Origin: Opitutia bacterium
Lineage (GTDB): Bacteria > Verrucomicrobiota > Verrucomicrobiia > Opitutales > Opitutaceae
Length of the DNA: 64,000 nt
Direction: 5' to 3'
Assembly (NCBI GenBank): GCA_016190985.1
Contig: JACPPI010000001.1
Location: 124,001-188,000 of the forward strand
A program made the translations under genes and the position numbers. Under the pieces are notes generated by a model. The model was not told the origin of the DNA. It made no database searches and saw nothing but the letters and a program-made list of their open reading frames with translations. Shown in pieces: positions 1-64,000 of this stretch; position 1 is the stretch's first letter, and the number at the start of each line of letters is the position of its first letter.

Positions 1-1
1 C

Positions 2-847
2 GATGTCGGGCGCTTCCGCGTGAACGCCTTTCACCAGCGCGGCCTCGTGAGCGTCGTTCTGCGTCATATCAAGAGCCGGCCGCCGACCTTTGCCGACCTG
101 AAGATCGAGCCGGACACCTTCATCAAGATGGCGCAGGCCAAGGACGGCATCCTGCTCGTCTGCGGCGCCACCGGCTCCGGCAAGAGCTCGACGATGGCCG
201 CCATGCTCAACTGGATCAACCAGAACCTCGACAAGCACATCGTCACCATCGAGGACCCGATCGAATACACCTTCAGCGACGAGAAGTCGCTGTTCCAGCA
301 GCGCGAGATCGGGCTCGACGTGCCGAGCTTCGAACTGGCGATCAAGTCCGTGCTGCGCCAGAATCCCGACATCATCCTCATCGGCGAAATGCGCGACCGC
401 GAGACCTTCGAGACCGCCATCTCGGCCGCCGAGACGGGCCACCTGGTCATCTCGACCATGCACGCCGCCACCGTGAAGCAGTCGCTGACCCGCCTGTTTG
501 AGTTCTTCCCGCCGGAGCAGATCGAGCAGGCGCGCCGCCAGATCGCCGGCACCTTGCGCGGCTTCATCTGCCAGAAGCTGATCCCGGCGCTGGAAGGCGG
601 CGGACGCTACGCGGCGCACGAGATCCTGGTGGCCGACGCCACCGTGAGCAACCTGATCCTCGACGGCCACAACGACAAGATCCAGCAGCTCCTCGAGTCG
701 GCTTCCGACCAGGGCTCGAAGTCCTTCAACAAGGATCTCTACCGCATGATCAAGGAGGGCAAGATCAGCAAGGCCGACGGCATGCGCTTCTCGCCAAACG
801 CGCCGGCGCTGGAGATGAATCTGAAGGGCATCTTCTTCAAAACCTGA
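2..847 (+). CDS. pilT: PilT/PilU-type pilus retraction ATPase (5' end outside window)
   Basis: Hexameric ATPase acting at the inner-membrane base of type IV pili, where it powers retraction and twitching. The reading frame is open to the window edge, so the N-terminal domain is missing. The visible part has Walker A (GATGSGKSS), an Asp box (TIEDPIEY), Walker B (IILIGEMRD) and the His box (STMHAATV), in the order usual for the GspE/PilT family. The C-terminus ends NLKGIFFKT, which reminds me of PilU-like paralogues, so PilT versus PilU is undecided. A GTG at 20 is only an internal codon. No other pilus gene follows; the next gene is fabD after 71 bp. Confidence 0.9.
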   Translation, partial: DVGRFRVNAFHQRGLVSVVLRHIKSRPPTFADLKIEPDTFIKMAQAKDGILLVCGATGSGKSSTMAAMLNWINQNLDKHIVTIEDPIEYTFSDEKSLFQQREIGLDVPSFELAIKSVLRQNPDIILIGEMRDRETFETAISAAETGHLVISTMHAATVKQSLTRLFEFFPPEQIEQARRQIAGTLRGFICQKLIPALEGGGRYAAHEILVADATVSNLILDGHNDKIQQLLESASDQGSKSFNKDLYRMIKEGKISKADGMRFSPNAPALEMNLKGIFFKT

Positions 848-918
848 CGGCCAGGCCGCGGGGAATTTTTAGGGCTTGGTTTTTGGGCGGCGGACCGGTT
901 TAACCGCTCCTTTCATCT

Positions 919-1824
919 ATGTCACTCGCTCTGATTTTCGCCGGACAAGGTGCCCAAAAAACGGGCATGGGGAAGTCCTTGCATGAAGGTTCCGCGGCCG
1001 CCCGGGCCCTCTACGACGAGGCCGACGGGGTGCTGGGCTGGGACTTGAGGAAGATCAGCTTCGAGGGCCCGGAGGCCGAGCTGACCCAGACCAAGGTCTG
1101 TCAGCCGGCGCTTTTCGTCCACGGGCTGGCCGTCGTGGCCGCGTTGCGTGAGGCTGGGAAACTGCCGGAGGCGAAGTTTGCCCTGGGCCTGAGCCTCGGC
1201 GAGGTCACGGCGCTGACGGCGGCGGGCGTCTTTGACTTTGCCACCGGCCTCAAGGTTGTCGCCGAGCGCGGGCGCCTGATGCAGCTGGCCTGCGAGAAAT
1301 CGGTCGGAGGCATGGCGGCCATCATCGGCGAGGAGCGCGCCAAGGTCGCGGAGCTGTGCGCCGCGTTCGACCTCGAGGCCGCCAATTTCAACGCGCCCGG
1401 CCAGATCATCGTCTCGGGCGACAAGTCCAAGGTCGACGCACTGGTGGCCGCCGCGAAGGACAAGGGCCTCAAGCGCGTCATGGCGCTCAACGTCGCCGGC
1501 GCCTACCACAGCCGCCTGATGGAGCCGGCGCGCGCCGCGTTTGCCGCCTATCTGGCGGGCGTGAATTTCCGCCGCCCGCGATTCGCCGTTTTCAGCAACA
1601 CCACCGGGCAGGTCGTGGCCGCGCCCGCGCAGATCCGCGAGGCGCTCGTGAAGCAGGTCGTGTCGTCGGTGCTGTGGGAGGATTGCATGCGGGCCTGCGC
1701 CGCGGCGGGCGCCACGGAATTCTGGGAGTGCGGCCCCGGCGGGGTGCTGGCCGGACTGGCGCGGCGCACCGAGAAGGCGTGGGTCGTGAAGTCATTCGCG
1801 GAGTTCGCCGACACCACCGCCTGA
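919..1824 (+). CDS. fabD: Malonyl-CoA:ACP transacylase
   Basis: Moves malonyl from CoA to acyl carrier protein to supply extender units for type II fatty acid synthesis. The 301 residues are the usual FabD length. The N-terminal FAGQGAQ motif, the nucleophile Ser92 in GLSLGE and the catalytic His in AYHSRLM are all present. It ends one base before the lepA start codon, so the two are probably co-transcribed. It is separate from the lipid operon at 5106-12895, but that operon has no FabD of its own and would depend on this or another copy. Confidence 0.95.
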   Translation: MSLALIFAGQGAQKTGMGKSLHEGSAAARALYDEADGVLGWDLRKISFEGPEAELTQTKVCQPALFVHGLAVVAALREAGKLPEAKFALGLSLGEVTALTAAGVFDFATGLKVVAERGRLMQLACEKSVGGMAAIIGEERAKVAELCAAFDLEAANFNAPGQIIVSGDKSKVDALVAAAKDKGLKRVMALNVAGAYHSRLMEPARAAFAAYLAGVNFRRPRFAVFSNTTGQVVAAPAQIREALVKQVVSSVLWEDCMRACAAAGATEFWECGPGGVLAGLARRTEKAWVVKSFAEFADTTA

Positions 1825-1825
1825 G

Positions 1826-3625
1826 ATGCCCGCCAAGCTCACACGCAATTTCTGCATCATCGCGCACGTCGACCACGGCAAGACGACGCTGTCCGACCGC
1901 CTGCTCGAATACACGAGCACGATCACGAAGCGGAACATGACGGACCAGCACCTTGACTCGATGGACCTCGAGAAGGAGCGCGGCATCACGATCAAGATGC
2001 ACCCGGTGGTGATGAATTACCCGGCCAAGGACGGGAAGACCTACAAGCTGCACCTCACCGACACGCCGGGGCACGTGGATTTTTCCTACGAGGTCTCGCG
2101 CTCGCTCGCGGCCTGCGAAGGCGCGCTGCTGCTCATCGACGCCGCACAGGGCGTCGAGGCCCAGACCGTGGCCAACGCGCACCTGGCGTTCGCCCAGGGG
2201 CTCAAGGTCATCCCCGTGATCAACAAGATCGACCTGCCGAGCGCCAACCTGGAGCTGTGCATGAAGCAGCTGGAAGACATTCTGACCATTCCCGCCGAGG
2301 AGGCCATCCTGGCCAGCGGCAAGTCCGGCATCGGCATCCAGGACATCCTGGAGGCGGTCGTCACGCGCATCCCGCCGCCGCGCTGGACGGATTACCCGAC
2401 GCTGCGCGCCCTGGTCTTTGATTCGAAATACGATTCGTATCGCGGCGTGATTTCCTACGCCCGCGTCTTCTCCGGCACCATCAAGGCGGGGGAGATGATG
2501 ATGCTCATGAGCACCGGGCAGCGCTCCGAGGTGAAGGAGGTCGGCGTGTTCCGGCCGGGCATGGAGAAAATCGGCGCCCTCGGACCCGGCGATGTCGGCT
2601 ACATCATCAGCAGCATCAAGAGCACCGACGACATCAAGATCGGGGACACCGTCACCCACGCCAACAAGCCGGCGGCCGAGATGCTGCCGGGCTACAAGGA
2701 GGTGCGGCCGATGGTCTATTGCGGCCTGTATCCGCTCGAGTCCAACGACTACGAGAAACTGAAGGTCGCGCTCGCCAAGCTGCGGCTGAACGACTCCGCC
2801 CTGATCTACACCAACGAGACCTCGGTGGCCCTGGGCTTTGGTTTCCGCTGCGGTTTCCTCGGCCTGCTGCACATGGAGGTCGTGCAGGAGCGCATCCGCC
2901 GCGAATACGATGTCGAGATCATCTCCACCTATCCGAGCGTGGTCTACAAGGTGAAGAAGCACGGCGGCGACGTCATCGAGGTGGACAATCCCATCAACCT
3001 GCCGGATCCGGGCACCATCGAGGAGATCTCCGAGCCGACCATCAAGGCCTCCATCCATCTGCCCAACGAATTTCTGGGCGACATCATGGGCCTGATCATG
3101 GAGAAGCGCGGCTCCTGCGACCAGACCGCCACGCTGGACGGCTCCCGCGTCATGCTCAGCTGCACGCTGCCGCTCAACGAAATCCTGGTCGATTTCAACG
3201 ACCGGCTCAAGAGCATCACGCGCGGTTACGGTTCGATGGATTACGAGCTGGGCGACTACCACGCCTCGGACCTCGTGAAGATGGACATCATGGTCAACGG
3301 CGACCCGGTGGACGCCTTTGCCAGCATCGTGCACCGCAGCAAGGCCGAGGGGCAGGGCAGGGCGCTGTGCGAAAAGCTGGCGGAGATCATCCCGCCCCAG
3401 ATGTTCAAGATCGCCGTCCAGGCCGCCATCGGGGGCAAGATCATCGCGCGCGACAACGTCCGCGAGATGCGGAAGGATGTCACGGCGAAGTGCTACGGCG
3501 GCGACATCAGCCGGAAGCGGAAGTTGCTCGACAAGCAGAAGGAGGGCAAAAAGAAGATGAAACAAATCGGCCGCGTTTCGATCCCACCAGATGCCTTCAT
3601 CCAGGTTTTGAAGACCAACAGCTAA
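1826..3625 (+). CDS. lepA: Elongation factor 4 (LepA), ribosomal back-translocase GTPase
   Basis: Translational GTPase that remodels stalled or mistranslocated ribosomes. The 599-residue length is typical. It shows the G1 P-loop AHVDHGKTTL, G3 DTPGHVDF, G4 NKIDLP and the LepA-type C-terminal region ending IPPDAFIQVLK. The ATG lies one base after the fabD stop, and lepB begins 20 bp downstream, giving the widespread lepA-lepB arrangement. Confidence 0.97.
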   Translation: MPAKLTRNFCIIAHVDHGKTTLSDRLLEYTSTITKRNMTDQHLDSMDLEKERGITIKMHPVVMNYPAKDGKTYKLHLTDTPGHVDFSYEVSRSLAACEGALLLIDAAQGVEAQTVANAHLAFAQGLKVIPVINKIDLPSANLELCMKQLEDILTIPAEEAILASGKSGIGIQDILEAVVTRIPPPRWTDYPTLRALVFDSKYDSYRGVISYARVFSGTIKAGEMMMLMSTGQRSEVKEVGVFRPGMEKIGALGPGDVGYIISSIKSTDDIKIGDTVTHANKPAAEMLPGYKEVRPMVYCGLYPLESNDYEKLKVALAKLRLNDSALIYTNETSVALGFGFRCGFLGLLHMEVVQERIRREYDVEIISTYPSVVYKVKKHGGDVIEVDNPINLPDPGTIEEISEPTIKASIHLPNEFLGDIMGLIMEKRGSCDQTATLDGSRVMLSCTLPLNEILVDFNDRLKSITRGYGSMDYELGDYHASDLVKMDIMVNGDPVDAFASIVHRSKAEGQGRALCEKLAEIIPPQMFKIAVQAAIGGKIIARDNVREMRKDVTAKCYGGDISRKRKLLDKQKEGKKKMKQIGRVSIPPDAFIQVLKTNS

Positions 3626-3645
3626 ACCCCACGCCCTCCGTGTTC

Positions 3646-5007
3646 ATGTTCAGCTTCCTTTACTCGCAGGAAAAGAAGATGCGGCTCAATGCCGCCAACT
3701 GGCTGGAAGTGGCGGACCGGGTCCACAAGTTCCGCCGGGACCAGCTGACCGACGCGCAGAACCAGCGGCTGACAGGCGCGACCACGGCCGTGAAGCTGCG
3801 GCTCAAGGAGAAGGCCGATGCCGGCAAGCTGAAACTGGCGGTGGAATCCCTCGAAGGCGTGCTGCGTGACACGGGCGGCAAGATCTATCCGCAATCGTCG
3901 CTGGTGGAGAACGTCGAGTTCTTCCTGGTCGCGGCCATCGTCATCCTCGGGCTGCGGGCGTATTTCATCCAGCCGTTCAAGATCCCGACGAATTCCATGT
4001 GGCCGAGCTATTACGGGATGACGGCGGAGGTCTTCAAGCCGGGCGAGGAGCCGGGTCTTGTGACGAGGGCCGCGCGATTGCTGACCTTGGGGGCAAGCAA
4101 TTACACGGTGAAAGCCCCGGCGGACGGCGAGGTGATGTTTCCGGCGTTCGCCAGCACCTATGACGGGGCGCACTACAGCCTGCGGGCGGCAGTCGAGGAC
4201 CGGCCTGGGCGCAGCCTGTTGATCTTCCCCACGGTGATGCGTGCATACACCCTATCTGTCGCGGGCGAGAAGATGCGGCTGACCGTGCCCGCAGAATTCG
4301 ACAACGATTTCCAAGGAGTGCTGAACGAGGCCTTCAAGGGGCAGGCGGCCAGCTTTGCCGAGGCCCTGCGCGAGGGCGCGGCCCGGAACAAGCCGCTTCA
4401 GACGTCCACGCTCCGCATCAAGGGGCAGGATGTCACGGTGTATTGGATTCCCATCGGCAAGCACGTGCGCAAAGGGGAAACCATTCTGTCCTTCGACATC
4501 CTGACGGGCGACCTGCTGTTCGTGGACCGCCTGAGCTACAATTTCATCAGGCCTCCGGTCGGCTCCGGTTTCGTGTTCAGGACCGGCAACATCAAGAGCC
4601 CGGCCATCCAGGACGCCACGGGTGGCGTCAGCCAGTATTACGTCAAGCGGTTGGTCGGCATTCCGGGAGACACCTTGGAGATCAAGGCGCCGGCGCTTTT
4701 TCGCAACGGCCAGCCGATCGAGGGTGCGGATGCCTTTGGCAAGAACGCCCGCCGTGAGGGCAAGTATCCCGGCTATACGAACAACAATGGCGGCCCCATG
4801 ATGGCTGATGGGATGCAGGCCAGTGATGGCATGCTGCCGCTGGGGGCCAAGGTTACTGTGCCGCCGAATTCCTACTTTGCGCTGGGGGACAATTCACCGC
4901 GCAGCCTGGACAGTCGCTTTTGGGGCTTCGTGCCCGAGAAGGACGTGGTCGGGCGGCCGCTGTTTATCTATTATCCGCTGACCAGCCGCTGGGGTCCGGC
5001 CCGTTGA
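3646..5007 (+). CDS. lepB: Signal peptidase I, long form
   Basis: Membrane serine protease that removes signal peptides from exported proteins. At about 453 residues it is longer than E. coli LepB. One membrane segment lies around residues 90-107, followed by the nucleophile Ser117 in PTNSMWPSY, the general-base Lys in YYVKRLVGIPGD, and box E (ALGDNSPRSLDSRFWG). The extra length comes from an N-terminal cytosolic extension and a large insert between Ser and Lys boxes. I chose ATG 3646, which lies 20 bp after the lepA stop; GTG 3640 is an alternative. Its substrates would include the many secreted proteins in this window. Confidence 0.93.
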   Translation: MFSFLYSQEKKMRLNAANWLEVADRVHKFRRDQLTDAQNQRLTGATTAVKLRLKEKADAGKLKLAVESLEGVLRDTGGKIYPQSSLVENVEFFLVAAIVILGLRAYFIQPFKIPTNSMWPSYYGMTAEVFKPGEEPGLVTRAARLLTLGASNYTVKAPADGEVMFPAFASTYDGAHYSLRAAVEDRPGRSLLIFPTVMRAYTLSVAGEKMRLTVPAEFDNDFQGVLNEAFKGQAASFAEALREGAARNKPLQTSTLRIKGQDVTVYWIPIGKHVRKGETILSFDILTGDLLFVDRLSYNFIRPPVGSGFVFRTGNIKSPAIQDATGGVSQYYVKRLVGIPGDTLEIKAPALFRNGQPIEGADAFGKNARREGKYPGYTNNNGGPMMADGMQASDGMLPLGAKVTVPPNSYFALGDNSPRSLDSRFWGFVPEKDVVGRPLFIYYPLTSRWGPAR

Positions 5008-5105
5008 GGCGTCTGGGAATCGACGAACTAAAGTTCCCAGGTCCAATAATCGCACAATAGATATTATGTCTATAATATATCCATGCTGGGGTGCCGCAGC
5101 TTAAC
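5008..5105. other. AT-rich gap between convergent lepB and the lipid operon
   Basis: A short stretch of visibly lower GC with a weak imperfect palindrome around 5058-5080 (ATATTA and TAATAT arms). It lies between two 3' ends, so a weak bidirectional terminator or degraded DNA is possible. No gene is seen here. Confidence 0.35.
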
Positions 5106-5978
5106 TCAGGTTAGAAACGCCGCAATCTCCCGCAGGCACTCCTGCCCTGCATCCTCCAACACATAGTGCCCGGCCTCTTCCAGATAGTCGGCATTGGCCC
5201 CCGGCAACAGCACCCTCCACCGGTTGTAGTAGTGCCGGTTGAAGCAAAAATCCTGTCCACCCCACAGGATTCTCACCGGTCGGCCGCGGAGTTGGCCGAG
5301 CTTTGATTCCACCGCGGCCAGTGCCAAGTCGTTCGGAGCGCCCTTGCCTTCCGGGATGTCCACCACGAACCGATGCGTGGCGATCCGGTTTGCCCAGCTG
5401 TCATAGGGATAAAGGAAACCACGCTTTACGTCTGCGGACAGAGGTTTGGTCACGGACATCCAGGTCGCCGGCCAGGCGAAGCCGTTGAATCCGCGCACCA
5501 GCCACTCGCCTATCACCGGCGCCCGGCACAGCCGGATGCGCCACGGGACCACGGTATCCGCAAAGGCTGCGGTATTGAGGATGACCACCCGGCCGAGCTG
5601 CTCCGGCTTGGCCAGCGCTGAACCCAGCCCGATCGGTCCGCCCCAGTCATGCACGATCAGGTGGATCTTGCGCAGGTTCAGGCTGTCGAGCAGCGCCCGC
5701 AGGTTCCTGATGTGCTCGCCCAGCGTGTAGTTGAAGTCCTGCGGCTTGTCCGACAGCCCGCACCCGAGGTGATCCGGCGCGATGCAGCGGATCTTTCCAC
5801 GCAGGCCGAGCACGAGATTCCGGTAATAAAACGACCAGGTGGGGTTGCCGTGCACCATCACGACGGCCTCGTCGCCCGCCCCCTCGTCCAGATAACTCAT
5901 GACGCCCTGGCCGGTATCGAACCGCTTCGGCTCGAACGGATACAGGGTAAGCAACCAGCCTGGCAGTGGTCCGCTCAT
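5106..5978 (-). CDS. Alpha/beta hydrolase of the haloalkane dehalogenase/OleB type
   Basis: Last gene of the lipid operon, with its start one base past the stop of the OleA-like gene. The 290 residues have the oxyanion signature HGNPTWSFYYRN, an Asp nucleophile at residue 111 (VHDWGG, not Ser) and the catalytic His in EEAGHY. These are family features of haloalkane dehalogenases and of OleB, which decarboxylates a beta-lactone to an olefin after OleA and OleC have acted. Next to an OleA-like gene, OleB is the likelier reading. No OleC or OleD is seen beside it, so the substrate is inferred. Confidence 0.8.
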   Translation of the reverse strand: MSGPLPGWLLTLYPFEPKRFDTGQGVMSYLDEGAGDEAVVMVHGNPTWSFYYRNLVLGLRGKIRCIAPDHLGCGLSDKPQDFNYTLGEHIRNLRALLDSLNLRKIHLIVHDWGGPIGLGSALAKPEQLGRVVILNTAAFADTVVPWRIRLCRAPVIGEWLVRGFNGFAWPATWMSVTKPLSADVKRGFLYPYDSWANRIATHRFVVDIPEGKGAPNDLALAAVESKLGQLRGRPVRILWGGQDFCFNRHYYNRWRVLLPGANADYLEEAGHYVLEDAGQECLREIAAFLT

Positions 5979-5979
5979 C

Positions 5980-7014
5980 TCACCACTCCACGGCCAGCAT
6001 CAGACTGTTGATGCCGCTGCCGATGCCCAGCAGCGCGGCCTTGTGTCCCGGATTGACGACGCCCCGATCCACCGCCAACGCCAGCGCGGTTGGCAGAGCC
6101 GCCGAGCCTGTGTTGCCCAGGGTTTCAAAGGTTGAAAAATCCTTCGCCAGATCCAACCCCACGGTCTCGTAGAGTTTTCGCCGATGTGTGCTGCCGACCT
6201 GGTGGCAGATGAAATGGTCCGGCGTCGTGCGACACCAGCCTGTCTCCTGCTCGAATTTCTGCCAGGTCTCGCGGGCCACCCCGACGCCCGCGACCAGCAA
6301 TTGCTCGGAATCGGTCTCCATCTGAAATCCATGACCCGAGGTGTCGCCCTGGCATAGTTCGCTGTGCTGCGTCGCGGACAAATACGCCCCGGCCAGCAGC
6401 CGGTGCTTGGGTCCGGCCGGCAGCAGCTCCTCGTGGCAGACAATCGCGGCCACGGCGCCCGACCCGATGGTCAGGTTGGCGAAGAAGGGTTTAATCTCGT
6501 TACGGTTCAGCGGCGCGGTCAGCAGATGCTGCACGGTCTGCTCGACCAGGGGCCGGCCGTTCTCGCCGGCCACGACCATGCCGCACTTGATCTGGCCCGA
6601 GTCGATCATCGCGCCAAGCGTCACCAGGCCGTTGAGAAACCCTAGGCAGGCGTTCGACAGGTCGAATATCTGACAGTGTGCTCCCAGCCCGATCTTGTGG
6701 TGCGCGAACGACGCCGTCGCCGGTTCGAGCATGTCGCGCGACACGGCGCAATGGATGAACACCTCGACCTGCTCCGGCTTCAGGCCCGAGCGCTGCAACA
6801 CCGCCTTGCCGGCCTTGGCACTGGCATCGGACGGCTTCGTGCCCGCGGCCCACATGCGGCGCTCCTTGATGCCCGTCATGAGTTCCAGCCGTCCCGCCGG
6901 CAGTTTCAGGCGTTCATAGAGCGGCCGCAGCCGCTCCTCGATCTGAGCGGAGGTCCAGATCTCCTCCGGCAGCACCGTGGCCAGGGATTCAATGCAGGCG
7001 TGGCGAAAACGCAT
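5980..7014 (-). CDS. OleA-like 3-oxoacyl-ACP synthase III family thiolase
   Basis: Thiolase-fold enzyme of 344 residues. It has the nucleophile Cys123 (SNACLGF), His (ICHQVGS) and Asn (LGNTGSA). It also has Glu97 in SRDMLEPATA, 26 residues before the Cys. That spacing matches Glu117 and Cys143 of Xanthomonas OleA as I recall them, the pair used in head-to-head (non-decarboxylating) Claisen condensation of two acyl chains. A plain FabH role is less likely because of this Glu and the adjacent OleB-like gene. It follows the FabI-like gene by 3 bp. Confidence 0.82.
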   Translation of the reverse strand: MRFRHACIESLATVLPEEIWTSAQIEERLRPLYERLKLPAGRLELMTGIKERRMWAAGTKPSDASAKAGKAVLQRSGLKPEQVEVFIHCAVSRDMLEPATASFAHHKIGLGAHCQIFDLSNACLGFLNGLVTLGAMIDSGQIKCGMVVAGENGRPLVEQTVQHLLTAPLNRNEIKPFFANLTIGSGAVAAIVCHEELLPAGPKHRLLAGAYLSATQHSELCQGDTSGHGFQMETDSEQLLVAGVGVARETWQKFEQETGWCRTTPDHFICHQVGSTHRRKLYETVGLDLAKDFSTFETLGNTGSAALPTALALAVDRGVVNPGHKAALLGIGSGINSLMLAVEW

Positions 7015-7017
7015 GGC

Positions 7018-7830
7018 TCACTTCTCCGGCCGCATGGCCAGCCGGATGATGTCCTTGTCGAAGAAATTGGAGCCCAGGCCGGCGTCGACGACCAGCGTGG
7101 TGCCGTTGAGGCCGCTGCTACGCTCGCTCAACAGGAACAGCGCGGCGTTGGCCACTTCCTGGGTGTCGAGGTTGCGTTTCCGAAAAGTCAGTTTCTCGGC
7201 GTAAAGGTAGCTCTCCAGATAGCCGGGAATGCCGGCCGACGCGCTGGTCTTGAGCGGTCCCGCCCCGATCACATTGAACCGCACCTCGCTGTCGGCGCTG
7301 AAAGATTTGGCCAGAAACCGGCTGCCCGACTCAAGCGCGGCCTTGATCGGGCCCATGTAGCCGTAGTTGTCGGGCGTGACCTGCAACGACGAGATGCCGA
7401 TGGTGACGACCGAGGCGTTGCGCGCCAGATGTGGTTTCAGCGCGTTGGCCAGCTCCACCAGCGAGAAGGCCGAGATCGCAGTCGCCTGCAGGAAATCCTT
7501 GCGCTTCGTCCCATGGAACGGCTTGAAACCCTCGCTGTAGTTGGCGAACGCGATCGAGTGCACGACGCCGTGCAGAGGCGCAAGACCCGCGGCGGCGATC
7601 TCCGCGGCCAGTTTCTCGCAGGCACCCTCCTGCTCGACGTCGCAGATGAAGGTCGGCTTGCCGGCCAGCAGGGCCTCGAGCGAGTTCTTCCGCGTTTCCG
7701 ACCGCACACTGTAGATCACGTGTGCGCCCTGCTCCTCCAGCGACTTCGCGATGAACCAGGCAACGCTCTTTTTGTTCGCGACGCCCATCACAAGGAAAGT
7801 TTTTCCGCTAATCTGGAGGAAATCATTCAT
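7018..7830 (-). CDS. FabI-like enoyl-ACP reductase with altered active site
   Basis: Short-chain dehydrogenase-like protein of 270 residues with the FabI-type N-terminal cofactor motif (MGVANKKSVAW) and Tyr156-x6-Lys163 at the same numbers as E. coli FabI. GPLKTSASAGI matches the FabI substrate loop. The second conserved Tyr (Tyr146 of E. coli) falls on Ile146 in an ungapped comparison. ATG 7830 was chosen because it overlaps the dehydratase stop as ATGA. It may be a pathway-specific reductase, not the housekeeping FabI, but a housekeeping role cannot be excluded. Confidence 0.85.
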   Translation of the reverse strand: MNDFLQISGKTFLVMGVANKKSVAWFIAKSLEEQGAHVIYSVRSETRKNSLEALLAGKPTFICDVEQEGACEKLAAEIAAAGLAPLHGVVHSIAFANYSEGFKPFHGTKRKDFLQATAISAFSLVELANALKPHLARNASVVTIGISSLQVTPDNYGYMGPIKAALESGSRFLAKSFSADSEVRFNVIGAGPLKTSASAGIPGYLESYLYAEKLTFRKRNLDTQEVANAALFLLSERSSGLNGTTLVVDAGLGSNFFDKDIIRLAMRPEK

Positions 7831-8270
7831 GCGGAGGTAACCTGACCCGCCGGTTTCTTCCACGCGACGGAGAAATCAAGGTTCAGCACGCGTCTGTCGC
7901 CACACTTGATGCTGCCGACCATGAAATGAAATTCACCCAGGGACTCCTTCCGCCGCACCTCGATGATAGTCGTGGCGCCCGGGTAGACCGGCAGCCGGAA
8001 GCGCACGTCGGTCACCTTGGTGAGCAAAGGCACCCCGCCCTGCCCGCCGCCACCCAGCAGTTTGGCCATCAACAGCGCGCCCGTCTGGAACACGGCCTCG
8101 CAGAGCAGCACGCCGGGAGTGATGGGCGCGCCGGGATAATGGCCCTTGTAGAAGTCTTCGTCGGCCCGCCACGTGCGCTTGGCGACCAGCACCTCCCCGT
8201 CGTGCGAGACGATCTCGTCCACGAAAAGGAATGGCGGACGGTGCGGGATGAGTTTTTCGACTTCGGTCAT
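7827..8270 (-). CDS. FabZ-like hydroxyacyl-ACP dehydratase
   Basis: Hot-dog-fold dehydratase of 147 residues that would remove water from 3-hydroxyacyl-ACP. The catalytic His44 (GHYPGAPITPG) and Glu58 (LLCEAVFQ) of the FabZ family are both present, as is the N-terminal HRPPFLFVDE motif. The start lies 5 bp after the upstream oxidoreductase stop, and the 3' end overlaps the FabI-like start codon (ATGA), showing tight coupling. It differs from ordinary FabZ in its context: there is no lpxD or lpxA nearby. Confidence 0.88.
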   Translation of the reverse strand: MTEVEKLIPHRPPFLFVDEIVSHDGEVLVAKRTWRADEDFYKGHYPGAPITPGVLLCEAVFQTGALLMAKLLGGGGQGGVPLLTKVTDVRFRLPVYPGATTIIEVRRKESLGEFHFMVGSIKCGDRRVLNLDFSVAWKKPAGQVTSA

Positions 8271-8275
8271 GGGAG

Positions 8276-9727
8276 TCAGGCGCTCGCCGGCACGGCGGCC
8301 CGCTTCTTCGCGGCCAGGGCCTTGTCGATTTGGTTGGCGACGATCACGCCATAGTTGATGGTGCCGAGCCAGCCCGACATGATGATGCCGACCGAACCGG
8401 CGTGGTAGAGCCCGGGCAACTGCGCCGGCAGGTCCATGGAGACCTTCAGACCCTCGAACTTGGTGCCGAACGACGTGCCGGCCCAGTGGCGGGTGTAATA
8501 CTCGATCGTGCGCGGCGTGGCGGCCTCGCGCCATTCGATCTTGGCCCGCACATCCGGGATGTGACGCTCCAGCGCGGCGATGGACTCCTCGATCAGGCGC
8601 TCCTTCTCGGCGGCGTATTGCTCGGGGGTCATCGCGTTCCAGTCCTCATACTTGGCGTTGATCGACACCACCACGGTGTAACGGTCCGAACCCGGTCGCG
8701 TGTCCGGATAATACATCGAAAAAGTCCGGCTGGTCGTATGCAGGTCGACCAGCTTCTCGCTGGAGAAGACCGGTTCTTCGGAGGTGAAGACGAGGTCGCC
8801 GATGTGCGGCAGCGTCTCGCCCTTCCGGATGCCGAGATAGACCTGGCAGGAACTGCTGTTGACCCGGACGGCTTTGGCCTGCGCGACAAATTCCGGAGAA
8901 AAGCTCTCCTCGCCGGCCAGGCGCAGGACGGTGTTCTTGATGTTGGAGTTGGAGAGCACCGTGTCGCAGCGGATGGCGCGGCCGTTGGCCACGACCCCGG
9001 CCACGCGTTTCCGGCCGGCGTGGTCTTCGGTCAGGATTTTTTCCACAACCACGTGCTTGCGCACCTCGACGCCATTCTTCTTCAGCTCCGCCGCCATCTT
9101 CCGGATGAGCATGTCGCTGCCGCCCTGGAAGGTGTAGACGCCCTTGCTCATGAAATTGGAGAACACGATGCCGAAGGTGATGGCGGGATCGTCCAGCGTG
9201 GACCCGTTGGCGTAGGCGATCGGCTCCATCAGCAGGCGCTGCACGTCATCGCGCCCGGGAAAATAGCGCGCAAACATCTGCCCGGTGGTCTCGGGGTTGC
9301 TGTCGTAGAAGTTCATCGCCCGCAGGTCGGTGAAGAACCGTTCCACGGTCCCGGCGGCCACCTTGAATTTCTCCACCAATTGCCGGGTGAAGTCCTCGCG
9401 GTCGAAGGTCGTGTCGATCGAGAACTGGGGGTTGATGAACCGCACGCCCTTCAGCTGCACGATCGAATCGGCTATGTTCTGGCTCCAGTATTTGCGGACT
9501 GACTTGATCATGCCGATCGGGAAGCCATGCAGCGAGATGTCGAAGATGTGCCCGCCCTTCCGGGTGAACCAGGTGGCGAGCCCGCCGAGCTGGTAATGGT
9601 GCTCCAGCAGCAGCACCTTGTGGCCGCACTTGGCCAGGACGTTGGCGCCGGTCAGGCCGCCCAAGCCGCTGCCGATCACCACGATGTCGTAGTGGTCTTC
9701 GATTCCTTTGAGCCAGTCGTAAGCCAT
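8276..9727 (-). CDS. CrtI-like FAD-dependent oxidoreductase 1
   Basis: Phytoene desaturase/carotenoid isomerase family flavoprotein of 483 residues. The N-terminal Rossmann FAD site reads [13 protein letters not shown] with a following acidic residue (LLLEHHY). The family C-terminal FAD signature is around [15 protein letters not shown]. No phytoene synthase or other carotenoid gene is near; the neighbours are acyl-ACP enzymes. An acyl chain is therefore the likelier substrate for desaturation, isomerisation or saturation. It is one of two paralogues in tandem. Confidence 0.85.
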
Positions 9728-9781
9728 GCGGAGTCGCCCAACTAAGTTTGGCGCCTTCGAAAGCGCAACGCGGAATTGTAG

Positions 9782-9802
9782 GGCGGGGTCGCTGACCCCG
9801 CC
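9782..9802. repeat. GGCGGGGTC hairpin between the two CrtI-like genes
   Basis: Perfect 9-bp inverted repeat (GGCGGGGTC, loop GCT, GACCCCGCC) in the 101-bp gap between oxidoreductases 2 and 1. It resembles a dispersed extragenic palindrome. It has no T-run, so a processing or attenuation site is possible but not shown. Confidence 0.75.
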
Positions 9803-9828
9803 ACCCGCCGGTGTGATCCAAGGCGGGA

Positions 9829-11268
9829 TCAGCGGTCCTGCCCTGCACTCCCTTGCAGGACGTGGTAATTCGCCATCGAAATTCCGCTCAACATGGCGCC
9901 GACGATGCCCAGAAAGCCCTGGTCGGTGCCGCACAGGTGGAGGTTGCTCAGGTGCGTCCGCCCGTTGCGGATCTTGTGCGGCGCGCCGTAGATCGCCCCG
10001 TTCAGATGGCCGGTGAACTTCCGGATCGTGCGCGGCGTGAACATGTCGGTCGCGAGCTGCGCCCCGGCCAGCACGGCGTCGTCCGCGGCGGGCAAAAAGC
10101 GTCTCGCGCTGCGCACGGCCTCCGCGAACCAGCGTTTCTTGCCCGCCTGGTATTGCTCCTCCGGCAAATGGGCCCAGAGATCGTAGTTGGCCAGGCACGT
10201 GACGCGAAAGATGCCCTCGGGCAGCTGTGCGCCGGCGAAATCAAAATTATTGGGCAGGCAGATGACGCCGCTGCGGATGTCCACCTGCTGCTTCGACCGG
10301 GCATATTCAAACCGCTCGGAATCGTTGAAGAAGATGATCGTGTCGTCCCCCCACCCCCACTCCGCCGGCTGGCGGTCATAGACGCTGATGGCCTCGATGA
10401 ACGTGAGTGCGCCGGTATTGGCGTCGGCCTCGGCCGTGCGGGCCGGCGCGCAAAGCTTCATCGTCTCAGGATAGCCGATGGAGGAGATGACGTGGCCGGC
10501 CGTGATCTCGGTGCCGTCGTCCAGCACCAGCCGGGCCGCCCTCCCCTGCTCCTCGATGATCTGCCGCACCCCGCACTTCATCCGGCGTTCGCCGCCGGCG
10601 GCACGGAACTTGTCGAGCAGCACACGGATGATGACGCGCACACCGTCCAGCGGCCGGGCGAAGCCCTCGAGAAAGAGCGCCTTGAACATGATGACGAACT
10701 GGCCGAACTCCATGTCGCGCTCCTGGGCGCTGCCGTAATACATCACCGGGCAGAAGATCATGTCGGTCAGCAACGGGTCGCTGATGTGCCGACCGACCAC
10801 CACGCGGGCCGACAGCGGCCTGGCATCGAGCGACACGTCGTCGTAGGCCTTCACCAGCTCGACCAGTTTGCGCCAGTCGTCAGCCTGATCCGGAAAGCGC
10901 GCCGCGACCTCGGCGTCCAGCACCGCGAAGTCGTTCGTGAACCTCAAAGTGGTCTCGCCGCGCGGGCCGAAGGAGATTTTCGACTGCTTCTGCGGGCACA
11001 GCGCGAATTCCTCGCGCTCGATGCGGAGCTGACGCAGCAACTTGCCGAGGGGGGTGCCCTTGACGCCCGGCGGCACGTAGTTCGTCATGGCATGCAGCCC
11101 CACGTCGTATTTCCTCCCGCCTAGGCTGTAGAAGCTGTTCAGTCCGCCGGGGGCGTTGTGCCGTTCAAAAATGCAGACCTTCTGGCCGAAGTGCGCCAGT
11201 CGGATGCCGGCGGCGAGGCCCGACATGCCGGCGCCAATAATAACCACGTCGTAATGGGAATCTTTCAC
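9829..11268 (-). CDS. CrtI-like FAD-dependent oxidoreductase 2
   Basis: Second phytoene-desaturase-like flavoprotein, about 479 residues. It has FAD motif [14 protein letters not shown], then FERHNAPGG, and the C-terminal signature [17 protein letters not shown] place the start at GTG 11268, directly before the conserved Rossmann strand. An upstream in-frame ATG at 11310 would add 14 residues encoded by the inverted repeat at 11273-11353 and is less likely. It is divergent from oxidoreductase 1, so the two probably act at different steps. Confidence 0.83.
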
Positions 11269-11272
11269 TTCA

Positions 11273-11353
11273 GGCAGGGCGAGTCCTCTGGACGAGCCGC
11301 GAAAATCCACAAAGGAAATATCGGGTTGGCTCGTCCAGAGGACTCGCCCTGCC
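11273..11353. repeat. 26-bp perfect inverted repeat, REP-like
   Basis: Arms at 11273-11298 and 11328-11353 are exact reverse complements separated by 29 bp. Each arm also has an internal GTCC/GGAC hairpin, giving the look of a paired REP element. It lies between the acyl carrier protein gene and oxidoreductase 2 and reaches almost to the latter's start codon. Confidence 0.85.
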
Positions 11354-11382
11354 CGATTGGCGGTTCAAGACGAAAACCCGTC

Positions 11383-11637
11383 TCAAGCCTTGGCGGCAAA
11401 CTTTGGGGTCAGGTATTCCGCGCAGCTCTCCAGCGAGGCGAGGTGCGAATAGTCGGCCTCGGGCACCTCGATGCCGTGGCGTTTGCGGAGTTCCATGACG
11501 ATGTCCAGGAAGTCCATTGAATCGAGCTGCAGCTGGTCGCGCAGCTTCACCTCGGGCTTGATGGCCGTGAGGTCCTCGTCCGGGGCGATGTCGGAGATGA
11601 TGTCGATAACCAGCTTCTTGCAGTCTTCTTTGGTCAT
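11383..11637 (-). CDS. Acyl carrier protein dedicated to the lipid operon
   Basis: 84-residue acidic helical carrier protein. Ser40 in QLDSMDFLD is the predicted 4'-phosphopantetheine site; Met replaces the Leu of the common DSL motif. It starts 20 bp after the KASII stop and precedes the CrtI-like genes. That placement suggests a carrier for a specialised acyl chain and not the housekeeping AcpP, which would usually sit by fabG/fabF. Confidence 0.9.
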   Translation of the reverse strand: MTKEDCKKLVIDIISDIAPDEDLTAIKPEVKLRDQLQLDSMDFLDIVMELRKRHGIEVPEADYSHLASLESCAEYLTPKFAAKA

Positions 11638-11656
11638 GGTGGTGTGCGAGCCGGGA

Positions 11657-12895
11657 TTAAGCGACGAAGCGCTTGATAATCAATGTCGAATTGATGCCGA
11701 GCATGCCGAAGGAATTGTTCAATATCGTGTCCACGCGGCGGACCGGCCTCGGCTGGTTGATCACCAGACCGGGTATATCACACTGCGGGTCAAGCTCATC
11801 GACATTGATGGTCGGGTGCACCACGAGGTCGTCGAAGCTCGGAAGATTGCCCGCCAATTCGAGCGCGCCGGCCGCGCCCATGGCGTGCCCGATGAAGCTT
11901 TTCGTGTTGTTGATGTGCGGCGGCGTGCTGCGGCCCCTGAAAACCTCGGCGATCGCCTGGCATTCCTGGATGTCGCCCTGCGGGGTCGAGGTCGCGTGGG
12001 TGTTCACGAGGTCGATGTCCTCGATGGTCATGCCGGCGTTCGTGATCGCCTTGCGCACGCACTCGGCCTGGCGTTCGGGGTTGGGCAGCACGTAATCGGT
12101 GGCATCGGAGTTCACACAGTAGCCGGCGATTTCGCCGTAGATCTTCGCGCCGCGGGCCTGGGCGTCTTCCAGCCGCTCCAGGGTGTAGATGCAGCCGCCC
12201 TCGGAGATGACGATGCCGTTGCGCGCCTTGTCGAAGGGCCGGCTGGCCTTGGTCGGGTCGGCGTGGGCGGCGAGGGCGTTCTGGCTCTTGAAACCGGCGA
12301 AGATCCCGAAGGTCTGCGGGCTCTCGCTCACGCCGCCGCCCAAGGCGAAATCGACCTCGCCCAGCCGCAGCATCTGGGCGGCGTGGATCAGACCCATGTT
12401 GCCCGCCGCGCAAGCGGCGCCGATGGTGTAGGCCGGCCCGGTGATCCCGAGGTTCAGCGACACCTCGCCCGCGGGGTTGTTGGCCACCGTCCTAGGGTTG
12501 TGGTGGTGCGTCCAGAATTTCGTGTCGTATTTGAACTGCGAGATATTGTAGACCTCGTTCTCGGTCTCGACGTTGCCGTGCTCCGTGATGCCGAGATAAA
12601 TACCCACGCGGCTGCGGTCGCGCGTCTCCAGATTCACCCCGGCATCGGCCAGCGCCTCACGCGCACAGTAGATGCTGATGCCGCCCGCGCGCGTGCCGAT
12701 GCGGACATCCTTTTTCTTCTGGTATTTCAACGGGTCGAAGGTGCACATGCCCGCCGGGTGGCGGCCCATGAACCGCACCTCGACCGTCGTGATGCCCGAC
12801 ACGCCGTTCAGCAGGTTTTTCCGGAACTCGGCCAGCGTGTTGCCGTTCGGGGCCGTGAGCCCGACGCCGGTGATGACTATGCGGCTTTGCTTCAT
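11657..12895 (-). CDS. Beta-ketoacyl-ACP synthase II family (KASII) enzyme
   Basis: Condensing enzyme of about 412 residues heading the eight-gene operon. The active-site Cys162 (GAACAAGN), first His (NTHATSTPQGD) and second His (SFIGHAMGAAG) form the complete Cys-His-His triad of elongating enzymes. ATG 12895 begins MKQSRIVITGVG, the expected N-terminus. It is divergent from galE across 65 bp, where the operon promoter must lie. It would elongate a chain on the adjacent carrier protein. Confidence 0.92.
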   Translation of the reverse strand: MKQSRIVITGVGLTAPNGNTLAEFRKNLLNGVSGITTVEVRFMGRHPAGMCTFDPLKYQKKKDVRIGTRAGGISIYCAREALADAGVNLETRDRSRVGIYLGITEHGNVETENEVYNISQFKYDTKFWTHHHNPRTVANNPAGEVSLNLGITGPAYTIGAACAAGNMGLIHAAQMLRLGEVDFALGGGVSESPQTFGIFAGFKSQNALAAHADPTKASRPFDKARNGIVISEGGCIYTLERLEDAQARGAKIYGEIAGYCVNSDATDYVLPNPERQAECVRKAITNAGMTIEDIDLVNTHATSTPQGDIQECQAIAEVFRGRSTPPHINNTKSFIGHAMGAAGALELAGNLPSFDDLVVHPTINVDELDPQCDIPGLVINQPRPVRRVDTILNNSFGMLGINSTLIIKRFVA

Positions 12896-12960
12896 GCGTT
12901 TTCCAAAAGGAGCAGATTTGCCTAGCCATCGGAAATTGAAAAGCAATACATGTCTCCTCC

Positions 12961-13953
12961 ATGAAAGTGCTCGTTGCCGGCGGGGCCGGCTATATCGGCA
13001 GCCATTGCGTGCGCCAGCTGCTCGCGGCCGGACACGAAGCCGCCGTGCTCGACAACCTTGCCTACGGCCACCGCGCCGCCGTGCCGCCGGGGGTGAAGCT
13101 CCACCTGGTGGACCTCGGCGACGCCGCGGCCCTCGAGCGGGTTTTCCGCGCGGACAAATTCGACCTCGTGATGCACTTCGCGGCGTTTTGCTACGTCGGC
13201 GAGTCGGTCCAGGCGCCGTTGAAATATTACCTCAACAACGTCGCCGCCACCTACACCCTGCTCGACACGATGATGCGGCATGGTGTGCGGAGGTTCGTCT
13301 TTTCCTCCACCTGCGCGACCTACGGGGTCCCGGCCAAGCTGCCACTGACCGAAGACATGCCGCAGACGCCGATCAATCCCTACGGCCAGACCAAGCTCGA
13401 TGTGGAGAACGCCCTGAAGGCGCTCGCGCACGGCCAGGGCCTGAGTTTCGCGGCCTTCCGCTACTTCAACGCCGCCGGCGCCGCCGAGGACGGCAGCATC
13501 GGCGAGGACCACGATCCCGAGACCCACCTCATTCCGCTCGCCATCGGGGCCGCGCAGGGCCAACGCCCGGCGCTGGAGGTCTACGGCACCGACTACCCCA
13601 CTCCCGACGGCACCTGCCTGCGCGACTACGTGCATGTCGACGACCTGAGCCGCGCCCACATCGCCGTCTTCGACCAGCTCGCGAAGCCCGGCGCCGCCCT
13701 GTTCTACAATCTCGGCACCGGCACGCCGACCTCCGTTCTCGAGGTCATCAAGGCCGTGGAGAAAGTCACCGGCCTGAAGGCGCCGGTGAAACACAGTCCC
13801 CGCCGCGAGGGCGATCCCCCCGCGCTCTACGCTGATTCCACCAAGGCGCAGCGCGAACTCGGTTGGAAACCCAAGTTCAAGTCGATCGAGCCGATCGTGG
13901 AGACGGCCTGGCGCTGGCATCAGACCAAACCGGCTGGCTACGGGGATCGGTAG
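12961..13953 (+). CDS. galE: UDP-glucose 4-epimerase
   Basis: Interconverts UDP-glucose and UDP-galactose for polysaccharide synthesis. The 330 residues carry the NAD motif GGAGYIGSH, the Ser/Thr region SSTCATYG and the catalytic Tyr-x3-Lys (YGQTK). YFNAAGA is also typical of GalE. No galactose operon follows. A short perfect hairpin (GTGGTGTGC/GCACACCAC) lies 47 bp downstream. Confidence 0.95.
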   Translation: MKVLVAGGAGYIGSHCVRQLLAAGHEAAVLDNLAYGHRAAVPPGVKLHLVDLGDAAALERVFRADKFDLVMHFAAFCYVGESVQAPLKYYLNNVAATYTLLDTMMRHGVRRFVFSSTCATYGVPAKLPLTEDMPQTPINPYGQTKLDVENALKALAHGQGLSFAAFRYFNAAGAAEDGSIGEDHDPETHLIPLAIGAAQGQRPALEVYGTDYPTPDGTCLRDYVHVDDLSRAHIAVFDQLAKPGAALFYNLGTGTPTSVLEVIKAVEKVTGLKAPVKHSPRREGDPPALYADSTKAQRELGWKPKFKSIEPIVETAWRWHQTKPAGYGDR

Positions 13954-14000
13954 CATTAAATGCGGCTGGCCCATTGGTCCCGCTGTTTCGATCGATGCAG

Positions 14001-14020
14001 GTGGTGTGCTTGCACACCAC
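14001..14020. repeat. 20-bp hairpin downstream of galE
   Basis: Perfect 9-bp arms with a TT loop between the convergent galE and response-regulator genes. It could end transcription from either side, but no T-run follows. Confidence 0.5.
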
Positions 14021-14082
14021 GTTGCGACACGAAGACCAGAAATGCGCCAGCTCGCGGGACTGATGTTCCTGCCTCCCCCCGC

Positions 14083-15450
14083 CTACTTCTTCTTTGCGGC
14101 CGGCTTTTCGCTTTTCAGGGCCGGCGTAGATTTGCTTCCGGCCGATTCGCGCGCCTCTAACGCCGTCTTCACAACCGTGAGCATTTCTGTGGGGTGTGTC
14201 ACCCTGAGCCGCGCGTAAAGCTGGTCGAAGAGAGTCTCCAGCGAAGCCGGCTCGCCGCCAGCCGCCTCGCGCAGCTCCTCGGGCAGATCCTTCGGCAGGA
14301 TCGTGTCGCCCTGCACCATGACGGCGCTGCGGTGGATCATGTTCTCCAACTCGCGCACATTGCCCGGCCAGTTGTGCCGGCACAGGATGGCCAGCGCCTC
14401 GGGTGAGACCCGGCGGGCCTTGGTCTTCTTCGCCTTGGCCATGCTTTGCAGAAAATAGTCCACGATCTGCGGCACGTCCTCCACGCGCTCGCGCAGCGGC
14501 GGCAGCCGCAGCCGCACCACGTTGAGCCGGTAATACAGGTCCTCGCGGAACTCCTTGGCCTTCACCAGCGCCTCCAGGTCCTTGTTGGTCGCGGCGATGA
14601 CGCGCACGTTGACCGTGAGCGTCTCGGACCCGCCGACGCGCTGGATCTCGCCCTCCTGCAGCACCCGGAGGATCTTGGTCTGGGTGGCCGGTGTCATGTC
14701 GCCGATCTCATCGAGGAAGATGGTGCCACCGTCGCAGACCTCGAACTTTCCCAGCCGCTGCGCCGTGGCGCCGGTGAACGCGCCGCGCTCGTGCCCGAAC
14801 AGTTCGCTCTCGATCAGGTTCTCGGGGATGGCGGAACAGTTGACCGCGACAAAGGGCTTGCCGCCCCGGTGGCTGTGCCGGTGGATGCTGCGTGCGATGA
14901 GTTCCTTGCCCGTGCCGCTCTCGCCGGTGATCATCACCGTGACCTCGCTCGCCGCGACCTGCCCTATGACCTTGAACACCTGCTGCATGGCGCCGGAGGA
15001 TCCGACGATGCCCTCCTTGTGGTCCTCGGAGTTGATCACCGGCTGCACACCGCGCGCGGACCGGATGTCGGCCTGCGTGCGCAGCGCACTCTCGACCAGC
15101 GCGAGCAGCCGCGGCGGATCGAAGGGCTTCACCACGTAGTCGAACGCACCGAACTTCATCGCCTCGATCGCGGTCTGCGCCGTGCCGTAGGCGGTCATGA
15201 GGATCACGAGCTGCTTCGGGTTGGCCGCGCGGATGTGCTGCAACGTCTCCAGGCCGGTCATGCCGGTCATGCGGTTGTCGAGCAGCACCACGTCGGGCGG
15301 CGCCCGCTTGACGGCCGCCACGCCCTCCTCGCCGCTCGCCGCCTCCTCCACCTTGAACTGCTGGGCCGAGAGCACGCGGTTGACCGAATAGCGCACCTCC
15401 TTGTCGTCGTCGACGACCAGAATGTGCGGAACTGGAGCGGTCTCGGCCAT
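14083..15450 (-). CDS. Sigma-54-dependent response regulator without Fis-type HTH
   Basis: NtrC-type protein of 455 residues. The receiver domain has the acidic pair in VVDDDKE, a phosphoacceptor Asp in LLDNRMTG and Lys in VVKPFD. The AAA+ domain has Walker A GESGTGKE, the sigma-54-contact loop GAFTGA, and IFLDEIGDM. After the helix where a Fis-type helix-turn-helix should follow, the chain ends in a Lys/Ala/Pro tail (EKPAAKKK). It could activate sigma-54 from solution without a specific enhancer, as described for FlgR of Helicobacter. No partner kinase gene is adjacent. Confidence 0.9.
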
Positions 15451-15513
15451 GCGTCAGGTGGTGCGGAACAAAATGAATAGCGCTTTGCCCAAAGGTGGTT
15501 CTACTTACCGGCC

Positions 15514-16296
15514 ATGCTTGGGTGGTCAATTAACTTGTTTCGGATCTTCGGCATCCAGCTCGCGGTGCACGCGAGCTTCGTGCTGCTCCTGGTGTATTGG
15601 GGGTATGAGGGGTGGCAGGAGGGAGGATTGCCTGGCATGGTGTGGAGCGTAGGCCTGATCGCGCTGTTTTTCGTCTGCGTCATATTGCACGAGCTGGGCC
15701 ACTCGCTCACGGCGCGCCGCTTCGGGGTGACTGTGCCGCGAATCCTGCTTCTGCCCATCGGCGGCATGGCGGAGTTCGACCGTATCCCCCGCAAGCCGGC
15801 CCATGAGCTGCTGATCACGATCGCCGGCCCGGCGGTGAATTTCCTGTTGGTGCTCCTGCTGCTGCCGCTGGCCTGGCGCGGCTTGAAAGGCGGGGAGGAG
15901 ACTTCCTACCATTCGATCGCCGGGTTGCTCGACCAGTTGTGGTATGCCAATCTCGTCATGGGCGTGTTCAACCTCGTGCCCGTCTTCCCCATGGACGGCG
16001 GGCGGATTTTCCGCGCCTTGCTGGCAACCCGGCTCCCTTATCTGCGCGCCACCTGGTGGGCGGTCATGGTCGGCCGGGTGCTGGCCGTCGGGCTGGCGGG
16101 CTGGGCGCTCTACCGGGGCAACTACATGCTCGCCGTGCTCTTCACCTTCATCTTCTACGCCGGCAACGCCGAATACCAAGCCGCCCTGCGCAAGGAGCGG
16201 GAGGAGGCTTACTGGCGGGAGATGGCCCGGCAGGCTGTCCCGGTCACTCCCGAGCGGCCGGACGAGCCGCCGCTCATCCTCCACGGGCGGAACTAA
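15514..16296 (+). CDS. M50 (site-2 protease family) membrane metalloprotease
   Basis: Multipass protein of 260 residues with the zinc motif HELGH in a membrane helix and the second ligand region NLVPVFPMDGGR. This is the core layout of SpoIVFB/S2P proteases that cut transmembrane substrates. No PDZ or CBS domain is seen, so it is a minimal form. The substrate is unknown. The adjacent regulator is divergent, which is suggestive at most. Confidence 0.9.
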   Translation: MLGWSINLFRIFGIQLAVHASFVLLLVYWGYEGWQEGGLPGMVWSVGLIALFFVCVILHELGHSLTARRFGVTVPRILLLPIGGMAEFDRIPRKPAHELLITIAGPAVNFLLVLLLLPLAWRGLKGGEETSYHSIAGLLDQLWYANLVMGVFNLVPVFPMDGGRIFRALLATRLPYLRATWWAVMVGRVLAVGLAGWALYRGNYMLAVLFTFIFYAGNAEYQAALRKEREEAYWREMARQAVPVTPERPDEPPLILHGRN

Positions 16297-16364
16297 GGGC
16301 AAAAGGCTTCGTAAAAAAACTCCTTGCCAATGCCCGGCAAAAGCTACTTTTAGGCCCTTCGCAC

Positions 16365-16440
16365 GGGCTCTTAGCTCAGTTGGTAGAGCGCCTCAATGGC
16401 ATTGAGGAGGTCAGCGGTTCGAACCCGCTAGGGTCCACCA
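16365..16440 (+). tRNA. tRNA-Ala (anticodon GGC)
   Basis: A cloverleaf folds by eye. It has a 7-bp acceptor stem with the alanine identity pair G3-U70, a D arm, an anticodon stem with loop ATGGCAT (anticodon GGC), a T arm with TTCGAAC, and an encoded CCA end. Its 3' end is repeated at 17408-17428, marking it as an integration site. Confidence 0.96.
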
Positions 16441-16444
16441 CTTT
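16424..16444 (+). repeat. Left att-like direct repeat (tRNA 3' end)
   Basis: 21 bp covering the end of the T arm, the acceptor strand, CCA and four further bases. It recurs exactly at 17408-17428 and bounds the PEP-CTERM islet. Confidence 0.85.
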
Positions 16445-16450
16445 CAGCAC

Positions 16451-16476
16451 AGGCTCACCTCGCAAGGGGTGGGCCT
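16451..16476 (+). terminator. Hairpin downstream of tRNA-Ala
   Basis: 9-bp arms (AGGCTCACC and GGTGGGCCT, one wobble) followed by a short T-containing stretch. It probably ends the tRNA transcript and is carried at the left end of the inserted segment. Confidence 0.65.
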
Positions 16477-16728
16477 ATTTGTTGGCAGCTCAATGCCTGC
16501 ACCCACCGATCCGTTTTCCCGACTGCCCAGCGAAACGCGTTAAAGCAGGCAGCAAACCAATAGACTGGGACAATATATGCGCAGATAATGCTTTGCCTAC
16601 TAATGGGCATGCATTCCCGAGGCGGAATTGTCCCCAGCCATATTCTGTGATTTATGAGGAATACAGAATAACGCACGCGGCCGCCTGAGCGCCGCTCAAT
16701 CCCGGCCATATCACAGACTCCCCTCTGA
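16477..16728. other. Non-coding left half of the tRNA-bounded islet
   Basis: About 250 bp of visibly lower GC than the surroundings. I see no integrase or other convincing gene. It must hold the PEP-CTERM gene's promoter; no clear Shine-Dalgarno sequence precedes that start. Confidence 0.5.
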
Positions 16729-17292
16729 ATGAAAAAAACATCATGCCTTATTCTGGCTGCACTGGTTTCGCTGCTATTTGCAGCTTCGCCGGCGCGAGCC
16801 CAACTCGTGCTGAACTTAGATGTCACCGCCAAGAAGCTATGGTTTACAGGCACTGACACGATAACTGTAAACAATGCGGGCTCCTTCGGAAATATTTATT
16901 GGAATGCGGGTGGAGCCCTAACGGCTGCGCCTGCTTTTTCCCTAGGCACGTTAATATCATCGACGTTGACCTACGATGGGACAGTCACCCCACGGATCTG
17001 GATTTCAGGCGGTGGGAATAGTGGAATTGATATAGCGCTTGGGTTTTCGGCAACCACCGGCACCACCACTTTGGTAGGCCAAGGCCCTACTTTTTTCGTA
17101 GATTACAGCCCTGCTGGGCCTCCGTTTACCTTTTTGGAGTCGGTGAGCAGTTTTACCCTTCTCCTAGGAACCGGAGGACAAAACATCTCGGTGGTTCATT
17201 CCGCCATCCCCGAGCCCTCGACCTACGCCATGTTCGCAGGTGTAGCCGCTCTCGGCCTGGCAATCGTTCGCCGGCGCAAGCTGGCAGCCTGA
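16729..17292 (+). CDS. PEP-CTERM sorting domain protein 1
   Basis: Predicted exported surface protein of 187 residues. It has a signal peptide (MKKTSCLILAALVSLLFA, then PARAQ), a beta-rich Gly/Thr body and a C-terminal sorting tail IPEPSTYAMFAGVAALGLA ending in RRRK. The tail is the known exosortase signal, so the protein is probably processed by an exosortase elsewhere and released or anchored with exopolysaccharide. Base composition is lower in GC than in flanking genes, and direct copies of the tRNA-Ala end bound it, pointing to acquisition. The body function is unknown. Confidence 0.88.
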   Translation: MKKTSCLILAALVSLLFAASPARAQLVLNLDVTAKKLWFTGTDTITVNNAGSFGNIYWNAGGALTAAPAFSLGTLISSTLTYDGTVTPRIWISGGGNSGIDIALGFSATTGTTTLVGQGPTFFVDYSPAGPPFTFLESVSSFTLLLGTGGQNISVVHSAIPEPSTYAMFAGVAALGLAIVRRRKLAA

Positions 17293-17319
17293 CCGCCGTC
17301 CGATCACCGTCTCCCGCTC

Positions 17320-17350
17320 AGCCTCGCCCGAAACGGCGGGGCTTTTGTTT
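17320..17350 (+). terminator. Rho-independent terminator of the PEP-CTERM gene
   Basis: 9-bp stem (AGCCTCGCC/GGCGGGGCT, one wobble) followed by TTTTGTTT, 28 bp after the stop codon. Confidence 0.8.
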
Positions 17351-17407
17351 CCCCGGCAAACTACAAACGAACACACAAACAGTCGAGCCGCACGGGCGTA
17401 GGGCTGG

Positions 17408-17428
17408 CCCGCTAGGGTCCACCACTTT
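17408..17428 (+). repeat. Right att-like direct repeat (copy of tRNA-Ala 3' end)
   Basis: Exact copy of the 21 bp at 16424-16444, without the rest of the tRNA. It is probably the displaced original tRNA end, since a strong terminator follows at once. Confidence 0.85.
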
Positions 17429-17430
17429 GA

Positions 17431-17455
17431 AAGCCACCCAACCAGGGTGGCTTTT
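17431..17455. terminator. Strong bidirectional terminator
   Basis: Perfect 9-bp stem AAGCCACCC/GGGTGGCTT with a 5-base loop and T-run. It lies just past the copied tRNA end, so it was probably the original tRNA-Ala terminator, and it also serves the converging TonB gene. Confidence 0.8.
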
Positions 17456-17460
17456 CATTT

Positions 17461-18237
17461 TCACGCCTCGTCCTGCATCCGGAATGTGACCGTCCAGGTG
17501 TCCGGCCGGCGGGTCGGCGTGGGGCCGATCGAGCGCACCCGGCGGAAGGCGTCAAGCACGGACTCGTCGAACTCCCGGTTGCCCGACGACTTCGAGATGC
17601 GCGGACTCAGGATCGCACCGCTGGCCGTGATGTCGAAGGTCACCTTGGTCTCCAACTGGTCGCTCACGCCGCTCGGCGGCTCGTGGGCGTTCTTCAGTTC
17701 CTGGATGAGCAGCGAGATGTAGGTGTCGAGCTGGCTCTGCTGCTCGCGGGTCAGCGCGTTGCCGCCCCCGCCGCCGCGCGTGTTGGCGGTCGAGCCGCCT
17801 TTCACGCCGCCGACGATGCCCTGGGTGTCGATCTTCGGCACCTTGGCGGCTCGCTGAGTCGTGCTGGGCGCTGTCTGCTTCGGCGGTGGGTGCTTCTTCA
17901 GGTAATCCTGATATGAAACCTTGGCGCTTTTCTTCAGGTCCTTCGCCAGCGAGTTGTCGGGCTTGGGCTTTGGCTCCACCACGGCGTCCTCGGGCGGCGG
18001 CTTCTCGGCCGGCAGCTCCACCTTGGGCACGTTCACTTTCACCGGGGCGGTGGTGTTGCCGCGTGCGGGGGCGACCAGTTCATCGGGCGCGGTGGCCGGA
18101 CCGGCCACCAGCTCGAAGATCACGGGCTGCACCTTGTCCGAGCGCGCGACGTAGACCGTGGTGAGGAACAGCAGCGCCGCCAGGAAGGCGTGGAGCGTCA
18201 GCGACGTGAGGAACGCACTGGACGAATACGGGCGCAT
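17461..18237 (-). CDS. tonB: TonB/TolA-like energy transducer
   Basis: 258 residues with one N-terminal membrane helix (SLTLHAFLAALLFLTTVYV), a Pro/Lys/Glu-rich spacer, a Gly-rich hinge and a C-terminal TonB-like domain (VTFDITASGAI...FDESVLDAFRRV). It would carry proton-motive force from ExbB/ExbD to outer-membrane receptors. It is the last gene of an ExbB-ExbD-TonB operon, 4 bp after ExbD. No receptor gene is near, so the transported ligand is unknown. A TolA role is an alternative. Confidence 0.85.
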   Translation of the reverse strand: MRPYSSSAFLTSLTLHAFLAALLFLTTVYVARSDKVQPVIFELVAGPATAPDELVAPARGNTTAPVKVNVPKVELPAEKPPPEDAVVEPKPKPDNSLAKDLKKSAKVSYQDYLKKHPPPKQTAPSTTQRAAKVPKIDTQGIVGGVKGGSTANTRGGGGGNALTREQQSQLDTYISLLIQELKNAHEPPSGVSDQLETKVTFDITASGAILSPRISKSSGNREFDESVLDAFRRVRSIGPTPTRRPDTWTVTFRMQDEA

Positions 18238-18241
18238 CGGG

Positions 18242-18667
18242 TCACTTCGATTCCGTGTCGAAGGTGATCTTGGTGAGATCGTGCTTTTTGATCTCGTCCA
18301 TCAGCCGCACGACCTGCTGCCACTGCAGGCTGAGGTCGGCGCGGATGCGGATGACCGGCGGCTTGGGCTTGGCGGCGAGGCCGGAGAGCTTGCTCGACAG
18401 CTCGGCGAAACTGACACGGTTGGAGCCGAAATAGACGTTGCCGACCCGGTCGAGCGAGATGGTCTGGAACTCCGTGTCCGGCGGGGGCGGCGTCTGGGCC
18501 CGCTTGCTCTCGCCGGGCAGGTTCACCGGGATGGTCTGCTCCTGCTGGATGAGCGGCGTCGCAATCATGAAGATGATCAGGAGCGTGAACCCGAGGTCCA
18601 CCATGTTGGTGATGTTCAGCTCGGCGACCGGATGGAGCGGCCGGGGTCGGCGGAAAATCTTGGCCAT
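18242..18667 (-). CDS. exbD: ExbD/TolR-family biopolymer transport protein
   Basis: 141 residues with one membrane helix after a short cytoplasmic part (ITNMVDLGFTLLIIFMIA). The Asp of NMVDL is the conserved proton-path residue of ExbD/TolR. The rest is a small periplasmic domain. It lies 10 bp after ExbB and 4 bp before the TonB-like gene. Confidence 0.92.
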   Translation of the reverse strand: MAKIFRRPRPLHPVAELNITNMVDLGFTLLIIFMIATPLIQQEQTIPVNLPGESKRAQTPPPPDTEFQTISLDRVGNVYFGSNRVSFAELSSKLSGLAAKPKPPVIRIRADLSLQWQQVVRLMDEIKKHDLTKITFDTESK

Positions 18668-18677
18668 GGCACGCTCC

Positions 18678-19382
18678 TTACTTGGCCTCCAGCTCGATGC
18701 GGTCGGCGAGGTTGCTCGCGTAGTTCTCCAACTCGGTGATCATCGTCTTCACGTTTCCGAGGAGGATGTTGTAACCGAAGAGCGACGGGATGGCCACGAC
18801 CAGGCCGGCGATGGTGGTGAGCAACGCGGCCGACACGCCGGGGGCGAGGGTCTGGATGCTGGCGGTCTGCATGACGGACACGGCGCTGAACGCCTCCATC
18901 ACGCCCCACACCGTTCCGAACAGGCCCATGAACGGCGCGCCGGACACGAGCGACGCGAGCGTGATCATGCTCGACTCGTAGCGGAGCGACTGCCGGGCGA
19001 GCGCGCGCTGCACGGCGTTCTCGGCGTGTTCCAGCCGGCCGCGGGGGCTGTCGTCGCCCTTCTCCTTGCCGATGGCGGCGGCGCGGGCGTAGGCCTCGAG
19101 GGCGTCGGCCAGCAGGTCGGCATACGGGATGTCGCGGCGGTTGCGGAGATTCTCGGGCAGGTCGAGGATGTGGCGCTCCTGGCTGAGTTTGCGCTCGAAG
19201 GCGAAATTCAGCTCCCGCAGTTTCTTCAGCTCGGAGTATTTGCCCATCATCACCGCCCAGGCGAAAATGCTGAAGACCCCGAGGAGGCCGATGACGATCT
19301 GGCCGACGCGGTCGGTGGTGAGAAAGACGTTCCAGACGTTGACGGTGGAGGCGAGAAAGGGGGCCGGGAGAAACGCAAGCAT
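18678..19382 (-). CDS. exbB: ExbB/TolQ-family proton channel
   Basis: 234-residue MotA/TolQ/ExbB protein with three predicted membrane helices and the family core SGAPFMGLFGTVWGVMEAF and ATIAGLVVAIPSLFGYN-like region. Together with ExbD it forms the motor that drives the TonB-like protein. ATG 19382 begins at the first hydrophobic segment. A TTG at 19415 is less likely. Confidence 0.92.
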   Translation of the reverse strand: MLAFLPAPFLASTVNVWNVFLTTDRVGQIVIGLLGVFSIFAWAVMMGKYSELKKLRELNFAFERKLSQERHILDLPENLRNRRDIPYADLLADALEAYARAAAIGKEKGDDSPRGRLEHAENAVQRALARQSLRYESSMITLASLVSGAPFMGLFGTVWGVMEAFSAVSVMQTASIQTLAPGVSAALLTTIAGLVVAIPSLFGYNILLGNVKTMITELENYASNLADRIELEAK

Positions 19383-19498
19383 GGGCCTGAGTGTTGGCGC
19401 GTTTGCGGCGGCCAATCAATGGGAATCTCCGACCGGTGCGGTTGAATCTGGTTGCGCGCCGCTCCCAACCATTTTTCGTGGGAGCTGCGTCCAACAGC

Positions 19499-20146
19499 AT
19501 GCCCAACCTGACCATATCCTCCGGCCGGTTCATCTCCTTCGAGGGATCCGAGGGCAGCGGGAAATCCACCCAGATCACCCGTCTCATCGGGCGGCTGCGT
19601 CATGCGGGCCGGGAGATTGTTTCCACGCGCGAGCCGGGCGGCACCGACCTCGGCGAACGCATCCGCGACATCCTCCTGCACAAGGATGAGGGGCAGGGCA
19701 TGTGCCCGGAATCCGAGCTCCTGCTCTTTGCCGCCGCCCGGGCCCAGCTTGTGCGCACGGTTATCATCCCGGCCCTGCAACGAGGAGCAATTGTGATCAG
19801 TGACCGTTACCTGGACTCCTCCACCGTCTACCAGGGGGCCGCGCGCAATCTCGCGCCCGGCCCGGTCGCGGCCGTCAACGGCTTTGCCATCGGGGATGTG
19901 CTGCCGCATCTGACCGTGGTCATCGATGTGCCGACGGAGGTCAGCCTCGCCCGCGTCCGCCAGCGCTCGGCCGGGCAACCCGACCGGATCGAACGGGAGG
20001 ATGCCCCCTTTTTCAAAAAAGTCCGCGAGGCTTACCTGCAGCTCGGTCGCAACTGGCCGCAGCGCGTGGTCATCTTTGACGGCACCCAGTCGCCCGATGA
20101 CATCGAGAACAAAATCTGGGCCGAGGTTCAGAAACGCCTGGGCTGA
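19499..20146 (+). CDS. tmk: Thymidylate kinase
   Basis: Phosphorylates dTMP to dTDP for DNA synthesis. The 215 residues have the P-loop FEGSEGSGKST, the DR motif in SDRYLDSSTVYQG and a LID region around RSAGQPDRIERED. ATG 19499 gives the usual N-terminal length. It is followed after 3 bp by holB, a common bacterial pairing. Confidence 0.95.
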   Translation: MPNLTISSGRFISFEGSEGSGKSTQITRLIGRLRHAGREIVSTREPGGTDLGERIRDILLHKDEGQGMCPESELLLFAAARAQLVRTVIIPALQRGAIVISDRYLDSSTVYQGAARNLAPGPVAAVNGFAIGDVLPHLTVVIDVPTEVSLARVRQRSAGQPDRIEREDAPFFKKVREAYLQLGRNWPQRVVIFDGTQSPDDIENKIWAEVQKRLG

Positions 20147-20149
20147 ATC

Positions 20150-21151
20150 ATGAGCGTAATCACCCCCTGGCCCGCCGCCCTGGCCGGAACTCCCGCCGTC
20201 ACGGTCATCGAGCGCGCCATCGAGCGCACCCGCCTCGCCAACAGCCTGCTGCTGCACGGCGAAAACCTCGGCACGCTCGCCACCGTCGCCCACGCCATCG
20301 CCGACCGGTTGCTGAACGACCCGCGCCACCAGGCGCAGCATTTTCCGCCCAAGGAGCATCCCGACTACTTCCCCCTGCGCCCGACCAAGAAAATGCGCAT
20401 GATTCGAGTGGGCGAGTCGGCCGCCGAGCCGGGCACCATGCGCGAATTCATCTCCCGCATCCAGAAGTCGCCCCAGATCAGCCACCGCAAGGTGGCCATC
20501 GTCTACGAGGCCGACCGCATGAACACCGAGGCGGCCAACGCGTTTCTCAAGACGCTGGAGGAACCGCCGGCCAACACCACCATCCTGCTGCTGACCACCC
20601 GCCCCTACTCGCTGCTGCCCACCATCCGCAGCCGCTGCCTGCACTTCCGCTTCACCGACGCGGGCAGCGAGGCGCTCGCGGGGGTGGATGACGCGACGCG
20701 GGCCCAGTGGAAGTCCACCCTGGCCGACTACGCCGGCTGGCTCCAGTTGCTGACCGCCGGCGTCGTGGAAAAACGCGCCGTGGCCGACCAACTGCTCGGT
20801 GCCTACGGCCTTATCACCCGCTTCAAGGCCGTGCTCGCCGCCGCCACCGATCAGGCCTGGAAGCAGCAGAAGGAGAAACTCCCGGAGGATCTGGAAGATG
20901 AGGAGATCGACGCCATTCAGACCGGTCTGGCCAACGGCATCCGCCTGAAACTATTCGCCGAGCTGGAGCACGCCACCCGCGACTTCGCTCAGAAGCGCCT
21001 GCTCGAAGGCGACGAGTCGGCCCGCCGCTCGCTTGTGGCCGCCATCGCCCAGCTCGAACACGACATCGGCCTCCTCCGCCTGAACCTCAACGAAGCCGCC
21101 GCCCTCGAGAATTTCCTGCTTTCGTCGCTGCGGCTGTGGTCTAAGCGTTGA
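20150..21151 (+). CDS. holB: DNA polymerase III delta' subunit-like clamp-loader protein
   Basis: 333-residue AAA+ clamp-loader protein. A Walker B-like region (VAIVYEADRMNTEAANAFLKTLEEPP) and the SRC motif (TIRSRCLHF) are clear. The P-loop position reads HGENLGT, lacking the GKT of an ATP-binding site, as expected for a non-hydrolysing delta' subunit. It runs directly after tmk, and its 3' end overlaps the converging hydrolase gene by 11 bp. Confidence 0.88.
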   Translation: MSVITPWPAALAGTPAVTVIERAIERTRLANSLLLHGENLGTLATVAHAIADRLLNDPRHQAQHFPPKEHPDYFPLRPTKKMRMIRVGESAAEPGTMREFISRIQKSPQISHRKVAIVYEADRMNTEAANAFLKTLEEPPANTTILLLTTRPYSLLPTIRSRCLHFRFTDAGSEALAGVDDATRAQWKSTLADYAGWLQLLTAGVVEKRAVADQLLGAYGLITRFKAVLAAATDQAWKQQKEKLPEDLEDEEIDAIQTGLANGIRLKLFAELEHATRDFAQKRLLEGDESARRSLVAAIAQLEHDIGLLRLNLNEAAALENFLLSSLRLWSKR

Positions 21152-21908
21152 GCAGCCGCCGCACAAACTCTTCACGGGAATCCATGTGCGGGTTGTGGCC
21201 GGAGTCGGCGATGACCTCGATCTTGGTGATGGGAAAATGCCGGCGCATCAGGTCGTGGTCGGCCGGCTCGGCGTAGCGGGAGCGGCCGCCGAGGATGAGC
21301 AGCGTCGGGCCGACGAACTGGTCGCCGGGCTTCAGGCCGCTCTTCTCCAGCGCGGGGAGCGCCTGCGCCAGCACCGGCAGGTTCACCTGCCAGCGCCAAT
21401 GACCGTGCTCATGCACCAGGTTGGTCGCGAGGAATTTTCTCATCCCGAGATTGGCCACCCGGGCCTCGAAGCGCAGTTCCGCCTCCTGCCGCGAGTGCAG
21501 GCTGCCGAGGTCCAGCTCCGTCATCGCCAGGAATTCCGCCCGGTGGGCGGCCCAACTGTAATCCTTCGGCGCGACATCCACGACGACCAGCCGCTCCACC
21601 CGCTCCGGGTGTCGGCAGGCGAGTCGCATCGCCGTCTTCCCGCCCATGCTGTGACCGACGATCACCGCTCGGGCCAAACCTTGTCCGTCCATCCAGGCCA
21701 GGATGTCCGCCGTCATCACCTCATAGTTCATCTCGGGCGCATGGGGCGATCGGCCGTGGTTGCGGGCGTCGAGCGCGAACACGTGGAAATGTTTCGCCAG
21801 GTCCCGCCCCGTGCTCAGCCAGTTGCGCGACGAGCCCAGCAGGCCGTGCAGCACGAGCATCGGGGGTTTGCCAGCGCCGCCCAGATCGGTGTGATGTAAT
21901 TTAACCAC
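21141..21908 (-). CDS. Alpha/beta-fold hydrolase (YbfF-like)
   Basis: Serine hydrolase of about 255 residues with oxyanion motif LHGLLGSSRNW, nucleophile elbow GHSMGGK, and catalytic His in DSGHNPH. It resembles YbfF-type esterases; the substrate is unknown. GTG 21908 is chosen. Upstream in-frame codons run through a dispersed repeat (21901-21928), so a longer form is unlikely. Confidence 0.85.
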   Translation of the reverse strand: MVKLHHTDLGGAGKPPMLVLHGLLGSSRNWLSTGRDLAKHFHVFALDARNHGRSPHAPEMNYEVMTADILAWMDGQGLARAVIVGHSMGGKTAMRLACRHPERVERLVVVDVAPKDYSWAAHRAEFLAMTELDLGSLHSRQEAELRFEARVANLGMRKFLATNLVHEHGHWRWQVNLPVLAQALPALEKSGLKPGDQFVGPTLLILGGRSRYAEPADHDLMRRHFPITKIEVIADSGHNPHMDSREEFVRRLLNA

Positions 21909-22030
21909 AGAGACACGGAGACACAGAGCAAACTTCAGAGACAAATCTATTCTGGCCCATCCGGCCGACATCAACGGGCTGCTGCTTTTGGCTTCCCAAA
22001 CCTCTGCGCCCTCTGTGACTCTGTGGTTAA
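21901..22030. repeat. Inverted copies of a CACAGAG-rich dispersed repeat
   Basis: TTAACCACAGAGACACGGAG at 21901 and the inverse CTCTGTGACTCTGTGGTTAA at 22011-22030 share a 12-bp exact end, with about 80 bp between arms. The pair fills the divergent gap between the hydrolase and mutS and touches both starts, so it may carry their promoters. Confidence 0.7.
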
Positions 22031-22036
22031 TTGATT

Positions 22037-24610
<2,574 letters not shown>

Positions 24611-24621
24611 GCGCAGCCGCC

Positions 24622-25047
24622 TTACTCCCCCGCGAGGTTTAGTCCGAGTTTTCTGGCCGCCTCAAGCACGCGCTTGTCGCGCGTGAACAAGGGCCCGGCA
24701 TCCACGCTCAGATAGGTCGCGAGGTGGATGGCATCCAATGTCCGGAGCAGGACATCGGGTGCGACCTGCCGCATGAGATCGGTGGCCTCACGCACCGTAT
24801 CGCGATCAAATGCGATCAGCCGCACCGCGCCTTCATCGCAGTGCCGGTCGAACAGGGCAGATATGCGCGCACGTTGCTCCGCATCGAGCAGTCCGGTTTT
24901 CTGCTTGGCCAGGAGCGCTCTCGCCAACTCGGCGCGCCCGAGCTCGGATATGAAAATGCCCTGCGCACCCTTGACGACCCGCTCGCATTCCTCCGAATCA
25001 GATTCGGGCAGATAGAGGGGAACGAGCGCCGAAGTATCGAGATACAT
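24622..25047 (-). CDS. PIN-domain ribonuclease toxin (VapC-like)
   Basis: 141-residue PIN protein with the acidic residues of the family: Asp in MYLDTSALV, Glu in ELGRAELARA, Asp in LDAIHLATYL and FTRDKRV. VapC toxins cut tRNA or rRNA; the target here is not known. It overlaps the antitoxin stop by one base (TAATG), typical of a TA operon. Confidence 0.88.
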   Translation of the reverse strand: MYLDTSALVPLYLPESDSEECERVVKGAQGIFISELGRAELARALLAKQKTGLLDAEQRARISALFDRHCDEGAVRLIAFDRDTVREATDLMRQVAPDVLLRTLDAIHLATYLSVDAGPLFTRDKRVLEAARKLGLNLAGE

Positions 25048-25379
25048 TACCAGCGGTCAGCCCGGTCCTCGTCGATCAGAGCTTGGGAGTCCGGCTGCAT
25101 CGGCATGGTATCCCGAAAAGCCTTGAGCGATTGCCACGGCTTGCCGCGCAGCACGGGGCGGTAGCGCACGATCATGGCCTTGGGCTCGCCGTCGCTGGTG
25201 ATGACGATCTGTTCGCCGCGGGCGGCGCGTTGCAGCAGGGCGGAGAGCTGATCCTTGGCCTCCCGCACGGCCACGACGTCGCGCCGGATGCCATACGCCG
25301 CCGCCGCCTCGCGGATTTGCTGCGGGGTCTCGGGCTCACCGGGCGTATAGACGGTGGAGCTGGCCTTCTTTGGCTTCAT
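25047..25379 (-). CDS. Phd/YefM-type antitoxin
   Basis: 110-residue antitoxin. The central part (AVREAKDQLSALLQRAARGEQIVITSDGEP) is the Phd/YefM DNA-binding fold, and the C-terminal tail would neutralise the PIN toxin. It carries an N-terminal extension of roughly 45 residues beyond the usual Phd start. ATG 25379 is chosen; tandem GGCCACAT repeats lie just upstream. Confidence 0.85.
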   Translation of the reverse strand: MKPKKASSTVYTPGEPETPQQIREAAAAYGIRRDVVAVREAKDQLSALLQRAARGEQIVITSDGEPKAMIVRYRPVLRGKPWQSLKAFRDTMPMQPDSQALIDEDRADRW

Positions 25380-25404
25380 GCGGCCACATGAGGCCACATC
25401 AGGC
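25380..25404 (-). promoter_or_regulatory. Possible antitoxin operator (tandem GGCCACAT)
   Basis: Two GGCCACAT units spaced 10 bp apart, followed by a partial third, lie immediately before the antitoxin start. One-turn spacing fits a dimeric autorepressor. This is inferred from position and spacing only. Confidence 0.4.
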
Positions 25405-25419
25405 CTGTTTGGCAAGCTT

Positions 25420-26178
25420 TCAATACGCCGCCGTGAACTCGCGCGGGAGCGGTGCGACGGCCTTGAAGGCGTGGCTCTTGCCCGCGAATTCGTAGGTGAA
25501 ACCGGTTTCGAGCGAGTGCAGGAACAGCCGCTTGGTCTGGTGCATCCTGGCGAATTCCCGGTTGAGCGCGAAGTTCCCGTAGGTCTGGTCGCCGATGATC
25601 GGCAGCTGGCGCTTGGCGCACTGCACGCGCAGCTGGTGGCTGCGGCCCGTGCGCGGCTCCAGTTTCACGAGCGAGGTCGAGAAGGTCTTCTGCGTGTGCC
25701 TGATCAACTGGAAGCGCGTCTCGGCCGGCACGTTGCCGATGGTCGCGGTCCGAATCCGCCCGTGCGATTTCTTCACGGCGAGCTGGTCGCGCCAGTATTC
25801 AAAGTTTTGGTGCGGCCGCCCGAAGACGAGCGCCTGGTAGGTCTTGTTCACCTGCTTTTTGGCGTAGTGGTCGCGCACGGCGAGCGCCACCTTCTCGCTG
25901 GCGGCGGTGAGGATCACGCCGGACGTGGCCGAATCGAGTCGGTTGAGCAGCCACAGGCGGCGCGCCGTGCCGTCGGCCGCCGTCCAATGAAAGCACTGCG
26001 CCTCCTTGTCGTAACGGACGGTCAGCAGCGACCGGGCCTCGTCCCTGGATTCGTTGGGATGCGAGAGGAGTCCGGCGGGCTTGTTGAAGGCGGCGAGCCC
26101 GTTGGCGTCGCGGGTGAGCGGCGCCACGCCCTCGCCCAGCGGCAGGGTCTCCCAGAAATCTGCCGGCAGCGCGCTCAC
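25420..26178 (-). CDS. RluA-family pseudouridine synthase
   Basis: Converts uridine to pseudouridine in rRNA or tRNA. About 252 residues carry the catalytic Asp in LNRLDSATSG, the AFNKPAGLLSH start of the family and RTGRSHQLRV. No S4 domain is present. GTG 26178 overlaps the upstream TonB-like stop as GTGA, which decides the start. The RNA target cannot be told from sequence. Confidence 0.9.
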   Translation of the reverse strand: MSALPADFWETLPLGEGVAPLTRDANGLAAFNKPAGLLSHPNESRDEARSLLTVRYDKEAQCFHWTAADGTARRLWLLNRLDSATSGVILTAASEKVALAVRDHYAKKQVNKTYQALVFGRPHQNFEYWRDQLAVKKSHGRIRTATIGNVPAETRFQLIRHTQKTFSTSLVKLEPRTGRSHQLRVQCAKRQLPIIGDQTYGNFALNREFARMHQTKRLFLHSLETGFTYEFAGKSHAFKAVAPLPREFTAAY

Positions 26179-27287
26179 TGATAGTGGAAACTGAAGGTCA
26201 GCTCCTGCGAGTCGCCCAGCACGGCGATCATCTGGTCGGTCCACTTGCGGTAAGGCTGCGGGTAGGTGATGGCGTTCTGGCAGGAGAAGACGCCCTGCTT
26301 GCCCGCGCCGCTGTCCTCGACCTTGATAATCTCGGTCTCGCCCTTGGAGTTGATCCGAAACTTGACGATGACGTTGGTGCCGCCGGGCGGGGAGACGCGG
26401 CTTTCGCGCAGGATGTTATACCACTGGACCTGGACGATCTCGATCAGCTCGTTGAGGTATTCGCCGTATTCGCTCCAGCGTGCGTCCATGCCGAGGATGC
26501 CGATGTTGGCGACGCCGGTGGCGCGGTTGGCCAGCGGCGACTGGCGGTTCAACGAGGTGGAGGCGAGCCGCGGGCGCTCCTTGGGTTGCGCGTGCTGGGC
26601 CTGGACCACCGCCACGAGGCCGCCGGTCGGGTCCTTGGCGTCCTTCGCGCCTTCCTGCGCCTGCTCGGCGCGAGTGGTGGGCGATTTTGACTTGGCGATG
26701 TTGGTGGCGATGCCGTCCTCCGACTTGCCCTCGGTCTTGTCGAAGCCGCTCAACGGCACCAGCTCGGCCCGGGCCTTCTGCTCGGCGCGCTCCTGCGCCT
26801 CGTCCTTGGTCAGCTCCGGCGCGGACGCGGTGGGCAGTTGGGGCGGCGCCATGTCGCCCGAGACGATGGCGGAGCTGTCCTTGAACTTGTCCTCGCCCTT
26901 GGTGCTCGGGCGTTTTTCGGGGTCCAGCTCCTTGGCGGCGACTTCCTGCGCCGACTGCTGGTTGCGGTTGCTGAAATTGGGGGTCTTGTCCGGGGTGTTC
27001 TCGGGCGCGGCGGAGTTGGTCTCGACGAAGCGGAAGGGATCGCGCTCTTTCCCGACCGTCTTTGGCTGGGCCAGCTCGAAGTCGAAGGTCTTGCCCTTGT
27101 TCGCGCTCGTGACCGAGATGCCGCCGTGGCTGCCGGTGAACTTGTCGAAGTTGAAATTGGGCGCGAGCCACACCAGCAGGAGGTGGAACAGCAGCGTGCA
27201 GGCCACCCCGATGGCGATGGAATGGTCCGCGCCCTCCTTTTCGGGCGCCGGCGGCGTCTGGCCTAACTGGGCGAACTGGGTCGTCAC
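26175..27287 (-). CDS. TonB-like periplasmic-spanning protein 2
   Basis: 370 residues. It has a short cytoplasmic start, one membrane helix (IGVACTLLFHLLLVWLAP), a long charged Lys/Glu/Ala/Gln-rich spacer and a small C-terminal domain (VIVKFRINSKGETEIIKVEDSG) resembling TonB/TolA C-termini. It has no adjacent ExbB/ExbD and may use the pair at 18242-19382. It sits between maf (10 bp) and the pseudouridine synthase (overlap) in one operon. Confidence 0.75.
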   Translation of the reverse strand: MTTQFAQLGQTPPAPEKEGADHSIAIGVACTLLFHLLLVWLAPNFNFDKFTGSHGGISVTSANKGKTFDFELAQPKTVGKERDPFRFVETNSAAPENTPDKTPNFSNRNQQSAQEVAAKELDPEKRPSTKGEDKFKDSSAIVSGDMAPPQLPTASAPELTKDEAQERAEQKARAELVPLSGFDKTEGKSEDGIATNIAKSKSPTTRAEQAQEGAKDAKDPTGGLVAVVQAQHAQPKERPRLASTSLNRQSPLANRATGVANIGILGMDARWSEYGEYLNELIEIVQVQWYNILRESRVSPPGGTNVIVKFRINSKGETEIIKVEDSGAGKQGVFSCQNAITYPQPYRKWTDQMIAVLGDSQELTFSFHYQ

Positions 27288-27297
27288 GGTGAGGGAA

Positions 27298-27885
27298 TCA
27301 ACGCGTCAGACCCGCCCTAGTCAAAAGTTGTTTCATTGCTTCGAGCGGCAGGCCCACAATATTTGTCAGCGACCCGGTATGGCCCGCCACGATGAGGTCG
27401 CCGTGCTCCTGGATGGCGTAGCCTCCGGCCTTGTCGAGGGTGTGCACCCGGCTGAGGTAGAGCGCGATGATCGCATCGTCGAGCGCCTTGAATGTCACCT
27501 CGCTGGCGACGCCCTGTTCGAGTTTCAGGCCGTCGCACCGGCGGCGGATCGCCAGCCCGGTGAAGACGGTGTGCGTGCGCCCCGCGAGCCGCCGGAGCAT
27601 CGCCCGGGCGTCAGCCGGGTCGCGGGGCTTGTTGAGCACCGTGCGGTCGATGAACACCGTCGTGTCCGCCCCGATGACCGTCGCGTCAGGGTGAAGGGCG
27701 GCCACCCAGTCGGCCTTGAGCGCGGCGTTGTGTCTGACCATCTCGCGCGGGTCGGCGTCGGCTGCCTCGTGTTCGGTCACCTCCGCCGCGATGACGTCGA
27801 AGGGCACGCCGAGCGACGCCAACAGCTCCTTCCGCCGCGGCGAGGCGGAGGCGAGGATGAGACGGGAAGGCACGGAAGCAGTCAT
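27298..27885 (-). CDS. maf: Maf-like nucleoside triphosphate pyrophosphatase
   Basis: 195 residues with the family start LILASASPRRKELL, the central VIGADTTVFID and the DKAGGYAIQEHG motif. Maf proteins hydrolyse dTTP, UTP or modified nucleotides. First gene of the maf-TonB-like-RluA operon, divergent from nadE over 99 bp. Confidence 0.93.
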   Translation of the reverse strand: MTASVPSRLILASASPRRKELLASLGVPFDVIAAEVTEHEAADADPREMVRHNAALKADWVAALHPDATVIGADTTVFIDRTVLNKPRDPADARAMLRRLAGRTHTVFTGLAIRRRCDGLKLEQGVASEVTFKALDDAIIALYLSRVHTLDKAGGYAIQEHGDLIVAGHTGSLTNIVGLPLEAMKQLLTRAGLTR

Positions 27886-27984
27886 CGCCCGGCACAGTAG
27901 GTGGGAATTCCCGACGGGGGCTAGCGGATTCCACGGCTTGAGGTTGCAGTCCAGCGGTTTGCCCTCAACCTGTGCCCTCTTCCC

Positions 27985-29652
27985 ATGCGCATCGGCCTGG
28001 CCCAGATCAACACCATCGTCGGCGACCTCGCGGGCAACTCCCGCCGCATCCTCGAAGCCTACCGCGCCCTCGTCGCGCAGGGCGCCGGGCTGGTCATCTT
28101 TCCCGAGCTGGTCGTCTGCGGCTACCCGCCCCGCGATCTGCTGTTCAAGAAGCGCTTCGTGTCCGACGTCGAGCGCGCCACCCGTGAGCTGGCCGCGCAG
28201 ATCGGCGCCGTGCCGGCGCTCATCGGCTACACCGAGGCCAACCCCACCGGCGCGGGCCGCTCCGCGTTCAACTCCGCCGCCTTCTGCCATCAGGGCGAGG
28301 TTCTCGCCACCGCCCGCAAGTGCCTCCTGCCGACCTACGACGTGTTCGACGAGGACCGCTACTTCGAGCCGGCTGCCGCGCCCACCGTCGTGGAGTTCGG
28401 CGGCCGCCGCATCGGCATCACCATCTGCGAGGACATCTGGACCCACGCCATGATCTCGACCCGCCGCCTCTACGACGGCGGCGAGCCGGTCCGCCAGCTC
28501 GCCGGCCAGCGCTGCGACATGATGGTCAATATCTCCGCCAGCCCGTGGAACTACGGCAAGGGCGGCGTCCGCCACAAGCTCGTGGCCGACACCGCCCGCC
28601 AGCTCGGCTGCCCGGTCGCCTACGTCAACGCCATCGGCGGCAACGATGAGCTCCTCTTCGACGGCCGCAGCGTGGTCTGCGACGCTGCGGGCCAGGTCAT
28701 CGGCGGCCTCGCCGCCTTCCGCGAAGAATTGCGTGTGGTTGCGGTCGGTTCTTCCGTCCCTCAACCCTCAACCCTCAGCTCTCAGCTCATTTCCCCCACC
28801 TTCGCACAGGAGGACCTCGCCGACATCTACGACGCCCTCGTGATGGGCGTGCGCGATTACGCGCAGAAGACCGGCTTCAAGAAAGCCCTGCTCGGCCTCT
28901 CCGGCGGCATCGACTCTGCCCTCACCGCCGTCATCGCCGCCGAGGCGCTCGGCCCGAAGAACGTCATCGGCGTCAGCCTGCCGTCGGTCATCTCCAGCCA
29001 GCACTCCAAGGACGACGCCCGCATTCTCGCCGCGAACCTCGGCATCGAGTATCACACCATCTCCATCGCCGACACGGTCGGGGCCGCCGAGCAGACCCTC
29101 GCGCCGATCTTTGCCGGCCGGCCGCGCGACATCGCCGAGGAGAACATCCAGGCCCGCGCCCGCGGCCTGCTGCTCATGGCCATCTCCAACAAGTTCGGCG
29201 CGCTGCTCCTCACTACCGGCAACAAGAGCGAACTGGCCGTCGGCTATTGCACGCTCTACGGCGACATGTGCGGCGGCCTTGCGGTCATCAGTGATGTCTT
29301 CAAGATGCAGGTCTACGCCCTCTCCCGCTGGATCAACCGGCACAAGGAAATCATCCCGGTCTCCAGCATCGACAAGGCCCCGAGCGCCGAGCTGCGGCCC
29401 GACCAGACCGACCAGGACAGCCTGCCGCCCTACGAGATGCTCGACGCCATTCTCAAGGGCTACGTCGAGGAAGGCCTGTCGCGCGCCGACCTCGTCGCGC
29501 AGGGCTTCACCGAAGCCGTCGTCAACGACATCGTCCGCAAGGTCGACCTCAACGAATACAAGCGCAAGCAGGCCGCCCCCGGCCTGAAGATCACCCCCCT
29601 CGCCTTCGGCGTCGGCCGCCGGATCCCCATTGTCCAGAAATACGTCAGCTGA
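27985..29652 (+). CDS. nadE: Glutamine-dependent NAD+ synthetase
   Basis: 555 residues. The N-terminal nitrilase-type glutaminase domain (Glu in FPELVV, Lys in [14 protein letters not shown], Cys in ITICEDIW) feeds ammonia to the C-terminal synthetase with the ATP loop GLSGGIDSA. The linker between domains holds an extra segment, [10 protein letters not shown], encoded by a heptamer array at about 28757-28792. The enzyme is otherwise intact. Confidence 0.95.
28757..28792 (+). repeat. CTCARCY heptamer array inside nadE
   Basis: About five consecutive 7-bp units (CTCAACC, CTCAACC, CTCAGCT, CTCAGCT and part of another) translated in frame within the interdomain linker. The same unit is found inside icd (48249-48282) and in the gap at 45225-45310. 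Confidence 0.8.
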
Positions 29653-29654
29653 GT

Positions 29655-29882
29655 ATGAGCAGGGGCTACGAGCATCCTCTCCCGGAAATTGTCACCGTGT
29701 TGGCTCTGTTCGCGTGGTATTATTTAATCAAAGGATTGGTTACTGGGGTGGCGGAAATGCGGGTAGCGACGAAGAGACGGCACGACGCGCCGGTGGCATA
29801 TGGCGCGATCATATTCGGCCAAATAGTCGTCGCGGTAGCTGCTTCAGCCTACGCAATTCACTACTATTGGAGTGCTCCATGA
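29655..29882 (+). CDS. Small two-helix membrane protein
   Basis: 75 residues with two predicted membrane helices ([18 protein letters not shown] and [17 protein letters not shown]). It starts 2 bp after nadE and its stop overlaps the next ATG. I do not recognise a family. Base composition is lower in GC than nadE, suggesting separate origin. Confidence 0.6.
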
Positions 29883-30031
29883 GAATTATTTCGGCAAATC
29901 TCTTCGCCCGCGCCCAGCAGCTCATCCCCGGTGGCGTGAACTCGACCGTCCGGGCCTTCCGCTCGGTCGGCGGCGCGCCGTCTTTCACCTTGCGCCATTC
30001 TCCCACCCGAATAATCGTTCCGCCATGGTAA
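29879..30031 (+). pseudogene. Duplicated 5' fragment of hemL
   Basis: The 50 codons include [20 protein letters not shown] and RSVGGAPSF, almost identical to residues 7-34 of the intact hemL at 30506, then diverge and stop. The DNA match spans roughly 95 bp with scattered third-position changes. The stop overlaps the RelB-like start (ATGGTAA). It is probably the residue of a duplication connected with arrival of the TA module. Confidence 0.85.
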
Positions 30032-30249
30032 CGCTCAGACTCAACCCGGCGATGGATCGCAAATTGGCGCGCCTCGCCAAGGCCAGCGGCACGTCCAAGA
30101 CGGCCATCGCGCGTTCCGCTTTGCTCGATCGCCTGCAGGAAGAGGACGACATCCGCATCGCTGAGGAACGGCTGAAGCGCCTCGATGCCGGCAAGTCCCG
30201 CACCTACACTCTCGAGGAAGTTGAGCGTGAGCTTGGTCTGGCGCGTTGA
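30025..30249 (+). CDS. RelB/CopG-like antitoxin
   Basis: 74-residue protein whose N-terminal [18 protein letters not shown] and following helices fit a ribbon-helix-helix DNA-binding fold. The C-terminal part ([12 protein letters not shown]) resembles toxin-wrapping tails. Its 3' end overlaps the toxin start by 23 bp. Confidence 0.8.
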
Positions 30250-30499
30250 ATTGGAGGAGGACGCCAAACGTGACCTGCATCGCCTGGGTGCGGACGCGGC
30301 TCGGAAGATTGTGAGCTATTTGCGCGCAAGACTGGCCACCGCCGAAGATCCCCGCCGCTATGGACGATCACTGCGTGGCGACCTGCACGGTCTGTGGCGC
30401 TACCGGGTGGCAGATTACCGGGTGCTCGCCAAAATTGAGAAAGAACGATTGCTGGTGCTAGTGGTGCGAGTCGGCCATCGTAAGGACGTCTATGAGTGA
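30227..30499 (+). CDS. RelE/ParE-family toxin
   Basis: 90 residues from GTG 30227. The fold motif [17 protein letters not shown] and the C-terminal GLWRYRVADYRVLAKI and VRVGHRKDVYE match RelE toxins, which cleave mRNA on the ribosome. It ends 6 bp before hemL, so hemL may be read through from the TA promoter. Confidence 0.85.
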   Translation: MSLVWRVELEEDAKRDLHRLGADAARKIVSYLRARLATAEDPRRYGRSLRGDLHGLWRYRVADYRVLAKIEKERLLVLVVRVGHRKDVYE

Positions 30500-30505
30500 C
30501 CAACC

Positions 30506-31783
30506 ATGAATCAGTCTGAATCCCTCTTCGCCCGCGCCCAGCAGCTCATTCCCGGCGGCGTCAACTCCCCGGTCCGGGCCTTCCGCTCCGTCGGCGGTGC
30601 GCCGTTCTTCACCAAATCGGCCAAGGGCGCGACGCTCACCACGGCCGATGGCAAGGAGCTGATCGACTTCGTCTGCACCTGGGGCCCGGCCATTCACGGC
30701 CACAACCACCCGCGCATCAGGGCCGCCATCGCCGCCGCGCTGGAAAACGGCACGTCTTTCGGCACGCCGAATCCCTACGAGGTGCAGATGGCCGATCTGA
30801 TCGTGCAGTTCTTCCCGTCCATCCGGAAGGTCCGCATGTGCAACAGCGGCACCGAGGCGACGATGTCGGCCATCCGCTTGGCGCGCGGCTTCACGAAGCG
30901 CGACAAGATCATCAAGTTCGCCGGCTGCTACCACGGCCACAGCGACTCGCTGCTCGTCGCCGCCGGCTCGGGCGCCCTCACCCACGGCCATCCCGACAGC
31001 GCCGGTGTGCCGGCGGCATTCGCCCGTGAGACGGTCGTTCTGCCCTACAACGATATCGCCGCACTCAACGCCGGTTTCGCCGCCAATCCGGGCCAGATCG
31101 CCTGCGTCATCCTCGAGCCCTACATCGGCAACGTCGGTTTCATCAAGCCCGACGCCGGCTACCTGCAGGCGGTCCGCCAGGCCTGCACCGCCAACGGCGC
31201 CGTGCTCATCCTCGACGAGGTCATGACCGGCTTCCGCCTCGCCCGCGGCGGTGTGCAGGAAATCGAACAAATCGTCCCCGACCTCACCTGTCTCGGCAAA
31301 ATCATCGGCGGCGGCCTGCCCGTCGGCGCCTTCGGTGGCCGCACCGACATCATGGACAAACTTGCGCCGCTCGGCCCGGTCTACCAGGCCGGCACGCTCA
31401 GCGGCAACCCGCTGGCCATGGCCGCCGGCATCGCGTCGCTCCAGATGCTCGACGAGCTGAAGCCCTACGCCAAGCTCGACGCCCTCGGCCGGCAGGTTTG
31501 CGCCGCCGCCCTCGCCGCCGCCAAGGCCAAGGGCCTGCCGTTGCAGGCCCCGCAGGCGGGGTCGATGTTCAGCCTTTTCTTCACCCCGGCGCCCGTGCGC
31601 GACATGCCGACCGCGCTCGCCTCCGATGCGAGGCTCTTCGGCAGGTTCTTCCACGCCTGCCTCGCCGACGGCGTCTACCTGCCGCCCAGCGCCTACGAGT
31701 CCTGGTTCCTGAGCACGGCCCACGAGGGCGCGGCCGTGGACCGGGCTTGCGAAGTCATCGCGAAGGCGATTAAGCAATTATAG
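30506..31783 (+). CDS. hemL: Glutamate-1-semialdehyde 2,1-aminomutase
   Basis: PLP enzyme making 5-aminolevulinate in the C5 haem pathway, 425 residues. It has the N-terminal [12 protein letters not shown], the PLP-binding DEVMTGFR and the lysine motif [17 protein letters not shown]. All are intact. The copy of its first codons at 29879 and the TA module between them are unusual. Confidence 0.95.
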
Positions 31784-31890
31784 TTTCACACCAAGATCGC
31801 TAAGAACGCCAAGGTAGATTCGTTTAACTCTTCATGAGACCCGCATCCCTATTCGCCTGCTTCGCGGTCTGTGCTTCCTTGGTGTTAAAT
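31784..31890. repeat. Inverted dispersed repeat reaching into the S55 peptidase signal peptide
   Basis: Arm 31784-31814 (TTTCACACCAAGATCGCTAA...) and the inverse arm at about 31857-31889 (GGTCTGTGCTTCCTTGGTG within it) match at roughly two thirds of positions. The right arm is coding and makes the hydrophobic core of the next protein's signal peptide. Confidence 0.6.
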
Positions 31891-33597
31891 GGCATCGCCC
31901 AGCCGGCGGACGCCCCGGTGCTCCCGCTCAGCGAGCTGCGGCCCGGCATGAGGGGCGAGGTCTGGACCGTCTTCAAGGGCCGCGCGCCCGAGCCGTTCGC
32001 CGTGCAGGTGGCCGGCATCATCCGGAACGCCCTCGGCCCGGGCAAAAGCATGATCCTGTGCGAACTGACCGACCCGCGCGTGCAGGGCATGGGTGCCGTG
32101 GCCGGCATGAGCGGCAGCCCGCTCTACATCGACGGCAAGGTCGCCGGCGTCCTCTCCTACCAGATCCAGCGCTTCGAGACCGTGCGCTACGCGGGCTTCA
32201 CGCCCATCAGCGACGTGCTGGAGGTCGGTGCGCTGCCCCCGGGCAAGGACAGCCTCGCGCCCATCCCGATCAAGGGCGAACGCCAGGGCGCGCACGGCGC
32301 CGGCGATTTCGCCGCGTCGTTCACGCCGATGACGCCGGCCTTCGCGCTCGGCGGCCTCGCGCCCGAGGTCGCGAGCCTGCTCGAACCGCAATTCTCCGCG
32401 CTGGGCCTCAACGTCACCGCCCTCGGCGGCAACACCGGCGCCGGCGACACCGCCCTTGCCGCGCCGGCCACGCTGCACCCGGGCGACGTCGTCGCGGTTG
32501 CGCTGGCCACCGGCGACATCAGTCTCGCCGGCACCGGCACGGTGTCGCATGTGGACGGCAACCGCGTCCTCGCTTTCGGCCACCCGATGCTGTCGCTCGG
32601 CGCCACCGAGCTGCCGATGGCGTCCGCCGAGGTCGTCACGATTCTCCCGAGCACGCTCAACTCGGTCAAAATCACCAACACCGGCGGCGTGATCGGCTCC
32701 TTCAGCCAGGACCGCCTCTCGGGCATCTACGGCGAGCTGGGCCGCAAGGCCCCGATGGTCGCCGTCGAGGTGGCCTTCCCCACCCGCAGCAACCGCAAGT
32801 CGCTCCACTTCGAGGTCGTGCGCCACGAGCAACTGCTGCCCGCCATCGCCGCCACCGGCCTCGCGCAGGCCGTGATGGGCTCAAACGAATCAGGCTTCGC
32901 CCGCGGCTTCAAGGTGACGACCACCGTGGATTTTCCCGGCACGGCGCCGATCAAGCTGAGCCAGCTTTACCCCGGGCCGCAGGGATTCCGCCAGGGCCTG
33001 ACCGAATTTGTCGGCACCCTCTCGCTCTGGCTGTTCAACCCCTACGAGCGCGTTTTCCCGGAGCACATCCGCTTCAGCGTGGAGGACACGCCCGAGACCC
33101 CCACCGGTTCGATCGAACAGATGCTGGTGTCGCGCACCGAGGCCTCGCCCGGCGAGCGGGTGGACCTCACCGTCGGCTGGCGCGGCTTCCAGCGCGACGG
33201 CGAAAGCGAGCAGGCCAGCCTCGTCATCCCGCGTGAATGGGCCGGCAAGGAGTTGGAGGTCATCCTCACCACGGGCCCCGCGCTGGATGAGCTGACCGGG
33301 CGCGCGCACAGCGTGCCGGTCGCCCAGTTGCGCAGCTTCGAGGAATATATCTCCGCCCTCCGCGGCTTCCGGGCCTCGGACGGACTCTACCTCGCGGTGA
33401 TCGAGAAGGCCCGGCTCATGACCGACCAGCGCGCCACGACCCAGGACATGCCCGGCTCGCTCGAGCGCATCGTCCGCAGCGCCGACGAGGCGCGCTTCCA
33501 GCGCCGCGACGCCTTCAACCCGCTCTGGGAGCAACGCGTGCTGCCCGGCCGCCTGTTCAGCATCCTGGTCCGCCGCCCGCTCGTCATCACGGATTAG
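31834..33597 (+). CDS. Secreted SpoIVB-type (S55) serine peptidase domain protein
   Basis: 587 residues with a signal peptide (LFACFAVCASLVLNGIA). The region around residue 85-110 (MGAVAGMSGSPLYIDGKVAG) carries the Ser of the SpoIVB S55 peptidase signature, and later GNRVLAFGHPML is another S55 hallmark. A long unassigned C-terminal half follows. SpoIVB signals in Bacillus spores; this organism's group is not known to sporulate, so the role is unknown. Confidence 0.82.
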   Translation: MRPASLFACFAVCASLVLNGIAQPADAPVLPLSELRPGMRGEVWTVFKGRAPEPFAVQVAGIIRNALGPGKSMILCELTDPRVQGMGAVAGMSGSPLYIDGKVAGVLSYQIQRFETVRYAGFTPISDVLEVGALPPGKDSLAPIPIKGERQGAHGAGDFAASFTPMTPAFALGGLAPEVASLLEPQFSALGLNVTALGGNTGAGDTALAAPATLHPGDVVAVALATGDISLAGTGTVSHVDGNRVLAFGHPMLSLGATELPMASAEVVTILPSTLNSVKITNTGGVIGSFSQDRLSGIYGELGRKAPMVAVEVAFPTRSNRKSLHFEVVRHEQLLPAIAATGLAQAVMGSNESGFARGFKVTTTVDFPGTAPIKLSQLYPGPQGFRQGLTEFVGTLSLWLFNPYERVFPEHIRFSVEDTPETPTGSIEQMLVSRTEASPGERVDLTVGWRGFQRDGESEQASLVIPREWAGKELEVILTTGPALDELTGRAHSVPVAQLRSFEEYISALRGFRASDGLYLAVIEKARLMTDQRATTQDMPGSLERIVRSADEARFQRRDAFNPLWEQRVLPGRLFSILVRRPLVITD

Positions 33598-33615
33598 TTT
33601 CACCCATCCCCTTCA

Positions 33616-33687
33616 TGTCATTCTGAGCGGAGCGAAGAATCCAGTTTTTGCACCCACGCTGGATTCTTCGCTCCGCTCAGAATGACA
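33616..33687. repeat. 28-bp perfect inverted repeat (TTCTGAGCGGAGCGAAGAAT type)
   Basis: Arms at 33616-33643 and 33660-33687 are exact reverse complements with a 16-bp spacer. They lie between the S55 peptidase and the propeller protein. A half copy with one change in the core lies near 51864. It could end transcription but is better seen as a dispersed palindrome. Confidence 0.88.
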
Positions 33688-33701
33688 AATCATTTTTCCC
33701 C

Positions 33702-35993
33702 ATGCCTTGCCGTCTCCTTCTGCGCTCTCTGGTCTTTGCGTCCTTGGTGGCCACCCTTGCCGCCGACCCGCTCACCCGACAGTTGGAAATCGACTTCGGC
33801 CGCGACGTCGCCAGCCGGAACCTCAAGGGCCTCGCCACCCGCTCCGACGGCCGCGTGCTGCCCGGTCCCGTGTTCACCGATCTCTCCGGTCCGAAGATCG
33901 GCGACATCCTCTGGACGCTGCAGCCGCGCGACGCCGAGCGGATCATGCTGAAGTCCTCCCAGGGAACCACGGACCGCATCGGCAGCTACCGCTACCTCGT
34001 CGGCACGGGGCCCGACGGCAAGGTGCAGGAAGTGACCGTCAACGCGGCCGACAGCGCCTACACCGTCCGCGAAGTCGCCGACGTGCCCGAGACGCAGGCC
34101 ATCGCCTTGCACGCGCTGCCCGACGGCGCGATCCTCGTCGGCACCTCGCCCACCGCGGCCGTCTATCTCTTCAAGGACGGCAGGAACCTCGCCCGCGTCC
34201 CGCTGCCGGCCGACTCGGTGTTTGATTTCCTGGCGCTGTCCGACGGCAGCGTGCTCGCCGCCACGGGCAATCCCGGGAAAATCTACCGCCTCGACCTGAA
34301 AAAATTCGCCGCCGCCGGCGTGATCGAGGGCAAGGCCGGCGACGACAAGCTCCTCGCCGACAAGGGCGTCATCCTGTTCGGCGAGATCCGCGACCGCAAC
34401 GTGCGCCGGCTCGCGCGCGTGGCCGACGGCCGCATCATCGCCGGCTCTTCGCCCAAGGGGAACATCTACTCGTTCACCGCCTCCGGGGGCGCGCCGCTGA
34501 TCCTGCAGGAGAACCGCGACGGCGAGGTTGTCGACCTGCTGCCGATGGAGGATGGCGGCTTCTACGCCGCTCTGGTCTTCGCCGCCGACTCCGCCAGCCG
34601 GATCAACCGGCCCATCGACCCGAAGGCCGCCGACGCCAAGGACAAGCCGCCCGCCGTGGAGGAGAAACCCGGTTTCACCGGCCGCTCGACGGTCGTGCAT
34701 TTCCCGGCCGGCGGTTTTCCGGAGCACGTCATGACGAAGCCCAACATCGCGTTCTACCGCCTGGCGCGGCATCTTGGCTGGCTGCTGCTCACCGCCGGCG
34801 AACTCGGCGACGCCTTCGGCTACGATCCCGTCGCGCGGCGCTCGCTGACCTTCGCCGGCAGCGGCTCCAGCCAGCTCAACGACCTCGCCCCGATGGGGGA
34901 CGGGCGTTTTCTGGTCCTGCGCAACAACGCCCCCGGCCTCGGGCTCATGGCGTTCGCGCCGGCCGCGGCGCGCGAGCTTGAGACCAAGCGGCTCGACCTG
35001 GGCCAGCCGGGCGAATTGGGAGCGCTGCGCTTCGCCCGGATGCACGGCATCGGCCCCGCCGGGCTCAAGCTCCAGGTCCGGACCAATTTCGGCAGCGACG
35101 AACTGGAAGGCTGGACCCCGTGGACCGACCTGAAGCTGCGCGACGGGGCCTTCGCCGCCGACGGCCTGCGCGGACGTTACCTGAAACTCCGTCTGCAAAT
35201 TCCGGCCGCCGCGGCCGATTTCCTGATCGACAAGGCGGTCGTCCACAGCCTCGCCCAGAACCGCCGGCCCGCGCTCACCGATTTCCGCATTCTGGCGCCC
35301 AACCTCGGCCTGATCCCCGCCGCCGAGCGCGCCCCCAACGCCACGATGACGCTCACCCAGGTGCTTTTCCCCAACACTCGCGACGGCAAGGATGACGGCG
35401 GCGACAAGCGCAAGGAGGCGCTGCTGAACAGCCAGGTGGTCAGCGCGCCCGGCACCCAGATCGTCTACTGGACCGTCGCCGACGCCGATGGCGACGCCCT
35501 CACCTACACCTTCAGCATCCGCCCCGAAGGCACCGAGGCCTGGACCGACCTGGCCGTCGGCACGGCCGAGAACTTTGTGCAGTTCGAGACCGGCGGCCTG
35601 GCCGAGGGGCTCTACTTCACGCGGCTCACGGTCAGCGAGCAGTCGCCGCGCCCGGCCGCGCAGCGGCTGGGCTACACTTTCGAGACCGACAGCCTGCTCG
35701 TCGACCGCACGCCACCCGCGATCACGGCCACGGCGGCGACCCGCGCCGACGGGATCCTCTCCATATCGGTCAGCGGGCGCGACGCGCTCTCGTTGCTCGA
35801 AGGCGCCGAGTTTGTGCTGAACAACGGCACGCGCCTGACCGTGGTCCATCCGGCCGACGGCATCCTCGACGGCCGCGAAGAGCGGTTCATCGCCGAGATC
35901 CCCGACGCCAGGGCCGCCGGGGCAAACTCAGTGGAGATCATCCTCTACGACCGCCCCGGCAACGCGACGTCAACCCGTCTGCCGCTAAAGTAG
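33702..35993 (+). CDS. Large secreted beta-propeller-like protein
   Basis: 763 residues with signal peptide (LLLRSLVFASLVATLAADP). Repeated blocks such as ALPDGAILVGTSPTAAVY and LSDGSVLAATGNPGKIYRL look like propeller blades in the first half. The C-terminal third (VYWTVADADGDALTYTFSIR) looks like Ig/FN3-type modules. I do not recognise a named family. ATG 33702 is chosen over an earlier codon inside the inverted repeat. The gene follows the S55 peptidase in the same direction and may be its partner. Confidence 0.75.
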   Translation: MPCRLLLRSLVFASLVATLAADPLTRQLEIDFGRDVASRNLKGLATRSDGRVLPGPVFTDLSGPKIGDILWTLQPRDAERIMLKSSQGTTDRIGSYRYLVGTGPDGKVQEVTVNAADSAYTVREVADVPETQAIALHALPDGAILVGTSPTAAVYLFKDGRNLARVPLPADSVFDFLALSDGSVLAATGNPGKIYRLDLKKFAAAGVIEGKAGDDKLLADKGVILFGEIRDRNVRRLARVADGRIIAGSSPKGNIYSFTASGGAPLILQENRDGEVVDLLPMEDGGFYAALVFAADSASRINRPIDPKAADAKDKPPAVEEKPGFTGRSTVVHFPAGGFPEHVMTKPNIAFYRLARHLGWLLLTAGELGDAFGYDPVARRSLTFAGSGSSQLNDLAPMGDGRFLVLRNNAPGLGLMAFAPAAARELETKRLDLGQPGELGALRFARMHGIGPAGLKLQVRTNFGSDELEGWTPWTDLKLRDGAFAADGLRGRYLKLRLQIPAAAADFLIDKAVVHSLAQNRRPALTDFRILAPNLGLIPAAERAPNATMTLTQVLFPNTRDGKDDGGDKRKEALLNSQVVSAPGTQIVYWTVADADGDALTYTFSIRPEGTEAWTDLAVGTAENFVQFETGGLAEGLYFTRLTVSEQSPRPAAQRLGYTFETDSLLVDRTPPAITATAATRADGILSISVSGRDALSLLEGAEFVLNNGTRLTVVHPADGILDGREERFIAEIPDARAAGANSVEIILYDRPGNATSTRLPLK

Positions 35994-36021
35994 CTTCCGG
36001 ACGGGCGATTGATGGCGGGGC

Positions 36022-36495
36022 CTAGTTGTCGTAATTCCACATGTCGTGGACCGCCTTCCATTTTCCATCGGCTTGCTTTCGCCAGACGCAGAGGAATTTC
36101 CCAGTAGCCGTGGTGGCCTTGCCATCGACGCGTTTGGTGGTTTCCAAGAATGTTCCTGCAGTGAAACCGAGTTCGCCAGCCTTGGATACACCTGCGGTCG
36201 TCGCCTTCCAGGAAAGTGAATAGTTGGGGTCGGCGATGCCCGCCCACACAGCACGGATGGCGGCGCGCCCGGTGGCGGCTTTGTCGCGCGGGGGGTAGGC
36301 CACAGCGTCGTCCGCGTAGAACGAGACAAGCAGGTCGACATCGCGCTTGCCTGCGGAAGCGGACCAAGCGTCATCCTGTTGGACGAGAACCTTGGCTTCT
36401 CCGGTGAACTCGGCCGCCTGCGCGGCCACGTGGCAAAAAAAGACTGGGCACAGTCCGAACAGCAAACCCATGACTGAGGTGATTCGTAGTTTCAT
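36022..36495 (-). CDS. Secreted DUF4440/SnoaL-like (NTF2-fold) protein
   Basis: 157 residues with a signal peptide (LLFGLCPVFFCHVAAQAAE) followed by an NTF2-like domain (DDAWSASAGKRDVDLLVSFYADDAVAYPP and AVHDMWNYDN). Such domains bind small ligands or act as isomerases. No catalytic assignment is possible. It converges with the propeller gene and stands alone. Confidence 0.8.
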   Translation of the reverse strand: MKLRITSVMGLLFGLCPVFFCHVAAQAAEFTGEAKVLVQQDDAWSASAGKRDVDLLVSFYADDAVAYPPRDKAATGRAAIRAVWAGIADPNYSLSWKATTAGVSKAGELGFTAGTFLETTKRVDGKATTATGKFLCVWRKQADGKWKAVHDMWNYDN

Positions 36496-36571
36496 GATCC
36501 CAGCTTCAAATAGGACCGAGGCTGGGCAAGGGAATTCCGATTCTACTTTCGGCCACCGCGCTGGCGAAGCG

Positions 36572-37525
36572 TCAGGCCCGGGGATGCGCCTTGGCGTGGA
36601 TTTCCTTCAGCCGGGCGACACTCGTGTGGGTGTAGACCTGGGTCGAGGTCAGGTTGGCGTGGCCCAGCAGCTCCTGCACGGCGCGCAGGTCGGCGCCGGA
36701 GTTCAGCAGGTGCGTCGCGTAGGAATGCCGCAGCTTGTGCGGCGACAGGTCCATGGGCAGGTCGGCCAGCGCGAGATACTTCTTCACCAGCAGCTGCACC
36801 GCGCGCACGGACAGGCGCTGCTGCCGCGGCGTGACCAGCACGGGATCGGCGGGCCCGGTCTTCTTGGCGAACTCGTCGCGGAACTTCCGCAACACCGCCA
36901 TGGCCGTGGCGCCGAGGGGACAGATCCGCTCCTTGCGGCCCTTGCCCAGCACGCGCGCGCTGCCGGTGTCGAAATCCACCGCGCCGTAATTCAGCGCCAC
37001 CAGCTCGCTGACGCGCAGCCCGCCGCCGTAGAGCAGCTCAAGCGCGAGCCGGTCGCGCCAGGCCTCCGGCGCGGCGAGGGTCTTGTTTCGCAGCAGCTTC
37101 AACGGCCCCTCGAGCAAGGCGGCCGTCTGGGCCTCGGTCAGGAATTTCGGCAGGCTCCGCGGCAGCTTGGGCAGCCGCACGCCGGCGAAGGGGTTGCGCT
37201 CCAGCCGCCCCCGCTGCATCCAGTAGCGGTAGAAGGCGCGGAGTCCCGAGACATGGTTGTGCAGCGTGCGCCGGTCGAAACGGCGCTGGGCCTCGATGAC
37301 GAAGTCGCGCACATCGCGCGGCGACAGCACATCGAAGCCGCCCTCGCCGCGTTGCGCGGAGCGCAGCCAGTGAAAAAAGTCCTCGAAGGCCTGGGCGTAG
37401 TTGCGGGCGGTGTAGGCCGAGTAGCGCCGCTCCTTGCGCAGATGGTCGAGGAACGGACGCAGCCATGCGCCCGTGATGTCCGCCGGCAGCGGCTCAGGCC
37501 GGGGACTGGACGCGTGCTTCGACAT
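36572..37525 (-). CDS. xerC: XerC/XerD-type tyrosine recombinase
   Basis: 317 residues with an N-terminal SAM-like core-binding domain and the full catalytic set: Arg in GGLRVSEL, Lys in LGKGRKER, His-x2-Arg in HKLRHSYATH, His in LLGHANLTST and Tyr in TQVYTHTS. Length and context (overlapping mazG, no att site nearby) favour the chromosome-dimer resolvase over a phage integrase. XerC versus XerD cannot be decided by eye. Confidence 0.9.
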   Translation of the reverse strand: MSKHASSPRPEPLPADITGAWLRPFLDHLRKERRYSAYTARNYAQAFEDFFHWLRSAQRGEGGFDVLSPRDVRDFVIEAQRRFDRRTLHNHVSGLRAFYRYWMQRGRLERNPFAGVRLPKLPRSLPKFLTEAQTAALLEGPLKLLRNKTLAAPEAWRDRLALELLYGGGLRVSELVALNYGAVDFDTGSARVLGKGRKERICPLGATAMAVLRKFRDEFAKKTGPADPVLVTPRQQRLSVRAVQLLVKKYLALADLPMDLSPHKLRHSYATHLLNSGADLRAVQELLGHANLTSTQVYTHTSVARLKEIHAKAHPRA

Positions 37526-38153
37526 CGTGCATCACCCGGCCGCATTCCTTGCGCAAGGCGGCCTCCGGGTCGATGCCGCGCGAGCGGCACGCCGCCACCA
37601 GCCCGTAGAGCGCGCGGCCGGCCGCGGCCTCGTTGAAATCCCCGTTGACGGCGGCGGCGGGCGGCGCGCCGTCCGCCGGCAGCCGGTTTTTCTCGATCCG
37701 CTTGGCCACCTCCTCGGCCAACATCAGGGCCGGCAGCCGCGGCGGCAGTTTCTTGAACAAAGCCGGATCGGTCTTGCCGGCCGCCGCCTTTTCGGTCGCC
37801 TTCACTCTTTCCCAGACCTCGATGACCTGGGCGGAACTGTCGGCCCGGCCCGTGCCGAAGACATGGGGGTGGCGGCGGATGAGCTTGGCGTTGATCTCGC
37901 GCGCCACGTCGTCGAAGTCGAAGTCGCCGCGCTCGGCGGCGAGCTGGGCGTGAAACACGACTTGGATGAGCACGTCGCCGAGTTCCTCGCGCATGTGCGG
38001 GAGGTCGTTGCGGTCGATCGTGTCGAGCAGTTCGCTGCACTCGTCGATCAGGCAGCGGGCGAGCGTCTGGTGCGTCTGCTCGCGGTCCCACGGGCAGCCG
38101 TCGGGGGCGCGGAGCCGGGCCATGGTCTGGCGCAAGTCGTCGATGGCACTCAT
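37494..38153 (-). CDS. mazG: Nucleoside triphosphate pyrophosphohydrolase MazG
   Basis: 219 residues, a house-cleaning enzyme for non-canonical NTPs. It has the start LRAPDGCPWDREQTHQTL, the metal-binding EECSE-type helix (DECSELLDTID) and EELGDVLIQVVFHA, then a second part with RRHPHVFG. Its 3' end overlaps the recombinase start by 32 bp, so both are co-transcribed. It diverges from trpC. Confidence 0.93.
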   Translation of the reverse strand: MSAIDDLRQTMARLRAPDGCPWDREQTHQTLARCLIDECSELLDTIDRNDLPHMREELGDVLIQVVFHAQLAAERGDFDFDDVAREINAKLIRRHPHVFGTGRADSSAQVIEVWERVKATEKAAAGKTDPALFKKLPPRLPALMLAEEVAKRIEKNRLPADGAPPAAAVNGDFNEAAAGRALYGLVAACRSRGIDPEAALRKECGRVMHDVEARVQSPA

Positions 38154-38247
38154 GCGCGGAACTCCAGCCGGGAATCCGGGCATTAACAAGAAACTTGTGG
38201 TTGAACTGCCCCGGCCTTGGGCAATCCTGTCGGCCACCATTTGCCGC

Positions 38248-39045
38248 ATGGACAAGCTGACAGAAATCATGGCCCACAAGCGCCGGGAGATCGCCCCGCT
38301 GCTGCGGCCGGTCTTCGCCGACGAACTCGCGGCGCTGCACCACGCCCTGCCCCCGCCGCCGCCGTTCCGGCAGGCGCTGCGCCGGGCCGACGGCAAGCTT
38401 GCCGTCATCGCGGAGATGAAACGCCGCTCCCCCTCCGTCGGGGCCATCAAGGAAGGCGCCTCCGCTCTCGGGCAGGCCCGGCGCTACCGGGCGGCGGGGG
38501 CGGCCGCCCTGTCGATTCTGACCGACGAGAAATACTTCGGCGGCGCCCTCGCCGACCTGCAGGAGGTGACGGCCGACTTTGCCACCCAACCACCGGCCCT
38601 GCCGTGCCTGCGCAAGGATTTCATGGTTCATCCGGTGCAGGTTTTGCAGGCGCGCGAATCCGGCGCCAGCGCCATCCTGATCATCGTGCGCGCCCTGACC
38701 GACGACGAGATCGAGGCGTTGCACCACGCCGCCACCGCCGCCGGGCTCGACGCGCTGTTCGAGATCCACAGCGAGGACGAGTTGGCGCGGGCCGTCCGGC
38801 GCAAGGCCCAGATCATCGGCGTGAACAACCGCGACCTCGCCGTGTTCAAGAACGACCTCGGGCTGTCCGAGCGACTCATCCCCCTGTTTCCGAAAAACGT
38901 CGTGGCCGTCAGCGAGAGCGGCATCGCCACCGCGGCCGACGCCGCCCGCGTCAAGGCCGCCGGGGCGCATGCGGTGCTGGTCGGCGAGTCGCTGATGCGC
39001 GCCGAGGATCCCGCCGCCTTGATCCGCGCCATACACCATGCGTAG
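38248..39045 (+). CDS. trpC: Indole-3-glycerol phosphate synthase
   Basis: 265-residue TIM barrel of tryptophan synthesis. It has AEMKRRSPSVGAI, the CLRKDFMV catalytic Lys motif, GVNNRDLAVF and VSESGIAT. No other trp gene is here, so the pathway is scattered. The stop overlaps a possible rsmA start (ATGCGTAG). Confidence 0.96.
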   Translation: MDKLTEIMAHKRREIAPLLRPVFADELAALHHALPPPPPFRQALRRADGKLAVIAEMKRRSPSVGAIKEGASALGQARRYRAAGAAALSILTDEKYFGGALADLQEVTADFATQPPALPCLRKDFMVHPVQVLQARESGASAILIIVRALTDDEIEALHHAATAAGLDALFEIHSEDELARAVRRKAQIIGVNNRDLAVFKNDLGLSERLIPLFPKNVVAVSESGIATAADAARVKAAGAHAVLVGESLMRAEDPAALIRAIHHA

Positions 39046-39061
39046 TGCCTGCACCTATTCC

Positions 39062-39883
39062 ATGCCGCTGACCCCGAAGTCCACCCGGGAGCTGCTCGCC
39101 CGGCTCGGGCACGAGCCCAAGCGCTTCCTCGGGCAGAATTTCCTCGTCGACGGCAACATCGTCCGCAAGTCCCTCGAGCTCGCCGGCGTCGGCCCGGGCG
39201 ACACCGTGGTCGAGATCGGGCCGGGGCTCGGCACGCTGACCGGCGCGCTGCTCGACGCCGGCGCGGAGGTCTGGGCCGTGGAGCGCGACTACAACCTGCA
39301 CCGGCACCTCGCCGCCACGCTTGCTGCGGAGAAACCGCGGCTGCATCTGCTGGAAGGCGACGCCGTGGAGCACCCATTGGCGGGCCTGCCCCCGGAGCGC
39401 GCGGCCGCCTTCAAGATCGTGGCCAACCTGCCCTATGCCATCGCCACGCCGTGGCTCGACGGCGTGCTCTCCGGCCCGTTGCCGGAGCGCATGGTGCTCA
39501 TGCTCCAGCAGGAGGCGGCGCAGCGCTACGTCGCCCAGCCGGGCTCGAAGAGCTTCGGCGCGATTTCCATTTCCCTTCAGGCCGCCTACGCTGTCGCGCC
39601 CGGCCACAAGGTCGACGGCTCGTGCTTTTTCCCGCAACCCGACATCGAGTCCTGCCTGCTCCATCTCACGCGGCTGCCCGCGCCGTTCACCTTCCCGCCC
39701 GCCACCAAGGCCGTCATCCGCGCGTGCTTTCAACAGCGCCGCAAACAGATCGGCGGGCTGCTCCGCGGCAAGCTGCCCGATGGCGGCGCGGCCTGGCTGG
39801 CGCAGTTGCGGGCCGCCGGCCTGGGCCCGCAGTCACGGCCCGAGCAGATTCCCGTGGCACTCTGGCGCCGGCTGGAGGTCTGA
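39062..39883 (+). CDS. rsmA: 16S rRNA dimethyladenosine transferase
   Basis: Dimethylates two adjacent adenines near the 3' end of 16S rRNA. It has RFLGQNFLVD, the SAM motif VVEIGPGLGTLTGALL and the catalytic NLPY (VANLPYAIAT). ATG 39062 gives the usual start (273 residues); ATG 39038, overlapping trpC, would add eight residues. Confidence 0.95.
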   Translation: MPLTPKSTRELLARLGHEPKRFLGQNFLVDGNIVRKSLELAGVGPGDTVVEIGPGLGTLTGALLDAGAEVWAVERDYNLHRHLAATLAAEKPRLHLLEGDAVEHPLAGLPPERAAAFKIVANLPYAIATPWLDGVLSGPLPERMVLMLQQEAAQRYVAQPGSKSFGAISISLQAAYAVAPGHKVDGSCFFPQPDIESCLLHLTRLPAPFTFPPATKAVIRACFQQRRKQIGGLLRGKLPDGGAAWLAQLRAAGLGPQSRPEQIPVALWRRLEV

Positions 39884-39931
39884 GTCCCGGCGTTGATAAA
39901 TCCACATTCTGCCAGCAGACTGCCTCCGGCC

Positions 39932-40588
39932 ATGTTCCGCCCCGCCCTGCTCCTCGCCGCCGTGTTGCCCGCTTCCGCTCAGGTCGCGGCTCTGGCCGGC
40001 AAGGTGGAGGGCGACACCTATTTCTCCGCCACCGGTGAATTCAGCCTGCCCCTGCCCGTGCTGCGCGAGCTGGGCGGCGCCATCACCGACACGGAGAATG
40101 TCGTCACCTTCACCGACAGCTACAACACGCACATCAGCATCGCCTGCTTTCCGCAGGACGCGCTCCAACGCTGGGAACTCGACACGCGCGGCCTGCGCGA
40201 ATACCTGCTGTATTTCTTCACCGAGTTTGTGCTCCCCGATTTTTCCCGGCGCTTCCCGGGGGCGGCGATCGAGAGCGCGCGGTTCGTCCCCGAGCTCCTC
40301 GACGGCGCGCTGATCACCTACGCGCTCCTGCCCGGCGGCTCCTACTTTGAGCCGAAGCCCGGCCAGCTGGGTGCTGGCACCACCGCTCCCGTCACCGCCA
40401 AGCGCGGCTCGCTGCTCTTAGTGCGCAACCGCCATGTCTATGTGCTGAGCACCGAGCTGGCCGAGCGCGCCACGCAGCGCAGCAGCTATGTCGCGACACC
40501 CGAGAAGGAGAACGCCCAGTTGAACACCCGGCTCACCGAGCTGGCCAACCGGCTCGTTTTCACCTCCCCCAAGCCCCGCGCTCCGTGA
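39932..40588 (+). CDS. Secreted hypothetical protein
   Basis: 218 residues with a short signal peptide (MFRPALLLAAVLPASAQ). No family is recognised. The mature part is mixed alpha/beta with aromatic stretches (EYLLYFFTEFVLPDF) and an ordinary polar C-terminus. It follows rsmA by 48 bp and precedes the Uma2 gene by 10 bp. Confidence 0.7.
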   Translation: MFRPALLLAAVLPASAQVAALAGKVEGDTYFSATGEFSLPLPVLRELGGAITDTENVVTFTDSYNTHISIACFPQDALQRWELDTRGLREYLLYFFTEFVLPDFSRRFPGAAIESARFVPELLDGALITYALLPGGSYFEPKPGQLGAGTTAPVTAKRGSLLLVRNRHVYVLSTELAERATQRSSYVATPEKENAQLNTRLTELANRLVFTSPKPRAP

Positions 40589-40598
40589 CCCGCCCCGC

Positions 40599-41087
40599 AT
40601 GAGCGAAACCTACGAGGAGGTCATCCACGGCGAACCGGCTTACCGCCGCGCGCCACCGGCGGCGCATGAAATCCTCGTCAACCGCCTGCACGCGCTCGTG
40701 GCCCGCCACCTGCCGGCCGCCGCCCCGCTCCAGCAACTGCCCCCGCGCGCCAGCCTGCAACTGGCGGACGATTGCATTCTGCGGCCTGACCTGACCATCA
40801 TCCGCACCGACCCGGCGCTGGCGGGACCGGCGCAGCTTTATCTTGTCGCCGAGGTTCTGTTCCCCGGCGATCATCACCTCGACACCGTGATCAAGAAACA
40901 GCTCTGGTCGGAACTCCGGCTGCCGCGCCTCTGGATGGTTGATCCGCGCTACCTCAACGTCGAGGTTTACGGTCTCGGCGAATACGGCTTCACCCTGACC
41001 GACATCCTCGCCCACCACCATCCCCTCACCGACCCGCACCTGCCGGGTCTGGATTGCAGTATGGAAGAACTTTTTGCCAAACTCTGA
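40599..41087 (+). CDS. Uma2-family (DUF820) putative nuclease
   Basis: 162 residues with the PD-(D/E)xK-like set of Uma2 proteins: Asp in LRPDLTII, Glu in YLVAEVLFPG, Lys in VIKKQLWSE, then LWMVDPRYLNVEVY. Most Uma2 proteins are of unknown role. It is compactly placed, with its end 17 bp before the S9 peptidase start. Confidence 0.78.
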   Translation: MSETYEEVIHGEPAYRRAPPAAHEILVNRLHALVARHLPAAAPLQQLPPRASLQLADDCILRPDLTIIRTDPALAGPAQLYLVAEVLFPGDHHLDTVIKKQLWSELRLPRLWMVDPRYLNVEVYGLGEYGFTLTDILAHHHPLTDPHLPGLDCSMEELFAKL

Positions 41088-41103
41088 ACCGATCCCCTCC
41101 CCC

Positions 41104-43200
41104 ATGCTCCGTCTCCTCGCCCTCATGTGCGCCCTCGCCCTGTCCGCCTCGGCCTTTGACCTGGCCAACCCCAAGCCGCCCGTCGCCGCGAAGAAACCCA
41201 AGGACGTCACCGTCCACGAGGACAAGCGCATCGACGATTACTTCTGGCTGCGGGAGAAAGGCGCGCCCGAGGTCGTCAGCTATCTCGGGCAGGAAAACGC
41301 CTACACGGAGGCCGTCCTCGCGCCGGAAAGGGAACTCCGCGCCGCGCTCTACAAGGAAATGCTCGCCCGCATCAAGGAGGACGACACCTCCGCGCCGGTG
41401 CCGTTCCGCGGCTGGCTCTACTACATCCGCACCGAGAAGGACCGGCAGTATCCGCTCTATTGCCGGAAAAGCGCCGCCGCCGGCGCGTCCGAGGAAATCC
41501 TGCTCGACCTGAACAAGATGATCGGGACGAGCACCTGCATCGCCGTCGGGCAATACCGCGTCAGCGACGACGGCGCGCGGCTCGCCTACTCCATCGATTG
41601 GACCGGCTACCGCCAATACGAGGTCTTTGTCCTGGACCTCGCCACCAAGGCGCTCGTGCCGCAGCAGATCGGCAAGGTCTCCAGCCTCGAATGGGGCGCC
41701 GGCCACGACGTGCTCTACTACGGCACGGAGCACGAGGTCTCGAAACGCTCGGACAAATTCCACCGCTGGACCCTCGGCACCGGCAAACACGAGCTGCTCT
41801 TCGAGGAAAAGGACGGGCTCTACAACCTGGAGGCCCGGAAGTCGCGCGACGGCAAATTCATCTTCTGCCACACCGAGAGCAAGCTCACCACCGAGGTCTT
41901 CGCCCTGCCGGCGGACGACACCGCGGCCCCGCTGCGCAGTTTGCTCGGCCGCACCGGGAACAGCAAATACCACGCCGAGCACCGCGCCGGCCGGTTCTAC
42001 TTCGTCACCAACCGCGACGGGGCCAAGAACTACAAGATCGCCTCGGCGCCGGCCACCGCCCCGGCGCAGTTGACCGACCTCATCCCGCACAACCCGGCCA
42101 TCAAGATCGACGACATGGACATGTTCGCGACCCATCTGGTTGTGACCGAGCGCGAGAACGGCCTGCCCCACCTGCGCGTGTTCGACTTCGCCAGCGGCAC
42201 ATCGCGCCGGCTGGAAATGCCCGAGGCCGCCTGCGAGGTCAGCGCCGACAAAAACTGGGAATTCGACACCGCCGAATACCGCTTCACCTACCAGTCGCTC
42301 GCCCGGCCGCCCACCGTCTACGCCGCCAATCTGGCCACCGGCGCTCGCACTCTCGTCAAACAGACGGAGGTGCTCGGGGGCTTTGACGCGAAGCACTACA
42401 AGTCCGAGCGCCTCTGGGCCGTGGCGCGCGACGGCGCCAAGGTGCCGCTGTCCGTCGTCTATCGCGCCGATCTCGACCGCACCAAGCCGCAGCCGCTCTG
42501 GCTCTACGGCTACGGCTCCTACGGCGTCAGTATGCCGGTGTCGTTTAGCTCCAGCCGCGTCAGCCTGCTCGACCGCGGCCTGATCTACGTCATCGCCCAT
42601 ATCCGCGGCGGCGGAGAGCTCGGCGAGGAGTGGCGCGAGGCCGGCCGCATGGACAAAAAGATGAATACGTTCCATGACTTCGTTGACTGCGCCCAGTGGC
42701 TCGTCGGCCACGGCTGGACCACGCCGAAGCAGCTGGTCACCTCGGGCGGCAGCGCCGGCGGCCTGCTCATGGGCGCCGTGCTCAACCAGCGGTCCGACCT
42801 CTTCCGCGCCGCGCTGGTGGAGGTGCCGTTCGTCGACGTGCTCAACACCATGCTCGACGCCACGCTGCCGCTCACCACCGAGGAATACATCGAGTGGGGC
42901 GATCCCAACGACAAGGAGCAGTATTTCTGGATGCGCGCCTACAGCCCCTACGACAACCTCAAGCGCGCCGCCTACCCCCATGTCCTCATCAACGTCTCCT
43001 ACAACGACAGCCAGGTGCCCTATTGGGAGGGCGCGAAATATCTCGCCAAGCTGCGCACCCTCGACACCGGCCGCAACGCCACGCTGCTCCACGCCACCAT
43101 GGGCGCCGGCCACGGCGGCGCCGCCGGCCGCTACGACGCGCTCAACGACACCGCCCGCAACTACGCTTTCCTCCTGGGGGCGTTGGGCCTCGGCAAATGA
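41104..43200 (+). CDS. Prolyl oligopeptidase-family (S9A) peptidase, exported
   Basis: 698 residues: a signal peptide (LLALMCALALSASAFD), an N-terminal propeller and a C-terminal alpha/beta hydrolase domain. The latter has Ser in TSGGSAGGLLMG, Asp in NVSYNDSQVPYWEG and His in GAGHGGAAGRYD. The layout is that of oligopeptidase B/prolyl oligopeptidase acting on short peptides in the periplasm. Its stop overlaps a possible start of the next gene. Confidence 0.93.
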   Translation: MLRLLALMCALALSASAFDLANPKPPVAAKKPKDVTVHEDKRIDDYFWLREKGAPEVVSYLGQENAYTEAVLAPERELRAALYKEMLARIKEDDTSAPVPFRGWLYYIRTEKDRQYPLYCRKSAAAGASEEILLDLNKMIGTSTCIAVGQYRVSDDGARLAYSIDWTGYRQYEVFVLDLATKALVPQQIGKVSSLEWGAGHDVLYYGTEHEVSKRSDKFHRWTLGTGKHELLFEEKDGLYNLEARKSRDGKFIFCHTESKLTTEVFALPADDTAAPLRSLLGRTGNSKYHAEHRAGRFYFVTNRDGAKNYKIASAPATAPAQLTDLIPHNPAIKIDDMDMFATHLVVTERENGLPHLRVFDFASGTSRRLEMPEAACEVSADKNWEFDTAEYRFTYQSLARPPTVYAANLATGARTLVKQTEVLGGFDAKHYKSERLWAVARDGAKVPLSVVYRADLDRTKPQPLWLYGYGSYGVSMPVSFSSSRVSLLDRGLIYVIAHIRGGGELGEEWREAGRMDKKMNTFHDFVDCAQWLVGHGWTTPKQLVTSGGSAGGLLMGAVLNQRSDLFRAALVEVPFVDVLNTMLDATLPLTTEEYIEWGDPNDKEQYFWMRAYSPYDNLKRAAYPHVLINVSYNDSQVPYWEGAKYLAKLRTLDTGRNATLLHATMGAGHGGAAGRYDALNDTARNYAFLLGALGLGK

Positions 43201-43208
43201 CCACTTTC

Positions 43209-44222
43209 ATGAAAACCCTCCTGCTCCTCCTTCCTCTCGCCACCCTCGCCGCCTCGGCCGCGGACCGGCCCTACGGCCTCGTCATCCACGGCGGCGCCGG
43301 CGTCATCGAGCGCTCCGCCCTGAGCCCCAAGCGCGAGGCCGAGTATCGCGCCAAGCTCGCCGAGGCCCTCAACGCCGGCTACGCCGTGCTGGAAAAAGGC
43401 GGCGCGTCGCTCGACGCGGTCACCGCCGCGATCAACGTCATGGAGGACTCACCCCTCTTCAACGCCGGCAAGGGCGCGGTGTTCAACGCCGACGGCATCT
43501 GCGAACTCGACGCCTCCATCATGGACGGCCGCACCCAGGCCGCCGGCGCCGTGGCTGGCGTCCACCGCATCAAAAACCCCATCAACCTCGCCCGCGACGT
43601 CATGGCGAAGTCCGAGCACGTGATGATGGTCGGCGACGGCGCCGAGATATTCGCCCGCTCGCTCGGCTACGAGATGGTGCCGAACGAATACTTCCAGACC
43701 GACTGGCGTCGTGAACAGCTCAAGAAAGCGCAGGAAAAGGAGAAAAGCGGCAAGGAGCGCACCGCGGCGGTGCCGGCCGATTACTTCACCCGCACGCTGC
43801 GCTGGGGCACGGTCGGCTGCGTGGCGCTCGACCGGGCCGGCAATCTCGCGGCGGGCACCTCCACCGGCGGCATGACCAACAAGAAGTTCGGCCGCGTCGG
43901 CGACGCGCCGATCATCGGCGCCGGCACCTACGCCAGCAACGCCACCTGCGCCGTCAGCGCCACCGGCTGGGGCGAGTTTTTCATCCGCGTCGGCGTCGCC
44001 CGCGACATCGCCGCCCAGATGGAATACCGCGGCACGCCGCTCCAGGCCGCCGCCGCCGCGACTATCGCCAAGGTCGGCCGGCTCGGCGGCGACGGCGGTG
44101 TCATCGCCCTCGACGCGCAGGGCAACGTCGCCATGGAGTTCAACTCGCCCGGCATGTATCGCGCCGTCCGCCTCTCCCACCGGCCCGCCACGGTCGCCAT
44201 CTACGGCGACGAGGCCAAGTGA
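43209..44222 (+). CDS. Isoaspartyl peptidase/L-asparaginase (Ntn hydrolase), exported
   Basis: About 337 residues with a signal peptide (MKTLLLLLPLATLAASAA). It has VIHGGAG at the mature start and the self-cleavage nucleophile Thr in RWGTVGCVALD, followed by GTSTGGMTNK. The precursor would cut before that Thr. Along with the S9 peptidase upstream it suggests a periplasmic peptide-recycling unit. ATG 43197, overlapping the upstream stop as ATGA, is an alternative start. Confidence 0.92.
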   Translation: MKTLLLLLPLATLAASAADRPYGLVIHGGAGVIERSALSPKREAEYRAKLAEALNAGYAVLEKGGASLDAVTAAINVMEDSPLFNAGKGAVFNADGICELDASIMDGRTQAAGAVAGVHRIKNPINLARDVMAKSEHVMMVGDGAEIFARSLGYEMVPNEYFQTDWRREQLKKAQEKEKSGKERTAAVPADYFTRTLRWGTVGCVALDRAGNLAAGTSTGGMTNKKFGRVGDAPIIGAGTYASNATCAVSATGWGEFFIRVGVARDIAAQMEYRGTPLQAAAAATIAKVGRLGGDGGVIALDAQGNVAMEFNSPGMYRAVRLSHRPATVAIYGDEAK

Positions 44223-44230
44223 ATCCGCTC

Positions 44231-44707
44231 ATGCCGAAGCAAGCCCTCCGCGACGCCATCGTGCGGCAGCTCCAGACCGAGTTGGACCTCCTGACCCAGG
44301 CGGCCCTCGCCACGCATGCCGAGGCCACGGACGAAGAGAACAAGGCCGAGGACAAATACGACACGCGCGGCCTGGAGGCCTCCTATCTCGCCCACGGCCA
44401 GTCCAAGGCCGCCGAGGAGGCCGCCCAGGCCGTCGCGCAGTTCACCGCGCTCCCGTTGCGGGATTTCTCGCCCGGCGAGCCCATCAGCCTCGGCGCGCTC
44501 GTCCGCCTGGAAGGCCGGGATCGCAGCCGCTACTTCATCGGCCCGCGCGCCGGCGGCATGGAGGTCATGGACGGCGGCGATCCCGTGCTCGTCATCACCC
44601 CGCAATCGCCGCTGGGCCGCCAGCTCATGGGCCGCAAGCAGGGCGACACCCTCCAGCTCGAACTCGGCGGCCAACGCAGCGAGTTCACCGTCGCCTCCGT
44701 GGCCTGA
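44231..44707 (+). CDS. GreA/GreB-family elongation factor-like protein
   Basis: 158 residues with an N-terminal helical (coiled-coil) part carrying acidic residues (ATDEENKAEDKYDTRGLEA) and a C-terminal FKBP-like Gre domain (VLVITPQSPLGRQLMGRKQGD). Such proteins bind the RNA polymerase secondary channel. Whether it has cleavage activity is unclear. A GTG at 44219 overlapping the previous stop is an alternative. Confidence 0.82.
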   Translation: MPKQALRDAIVRQLQTELDLLTQAALATHAEATDEENKAEDKYDTRGLEASYLAHGQSKAAEEAAQAVAQFTALPLRDFSPGEPISLGALVRLEGRDRSRYFIGPRAGGMEVMDGGDPVLVITPQSPLGRQLMGRKQGDTLQLELGGQRSEFTVASVA

Positions 44708-44763
44708 CTAATTGGTGGTTCACTTTCTGCCCTCCGTCCTCTGACATCTGTCCCCTGATTCCC

Positions 44764-45210
44764 ATGACCACCTACGAAACCCTCCGCGCCGACATCGTCG
44801 CCGCCATGAAGGCCCGCGACATCGCGACCGCCACGGCGCTCCGCACCATGGACGCCGCCATCCAGCGCGCCGCGATGGACGCCAACAAGCCGATCGACGA
44901 GGCGCTCGTCCTCGCCACCTTCCGCAAGGCCGTGAAAAACCTCACCGACGCCCGCGCCGAGTTCGAGAAAGGCGGCCGCGCCGACCTCGTCGCCGCCACC
45001 AGCGCGGAGATCGCCATCCTCGAAAAATACCTGCCCAAGGGTCTCGATGCCGCCAAGCTCGACGCTCTCATCGCCGAGGTGATCGCCGCCACCGGCGCCA
45101 CCTCGAAGAAGGAAATGGGCAAGGTCATCGGCGCGCTGAAGCAGCGGCCGGAGGCGGCGCGCATCGACATCGTCGCCGCCAGCAAGCTCATCCAGGCCAA
45201 GCTGCCGTAA
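44764..45210 (+). CDS. GatB/YqeY domain protein
   Basis: 148-residue YqeY-type helical protein, related to the tail domain of GatB that binds tRNA. It has LEKYLPKGLDAAKL and GATSKKEMGKVIGAL. The exact role in free-standing form is not established. Confidence 0.9.
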   Translation: MTTYETLRADIVAAMKARDIATATALRTMDAAIQRAAMDANKPIDEALVLATFRKAVKNLTDARAEFEKGGRADLVAATSAEIAILEKYLPKGLDAAKLDALIAEVIAATGATSKKEMGKVIGALKQRPEAARIDIVAASKLIQAKLP

Positions 45211-45224
45211 GGCGCGGTGCGCCA

Positions 45225-45310
45225 GTTGAGAGTTCATTGTTGAGGGTTGAGAGACCGAGCCCCGCCTCCGTCTAGCGGTCTTCCACTCTCATTTCTCAAC
45301 TCTCAGCCCT
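45225..45310. repeat. Inverted heptamer-type repeats (GTTGAGAG/CTCTCAAC)
   Basis: GTTGAGAGTTCATTGTTGAG at 45226 and the inverse CTCATTTCTCAACTCTCAG near 45286-45304 lie in the 111-bp gap before the methyltransferase. They use the same CTCAACY unit found inside nadE and icd. Confidence 0.65.
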
Positions 45311-45321
45311 AAACGACTTCC

Positions 45322-46119
45322 ATGTCCCTCATCGATCCGCTCTTCTCCGTCGGTTTCCTGCGCAAGGCCATCTGGCGGCTGTGGTATCCCTTCCTCACGC
45401 GCCGGCTCACACAGGAGGAGGTGCTGTTTCTCAACTACGCCTTCGAGCCCGAGCCGCCCATGGCCCTGCCGCTCGATCCGGCCGACGAGCCGAACCGCGC
45501 CTGCATCCAGCTCTACCATCATGTCGCCACGCAGGCAGACCTCCGCGCCAAGCGGGTGCTCGAGGTGAGCTGCGGCCACGGCGGCGGGGCGTCCTACCTC
45601 GCGCGCACGCTGCGGCCCTCCCGCTACACGGGCCTCGATCTGAATCCTGCGGGCATCGCCTTCTGCCGGCAGCGCCACCAGGTCGCCGGGCTGGATTTCG
45701 TGCAGGGCGACGCTGAGAACCTGCCATTCGCCGGAAGCTCGTTCGATGCTGTGGTCAACGTCGAGGCCTCGCACTGCTATCCGCATTTCCCGCGCTTCCT
45801 CGCCGAGGTCGCCCGCGTGCTGAAGCCCGGCGGACATCTTCTCTATGCCGACTTCCGCTTCGACGAGGGCCTGGCCGGCTGGGAGCAGGCGCTCGCCGCC
45901 GCGCCGCTTCGGTTGCTGCGCTCCCGCGTCATCAACGCCGAGGTGCTGCGCGGCATGGACCGGAACTCGCAGCGCTCCCAGATCTTGCTCGCGCGGCATC
46001 TGCCCAAGTTCATGCACTCGCTCGGCCGGGACTTCGCCGGCATCCGGGGCTCCCGCATCTACAACGCCCTGCAGGAAGGCCGCCTCTCCTACCGGTCGTA
46101 TTGCTTCGCCAAGGACTGA
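45322..46119 (+). CDS. Class I SAM-dependent methyltransferase
   Basis: 265 residues. The SAM site [16 protein letters not shown] (motif I), [14 protein letters not shown] and [11 protein letters not shown] follow the Methyltransf_11 order. The sequence recalls lipid-type methyltransferases such as those acting on phthiotriol, but the substrate is unknown. Confidence 0.85.
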
Positions 46120-46184
46120 TCCGCCCCCAGACGGCGGTTGCATCGGGCCGGCCGATGCGTTGTATTCGGCAAAAGACACCCGCC

Positions 46185-46703
46185 ATGAAATCCCGCCTGC
46201 TCGCCCTCCTTTTCGCCGCACTGACACTTTCCGCTTTCGCCGCCGCTGCGGCGGACAAGCCTGAACCCAATCCGACGGTGACGACGACCAAGCGTTCCGC
46301 GGTCAAGGTCGGCAACAGTTTCTTCGCGCTCGTCAAGGGCACCAAGCTCGAGGTGCTGGGCCGCGACGGCAAGGACCTCATCGTCAAATACCGCGCCTCC
46401 CAGGGCAAAATCCCCTACGCCGACACCGACTACGTTCTCTCCGACGACGAGAAAGCCGAGGAGGAAGCGGCGGCGGAAGCAGCCACGGCACCAGCCGCTG
46501 CAAAACCCGTCGCGCCACCTGTGGCCAAAAAGGCGGCGCCGCCAGTCGCCGCAAAAACTCCGCCGCCCGCCCTCGCCACCGACGGGAAGCCCGCCACGAA
46601 CTACGGCAAGGCCGTGCAAAAGGCGAAGCAGGCCGAGCAGGCGCACAAGGGGAAGCTTGTCTCTCCCACCGACGAGATCCTCGACGAGAAGCCGAAGAAG
46701 TAG
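46185..46703 (+). CDS. Secreted SH3-like protein with Ala/Pro/Lys tail
   Basis: 172 residues: signal peptide (LLALLFAALTLSAFAAAAA), a small SH3-like part (FFALVKGTKLEVLGRDGKDLIVKY), then a low-complexity Glu/Ala/Pro/Lys tail. It may bind cell wall or stay near the inner membrane. No family is recognised. Confidence 0.72.
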   Translation: MKSRLLALLFAALTLSAFAAAAADKPEPNPTVTTTKRSAVKVGNSFFALVKGTKLEVLGRDGKDLIVKYRASQGKIPYADTDYVLSDDEKAEEEAAAEAATAPAAAKPVAPPVAKKAAPPVAAKTPPPALATDGKPATNYGKAVQKAKQAEQAHKGKLVSPTDEILDEKPKK

Positions 46704-46712
46704 ACTGAGACC

Positions 46713-46816
46713 GGTGGAGCGCGTTGCCCGCAACGCGCTTGCCTTGCCCGCCGCAGCCCCACGCATTGAGCGCAATGCGTTCCACCTCGCCGCCTCAGCC
46801 AGATTCCCATCTGGCT
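46713..46816. repeat. Cruciform-like palindrome cluster upstream of icd
   Basis: Outer stem GGTGGA/TCCACC (46713-46718, 46781-46786) encloses two perfect hairpins, GCGCGTTGC/GCAACGCGC and ACGCATTG/CAATGCGT. A third hairpin, AGCCAGAT/ATCTGGCT, follows at 46797-46816. Unknown role; it fills most of the 205-bp gap. Confidence 0.8.
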
Positions 46817-46827
46817 TCACCGGCTGA

Positions 46828-49173
<2,346 letters not shown>

Positions 49174-49209
49174 GACGCTTGGCAGACGAAAGGCTGAAGC
49201 GAGGTTATC

Positions 49210-50091
49210 ATGTGCGCACGCATCCTGCCTTGCCGCGACGAGTTCGACGAAGAGGCTTACCTCCAGTTGAATCCTGACGTGGCGGCGGCGATCGAAGCCA
49301 AAATCGTGGACTCGGGCTGGCAGCACTTCACACTGCACGGGGTCCGAGAGAAGCGGTCCTGGAAGTCGCGTCCCAACCGCATGGCGGGTGTGTCATCCGC
49401 CATCTCCGTCAACGACGGGATGTTTCTCGGCAACCGGGACCACTACTTCGATGTCGGCGAGAAGGCGCTGCACTGCATCGAGCGCGCCCTGCGCGAGGGG
49501 CGCCGCTTGCCCGACACCATCAAGCGCATCCTCGATCTGCCCTGCGGGCACGGTCGTGTCCTCCGGTTCATAAAAAAGGCTTTCCCTCACGCGCACCTCA
49601 CCGCTTGCGATCTGAACGCGGACGGCGTGGCGTTTTGCGCGGAGGCGTTCGGAGCCGAACCAATCGTGTCGCTGAAGGACGCCGCTGCGATCCCGCTGCC
49701 CGCTGGCTTCGACCTGATCTGGTGCGGCTCGCTGCTCACCCACCTGTCCTCCGACCAAGGCGTAGCGTTCCTGCGCCTGTTTCAACGCGCACTCGCCCCG
49801 GGCGGCATTCTGGTTTTCACGCTGCATGGTCGGAGCTACGAAGAAACACTGGTCAGTGGCACTGAACCAACCGGCCTCACGAAGGAGTTGGAGGCTTCGC
49901 TGCTCTCCCAATATCGTGAATCAGGCTTCGGTTATGTGGACTATCCGGGTCAGCCCGGCTACGGCTATAGCCTTGCACATCCCTCATACGTCGTATCCCG
50001 CTTGCTCAACCCCGGCTGGCGTTTTCTCAGCCACCACGAACAGGGATGGAACAAACGGCAGGATGTGGTGGCGCTGCAGTGGCAATCCTAG
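49210..50091 (+). CDS. SAM-dependent methyltransferase with N-terminal NPDV repeat-like module
   Basis: 293 residues. The first 45 (FDEEAYLQLNPDVAAAIEAK, then GWQHFTLHGVREKRSW) resemble short modules often found beside glycosyltransferase and surface-glycan proteins. The rest is a class I methyltransferase (ILDLPCGHGRVLRFIK, LTACDLN, GGILVFTLHG). It may methylate a glycan, by inference from the module only. Confidence 0.8.
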   Translation: MCARILPCRDEFDEEAYLQLNPDVAAAIEAKIVDSGWQHFTLHGVREKRSWKSRPNRMAGVSSAISVNDGMFLGNRDHYFDVGEKALHCIERALREGRRLPDTIKRILDLPCGHGRVLRFIKKAFPHAHLTACDLNADGVAFCAEAFGAEPIVSLKDAAAIPLPAGFDLIWCGSLLTHLSSDQGVAFLRLFQRALAPGGILVFTLHGRSYEETLVSGTEPTGLTKELEASLLSQYRESGFGYVDYPGQPGYGYSLAHPSYVVSRLLNPGWRFLSHHEQGWNKRQDVVALQWQS

Positions 50092-50377
50092 TCCCGGGTT
50101 GATCTGGACGGACGGATAGGCGCTGAACGCAGCAGGGCCGCGCAAGGCAGTCTGGCTTTACCGCATGCCCTGTGTGTGTGCTGCGGCACAGCCGCCACTC
50201 CGGTCCGGGGCGCATGTCAGCATTCTGTAGCGGCGGTTTATGGCCGTCGGGAACGCGGGACGGTCATCGTCGGCGTCATAGACCGCCGTGGCAGGCGCAG
50301 AGATTGGGATGCGCCCTCCGGTGCGCGCGCAGCCTATTCAGGTTTGCCCTCAGGCATCGGGCGCGCAGCCTCGGCGC
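50092..50377. other. Gap without a recognised gene
   Basis: About 290 bp between the methyltransferase and the DUF1801 remnant. Open frames exist but none shows a family motif. I see no strong hairpin or promoter. Confidence 0.5.
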
Positions 50378-50490
50378 ATGCCAAAGACACTCCCGGCCTC
50401 GCAGAATTCCTCGCCGCCCTCCCCGTCGAGCGCCGTGCCACGATGACGACCCTGCACCAGGCCATCCGCAAGGCCGTGCCCCGGCCACCC
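50378..50490 (+). pseudogene. DUF1801-like 5' remnant, frameshifted
   Basis: LAEFLAALPVERRATMTTLH and QAIRKAVP match the N-terminal part of DUF1801 proteins. The ATG that would supply the usual MPK start (50378) is in another frame, and the rest of the domain is absent. It runs into the cytochrome reading frame. Confidence 0.6.
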
Positions 50491-51585
50491 TTGAAGCACC
50501 GCGCCGCTAAGAGGCTGTCCGAAAACTGGGTTTCTGTGGTGGGGCAGCGTGCTCGCACGCGCTCGTTGCCCTCTGGAGCGCGACCAAGGTCGCGGGCCCA
50601 CGAATATCAGCGTGCGGATTTTTGGACAGGCTCTAAACGGTTCGCCCTCGCGTTTGCCGTGCTTGCGGCGGCTGTGAGCCCGATCATGGCGGAAATCCCC
50701 GGCTGGGCGTTCACCGTGAATCCGCCGGCCGGACATCCCACTCCGGATGACGGCCGGGCGATTCATGTCCCGGACAGCGCGATCACTTTCACTCGCACCC
50801 AAATCACCAATCTGGCCGGCCCGGTCCCCGACTGGCACCCCGATGAACACCCTGCGATGCCGCCCATTGTGGCCAAGGGACGCGCGCCGCAGGTGATCGC
50901 CTGCGCCTACTGCCACCTGCCGAACGGCGCCGGCCGCCCCGAAAACGCCAGCCTCGCCGGATTGCCGGCGGGCTACATCAAACAGCAGATGCAGGCTTTC
51001 CGGCATGGCGACCGCCCGGGCTCCGAGCCCAAACGCCTGCCGCAGACCTTGATGATCGCCTTGGCGAAGGACCTGACCGAATCCGAAATAGACGCGGCGG
51101 CCGCCTACTTCGCGGCGCTCAAACCGACATCGTTTGTCCAAGTCATCGAAACGGCGACGGTTCCCAAAACGATGGTTGCCGGCTGGGTGCTGACTCTGGC
51201 TCCCGGCGCGGGCACGGAGCCCATTGGCAACCGGATCATCGAGATTCCCGAAGATTTCACGCGCTTCGAAAACCGCGATTCCCGAACGCCCTATCTCGCC
51301 TATGTGCCGGTCGGCAGCATCCAGCGAGGCGCGGAACTGGTGACCGCGATTCGCGCTGGCACTGCACAGTCCTGCATCAGCTGCCACGGCCCGGATCTAA
51401 AAGGCCTCGGCGACATCCCCCGCCTCGCCGGCCGTTCGCCCAGCTTCCTCATGCGCCAGCTCGTCGACCTCCGGAACGGCGTGCGCACCGGAGCCACATC
51501 CGAACTGATGAAGCCGGTCATCGCCAACCTTACCGATGCTGACCTGGTTTCCATCGTCGCCTACCTCGCCAGCCGCGAACCCTAG
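50491..51585 (+). CDS. Secreted di-haem cytochrome c
   Basis: Contains two CxxCH haem sites, CAYCHLPNGAG and CISCHGPDLKG, each in a class I cytochrome c domain, so it is a periplasmic electron carrier. The hydrophobic signal core FALAFAVLAAAVSPIMA lies after the MITE. Removing the MITE gives a compact signal peptide from TTG 50491 (KHRAAKRFALAF). With the MITE, about 42 extra residues precede the core. ATG 50443 is an alternative start. Whether export still works is unclear. Confidence 0.75.
   Translation: MKHRAAKRLSENWVSVVGQRARTRSLPSGARPRSRAHEYQRADFWTGSKRFALAFAVLAAAVSPIMAEIPGWAFTVNPPAGHPTPDDGRAIHVPDSAITFTRTQITNLAGPVPDWHPDEHPAMPPIVAKGRAPQVIACAYCHLPNGAGRPENASLAGLPAGYIKQQMQAFRHGDRPGSEPKRLPQTLMIALAKDLTESEIDAAAAYFAALKPTSFVQVIETATVPKTMVAGWVLTLAPGAGTEPIGNRIIEIPEDFTRFENRDSRTPYLAYVPVGSIQRGAELVTAIRAGTAQSCISCHGPDLKGLGDIPRLAGRSPSFLMRQLVDLRNGVRTGATSELMKPVIANLTDADLVSIVAYLASREP
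50507..50636. mobile_element. MITE 1 with CTAA duplication
   Basis: Ends GAGGCTGTCCGAAAA and the inverse TTTTTGGACAGGCT form imperfect terminal inverted repeats. They are flanked by CTAA at 50507-50510 and 50633-50636. The net insert is 126 bp, a multiple of three, without a transposase. An internal palindrome GCGACCAAGGTCGC lies near 50580. The CTAR target duplication suggests mobilisation by an IS5-type transposase. Confidence 0.8.
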
Positions 51586-51649
51586 CCGGCGAACTTCACG
51601 AGCGTCGGCGGAAAGATCAAAGCGACGAGGCTCTCAAGAAACATCAATT

Positions 51650-51853
51650 GGCAGGTTGAAGTTCAAAGCCGAAATCATGGAAGGCTTCACCAAGCAACAC
51701 GGCTTGGTTCAACTCGTCCATTTCGAGCAATTCCGGGACGTGACCATCGCCATCGCGCGGGAGAAGGAAATCAAGGGCTGGCTTCGCAAGCGCTAGCTGG
51801 CGCCGATTGAAGCGGACAACCCGGCTTGGGCTGACTTGAGCGCCGGTTGGTTC
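51650..51853 (+). pseudogene. GIY-YIG endonuclease remnant
   Basis: EGFTKQHGLVQLVHFEQF and REKEIKGWLRKR match the C-terminal half of small GIY-YIG proteins. A TAG at 51794 interrupts the frame, after which LAPIEADNPAWADLSAGW continues the family match in the same frame. The N-terminal GIY...YIG part is missing. A repeat half copy follows at 51864. Confidence 0.8.
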
Positions 51854-51860
51854 GGAGGTT

Positions 51861-51888
51861 CACTGGATTCTTCGCTGCGCTCAGAATG
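51861..51888 (+). repeat. Half copy of the 33616-type palindrome
   Basis: CTGGATTCTTCGCTGCGCTC followed by AGAATG, one core change from the arm at 33660-33687. It stands alone without its inverse arm, at the end of the GIY-YIG remnant. Confidence 0.75.
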
Positions 51889-51942
51889 CCAGAAGCCCAT
51901 TGCCGCGCGCGCCGGGATGACCGATGAAGGCGCGTCCCCACG

Positions 51943-52125
51943 ATGAGCAACGGCGCCGACATCAAGCCCACCGACCGGCGCGGCATCCTGCAATACGTCC
52001 CCCGGTTTCAGGGCCTGGCCTTTGTGCTTTCCTGCGACGGCATCATCGTCGCCGATGAGAATTTCTCGAACATCCTCACCGACATCGCCGTGCTCCGCAG
52101 CCTCGGCCTTGACTTCGGCGGCTTG
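51943..52125 (+). pseudogene. 5' fragment of an argA-like (acetylglutamate kinase-fold) gene
   Basis: About 60 codons: DIKPTDRRGILQYVPRF, then IIVADENFSNILTDIAVLRS, as in the N-terminus of N-acetylglutamate synthase. The match ends at LRSLGL, and the frame then runs into the VapB-type gene. The kinase and acetyltransferase domains are absent. A functional short protein is unlikely. Confidence 0.7.
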
Positions 52126-52147
52126 TGCTACATTGCTTGTAGCACAA
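52123..52147 (+). promoter_or_regulatory. Palindromic operator of the VapBC-type module
   Basis: Perfect 10-bp inverted repeat TTGTGCTACA, 5-bp spacer, TGTAGCACAA, ending on the A of the antitoxin ATG. A TTGACT at 52109 and TACATT at 52129 could be promoter hexamers, though 14 bp apart. Position and symmetry suit autorepression by the antitoxin-toxin complex. Confidence 0.7.
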
Positions 52148-52392
52148 TGAAAACCGCCACGGTCCGCACCCTGCGCAACGACTACGCCAAACTTCTGCGG
52201 CGTGTCGAGACGGGCGAGGAGATCTCCATCTCCCGCCGGGGCAAGGTCGTCGCCAAGCTCGTTCCGGCCCGCCCCGAAAAGACCAAAGTGAACTGGGCGA
52301 ACAGCGCCGCCGGCCGGCTGACCCAAAATGAAAAACCGTGGACAGCCGAGCAAACTCTCAAGCTCATCCACGACGCCCAGGGCAACTGGTGA
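52147..52392 (+). CDS. Phd/VapB-type antitoxin
   Basis: 81 residues. LRNDYAKLLRRVETGEEISI and SRRGKVVAKLVP form the Phd/YefM DNA-binding fold, followed by a tail for toxin binding. It is 6 bp before the PIN toxin gene. The frame is open upstream into the argA-like fragment, but ATG 52147 beside the operator is the sensible start. Confidence 0.88.
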   Translation: MKTATVRTLRNDYAKLLRRVETGEEISISRRGKVVAKLVPARPEKTKVNWANSAAGRLTQNEKPWTAEQTLKLIHDAQGNW

Positions 52393-52398
52393 CCGGTC

Positions 52399-52824
52399 AT
52401 GCCGTGCGCGGACACCAGCTTCCTGTTTTCCCTCTATCACCGGGACAGCCATACCGCCGAGGCGAACACCCTCCTGGACAAGGCCGCCCAACCCCTGCTG
52501 CTCTCGTCCTTGAACGAGTTCGAACTGGCCAACGCCTTCCGGCTGGCCGAATTCCACGGACTGCTGGCGGCGGGCGAAACCACGCGACGCCTCGAAGCCC
52601 TCGCAGAGGATCACCTCGCCGGCCGATGGAATTACAGTTCTGTTCCTTTGAGGGAAATCCTCGCCGAGGCCGCGCGACTCTCCGTCCTGCACACGGCGAC
52701 CGGCGGGCATCGTGCTTTCGATATCCTGCATGTGGCCCACGCCCGGCTTGCCAAGCCAAAGCTGTTCCTGAGCTTTGACACCAATCAGGTCCGCCTCGCC
52801 AAGGCCGCAGGGCTGCGCTGCTGA
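52399..52824 (+). CDS. PIN-domain ribonuclease toxin (VapC-like)
   Basis: 141 residues with PIN acidic positions: Asp in CADTSFLFSLYH, Glu in LNEFELANAF, Asp in HRAFDILHVAHA and SFDTNQ. Partner of the preceding antitoxin. It is unlike the PIN toxin at 24622 in detail, so this is a second, independent module. Confidence 0.88.
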   Translation: MPCADTSFLFSLYHRDSHTAEANTLLDKAAQPLLLSSLNEFELANAFRLAEFHGLLAAGETTRRLEALAEDHLAGRWNYSSVPLREILAEAARLSVLHTATGGHRAFDILHVAHARLAKPKLFLSFDTNQVRLAKAAGLRC

Positions 52825-52836
52825 AGACCATATCCC

Positions 52837-53145
52837 GTGGTTCGAATTCAGACACCGGCTTTTCTGCTTGCAGTCTTGCGCGCCGTGGCCGGCGCGACGC
52901 ACGGCCGCCTCCCGAACATCTGCACCGACCACGGCGGCACGAAGGAGGAATCGGAAAACCGCAAAGCCCGGCTGGCCGCGTGGGGCGCGCCGCTGCTCGC
53001 AGTCGAGGAAACCGCCCTCGCCGCTCACAAACTAAAGAGCACGCAATTCGTCTTCATCCACACCGGCCTCGGCCACAATGACGTGCTCGACCAGCGCGAT
53101 GAGTTCACCCTCTTCCTGAGGACCAGCCTGCTCGCCGGCCGCTAG
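52837..53145 (+). CDS. Unrecognised protein, possibly a gene fragment
   Basis: Up to 102 residues from GTG 52837. Motifs such as ICTDHGGTKEESENRKARLA and FIHTGLGHNDVLDQRDEF look like real protein, but I cannot name a family. Its stop codon lies in the MITE border CTAG, so the original C-terminus may be lost. It may be the tail of a gene whose head was removed with the TA insertion. Confidence 0.45.
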   Translation: MVRIQTPAFLLAVLRAVAGATHGRLPNICTDHGGTKEESENRKARLAAWGAPLLAVEETALAAHKLKSTQFVFIHTGLGHNDVLDQRDEFTLFLRTSLLAGR

Positions 53146-53287
53146 GGAAGCGCTGATTAAATCGAAACGCCCAAAATCGAAGCTCCCTATGAGCGAATCT
53201 TCGAGTTTTCGTGAGCAGTGGGATGCAAAAATCGAACGCCACGCGATTGGCCAAATCCCATCGCCGAATTATTCAGCGCTTCCCTAG
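53142..53287. mobile_element. MITE 2 with CTAG duplication
   Basis: 146 bp bounded by perfect 15-bp inverted ends (CTAGGGAAGCGCTGA and its inverse). Read as CTAG duplication plus GGAAGCGCTGA ends, it resembles an IS5-group target choice (YTAR). The interior is lower in GC and has no gene. It supplies the stop codons of both neighbouring genes. Confidence 0.85.
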
Positions 53288-53991
53288 CACCGCACGGTTT
53301 TGCGCTTGGGCGCGATGGGCGCGCCACGACGGCTCTTCATGATGTAGCTCTCGGCATCGGGGATCTGGCAGCCGGTGTCGCCGACATCGACCTCGATCTT
53401 GCCGAGCTTCCGCGCCGTTGCGATGGCCTTGGCCCCAAGCGGGGCGACGTAGGTCCCGGCCGCGATAAGGAAATAGTTCATCGGCACCTTCACTTGGTTC
53501 GGCGCGGTGTGGATGGTCTTCTCCACGCGCGCGAGCAGCCGCTGCAGCGCTTTCAGGTCGAGATCGGCGTCCGGATGCGTGGTCACCCACGCGGCGAGCG
53601 TCGCCCACCCCGCGATGGCGATGTGCTCCTGCTTCGAGTCGGTCCACTCGAGCGCCAGATCCCAATCCTCGTCATTTTCCGACGCCACCCACGGCACCGT
53701 GAAGCCCGAAACCATGCGCCAGGCCGCCTTGCCGGCCCAGGCCTGCAATTCCCTGCGGCTCATCCTCGCGCCGTCGGCGATCATGCCGGCGAGATACTGG
53801 GCGTCACCGTTGCCCGTGGCATAGAGTTCGAGGGCGAGGGCCTGGTCGCCTTTGATCTGCTTCGCGATCGGCTTCATGTCGCCGATGCGGACGCCGAAGA
53901 AGGGTTCCTTTGCGCCATGCCGCATCAGGATGCGCTTGATCTGCTCGCTGCCCTTTGCCTTCAGCGCGGCCATGACTGCTTTGACTCTCAT
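53284..53991 (-). CDS. DNA alkylation repair protein (AlkD-like HEAT-repeat)
   Basis: 235 residues of helical repeats with the family start LKAKGSEQIKRILMRHGAKE, PFFGVRIGDMKPIAK and MVSGFTVPWVA. AlkD-like proteins remove bulky alkylated bases without flipping them. The final residues KRKTVRC run to a TAG in the MITE 2 border, so the natural C-terminus may be altered. Confidence 0.88.
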   Translation of the reverse strand: MRVKAVMAALKAKGSEQIKRILMRHGAKEPFFGVRIGDMKPIAKQIKGDQALALELYATGNGDAQYLAGMIADGARMSRRELQAWAGKAAWRMVSGFTVPWVASENDEDWDLALEWTDSKQEHIAIAGWATLAAWVTTHPDADLDLKALQRLLARVEKTIHTAPNQVKVPMNYFLIAAGTYVAPLGAKAIATARKLGKIEVDVGDTGCQIPDAESYIMKSRRGAPIAPKRKTVRC

Positions 53992-54098
53992 GGCCGGAAT
54001 TCAAGCACAGTCAGGCAAAGCCAGGCAAGATCGCGGAAGCGCTGAAGAACCGGGCCAATCCATGTGGGCTGCAGCGAGTCCGTCCATCCTGGCGTTGC

Positions 54099-55367
54099 CT
54101 AGCGGGGCCGGAGGCCGAGGCGGTAGGTGTGGAAGTTCAGCGGAGAGTTCTTCCGTCCACTCTGCGCGCGCAGGGCGGCGAGTTCCCGCCGGGTGTAGTC
54201 GGCGCGGTCGATGCGCTCGCCCTTGTTGTTGAGCAGGGTGAGGACTCCGCCGTCGTCGGGCAGCGTGATGGGCCGCAGGTGGGTGCCGCGCAGCACCCTT
54301 GTGCCGCCTGGCGGGATGGCGCCTTTCAGTTTCAGCTTGTGCCCGGCACGGTCCCTGAGCCGCCAGCCTGCCAGACTGACCGTGTGGCTCTCGTAGTTGG
54401 CCAGCGAGACCCATTCGGCCTCCGCTCCGCCGGGCGGGCTGATCAGGGCCGAGGCGATGTAGACCTCGACCTCGTCGTCGGCCACGTGGGTCCGCACCGT
54501 CTCGTGGTGGACGAGGTCCTCCGGCTGGTTGATGTCGATGCGCTCCGGGAAACTGCGGATGTTGAGACGGCGGCCGGCGGCGGCATTGGGGTGGTAATAA
54601 AGCGGGTTCTGCCCGCGGACCTCGTCGGGGAAGCGCAGCTCGGTGAGCCGCTCGATCTCCGTGACGGTGACCTGGTATTTCGTGTAGTTGAAGGTCTTCC
54701 GGCCCTGCAGGTCCTTCAGGGCGTCGGTGTCCTGGTAGATGATGAAGGCGCGGACATCCAGCCGGCCGGTGCCGGAGTTGACGAAGCACGCGATCTTGAA
54801 GAAGCCCACGGGCACGATCGCGGCCGGGCGGGCGGGCGGTGTGACGATCCGCGGGGTGTCGCCGAAGATCGGCCCGCTGAAGACGGTGAGCCGGCCGCCG
54901 CGCACAATGTCCAGTTTCAGGACCCATGCCTCCAGGCCCAGCCACTCGTCCTCGTTCAGGTTCTTGTGCTGCAAGGCGGCGTTGGCGTAGTAGAAGGTCT
55001 CGTCGGCCGAGTCCTGGGCGGCGGCGGGCGTGTCGCCCCAGCCCGCGCTCTCGCGGTCGGCCATGTGGCCCTTGTCCCAGGGATTGTCGGCGTAGTAGGA
55101 GTTGTCGAGCTGCCAGTCGGCGCCGACGCGCGAGTCGATCTTCCACTTGTTGCTGCGCTTGGTCGTCCGCAGCCTGGACTGGTCGAGGTGCAGCACGGCA
55201 TAGGCGGGCGCGCGATGCCGCTTGTCCGTGGCGACGGCGTAGTTCGGATAGATCGCGAGGCCGCCGGGGAGCTGGGACGACGGCGCCAGGATGTCGGCGA
55301 CGCGCGCCGGTGTGAACGTGGGCAACGGAAGCGGGATGCCCAGGAAGTTTTCATCATACTCGGTCAT
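54099..55367 (-). CDS. DNA/RNA non-specific endonuclease with lamin-tail domain
   Basis: 422 residues. The first two thirds are a NucA/EndoG nuclease with catalytic DKGHMADRESAGWG (DRGH class, Lys for Arg) and the metal Asn in YYANAALQHKNLN. The last third (GAEAEWVSLANYESHTVSLA, then GWRLRDRAGHKLKL) looks like a lamin-tail domain, common in secreted nucleases. No signal peptide is seen at ATG 55367. The small membrane-helix gene upstream overlaps it by 14 bp. Confidence 0.88.
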   Translation of the reverse strand: MTEYDENFLGIPLPLPTFTPARVADILAPSSQLPGGLAIYPNYAVATDKRHRAPAYAVLHLDQSRLRTTKRSNKWKIDSRVGADWQLDNSYYADNPWDKGHMADRESAGWGDTPAAAQDSADETFYYANAALQHKNLNEDEWLGLEAWVLKLDIVRGGRLTVFSGPIFGDTPRIVTPPARPAAIVPVGFFKIACFVNSGTGRLDVRAFIIYQDTDALKDLQGRKTFNYTKYQVTVTEIERLTELRFPDEVRGQNPLYYHPNAAAGRRLNIRSFPERIDINQPEDLVHHETVRTHVADDEVEVYIASALISPPGGAEAEWVSLANYESHTVSLAGWRLRDRAGHKLKLKGAIPPGGTRVLRGTHLRPITLPDDGGVLTLLNNKGERIDRADYTRRELAALRAQSGRKNSPLNFHTYRLGLRPR

Positions 55368-55539
55368 GGCAGGAGGGCGTTGAGGGTTGAACCGCGACGC
55401 GCAGGATAGCCGGCGACCCGCCGGCATAAAGCCTGAACGGGCCGCCGGCGCGCGGGCTGAGCATGAATCCGGTGAGAAGGATGGACAGGAAAAGGAGGCC
55501 GAGGCCTCCGAGCAATTTGCCTTGTTTTGTGGCGAGCAT
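55354..55539 (-). CDS. Small single-helix membrane protein overlapping the nuclease gene
   Basis: 61 residues with one hydrophobic helix (LLGGLGLLFLSILLTGFML), then a short tail. Its 3' end overlaps the nuclease start, so translation may be coupled. It might be an anchor or a displaced signal for the nuclease, or a chance frame. Confidence 0.45.
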   Translation of the reverse strand: MLATKQGKLLGGLGLLFLSILLTGFMLSPRAGGPFRLYAGGSPAILRVAVQPSTPSCHDRV

Positions 55540-55650
55540 GTTTGGGAGGGGGTTTCCCAGCCACCGATGAGCGGCTGGTTGAATTCCAAACGGCTCCCGG
55601 AACGCGATTCTTTCAACGATCACACTCCGGCTGCTTTAGGCCACGATCAT

Positions 55651-55962
55651 TCACCGCACGTGCTGGAGGCAGGCGACGAGATAGTTGTCGAGCTCGGGCA
55701 GGCTGTTGGACTGGCGCTTGTTCAACGTCATTTCTCGGAGCAGCGCAGCGACGGCCAAGAGCAGATTCCGGCAATAGGCCACATCGCGGGGGTTCGCCAG
55801 CGGGCCGGATTCCCGTGCGTCCGGCCAGACGGCCTTGCTGGCCTTGTAGCCCTCGGAGTCCTCGCGGCAGTCGGCCAGGGATCTCTGAATCAGATCATCC
55901 CTCTTGCCGCGCGCCAACCGTTCCCGGCCGATGAGCAACAGAGCAGCGGTCGCGGCGCGCAC
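55651..55962 (-). CDS. Hypothetical helical protein
   Basis: 103 residues, predicted mostly helical (LIQRSLADCREDSEGYKASK, VAYCRNLLLAVAALLREM), lower GC than neighbours. No family is recognised with confidence. It may be a fragment. Confidence 0.35.
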   Translation of the reverse strand: MRAATAALLLIGRERLARGKRDDLIQRSLADCREDSEGYKASKAVWPDARESGPLANPRDVAYCRNLLLAVAALLREMTLNKRQSNSLPELDNYLVACLQHVR

Positions 55963-56127
55963 CCGGTCGTCGTTTCATTTGACCTTCAAGGCCATGGTGG
56001 GTTGTCCGGCACTTGCTCCTGTTGGTCAAGGGAGCCGCAGCAGGGAGGTTGGCGCCGCGAAACCGGCGCCGTCATGCCAGCTATATTGCGACTTGGACTG
56101 CGCCGTGAGGACTGCCAGTTTCAAGGC

Positions 56128-56739
56128 ATGCAAACCACCTCCTCTCCGCTGCGGAGACGCGCTCTCCGGTCGCTTGCCTTGTTTATGCTGGGTGCGATGC
56201 CGCTCGCGGCGCAGGAAACCCCGGTCAGCCACTTCAACGCCGGCGTGAAGAAATTCCGCCAAGGCGACCTGCCCGGGGCCATCGCCGAATTCGACCGCGC
56301 CATCGAGCTGAAACCTGACTACTGGAAGGCCTTTTCCAGCCGCGGCGTCGCCAAACAGAACAGCGGCGACCTGCAGGGCGCGCTCCGCGACCAATCCAAG
56401 GCCATCGAGCTGAACCCCAAGAACGCCGGGGCCTACGGCAACCGCGGCACCGTCCATCGCGACCTGAAAAATCCCGGGGCCGCCCTCGCCGATTACTCCA
56501 CCGCCCTTTCGCTCGACCCGTCCGACTGGTATACCTACAGCAACCGGGGTGTCGTGCAGTTCGACCAAGGGCTGCTGGACGCCGCCATCGCGGATTTTTC
56601 CAAGGCCATCGAGTTGAAGCCCGACTACGCCGAGGCCTGGTTCAACCGCGGCGTCGCCCGGCGCAAGGCCGGCGACGAGGCGGGTGGCAACGCCGACAAG
56701 GCCCATGCCGCCGAGTTGGATCCCCGTTTCCGCAAATAA
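56128..56739 (+). CDS. Secreted TPR-repeat protein
   Basis: 203 residues: signal peptide (SLALFMLGAMPLAAQE) and about five TPR units with the pattern GDLPGAIAEFDRAIELKPDY. TPRs bind partner proteins; the partner is unknown. ATG 56128 is chosen by the signal peptide. Confidence 0.85.
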   Translation: MQTTSSPLRRRALRSLALFMLGAMPLAAQETPVSHFNAGVKKFRQGDLPGAIAEFDRAIELKPDYWKAFSSRGVAKQNSGDLQGALRDQSKAIELNPKNAGAYGNRGTVHRDLKNPGAALADYSTALSLDPSDWYTYSNRGVVQFDQGLLDAAIADFSKAIELKPDYAEAWFNRGVARRKAGDEAGGNADKAHAAELDPRFRK

Positions 56740-57078
56740 GCCAGGAAACCCGGATTCGCCCGCCCCACGGCAACCAGCCTTGCCTTGTTGCTTGCCTCGC
56801 AAAAAACGGCAAATCCCAATGTCACCTATCGAGTGACATTCCCTCCGGGAACCGGCCGGTTTCCGGCGAGCAGCTTAACAAGGCAATATTAGCGCGGCCC
56901 CGTAGTGTTCCAACACACCCCGGCGCGGCCGCGCCACCCCTCTCCGGAGGGGAGCCAAACCCACGCCGCGAAAATCCCCTCCAGCCAGCGGGGTGCCCGG
57001 CTTGTCCGCCGCAGCCTTGGCGCAGGTGGCAGGGCGGAGGGTGCCGTCTGGGAAAGCCGCGGCACAACGGAGCCGTGC
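56740..57078. other. Structured non-coding stretch before PEP-CTERM cassette 2
   Basis: No gene is seen. It has a perfect AATGTCAC/GTGACATT hairpin (56818-56840), a near-perfect palindrome around CCGGTTTCCGG (56846-56867) and a CCCCTCTCCGGAGGGG hairpin near 56938. These could terminate the TPR transcript or be dispersed palindromes. Confidence 0.6.
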
Positions 57079-57126
57079 GAATGCGACACCTGCCAGGATT
57101 TTTCGTCGTGGGCGCGGAGCCGCCAG
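57079..57126 (+). repeat. Left direct repeat: copy of the cNMP-binding gene 3' end
   Basis: 48 bp matching 58314-58361 at about 44 positions, same orientation. It holds the last codons of the cNMP-binding gene but nothing more of it. Confidence 0.85.
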
Positions 57127-57331
57127 GTGCCGGCACTTCGGGACATAGCCCTTCGTGTCGTGATTTGCCTCGGGCTGCCCGGCGGTGGAGCACTGGCGCA
57201 GCCTGCGTGCGGAAAGAGCAGCCGCGCACTGTGGCGGGGCGGTCGCCCCGATGCGGTCCCTCGCGCAATAATTGCGGTGGCCGGTCACTCAACCACCGCA
57301 AGAGATGCGGAGCCAATTCCGCGAAGAGGGC

Positions 57332-57337
57332 TATAAT
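57332..57337 (+). promoter_or_regulatory. Consensus -10 element for the PEP-CTERM gene
   Basis: TATAAT ends 7 bp before the ATG, so the transcript would begin at or near the start codon (leaderless). No good -35 is seen. Confidence 0.5.
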
Positions 57338-57344
57338 CATTGCC

Positions 57345-58283
57345 ATGAAAACTATTCCCAGTGGCCTGAGGAGAATGGCCTTCATGGCGGCGCTCGTCGC
57401 CGGGGTAACCGCCTCCGCCCAGTCATCCATCCAGTTCTTCACTGTTCAAAAAATACAAGGCTTCACGCAAACGGGCGCAGGCGGCGCCAACGTGTCGGCC
57501 AATGCCTACAATCCCGGAACTGACACCTATCCCTGGAGATTCGCTGCAAACATCCAAGGGACGTCCTTGGACAACACCCACCCGGCCCCGCCGAATCATG
57601 TGGTGTCGGCCGCCGGCTCGGCGGTCACGGCGTTTGACCTGAGCTTCGCTCCGGTCTTTGGTTGGGAATACCGGCCGGGCTACAGCTCCCGGGCTGCGAT
57701 GGATGCGGACTACAACAATGGCAGCTACACCGTCACGCTGGCGAATGGCGGGGCAACGCCTTTCGCGTTGAACCTGGCCGGGACAATCTATCCCAACAAT
57801 CCGGTCGCCGCGCTGACCGGGGGCAGTTGGGCCGGTGGCGTCTATGTGCTGAATCCCGCCAATGCATGGACGATCAGCACAGGGACATTCGCCACTGGTT
57901 TCGGCTGGGATGTCTCGCGCGTTGAGCTCGCCATCGCAGGCCCGGGCGTTGACTTTCAGCAAAACATCGGCGTCGGCACGGCCAGTCCCTTTGTGCTCAC
58001 GGATACAAGCGCCAGCCTGAGCCTGGCCTCCGGCGACGTCGGTGCCCCGACCTTTCTGGCCGGCGAGACCTACAGCGTGAGCATCCGCTTTCTCACGGGC
58101 TCGGATTTTCAGGATATCGGCCTGGCCCTGGGACAAACGGCGGGCTCGGCCTATGCGGCCGCAATCTACGATTCCTATCTCTCGCTCACCATCCAGGCCG
58201 TGCCGGAACCGGCCACCACGGGGGCCTTGGCCGGACTGCTCGCTCTCGGCCTGGCGGCCTGGCGACGCCGGCGCTTGGCCTGA
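57345..58283 (+). CDS. PEP-CTERM sorting domain protein 2
   Basis: 312 residues: signal peptide (MAFMAALVAGVTASAQ), a Gly/Ala/Thr-rich beta body (GETYSVSIRFLTGSDFQDIG) and the sorting tail VPEPATTGALAGLLALGLAAWRRRR. It is expected to be exported and processed by an exosortase. Like the first PEP-CTERM gene, it lies between copies of a neighbouring gene's end. A GGCCGTG/CACGCGGCC hairpin follows at about 58291-58312. Confidence 0.9.
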   Translation: MKTIPSGLRRMAFMAALVAGVTASAQSSIQFFTVQKIQGFTQTGAGGANVSANAYNPGTDTYPWRFAANIQGTSLDNTHPAPPNHVVSAAGSAVTAFDLSFAPVFGWEYRPGYSSRAAMDADYNNGSYTVTLANGGATPFALNLAGTIYPNNPVAALTGGSWAGGVYVLNPANAWTISTGTFATGFGWDVSRVELAIAGPGVDFQQNIGVGTASPFVLTDTSASLSLASGDVGAPTFLAGETYSVSIRFLTGSDFQDIGLALGQTAGSAYAAAIYDSYLSLTIQAVPEPATTGALAGLLALGLAAWRRRRLA

Positions 58284-58311
58284 CGCCATGGGCCGTGTGT
58301 TGCCACGCGGC

Positions 58312-58767
58312 CTAATGCGACACGTGCCAGAATTTTTCGTCGAGGGCGCGGAGCCGCCGGGCGAGGTCGCGCGAGAGGTTGAGCATCACGATGCCGTATT
58401 GCATGGGCAGGTGCTGGTAGAGCCGGTGGAAATCCAGGCCCTTCAGCGTGTAGGCCGTCACCGCGTCCTCCGCCACCACACTGGCGGAACGCACGACGCT
58501 CTCCACCAGGCTCATCTCCCCGAAAAACTCGCCGGGGCCCAAGCGCGCCAGGTTCATCGGCTGCGGTCCGCCCTGGCCCTTGACCACAGCCACATGACCC
58601 GCGCTGAGGAAAAACATCCGGTCGCCCGGCTCCCCCTCCCCGATGATCACCGCGCCGGGGGCATACGACTCCTCCTTGGCCAGATTGGATAAAAACCTGA
58701 TGGCCTCGTCGTCGAGGCCGGTCATGACCGGCACGCAGTGCAGGAAATCCTCCAACGTGGTGCTCAT
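58312..58767 (-). CDS. Cyclic nucleotide-binding (CAP-like sensor) domain protein
   Basis: 151 residues forming one cNMP-binding beta-roll (GAVIIGEGEPGDRMFFLSAG, then LGPGEFFGEMSLVE, the phosphate-binding cassette region) without an HTH domain. It may regulate a partner protein directly. It follows the DUF302 gene by 16 bp. Its 3' end was duplicated during insertion of the PEP-CTERM segment. Confidence 0.85.
   Translation of the reverse strand: MSTTLEDFLHCVPVMTGLDDEAIRFLSNLAKEESYAPGAVIIGEGEPGDRMFFLSAGHVAVVKGQGGPQPMNLARLGPGEFFGEMSLVESVVRSASVVAEDAVTAYTLKGLDFHRLYQHLPMQYGIVMLNLSRDLARRLRALDEKFWHVSH
58314..58361 (+). repeat. Right direct repeat (3' end of the cNMP-binding gene)
   Basis: The intact end of the minus-strand cNMP-binding gene, corresponding to the copy at 57079-57126. 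Confidence 0.85.
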
Positions 58768-58783
58768 GGGGCGCCCCCCGTCC

Positions 58784-59182
58784 TCAACCACCGCAGGTCT
58801 CTTCCATGATGCGCACCATGGTGTCCTCGACCTCCTGCGCGGTGGCGGCGGCGCCGGGGATGTTGAACATGGTGAGCAAGGCCGTCGGCTTCATTGTGGC
58901 GAGGATCGTCCGCCCGGCCTCGGCGTAGACGGCGATCCGGCACGGCAGGGCGGTCGAGATCTCGATGTTCTGGTTGAGCACGACCTGGGCGTGGCTGGGA
59001 TTGCAAACCTCGATCACCCGGCACTCGCGGCCGAAGGGCACGCCCTTGCTTTCCATCTTTTCGCGGAGGTTGTGCACGGCCTGCACGCCGAATTTGTGCT
59101 TGGCGGCGATCTCGGACAGGCGGGTGCAGACGGTCTCGAGCGGCAGCGCCGTGGAACGGAAAATCAACAGTTCGTTGCTCAT
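58784..59182 (-). CDS. DUF302 domain protein
   Basis: 132 residues with FGVQAVHNLREKMESKGVPF, VIEVCNPSHAQVVLNQ and LPCRIAVYAEAGRT, typical of DUF302 proteins, which are of unknown role. Upstream partner of the cNMP-binding protein, suggesting a small regulatory unit. Confidence 0.85.
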   Translation of the reverse strand: MSNELLIFRSTALPLETVCTRLSEIAAKHKFGVQAVHNLREKMESKGVPFGRECRVIEVCNPSHAQVVLNQNIEISTALPCRIAVYAEAGRTILATMKPTALLTMFNIPGAAATAQEVEDTMVRIMEETCGG

Positions 59183-59276
59183 GGGAGGGGGGGTGGCCGC
59201 AAAGGCTACTCCAAAATCCGCGAATAGGAAAGCCGGGGATTGCCGGCGCCGGCCCCCGGCCCATGGCGCCAACGGC

Positions 59277-60770
59277 CTATCTCGCCAGCTCGTGGAGATA
59301 ATCGACGTAGGACGCGGCGGCGCCGTCAAAGCCGCTGACCTTCGGGTTGCTCGACTCGATGACAAAATACTCGTCCGGGGCGTGCGCTCCGCCGCCGTGG
59401 CCGAGACCGAAATGCCCGGCCGCGAGGCTCAAGGGCGGCTCGGTGAAGACAAACCCCGGATAGGATCCCGCGAGGCGCGGCCAGAGGACCGGGTCGACGC
59501 CGTTGCGCTTCAGCACGGCGACCTGCGCCTTGATGATGGCGGCCTCGGCGGAGGTGGCGGTCGGGTTGTAGCCGCCGGTGAAATTCACGTCGATGTCGCC
59601 GTAGCCGTGCTTCACGAGATGCGCCTTGAGCTTGCCCAGCACCTCCTCGGCCGTCTGGTTCGGCACGAGGCGCAGGTCGAGCTTGGCCGAGGCGCGGTGC
59701 GGCAGGATGGTCTTGCCGCCGGGGCCGGTGTAGCCGCCGTGGATGCCCTCGATGTTCACGGTCGGCTGGGAAGTGAGCCGCTCCAAGGCGGCTTGGAACG
59801 GGAGGTCGTCGATCCACTTGGTGGCGCCGGAGGCGGCCTGGTATTGGCGCGGCGTGAGCTTCCTGGCCGCGTTGGCGATCTGCACCTTCTCCTCTTCGGT
59901 CAGCGGCCGCACATTTTCGAAAATGCCGTCGATCAACGGCGTGTTGCCGTCGGGCGTGACCAGCGTGCTCAGGCCCTGCACGAGGTGCCAGAGCGGGCTG
60001 TCGACCATGGCCTTGAAGGAGGAATGCGTGTCGCGCATCGGCCCGCGGCCCCAGGCCTGGCCGTCGGAGGTCAGCTCGACCTCGATCACGCCCTTGGCGC
60101 CGAGGTTGACGGTCACGCCGCCGTCGATGCCCTGCGTGCCCATCGGCAGGATGACCCCGATGGTTTTGGCGAGCGCGGCCTGCACATGTGGCTGGTAGAC
60201 GATCTGCCGGATGTTGGGCGAACCGATCTCCTCCTCGCCCTCGGCCACCAGCACAAGGTTGACGGGCGGCTTGCGGCCGGAGGTGCGGAAGGCGTCGAGC
60301 GCGGCCAGAAACGCCGCCTGCGGGCCTTTCTGGTTCGTGGCGCCGCGACCGATGATCACTTTGCCCACACCGTCCCGGTCCACAATGCGGGCCTCCAGCG
60401 GCGGTGCCACCTTCCATTCGGTCGGATCGAATTGCTTCACATCATACATGAAGTAGATGCCGACCGTCTTGGCTGCGCCTGCATCCAGCGTCGCAAAGAC
60501 TCCCGGTTTGCCTGTCGTGTCGATCCGCTCGGTGTGCTGGAATCCGACCTCCTTCAGCAGGGCGATCAGGTGGTCCGCGCCATCGGGGAACCCGCGGTTC
60601 TCCGCCGCGACCGAGGGCCGGCGGATCCAGTCCTGCAACCGGGCGACCGCCCCGTCGTGGTTCTTGGCGATCTCGGCCTTGAGCGCCGCGATGTCCGCGT
60701 CCGCCGCCAGCATGCTGCCCGCACTCCCCACCGCCAAAGCGGTGGCCAACCCGATGGAACGTAGTTTCAT
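59277..60770 (-). CDS. M20-family metallohydrolase with altered metal ligands, exported
   Basis: 497 residues with a signal peptide (GLATALAVGSAGSMLAAD). The M20 order is clear: FMYDVKQFDP (usual HYDVQ, here Met for His), GRGATNQKGP (usual ASDDKG, here Asn for the bridging Asp), AEGEEEIGSPN, ILPHRASAKLDLR and GGGAHAPDEY. With two ligands changed, binding of two zinc ions is in doubt. It may have one metal or a changed activity. Confidence 0.88.
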   Translation of the reverse strand: MKLRSIGLATALAVGSAGSMLAADADIAALKAEIAKNHDGAVARLQDWIRRPSVAAENRGFPDGADHLIALLKEVGFQHTERIDTTGKPGVFATLDAGAAKTVGIYFMYDVKQFDPTEWKVAPPLEARIVDRDGVGKVIIGRGATNQKGPQAAFLAALDAFRTSGRKPPVNLVLVAEGEEEIGSPNIRQIVYQPHVQAALAKTIGVILPMGTQGIDGGVTVNLGAKGVIEVELTSDGQAWGRGPMRDTHSSFKAMVDSPLWHLVQGLSTLVTPDGNTPLIDGIFENVRPLTEEEKVQIANAARKLTPRQYQAASGATKWIDDLPFQAALERLTSQPTVNIEGIHGGYTGPGGKTILPHRASAKLDLRLVPNQTAEEVLGKLKAHLVKHGYGDIDVNFTGGYNPTATSAEAAIIKAQVAVLKRNGVDPVLWPRLAGSYPGFVFTEPPLSLAAGHFGLGHGGGAHAPDEYFVIESSNPKVSGFDGAAASYVDYLHELAR

Positions 60771-60846
60771 GATGGCGACGATGCGGACGCCGCCCACGGT
60801 CGCAACGCCAAAGCCGGCGGGCCCGGTTTCCTGGCGCTGAGGAACT

Positions 60847-61134
60847 TCAGCCGGAAGAGCGCCGCTGCGCCGGCACGGCGACAATCTCGACATAGACGGC
60901 CGGGGCCCCGGTTTGGGCCACCGTGTCGATGGCTCCGCCGACCTCCTTGATGGCCTTGGACTCGGCCTGGTCGGGGCTGACGCCGACCTTGCACATGAAC
61001 TCCCAGATGGCAAAGCCCTCGGGCGGGGGCTTCCGCTGCGAGCGGCGCACGTAGTTGTTGACCTCGTGGCGGATCTTGTCGCGCACCCGGGCGTCGTCCT
61101 TGCCGGGGGCCTGGAGCGGAAAATTCTTCTTCAT
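60847..61134 (-). CDS. DUF6172 family protein
   Basis: 95 residues: KNFPLQAPGKDDARVRDKIR, YVRRSQRKPPPEGFAIWEF and AVYVEIVAVP match the DUF6172 pattern as I recall it. Function unknown. It precedes the M20 gene by 76 bp in the same direction. Confidence 0.75.
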   Translation of the reverse strand: MKKNFPLQAPGKDDARVRDKIRHEVNNYVRRSQRKPPPEGFAIWEFMCKVGVSPDQAESKAIKEVGGAIDTVAQTGAPAVYVEIVAVPAQRRSSG

Positions 61135-61269
61135 CGGCCGCATCGTTGTCCGCCTCGACCGGGACACAATGCGAATTGTTAACCGACCGGCCACCGGCAG
61201 GGGCAGTTGCGTCAACCAGGAGCCGGCTTCCGGCTGGCCAGCCGGGTAACTCCTCCCTACCCTCACCGT

Positions 61270-61665
61270 ATGACTGAAGTATCCACTACTGCCCCGGTTT
61301 CGAAAAAGACCCGTTTGATCGGCTGGATCATGACGATTTTGCCTGCGCTGCTGTTTCTCTTCAGCGCCACCATGAAACTGCTTCATCCTCCGCAGTTGGA
61401 CGTGGGGTTTGCCAAGCTGCAATTGCCCGTATCCTGGGCACTCGGCCTGGGCATTCTCGAACTGGCTTGCACCGTCATCTACCTCATCCCCCGCACAGCG
61501 GTGATCGGCGCCATCCTGCTCACCGGGTATCTGGGCGGCGCCATGGTCACGCATCTCCGGATCGCCGAGCCTCCCGTCACGCACGTGATCCTGGGCGTGG
61601 TGCTCTGGGGCGGGCTGTATCTACGCGACACCCGGCTGCGGCAGCTGATCCCGTTCCGGAGCTGA
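61270..61665 (+). CDS. DoxX-like membrane protein
   Basis: 131 residues with four predicted helices, starting IGWIMTILPALLFLFSATMK and including GLGILELACTVIYLIPRTA. Typical of DoxX-family proteins of unclear function. It converges with the esterase gene, with 4 bp between the stops. Confidence 0.85.
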   Translation: MTEVSTTAPVSKKTRLIGWIMTILPALLFLFSATMKLLHPPQLDVGFAKLQLPVSWALGLGILELACTVIYLIPRTAVIGAILLTGYLGGAMVTHLRIAEPPVTHVILGVVLWGGLYLRDTRLRQLIPFRS

Positions 61666-61669
61666 GCCC

Positions 61670-62452
61670 TCAGCGGCCGGGATGGGCCTGGAAAAATTTC
61701 ACGATCAGTTCCGGCGCGGTCTCGCCCGGATAGCGGTGTCCGCCGGCATGCAGGTAGATCGCAACGTCGTTTCCGGTCTTGGAAGGATAGGTGGTATAGC
61801 CCATGGCGCCGGGCTTAAACTTGTCGCAGCCGTTGAGCGCGAGAACCCGCGCGATCATCCGCTCCTGCCAGGCGAACCTGACCAGGCTGTCCTGCGGACT
61901 GGCGACCTGCAGCATCGGCTTGGGCGCGAGCGCGCGGGAGCCGCGGCTGAGGACGGCCGCCGACGGCGCCATGGCCGCGAACACACCGCCGCGTTCCGCC
62001 CACAACAGGTAGGTGAAGCCACCCCCGTTGGAATGCCCGGTCGAATAGACGCGCCGGTCATCGATGACATGGCGCTGGCGCAGGTCGGCCAGCATCGCAT
62101 CGAAGAACTTCAAATCCCGATCACCCTGCAGCCCCGCCTGCCCCTGCCAGCCGGCCTCGTTGCCCTCCTTGTCGGTGAGTTGTCCGGGGGTCGGGAGGCC
62201 TTGCGGGTAGACCACGATGGCCTCCGGCCAGTGCTGATGGATGGGAAAGCTGCGCGAAGCCTGCGTCATCGAGCCACCGTGGCCGTGAAAGGCGAAAACA
62301 AGCGGCGCCCCGGTGCCCGGCACTGTGGCGGGCACATGGACGAGGGCCTCACGGCTCACACCGCCGACCACCCAGGTCCGCCGTTCGAGTGGCGCGGCGT
62401 CCATGCCGCCGAACAGGATCAGGGTCAGACCGAGAGCGAGGACATGGTGCAT
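61670..62452 (-). CDS. Secreted esterase of the PHB depolymerase/feruloyl esterase type
   Basis: 260 residues with a signal peptide (HHVLALGLTLILFGGMDA). It has the oxyanion region FAFHGHGGSM, nucleophile elbow TGHSNGGGFTY and catalytic His in HAGGHRYPG, as in LpqC/PHB depolymerase-like esterases. The natural ester is unknown. Confidence 0.87.
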   Translation of the reverse strand: MHHVLALGLTLILFGGMDAAPLERRTWVVGGVSREALVHVPATVPGTGAPLVFAFHGHGGSMTQASRSFPIHQHWPEAIVVYPQGLPTPGQLTDKEGNEAGWQGQAGLQGDRDLKFFDAMLADLRQRHVIDDRRVYSTGHSNGGGFTYLLWAERGGVFAAMAPSAAVLSRGSRALAPKPMLQVASPQDSLVRFAWQERMIARVLALNGCDKFKPGAMGYTTYPSKTGNDVAIYLHAGGHRYPGETAPELIVKFFQAHPGR

Positions 62453-62479
62453 GGAGGAATGACGCGCCCGGTGGTCGCC

Positions 62480-62515
62480 GGTTTCCATACCGGCGACGGC
62501 GTCGGTGTGGAAACC
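62480..62515 (-). terminator. Hairpin between aspartate aminotransferase and esterase genes
   Basis: 13-bp arms GGTTTCCATACCG/CGGTGTGGAAACC with one wobble and a 10-base loop. It lies just after the aminotransferase stop and lacks a long T-run. Probably a terminator or attenuator. Confidence 0.55.
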
Positions 62516-62525
62516 GCCGCCCACC

Positions 62526-63716
62526 TTATTTCCGCAGGCCGGCGCAGAAGCGCGCCAGCCGCTCCAGCCCCTTGCGCATCATCTCGTCGGAGGTGGCGTA
62601 ACTGAGGCGCAGGTAGCCCTCGGCGCCAAAGGCGGAGCCGGGCACGGCCGCGACTTTTTCCCGCTCGAGCAGTTGCGCGCAGAAATCGACATCCTTGACT
62701 CCGAAGCTGGAGATGTTGGGGAAAAGATAGAACGCGCCGCCGGCCAGCAGGCACGTGATGCCGGGAATCCTGTTCAGCTCGGCGTGCAGGTGCTTCCGGC
62801 GGCGGTCGAAGGCGGCCTTCATCCCGGCGAGGGCCGCGACGGCCCTGCCCTTTTCCTGGAGCGCCGCGAGCGCGCCGTATTGCGCGAAGGTCGTGGCGTT
62901 GGAGGACATCTGGCTCTGCAGCTCGGCGCAGGCCTTGGCGATCGGCGCGGGCGCGACGAGCGTGCCGAGGCGCCAGCCGGTCATCGAATAGGTCTTGGAA
63001 AACCCGGCGACGGTGATGGTCCGTTTCTCCACCTCGGCCCCGAGCATGGCGAAGTTGACCGGCTCGTTGCCGTCGTAGATCAGGTGCTCATACATCTCGT
63101 CGGCGAGCACGTAGAGATTGTGCCGCACGCAGACACCGGCGAGCGCCGCGAGCTCGGCGCGCGTGTAGACCGCCCCGGTGGGATTCGACGGCGAGTTGAG
63201 GATGACCAGCTTCGTTTTCGGCGTGATGGCGGCCCCGAGGAGCGCCGGCGTGAGCTTGAAGCCGGCGCGGTCGTCGCAAAGCACGAACTTCGGCGTGGCG
63301 CCGGAGAGCTTCACCATCTCGGGATAGCTGACCCAGTAAGGCGCGGGCACGATGACCTCGTCGCCCGGGTTGCAGGTGGCCAGGATGGCGAGGTAGCAGG
63401 AGTATTTGCCGCCCGGCGACACGACGACCTGGGACGAGGCGACCTTGTAGCCGTATTCCGCGGCGTAGCGGTCGGCGATGGCCTGGCGCAGCGGCTCGAT
63501 GCCGGGCGTGGGCGCATACTTGGTCTTGCCGCCCTGGAGCGCGGCGATGGCGGCGTCCTTGATGAACTGCGGCGTGTCGAAGTCCGGCTCGCCGGCCGCG
63601 AAGCTGCACACGTCCTCGCCCGCCGCGAGCATGGCCTTGGCCTTCGCGTCGATGGCAAGTGTCGGCGATGGCGAGACGTTGCGGGCCCAGACGGACAGGG
63701 GGTGCGGTGCGCTCAT
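62526..63716 (-). CDS. aspC: Aspartate aminotransferase (class I, subgroup Ib-like)
   Basis: 396 residues, PLP enzyme. It has [33 protein letters not shown], the aldehyde Lys in [15 protein letters not shown], and the Arg region YLRLSYATS. All are complete. Aspartate versus a related 2-oxo acid partner cannot be separated by eye. Confidence 0.93.
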
Positions 63717-63785
63717 GCAAGGGCGAGATAAAGGCGCGCAGTTTCCGATGGCAAGCCAGCCCTCGGCCCGCGGCCTGTCATAGGC

Positions 63786-64000
63786 CTACAGTCCGCGGAT
63801 CTTTTGGCGGTCCACTGGCGGGGTCGCCAGCGCCAGCCGCTCCGGCGCGAAAGTCTCCGGGGGCAAAGCCAGGTCGAGCGCCGCGGCCTTGAAGGTGAGC
63901 CGGGTCTTGTCGCGGGTGACGAGGTTGCGCAGGTCCACCGATTTCACGAGCCATTGCTCGCCGGTCTTCTTCAGGTCCAGCAGCGTCACGCTTTTGGCGG
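63786..64000 (-). CDS. C-terminal part of an unrecognised protein (cut by window)
   Basis: At least 70 residues ending DRQKIRGL. The segment LLDLKKTGEQWLVKSVDLRN resembles the end of a lipoprotein or outer-membrane domain, but no family is recognised. The frame is open to the window edge; the GTG at 63989 is probably internal. Confidence 0.6.
   Translation of the reverse strand, partial: AKSVTLLDLKKTGEQWLVKSVDLRNLVTRDKTRLTFKAAALDLALPPETFAPERLALATPPVDRQKIRGL

Follow-up and report, generated by a model that had tools for sequence, protein, structure and literature searches.

The window analyzed here is a 64,000-nucleotide stretch (G000:C5:124001-188000) of the source genome, G000, which comprises 2.95 Mb in 34 contigs; other G numbers denote relatives from the same genus. 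Both PEP-CTERM genes of the window lie between copies of the end of a resident gene, as the initial annotation had proposed. The first is flanked by copies of a tRNA-Ala 3' end, and the second is flanked by copies of the 3' end of a gene for a cyclic nucleotide-binding (cNMP) domain protein (Table 1). We refer to the second PEP-CTERM gene and its flanking repeat pair (57080-58361) as cassette 2, with T1 as the left copy and T2 as the right. T1 and T2 form a direct repeat with 44 of 48 positions identical and a start-to-start distance of 1234 bp, which matches the identity and the 1.2-kb spacing first reported, except that the repeat starts at 57080 rather than 57079. Taken to the full stop codon, the copies agree at 45 of 50 positions, and the best 45 bp align with an E value of 1.3e-13 when the flanks of the PEP-CTERM gene are compared as 3 kb against 3 kb. 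When 57040-57340 was searched against the 2.95-Mb genome, T1 and T2 were the sole copies at E <= 0.001, and a dispersed-repeat reading of the pair was rejected because there are only two genomic copies.

The gene between the copies encodes a predicted surface protein with the features of PEP-CTERM proteins (a C-terminal PEP motif, a transmembrane stretch, and a basic tail), as judged by matches above the cut-off to both PF07589 (21.5 bits; cut-off, 20.7) and TIGR02595 (22.0; cut-off, 16). It is the sole gene recognized within the insert. Ten other genus genomes have orthologues of the cNMP gene, with identities of 55 to 93%. Other repeats also occur in the window. Just left of T1, at 56909-57037, lie two dispersed repeat families that are frequent across genus genomes and have sequences distinct from those of T1 and T2. 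Farther away, a TGTCATTCTGAGCG-type repeat of 30 bp is present in two inverted copies (33616-33645 and 51862-51891; 93% identity) and belongs to a kind that is also found in other genomes of the genus.

Table 1. Repeats, inserts, and target genes (window positions unless a contig is named; the last five rows lie elsewhere in G000)
Feature	Position	Strand	Remarks
tRNA-Ala(GGC), target of cassette 1	16365-16440	+	
Left repeat of cassette 1, tRNA 3' end plus 4 bp	16424-16444	+	21/21 identical
Insert of cassette 1, 963 bp	16445-17407		GC 55%; absent from G018
PEP-CTERM gene of cassette 1, 187 aa	16729-17292	+	PF07589, 22.8 bits
Right repeat of cassette 1, displaced 3' end of the tRNA with a terminator-like hairpin after it	17408-17428	+	21/21 identical
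Copy of hemL-like gene 5' end	29900-29989	+	90 bp, 89%
RelB-family antitoxin; RelE/ParE-family toxin	30025-30249; 30185-30499	+	NF048017, TIGR02385, PF05016
Intact 5' end of aminotransferase class-III gene (30506-31783)	30524-30613	+	
T1, distal and apparently decaying copy of cNMP gene 3' end	57080-57127		44/48 identical
Insert of cassette 2, 1186 bp	57128-58313		GC 64.2%; no PF00589 match; putative boundaries, from repeat ends
PEP-CTERM gene of cassette 2, 312 aa, PEP motif near C terminus	57345-58283	+	PF07589, TIGR02595
T2, intact 3' end of cNMP gene	58314-58361		From repeat alignment and orthologue comparison
Cyclic nucleotide-binding domain gene, 151 aa, target of cassette 2	58312-58767	-	PF00027, 69.2 bits
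HicA/HicB module	At aminotransferase gene 3' end		
DUF5615 gene and 68-aa ORF without family	At metallo-beta-lactamase-fold gene 3' end		
DUF4258 gene (weak match, under cut-off) and DUF2283 gene	At RuvB-like gene 3' end		
Gene for a 167-aa protein that matches no family	Between copies of a PEP-CTERM gene's terminator-like sequence		
GIY-YIG gene	G000:C11:131023-131450		Between 20-bp copy of tRNA-Met 3' end and tRNA-Met

The repeat has sharp edges and one changed copy

Two copies of a gene end might be all that is left where ordinary tandem duplication had doubled the cNMP gene or its surroundings and erosion had then reduced the repeat to 48 bp. On the inner side, however, the best local alignment between 57128-57344 and 58362-59300 had a score that was reached by 73 of 200 shuffles, and local alignment detected no similarity to the cNMP gene or the DUF302 gene inside 57128-57344. 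The outer sides of the repeat gave no match either, as 179 of 200 shuffles reached the score. What speaks for a duplication is a 13-bp word from the 3' end of the DUF302 gene (58783-58795) that is found again, with the order preserved, at 57288-57300; the recurrence is within chance, and the word at 57288-57300 sits in a potential hairpin (z, -1.75). Against a duplication, the edge of the repeat is sharp, with 92% identity within the 48 bp and none detected outside. Because no homology was detected past the repeat, we consider plain tandem duplication very improbable, and the tandem duplication that the initial annotation had named as one possible refutation is not borne out.

T1 and T2 were also compared with the same stretch of ten cNMP orthologues, nine of which were used after a misaligned row (G003) was dropped. 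Against these nine, T1 agreed with the orthologue to the exclusion of T2 at 0 sites, T2 agreed with the orthologue to the exclusion of T1 at 3 to 4 sites, and T1 and T2 agreed with each other to the exclusion of the orthologue at 5 to 15 sites. Therefore, T1 and T2 look like sisters, of which T1 is the changed one. The four differences between them are private to T1, fall at codon positions 1, 2, 2, and 3, and are all nonsynonymous. On the strength of these alignments, T1 appears to be a young, decaying duplicate of the cNMP gene end. By the sister relation, the duplication also appears to postdate the divergence from G010, the closest relative, in which the cNMP protein is 93% identical. Alternatively, gene conversion between T1 and T2 could have produced the sister-like appearance.

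Occupied and empty sites

An empty site for cassette 1 is present in G018, where the tRNA-Ala gene directly joins the right-flank hairpin and the neighboring gene of the window. Insertion at the 3' end of tRNA-Ala is thus a well-supported reading of cassette 1 from genome comparison. In G010 (L227 1416-3768, G010:C7), the same tRNA-Ala(GGC) has other DNA after it, about 2.35 kb in length. This DNA holds two main ORFs, which we take to be a 189-aa ORF and a Sel1-repeat-like ORF, and shows no evident integrase. The tRNA-end word used as query had no further exact match in it, so the G010 insert is not itself seen as repeat bounded.

For cassette 2, no relative was found that has both flanks and lacks the insert, either with the cNMP protein in 57 genomes and a contig database or with left-flank DNA in 20 genus genomes. 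A 6.9-kb contig of G010 carries a single cNMP 3' end, and neither a second copy nor a PEP-CTERM gene is seen there. In that genome, the end of another gene, presumably acyl-CoA-dehydrogenase-like, lies 21 bp from the cNMP 3' end, and the left flank is not orthologous to that of the window; the acyl-CoA-dehydrogenase-like gene was not found in 857 kb of G000. With 15 candidates scored in each of the 20 genus genomes, the left-flank search recovered dispersed repeats, a small number of weak, short hits, and the ORF region at about 55651-56036; the TPR gene of the left flank was not recovered in full. In G009, about 2 kb separates this ORF region from the cNMP gene, and the arrangement is different.

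The same layout surrounds other cargo

Repeat pairs were counted in 857 kb (29%) of G000 that had not been selected for the layout and that included the PEP-CTERM regions. The census gave 195 pairs, 66 of which had at most two copies, and 47 pairs were not within one gene. By eye, 9 of those 47 pairs enclose a small module, the repeats being copies of a gene or tRNA end or of a terminator. Many of the rest resemble paralogous genes or internal repeats; possible additional examples are C14:118173-119398, C5:241139-241590, and a small number of other pairs. The nine modules carry three PEP-CTERM genes, four toxin-antitoxin-type pairs, one GIY-YIG gene, and one gene for a 167-aa protein; a Fisher test of 3/9 against 10/733 was post hoc, with modules picked by eye and the C29 gene in the denominator. 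We take the DUF5615 and DUF4258/DUF2283 pairs to be toxin-antitoxin-type modules, and the target of the latter pair is presumably a RuvB-like gene. The DUF5615 insert is also present in G010, and the other 19 genomes align only from about the gene's own end (coordinates only, from 15 or fewer scored candidates per genome).

One of the toxin-antitoxin pairs lies in the window itself, where a RelBE module is found between two copies of the 5' end of an aminotransferase class-III gene, which we take to be hemL-like. By pattern, the hemL gene start occurs twice in G000 and G007 and once in 13 genomes, with none read in 4, and the insert is common to G000 and G007. Compared with G010, the hemL copies are not sisters: the left copy alone agrees with the orthologue at 4 sites, the right copy alone agrees at 6, and the copies share 1 site. 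Moreover, 8 of the 10 differences between them are at third codon positions. An incoming foreign allele may therefore explain the hemL event, and since hemL differs from cassette 2 in this respect, one mechanism need not cover all cases.

The hemL copies raise the question of homology-assisted capture, in which incoming DNA with a gene-end copy and a PEP-CTERM gene would have recombined with the resident gene, the other end would have been joined illegitimately, and the resident end would have become the second copy. Capture suits the non-sister copies of hemL with their third-position differences, and it suits the RuvB-like case, in which by eye both copies encode the same terminal amino acids with many synonymous changes. 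The cassette 2 copies, however, are sisters with all differences in T1, so a capture donor would have to have been almost the same strain, and we regard capture as quite unlikely there.

Because the same layout surrounds toxin-antitoxin genes in G000, the cases point to general gain of small modules and not to a special family of surface-protein cassettes. From the arrangement of repeats and genes, insertion at gene ends appears to serve as a general means of acquiring such modules.

PEP-CTERM genes across the genus

The initial annotation had gone further and suggested a class of integrase-less PEP-CTERM mini-cassettes that could account for the large PEP-CTERM families of the phylum. A motif pattern recognized 114 PEP-CTERM ORFs in 101 regions, in 15 of 17 genomes (a Pfam search gave 125 PEP-CTERM places as a table sum), and none of the 114 came from G010 or G019, though regions of both were covered. 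Four ORFs with a flank of less than 200 bp were dropped, which left a tested set of 110 in 14 genomes; the C29 PEP-CTERM gene, cut by a contig end, was dropped from the flank test. The test counted direct repeats with a score of at least 20 within 1.5 kb on each side, and with these limits old, decayed copies would escape.

Raw flanking repeats were found around 13 of the 110 PEP-CTERM ORFs and 30 of 934 other ORFs, an excess (P = 0.0002) that includes paralogue arrays and dispersed repeats. After classification by inspection, gene-end copies surrounded 4 of the 110, 3 of them in G000: cassettes 1 and 2 of the window, L003, and L224. The other raw matches were paralogue arrays, internal repeats, or segmental duplications (L174, L201 [two], L166, L173, and L214) or were dispersed, noncoding, or unclear (L198, L153, and L223). 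In L198 (147-324 and 1177-1354; G011:C61), repeats of 178 bp with 80% identity, apparently noncoding, lie on either side of the PEP-CTERM gene. Within G000, 3 of 8 tested PEP-CTERM genes had the gene-end layout, against 2 of 112 control ORFs at the threshold.

Besides those in the window, the gene-end cases involve gene starts. The PEP-CTERM gene on C28 of G000 lies between the 5' end of its neighbor and a 65-bp duplicate of that end (80% identity). In the counterpart from G003, the distance from the upstream flank to the gene start is 95 bp, compared with 1519 bp in G000 (coordinates only), and G003 probably represents the empty site for the C28 insert. A PEP-CTERM gene of G013 has a 41-bp copy (90%) of a gene 5' end.

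Could a dedicated PEP-CTERM cassette class have built the families of the phylum? The share of G000 genes with the layout (3/8) and the raw excess are what one would cite for it. Against it, only 4 of the 110 genes in the genus are flanked by copies of a neighboring gene's end, toxin-antitoxin-type cargo is at least as common in the repeat-pair census (four versus three), and the cassettes share no ends. We consider such a class extremely improbable. What holds of the original proposal is that the layout occurs, with three G000 genes and an empty site for cassette 1; what does not hold is its restriction to PEP-CTERM genes. The scan of PEP-CTERM genes for gene-end repeats also went against the idea, as most of the 110 had none. 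More generally, gene-end repeats around one gene family need not mean a family-specific cassette.

How the segment may have entered

For cassette 2 we favor, at a probability of roughly 0.55, insertion with a long target duplication, in which a PEP-CTERM segment of about 1.19 kb entered at the cNMP gene's 3' end. The segment, with its one PEP-CTERM gene, would have entered the end of the cNMP-binding-protein gene in a single step that also duplicated the terminal 48 bp of the gene (50 bp at most); we infer both the single step and the manner of duplication. The right copy would keep the end of the cNMP gene intact, and the left copy would be free to decay. As the target is duplicated, an insertion within the last few dozen bases spares one complete gene. 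The bias of inserts toward gene ends may thus reflect survivorship, because a duplication over a gene end leaves one intact gene.

The targets are long and variable, measuring 20 to 93 bp in the nine modules that were singled out by eye among the 47 pairs, and they have no common word beyond chance. No shared recombination core, for which the initial annotation had proposed comparing the cassette ends, was found: the longest word common to the targets of cassettes 1 and 2 is 4 bp, which 200 of 200 shuffles reached, and inverted words in common between insert ends are at most 6 bp, a count without shuffle control. Fill-in with Ku-dependent end joining was considered and rejected, as Ku (PF02735) was not found in G000 and the pathway is therefore not an evident route; Ku is present in 2 of 21 genus genomes.

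Tyrosine recombinases were sought with PF00589, which has seven matches in G000, six of them above the cut-off. All lie outside cassettes 1 and 2, in keeping with the earlier statement that neither cassette contains a recombinase, and none is linked to the cassette ends. An integron integrase (TIGR02249) is encoded outside the window at G000:C5:241591-242907. About 34 kb past it, at C5:276730-282500, a second tyrosine recombinase match lies beside small, mostly plus-strand ORFs separated by repeats that are 90 to 100% alike, and this run of ORFs is perhaps an integron cassette array.

Attachment sites are classically located at the 3' ends of genes and tRNAs, and the cassettes might instead be integrase-less, site-specific elements like CIMEs, with the repeats as attL and attR, the gene 3' end as attachment site, and the recombinase elsewhere or lost. 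Cassette 1 at tRNA-Ala and the GIY-YIG insert at tRNA-Met fit such elements well. The different DNA at the same tRNA-Ala in G010, with no evident integrase, also favors them, as do the PF00589 matches of G000, one of which is the integron integrase. However, the targets lack a core (the 4-bp word of cassettes 1 and 2 is what chance gives) and vary in length, those of hemL and C28 are gene 5' ends, the G010 DNA lacks a second exact tRNA-end copy, and the PEP-CTERM gene is the sole one recognized in the cassette 2 insert. For cassette 2, we view a site-specific element as possible, if on the unlikely side.

We speculate beyond insertion with target duplication at this one locus that the genus may have an undescribed, integrase-free route by which modules of one or two genes (toxin-antitoxin pairs, PEP-CTERM surface proteins, or a GIY-YIG gene), as inserts of 0.3 to 1.4 kb, enter gene and tRNA ends with duplications of 20 to 93 bp and no fixed core, though the idea is a doubtful one. 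If it is true, surface-protein genes spread as addiction modules do. If several unrelated modules insert in this way in one genome, their insertion products form a natural set from which it could be worked out how long-target-duplication insertion proceeds.

Comparison with known systems

Toxin-antitoxin cargo is common in integron gene cassettes. Like such cassettes, the modules described here are small and consist of one or two genes, and G000 encodes an integron integrase. Unlike them, the modules are scattered at gene ends, have target duplications of 20 to 93 bp, and form no array at these places. A literature search that combined PEP-CTERM with "target duplication" found no paper in the library searched, and none on such cassettes was apparent from titles and the openings of abstracts.

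A second comparison is with elements that depend on others for integration. The CIME (cis-mobilizable element) is defined in a passage of PMC5704250, and integrase-less islands at ssrA in Dehalococcoides are described in part of PMC3146451. As far as those passages characterize them, such elements are bounded by copies of tRNA or gene 3' ends and lack integration genes, a description that cassette 1 fits well. The cassette 2 insert likewise holds no integration or transfer genes, as judged by the PF00589 profile and by the one gene recognized in it. Unlike CIMEs, however, the cassettes measure about 1 kb and carry one gene, the targets are several, unrelated, and include gene 5' ends, and no common core or partner integrase was found.

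The closest parallel to our favored reading comes from restriction-modification systems. According to passages of PMC3874152 and PMC3031569 that cite Nobusato 2000 and Furuta 2010, these systems can insert with long, variable target duplications, the length of which is put "in the order of 100 bp" in PMC3874152; the excerpt of PMC2654758 is a further source that cites Nobusato et al. 2000 and Furuta et al. 2010 on restriction-modification insertions. In the parts of all three articles that bear on the matter, the insertions are inferred from genome comparison. As in those accounts, a module without a linked mobile element is flanked here by long, variable, direct copies of the target. Both copies appear to derive from the same resident sequence at cassette 2, as they do in insertion with long target duplication, and at hemL they do not appear to. 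Unlike the restriction-modification insertions, the cases here carry PEP-CTERM genes or toxin-antitoxin pairs, their targets are 20 to 93 bp, their host is a member of the Verrucomicrobiota, and no clean empty site was found for cassette 2. As the cargo is not a restriction-modification system, we claim a likeness to long-target-duplication insertion and not membership, and cargo is no mechanistic requirement. If the reading is true, the cargo of long-target-duplication insertion extends beyond restriction-modification genes.
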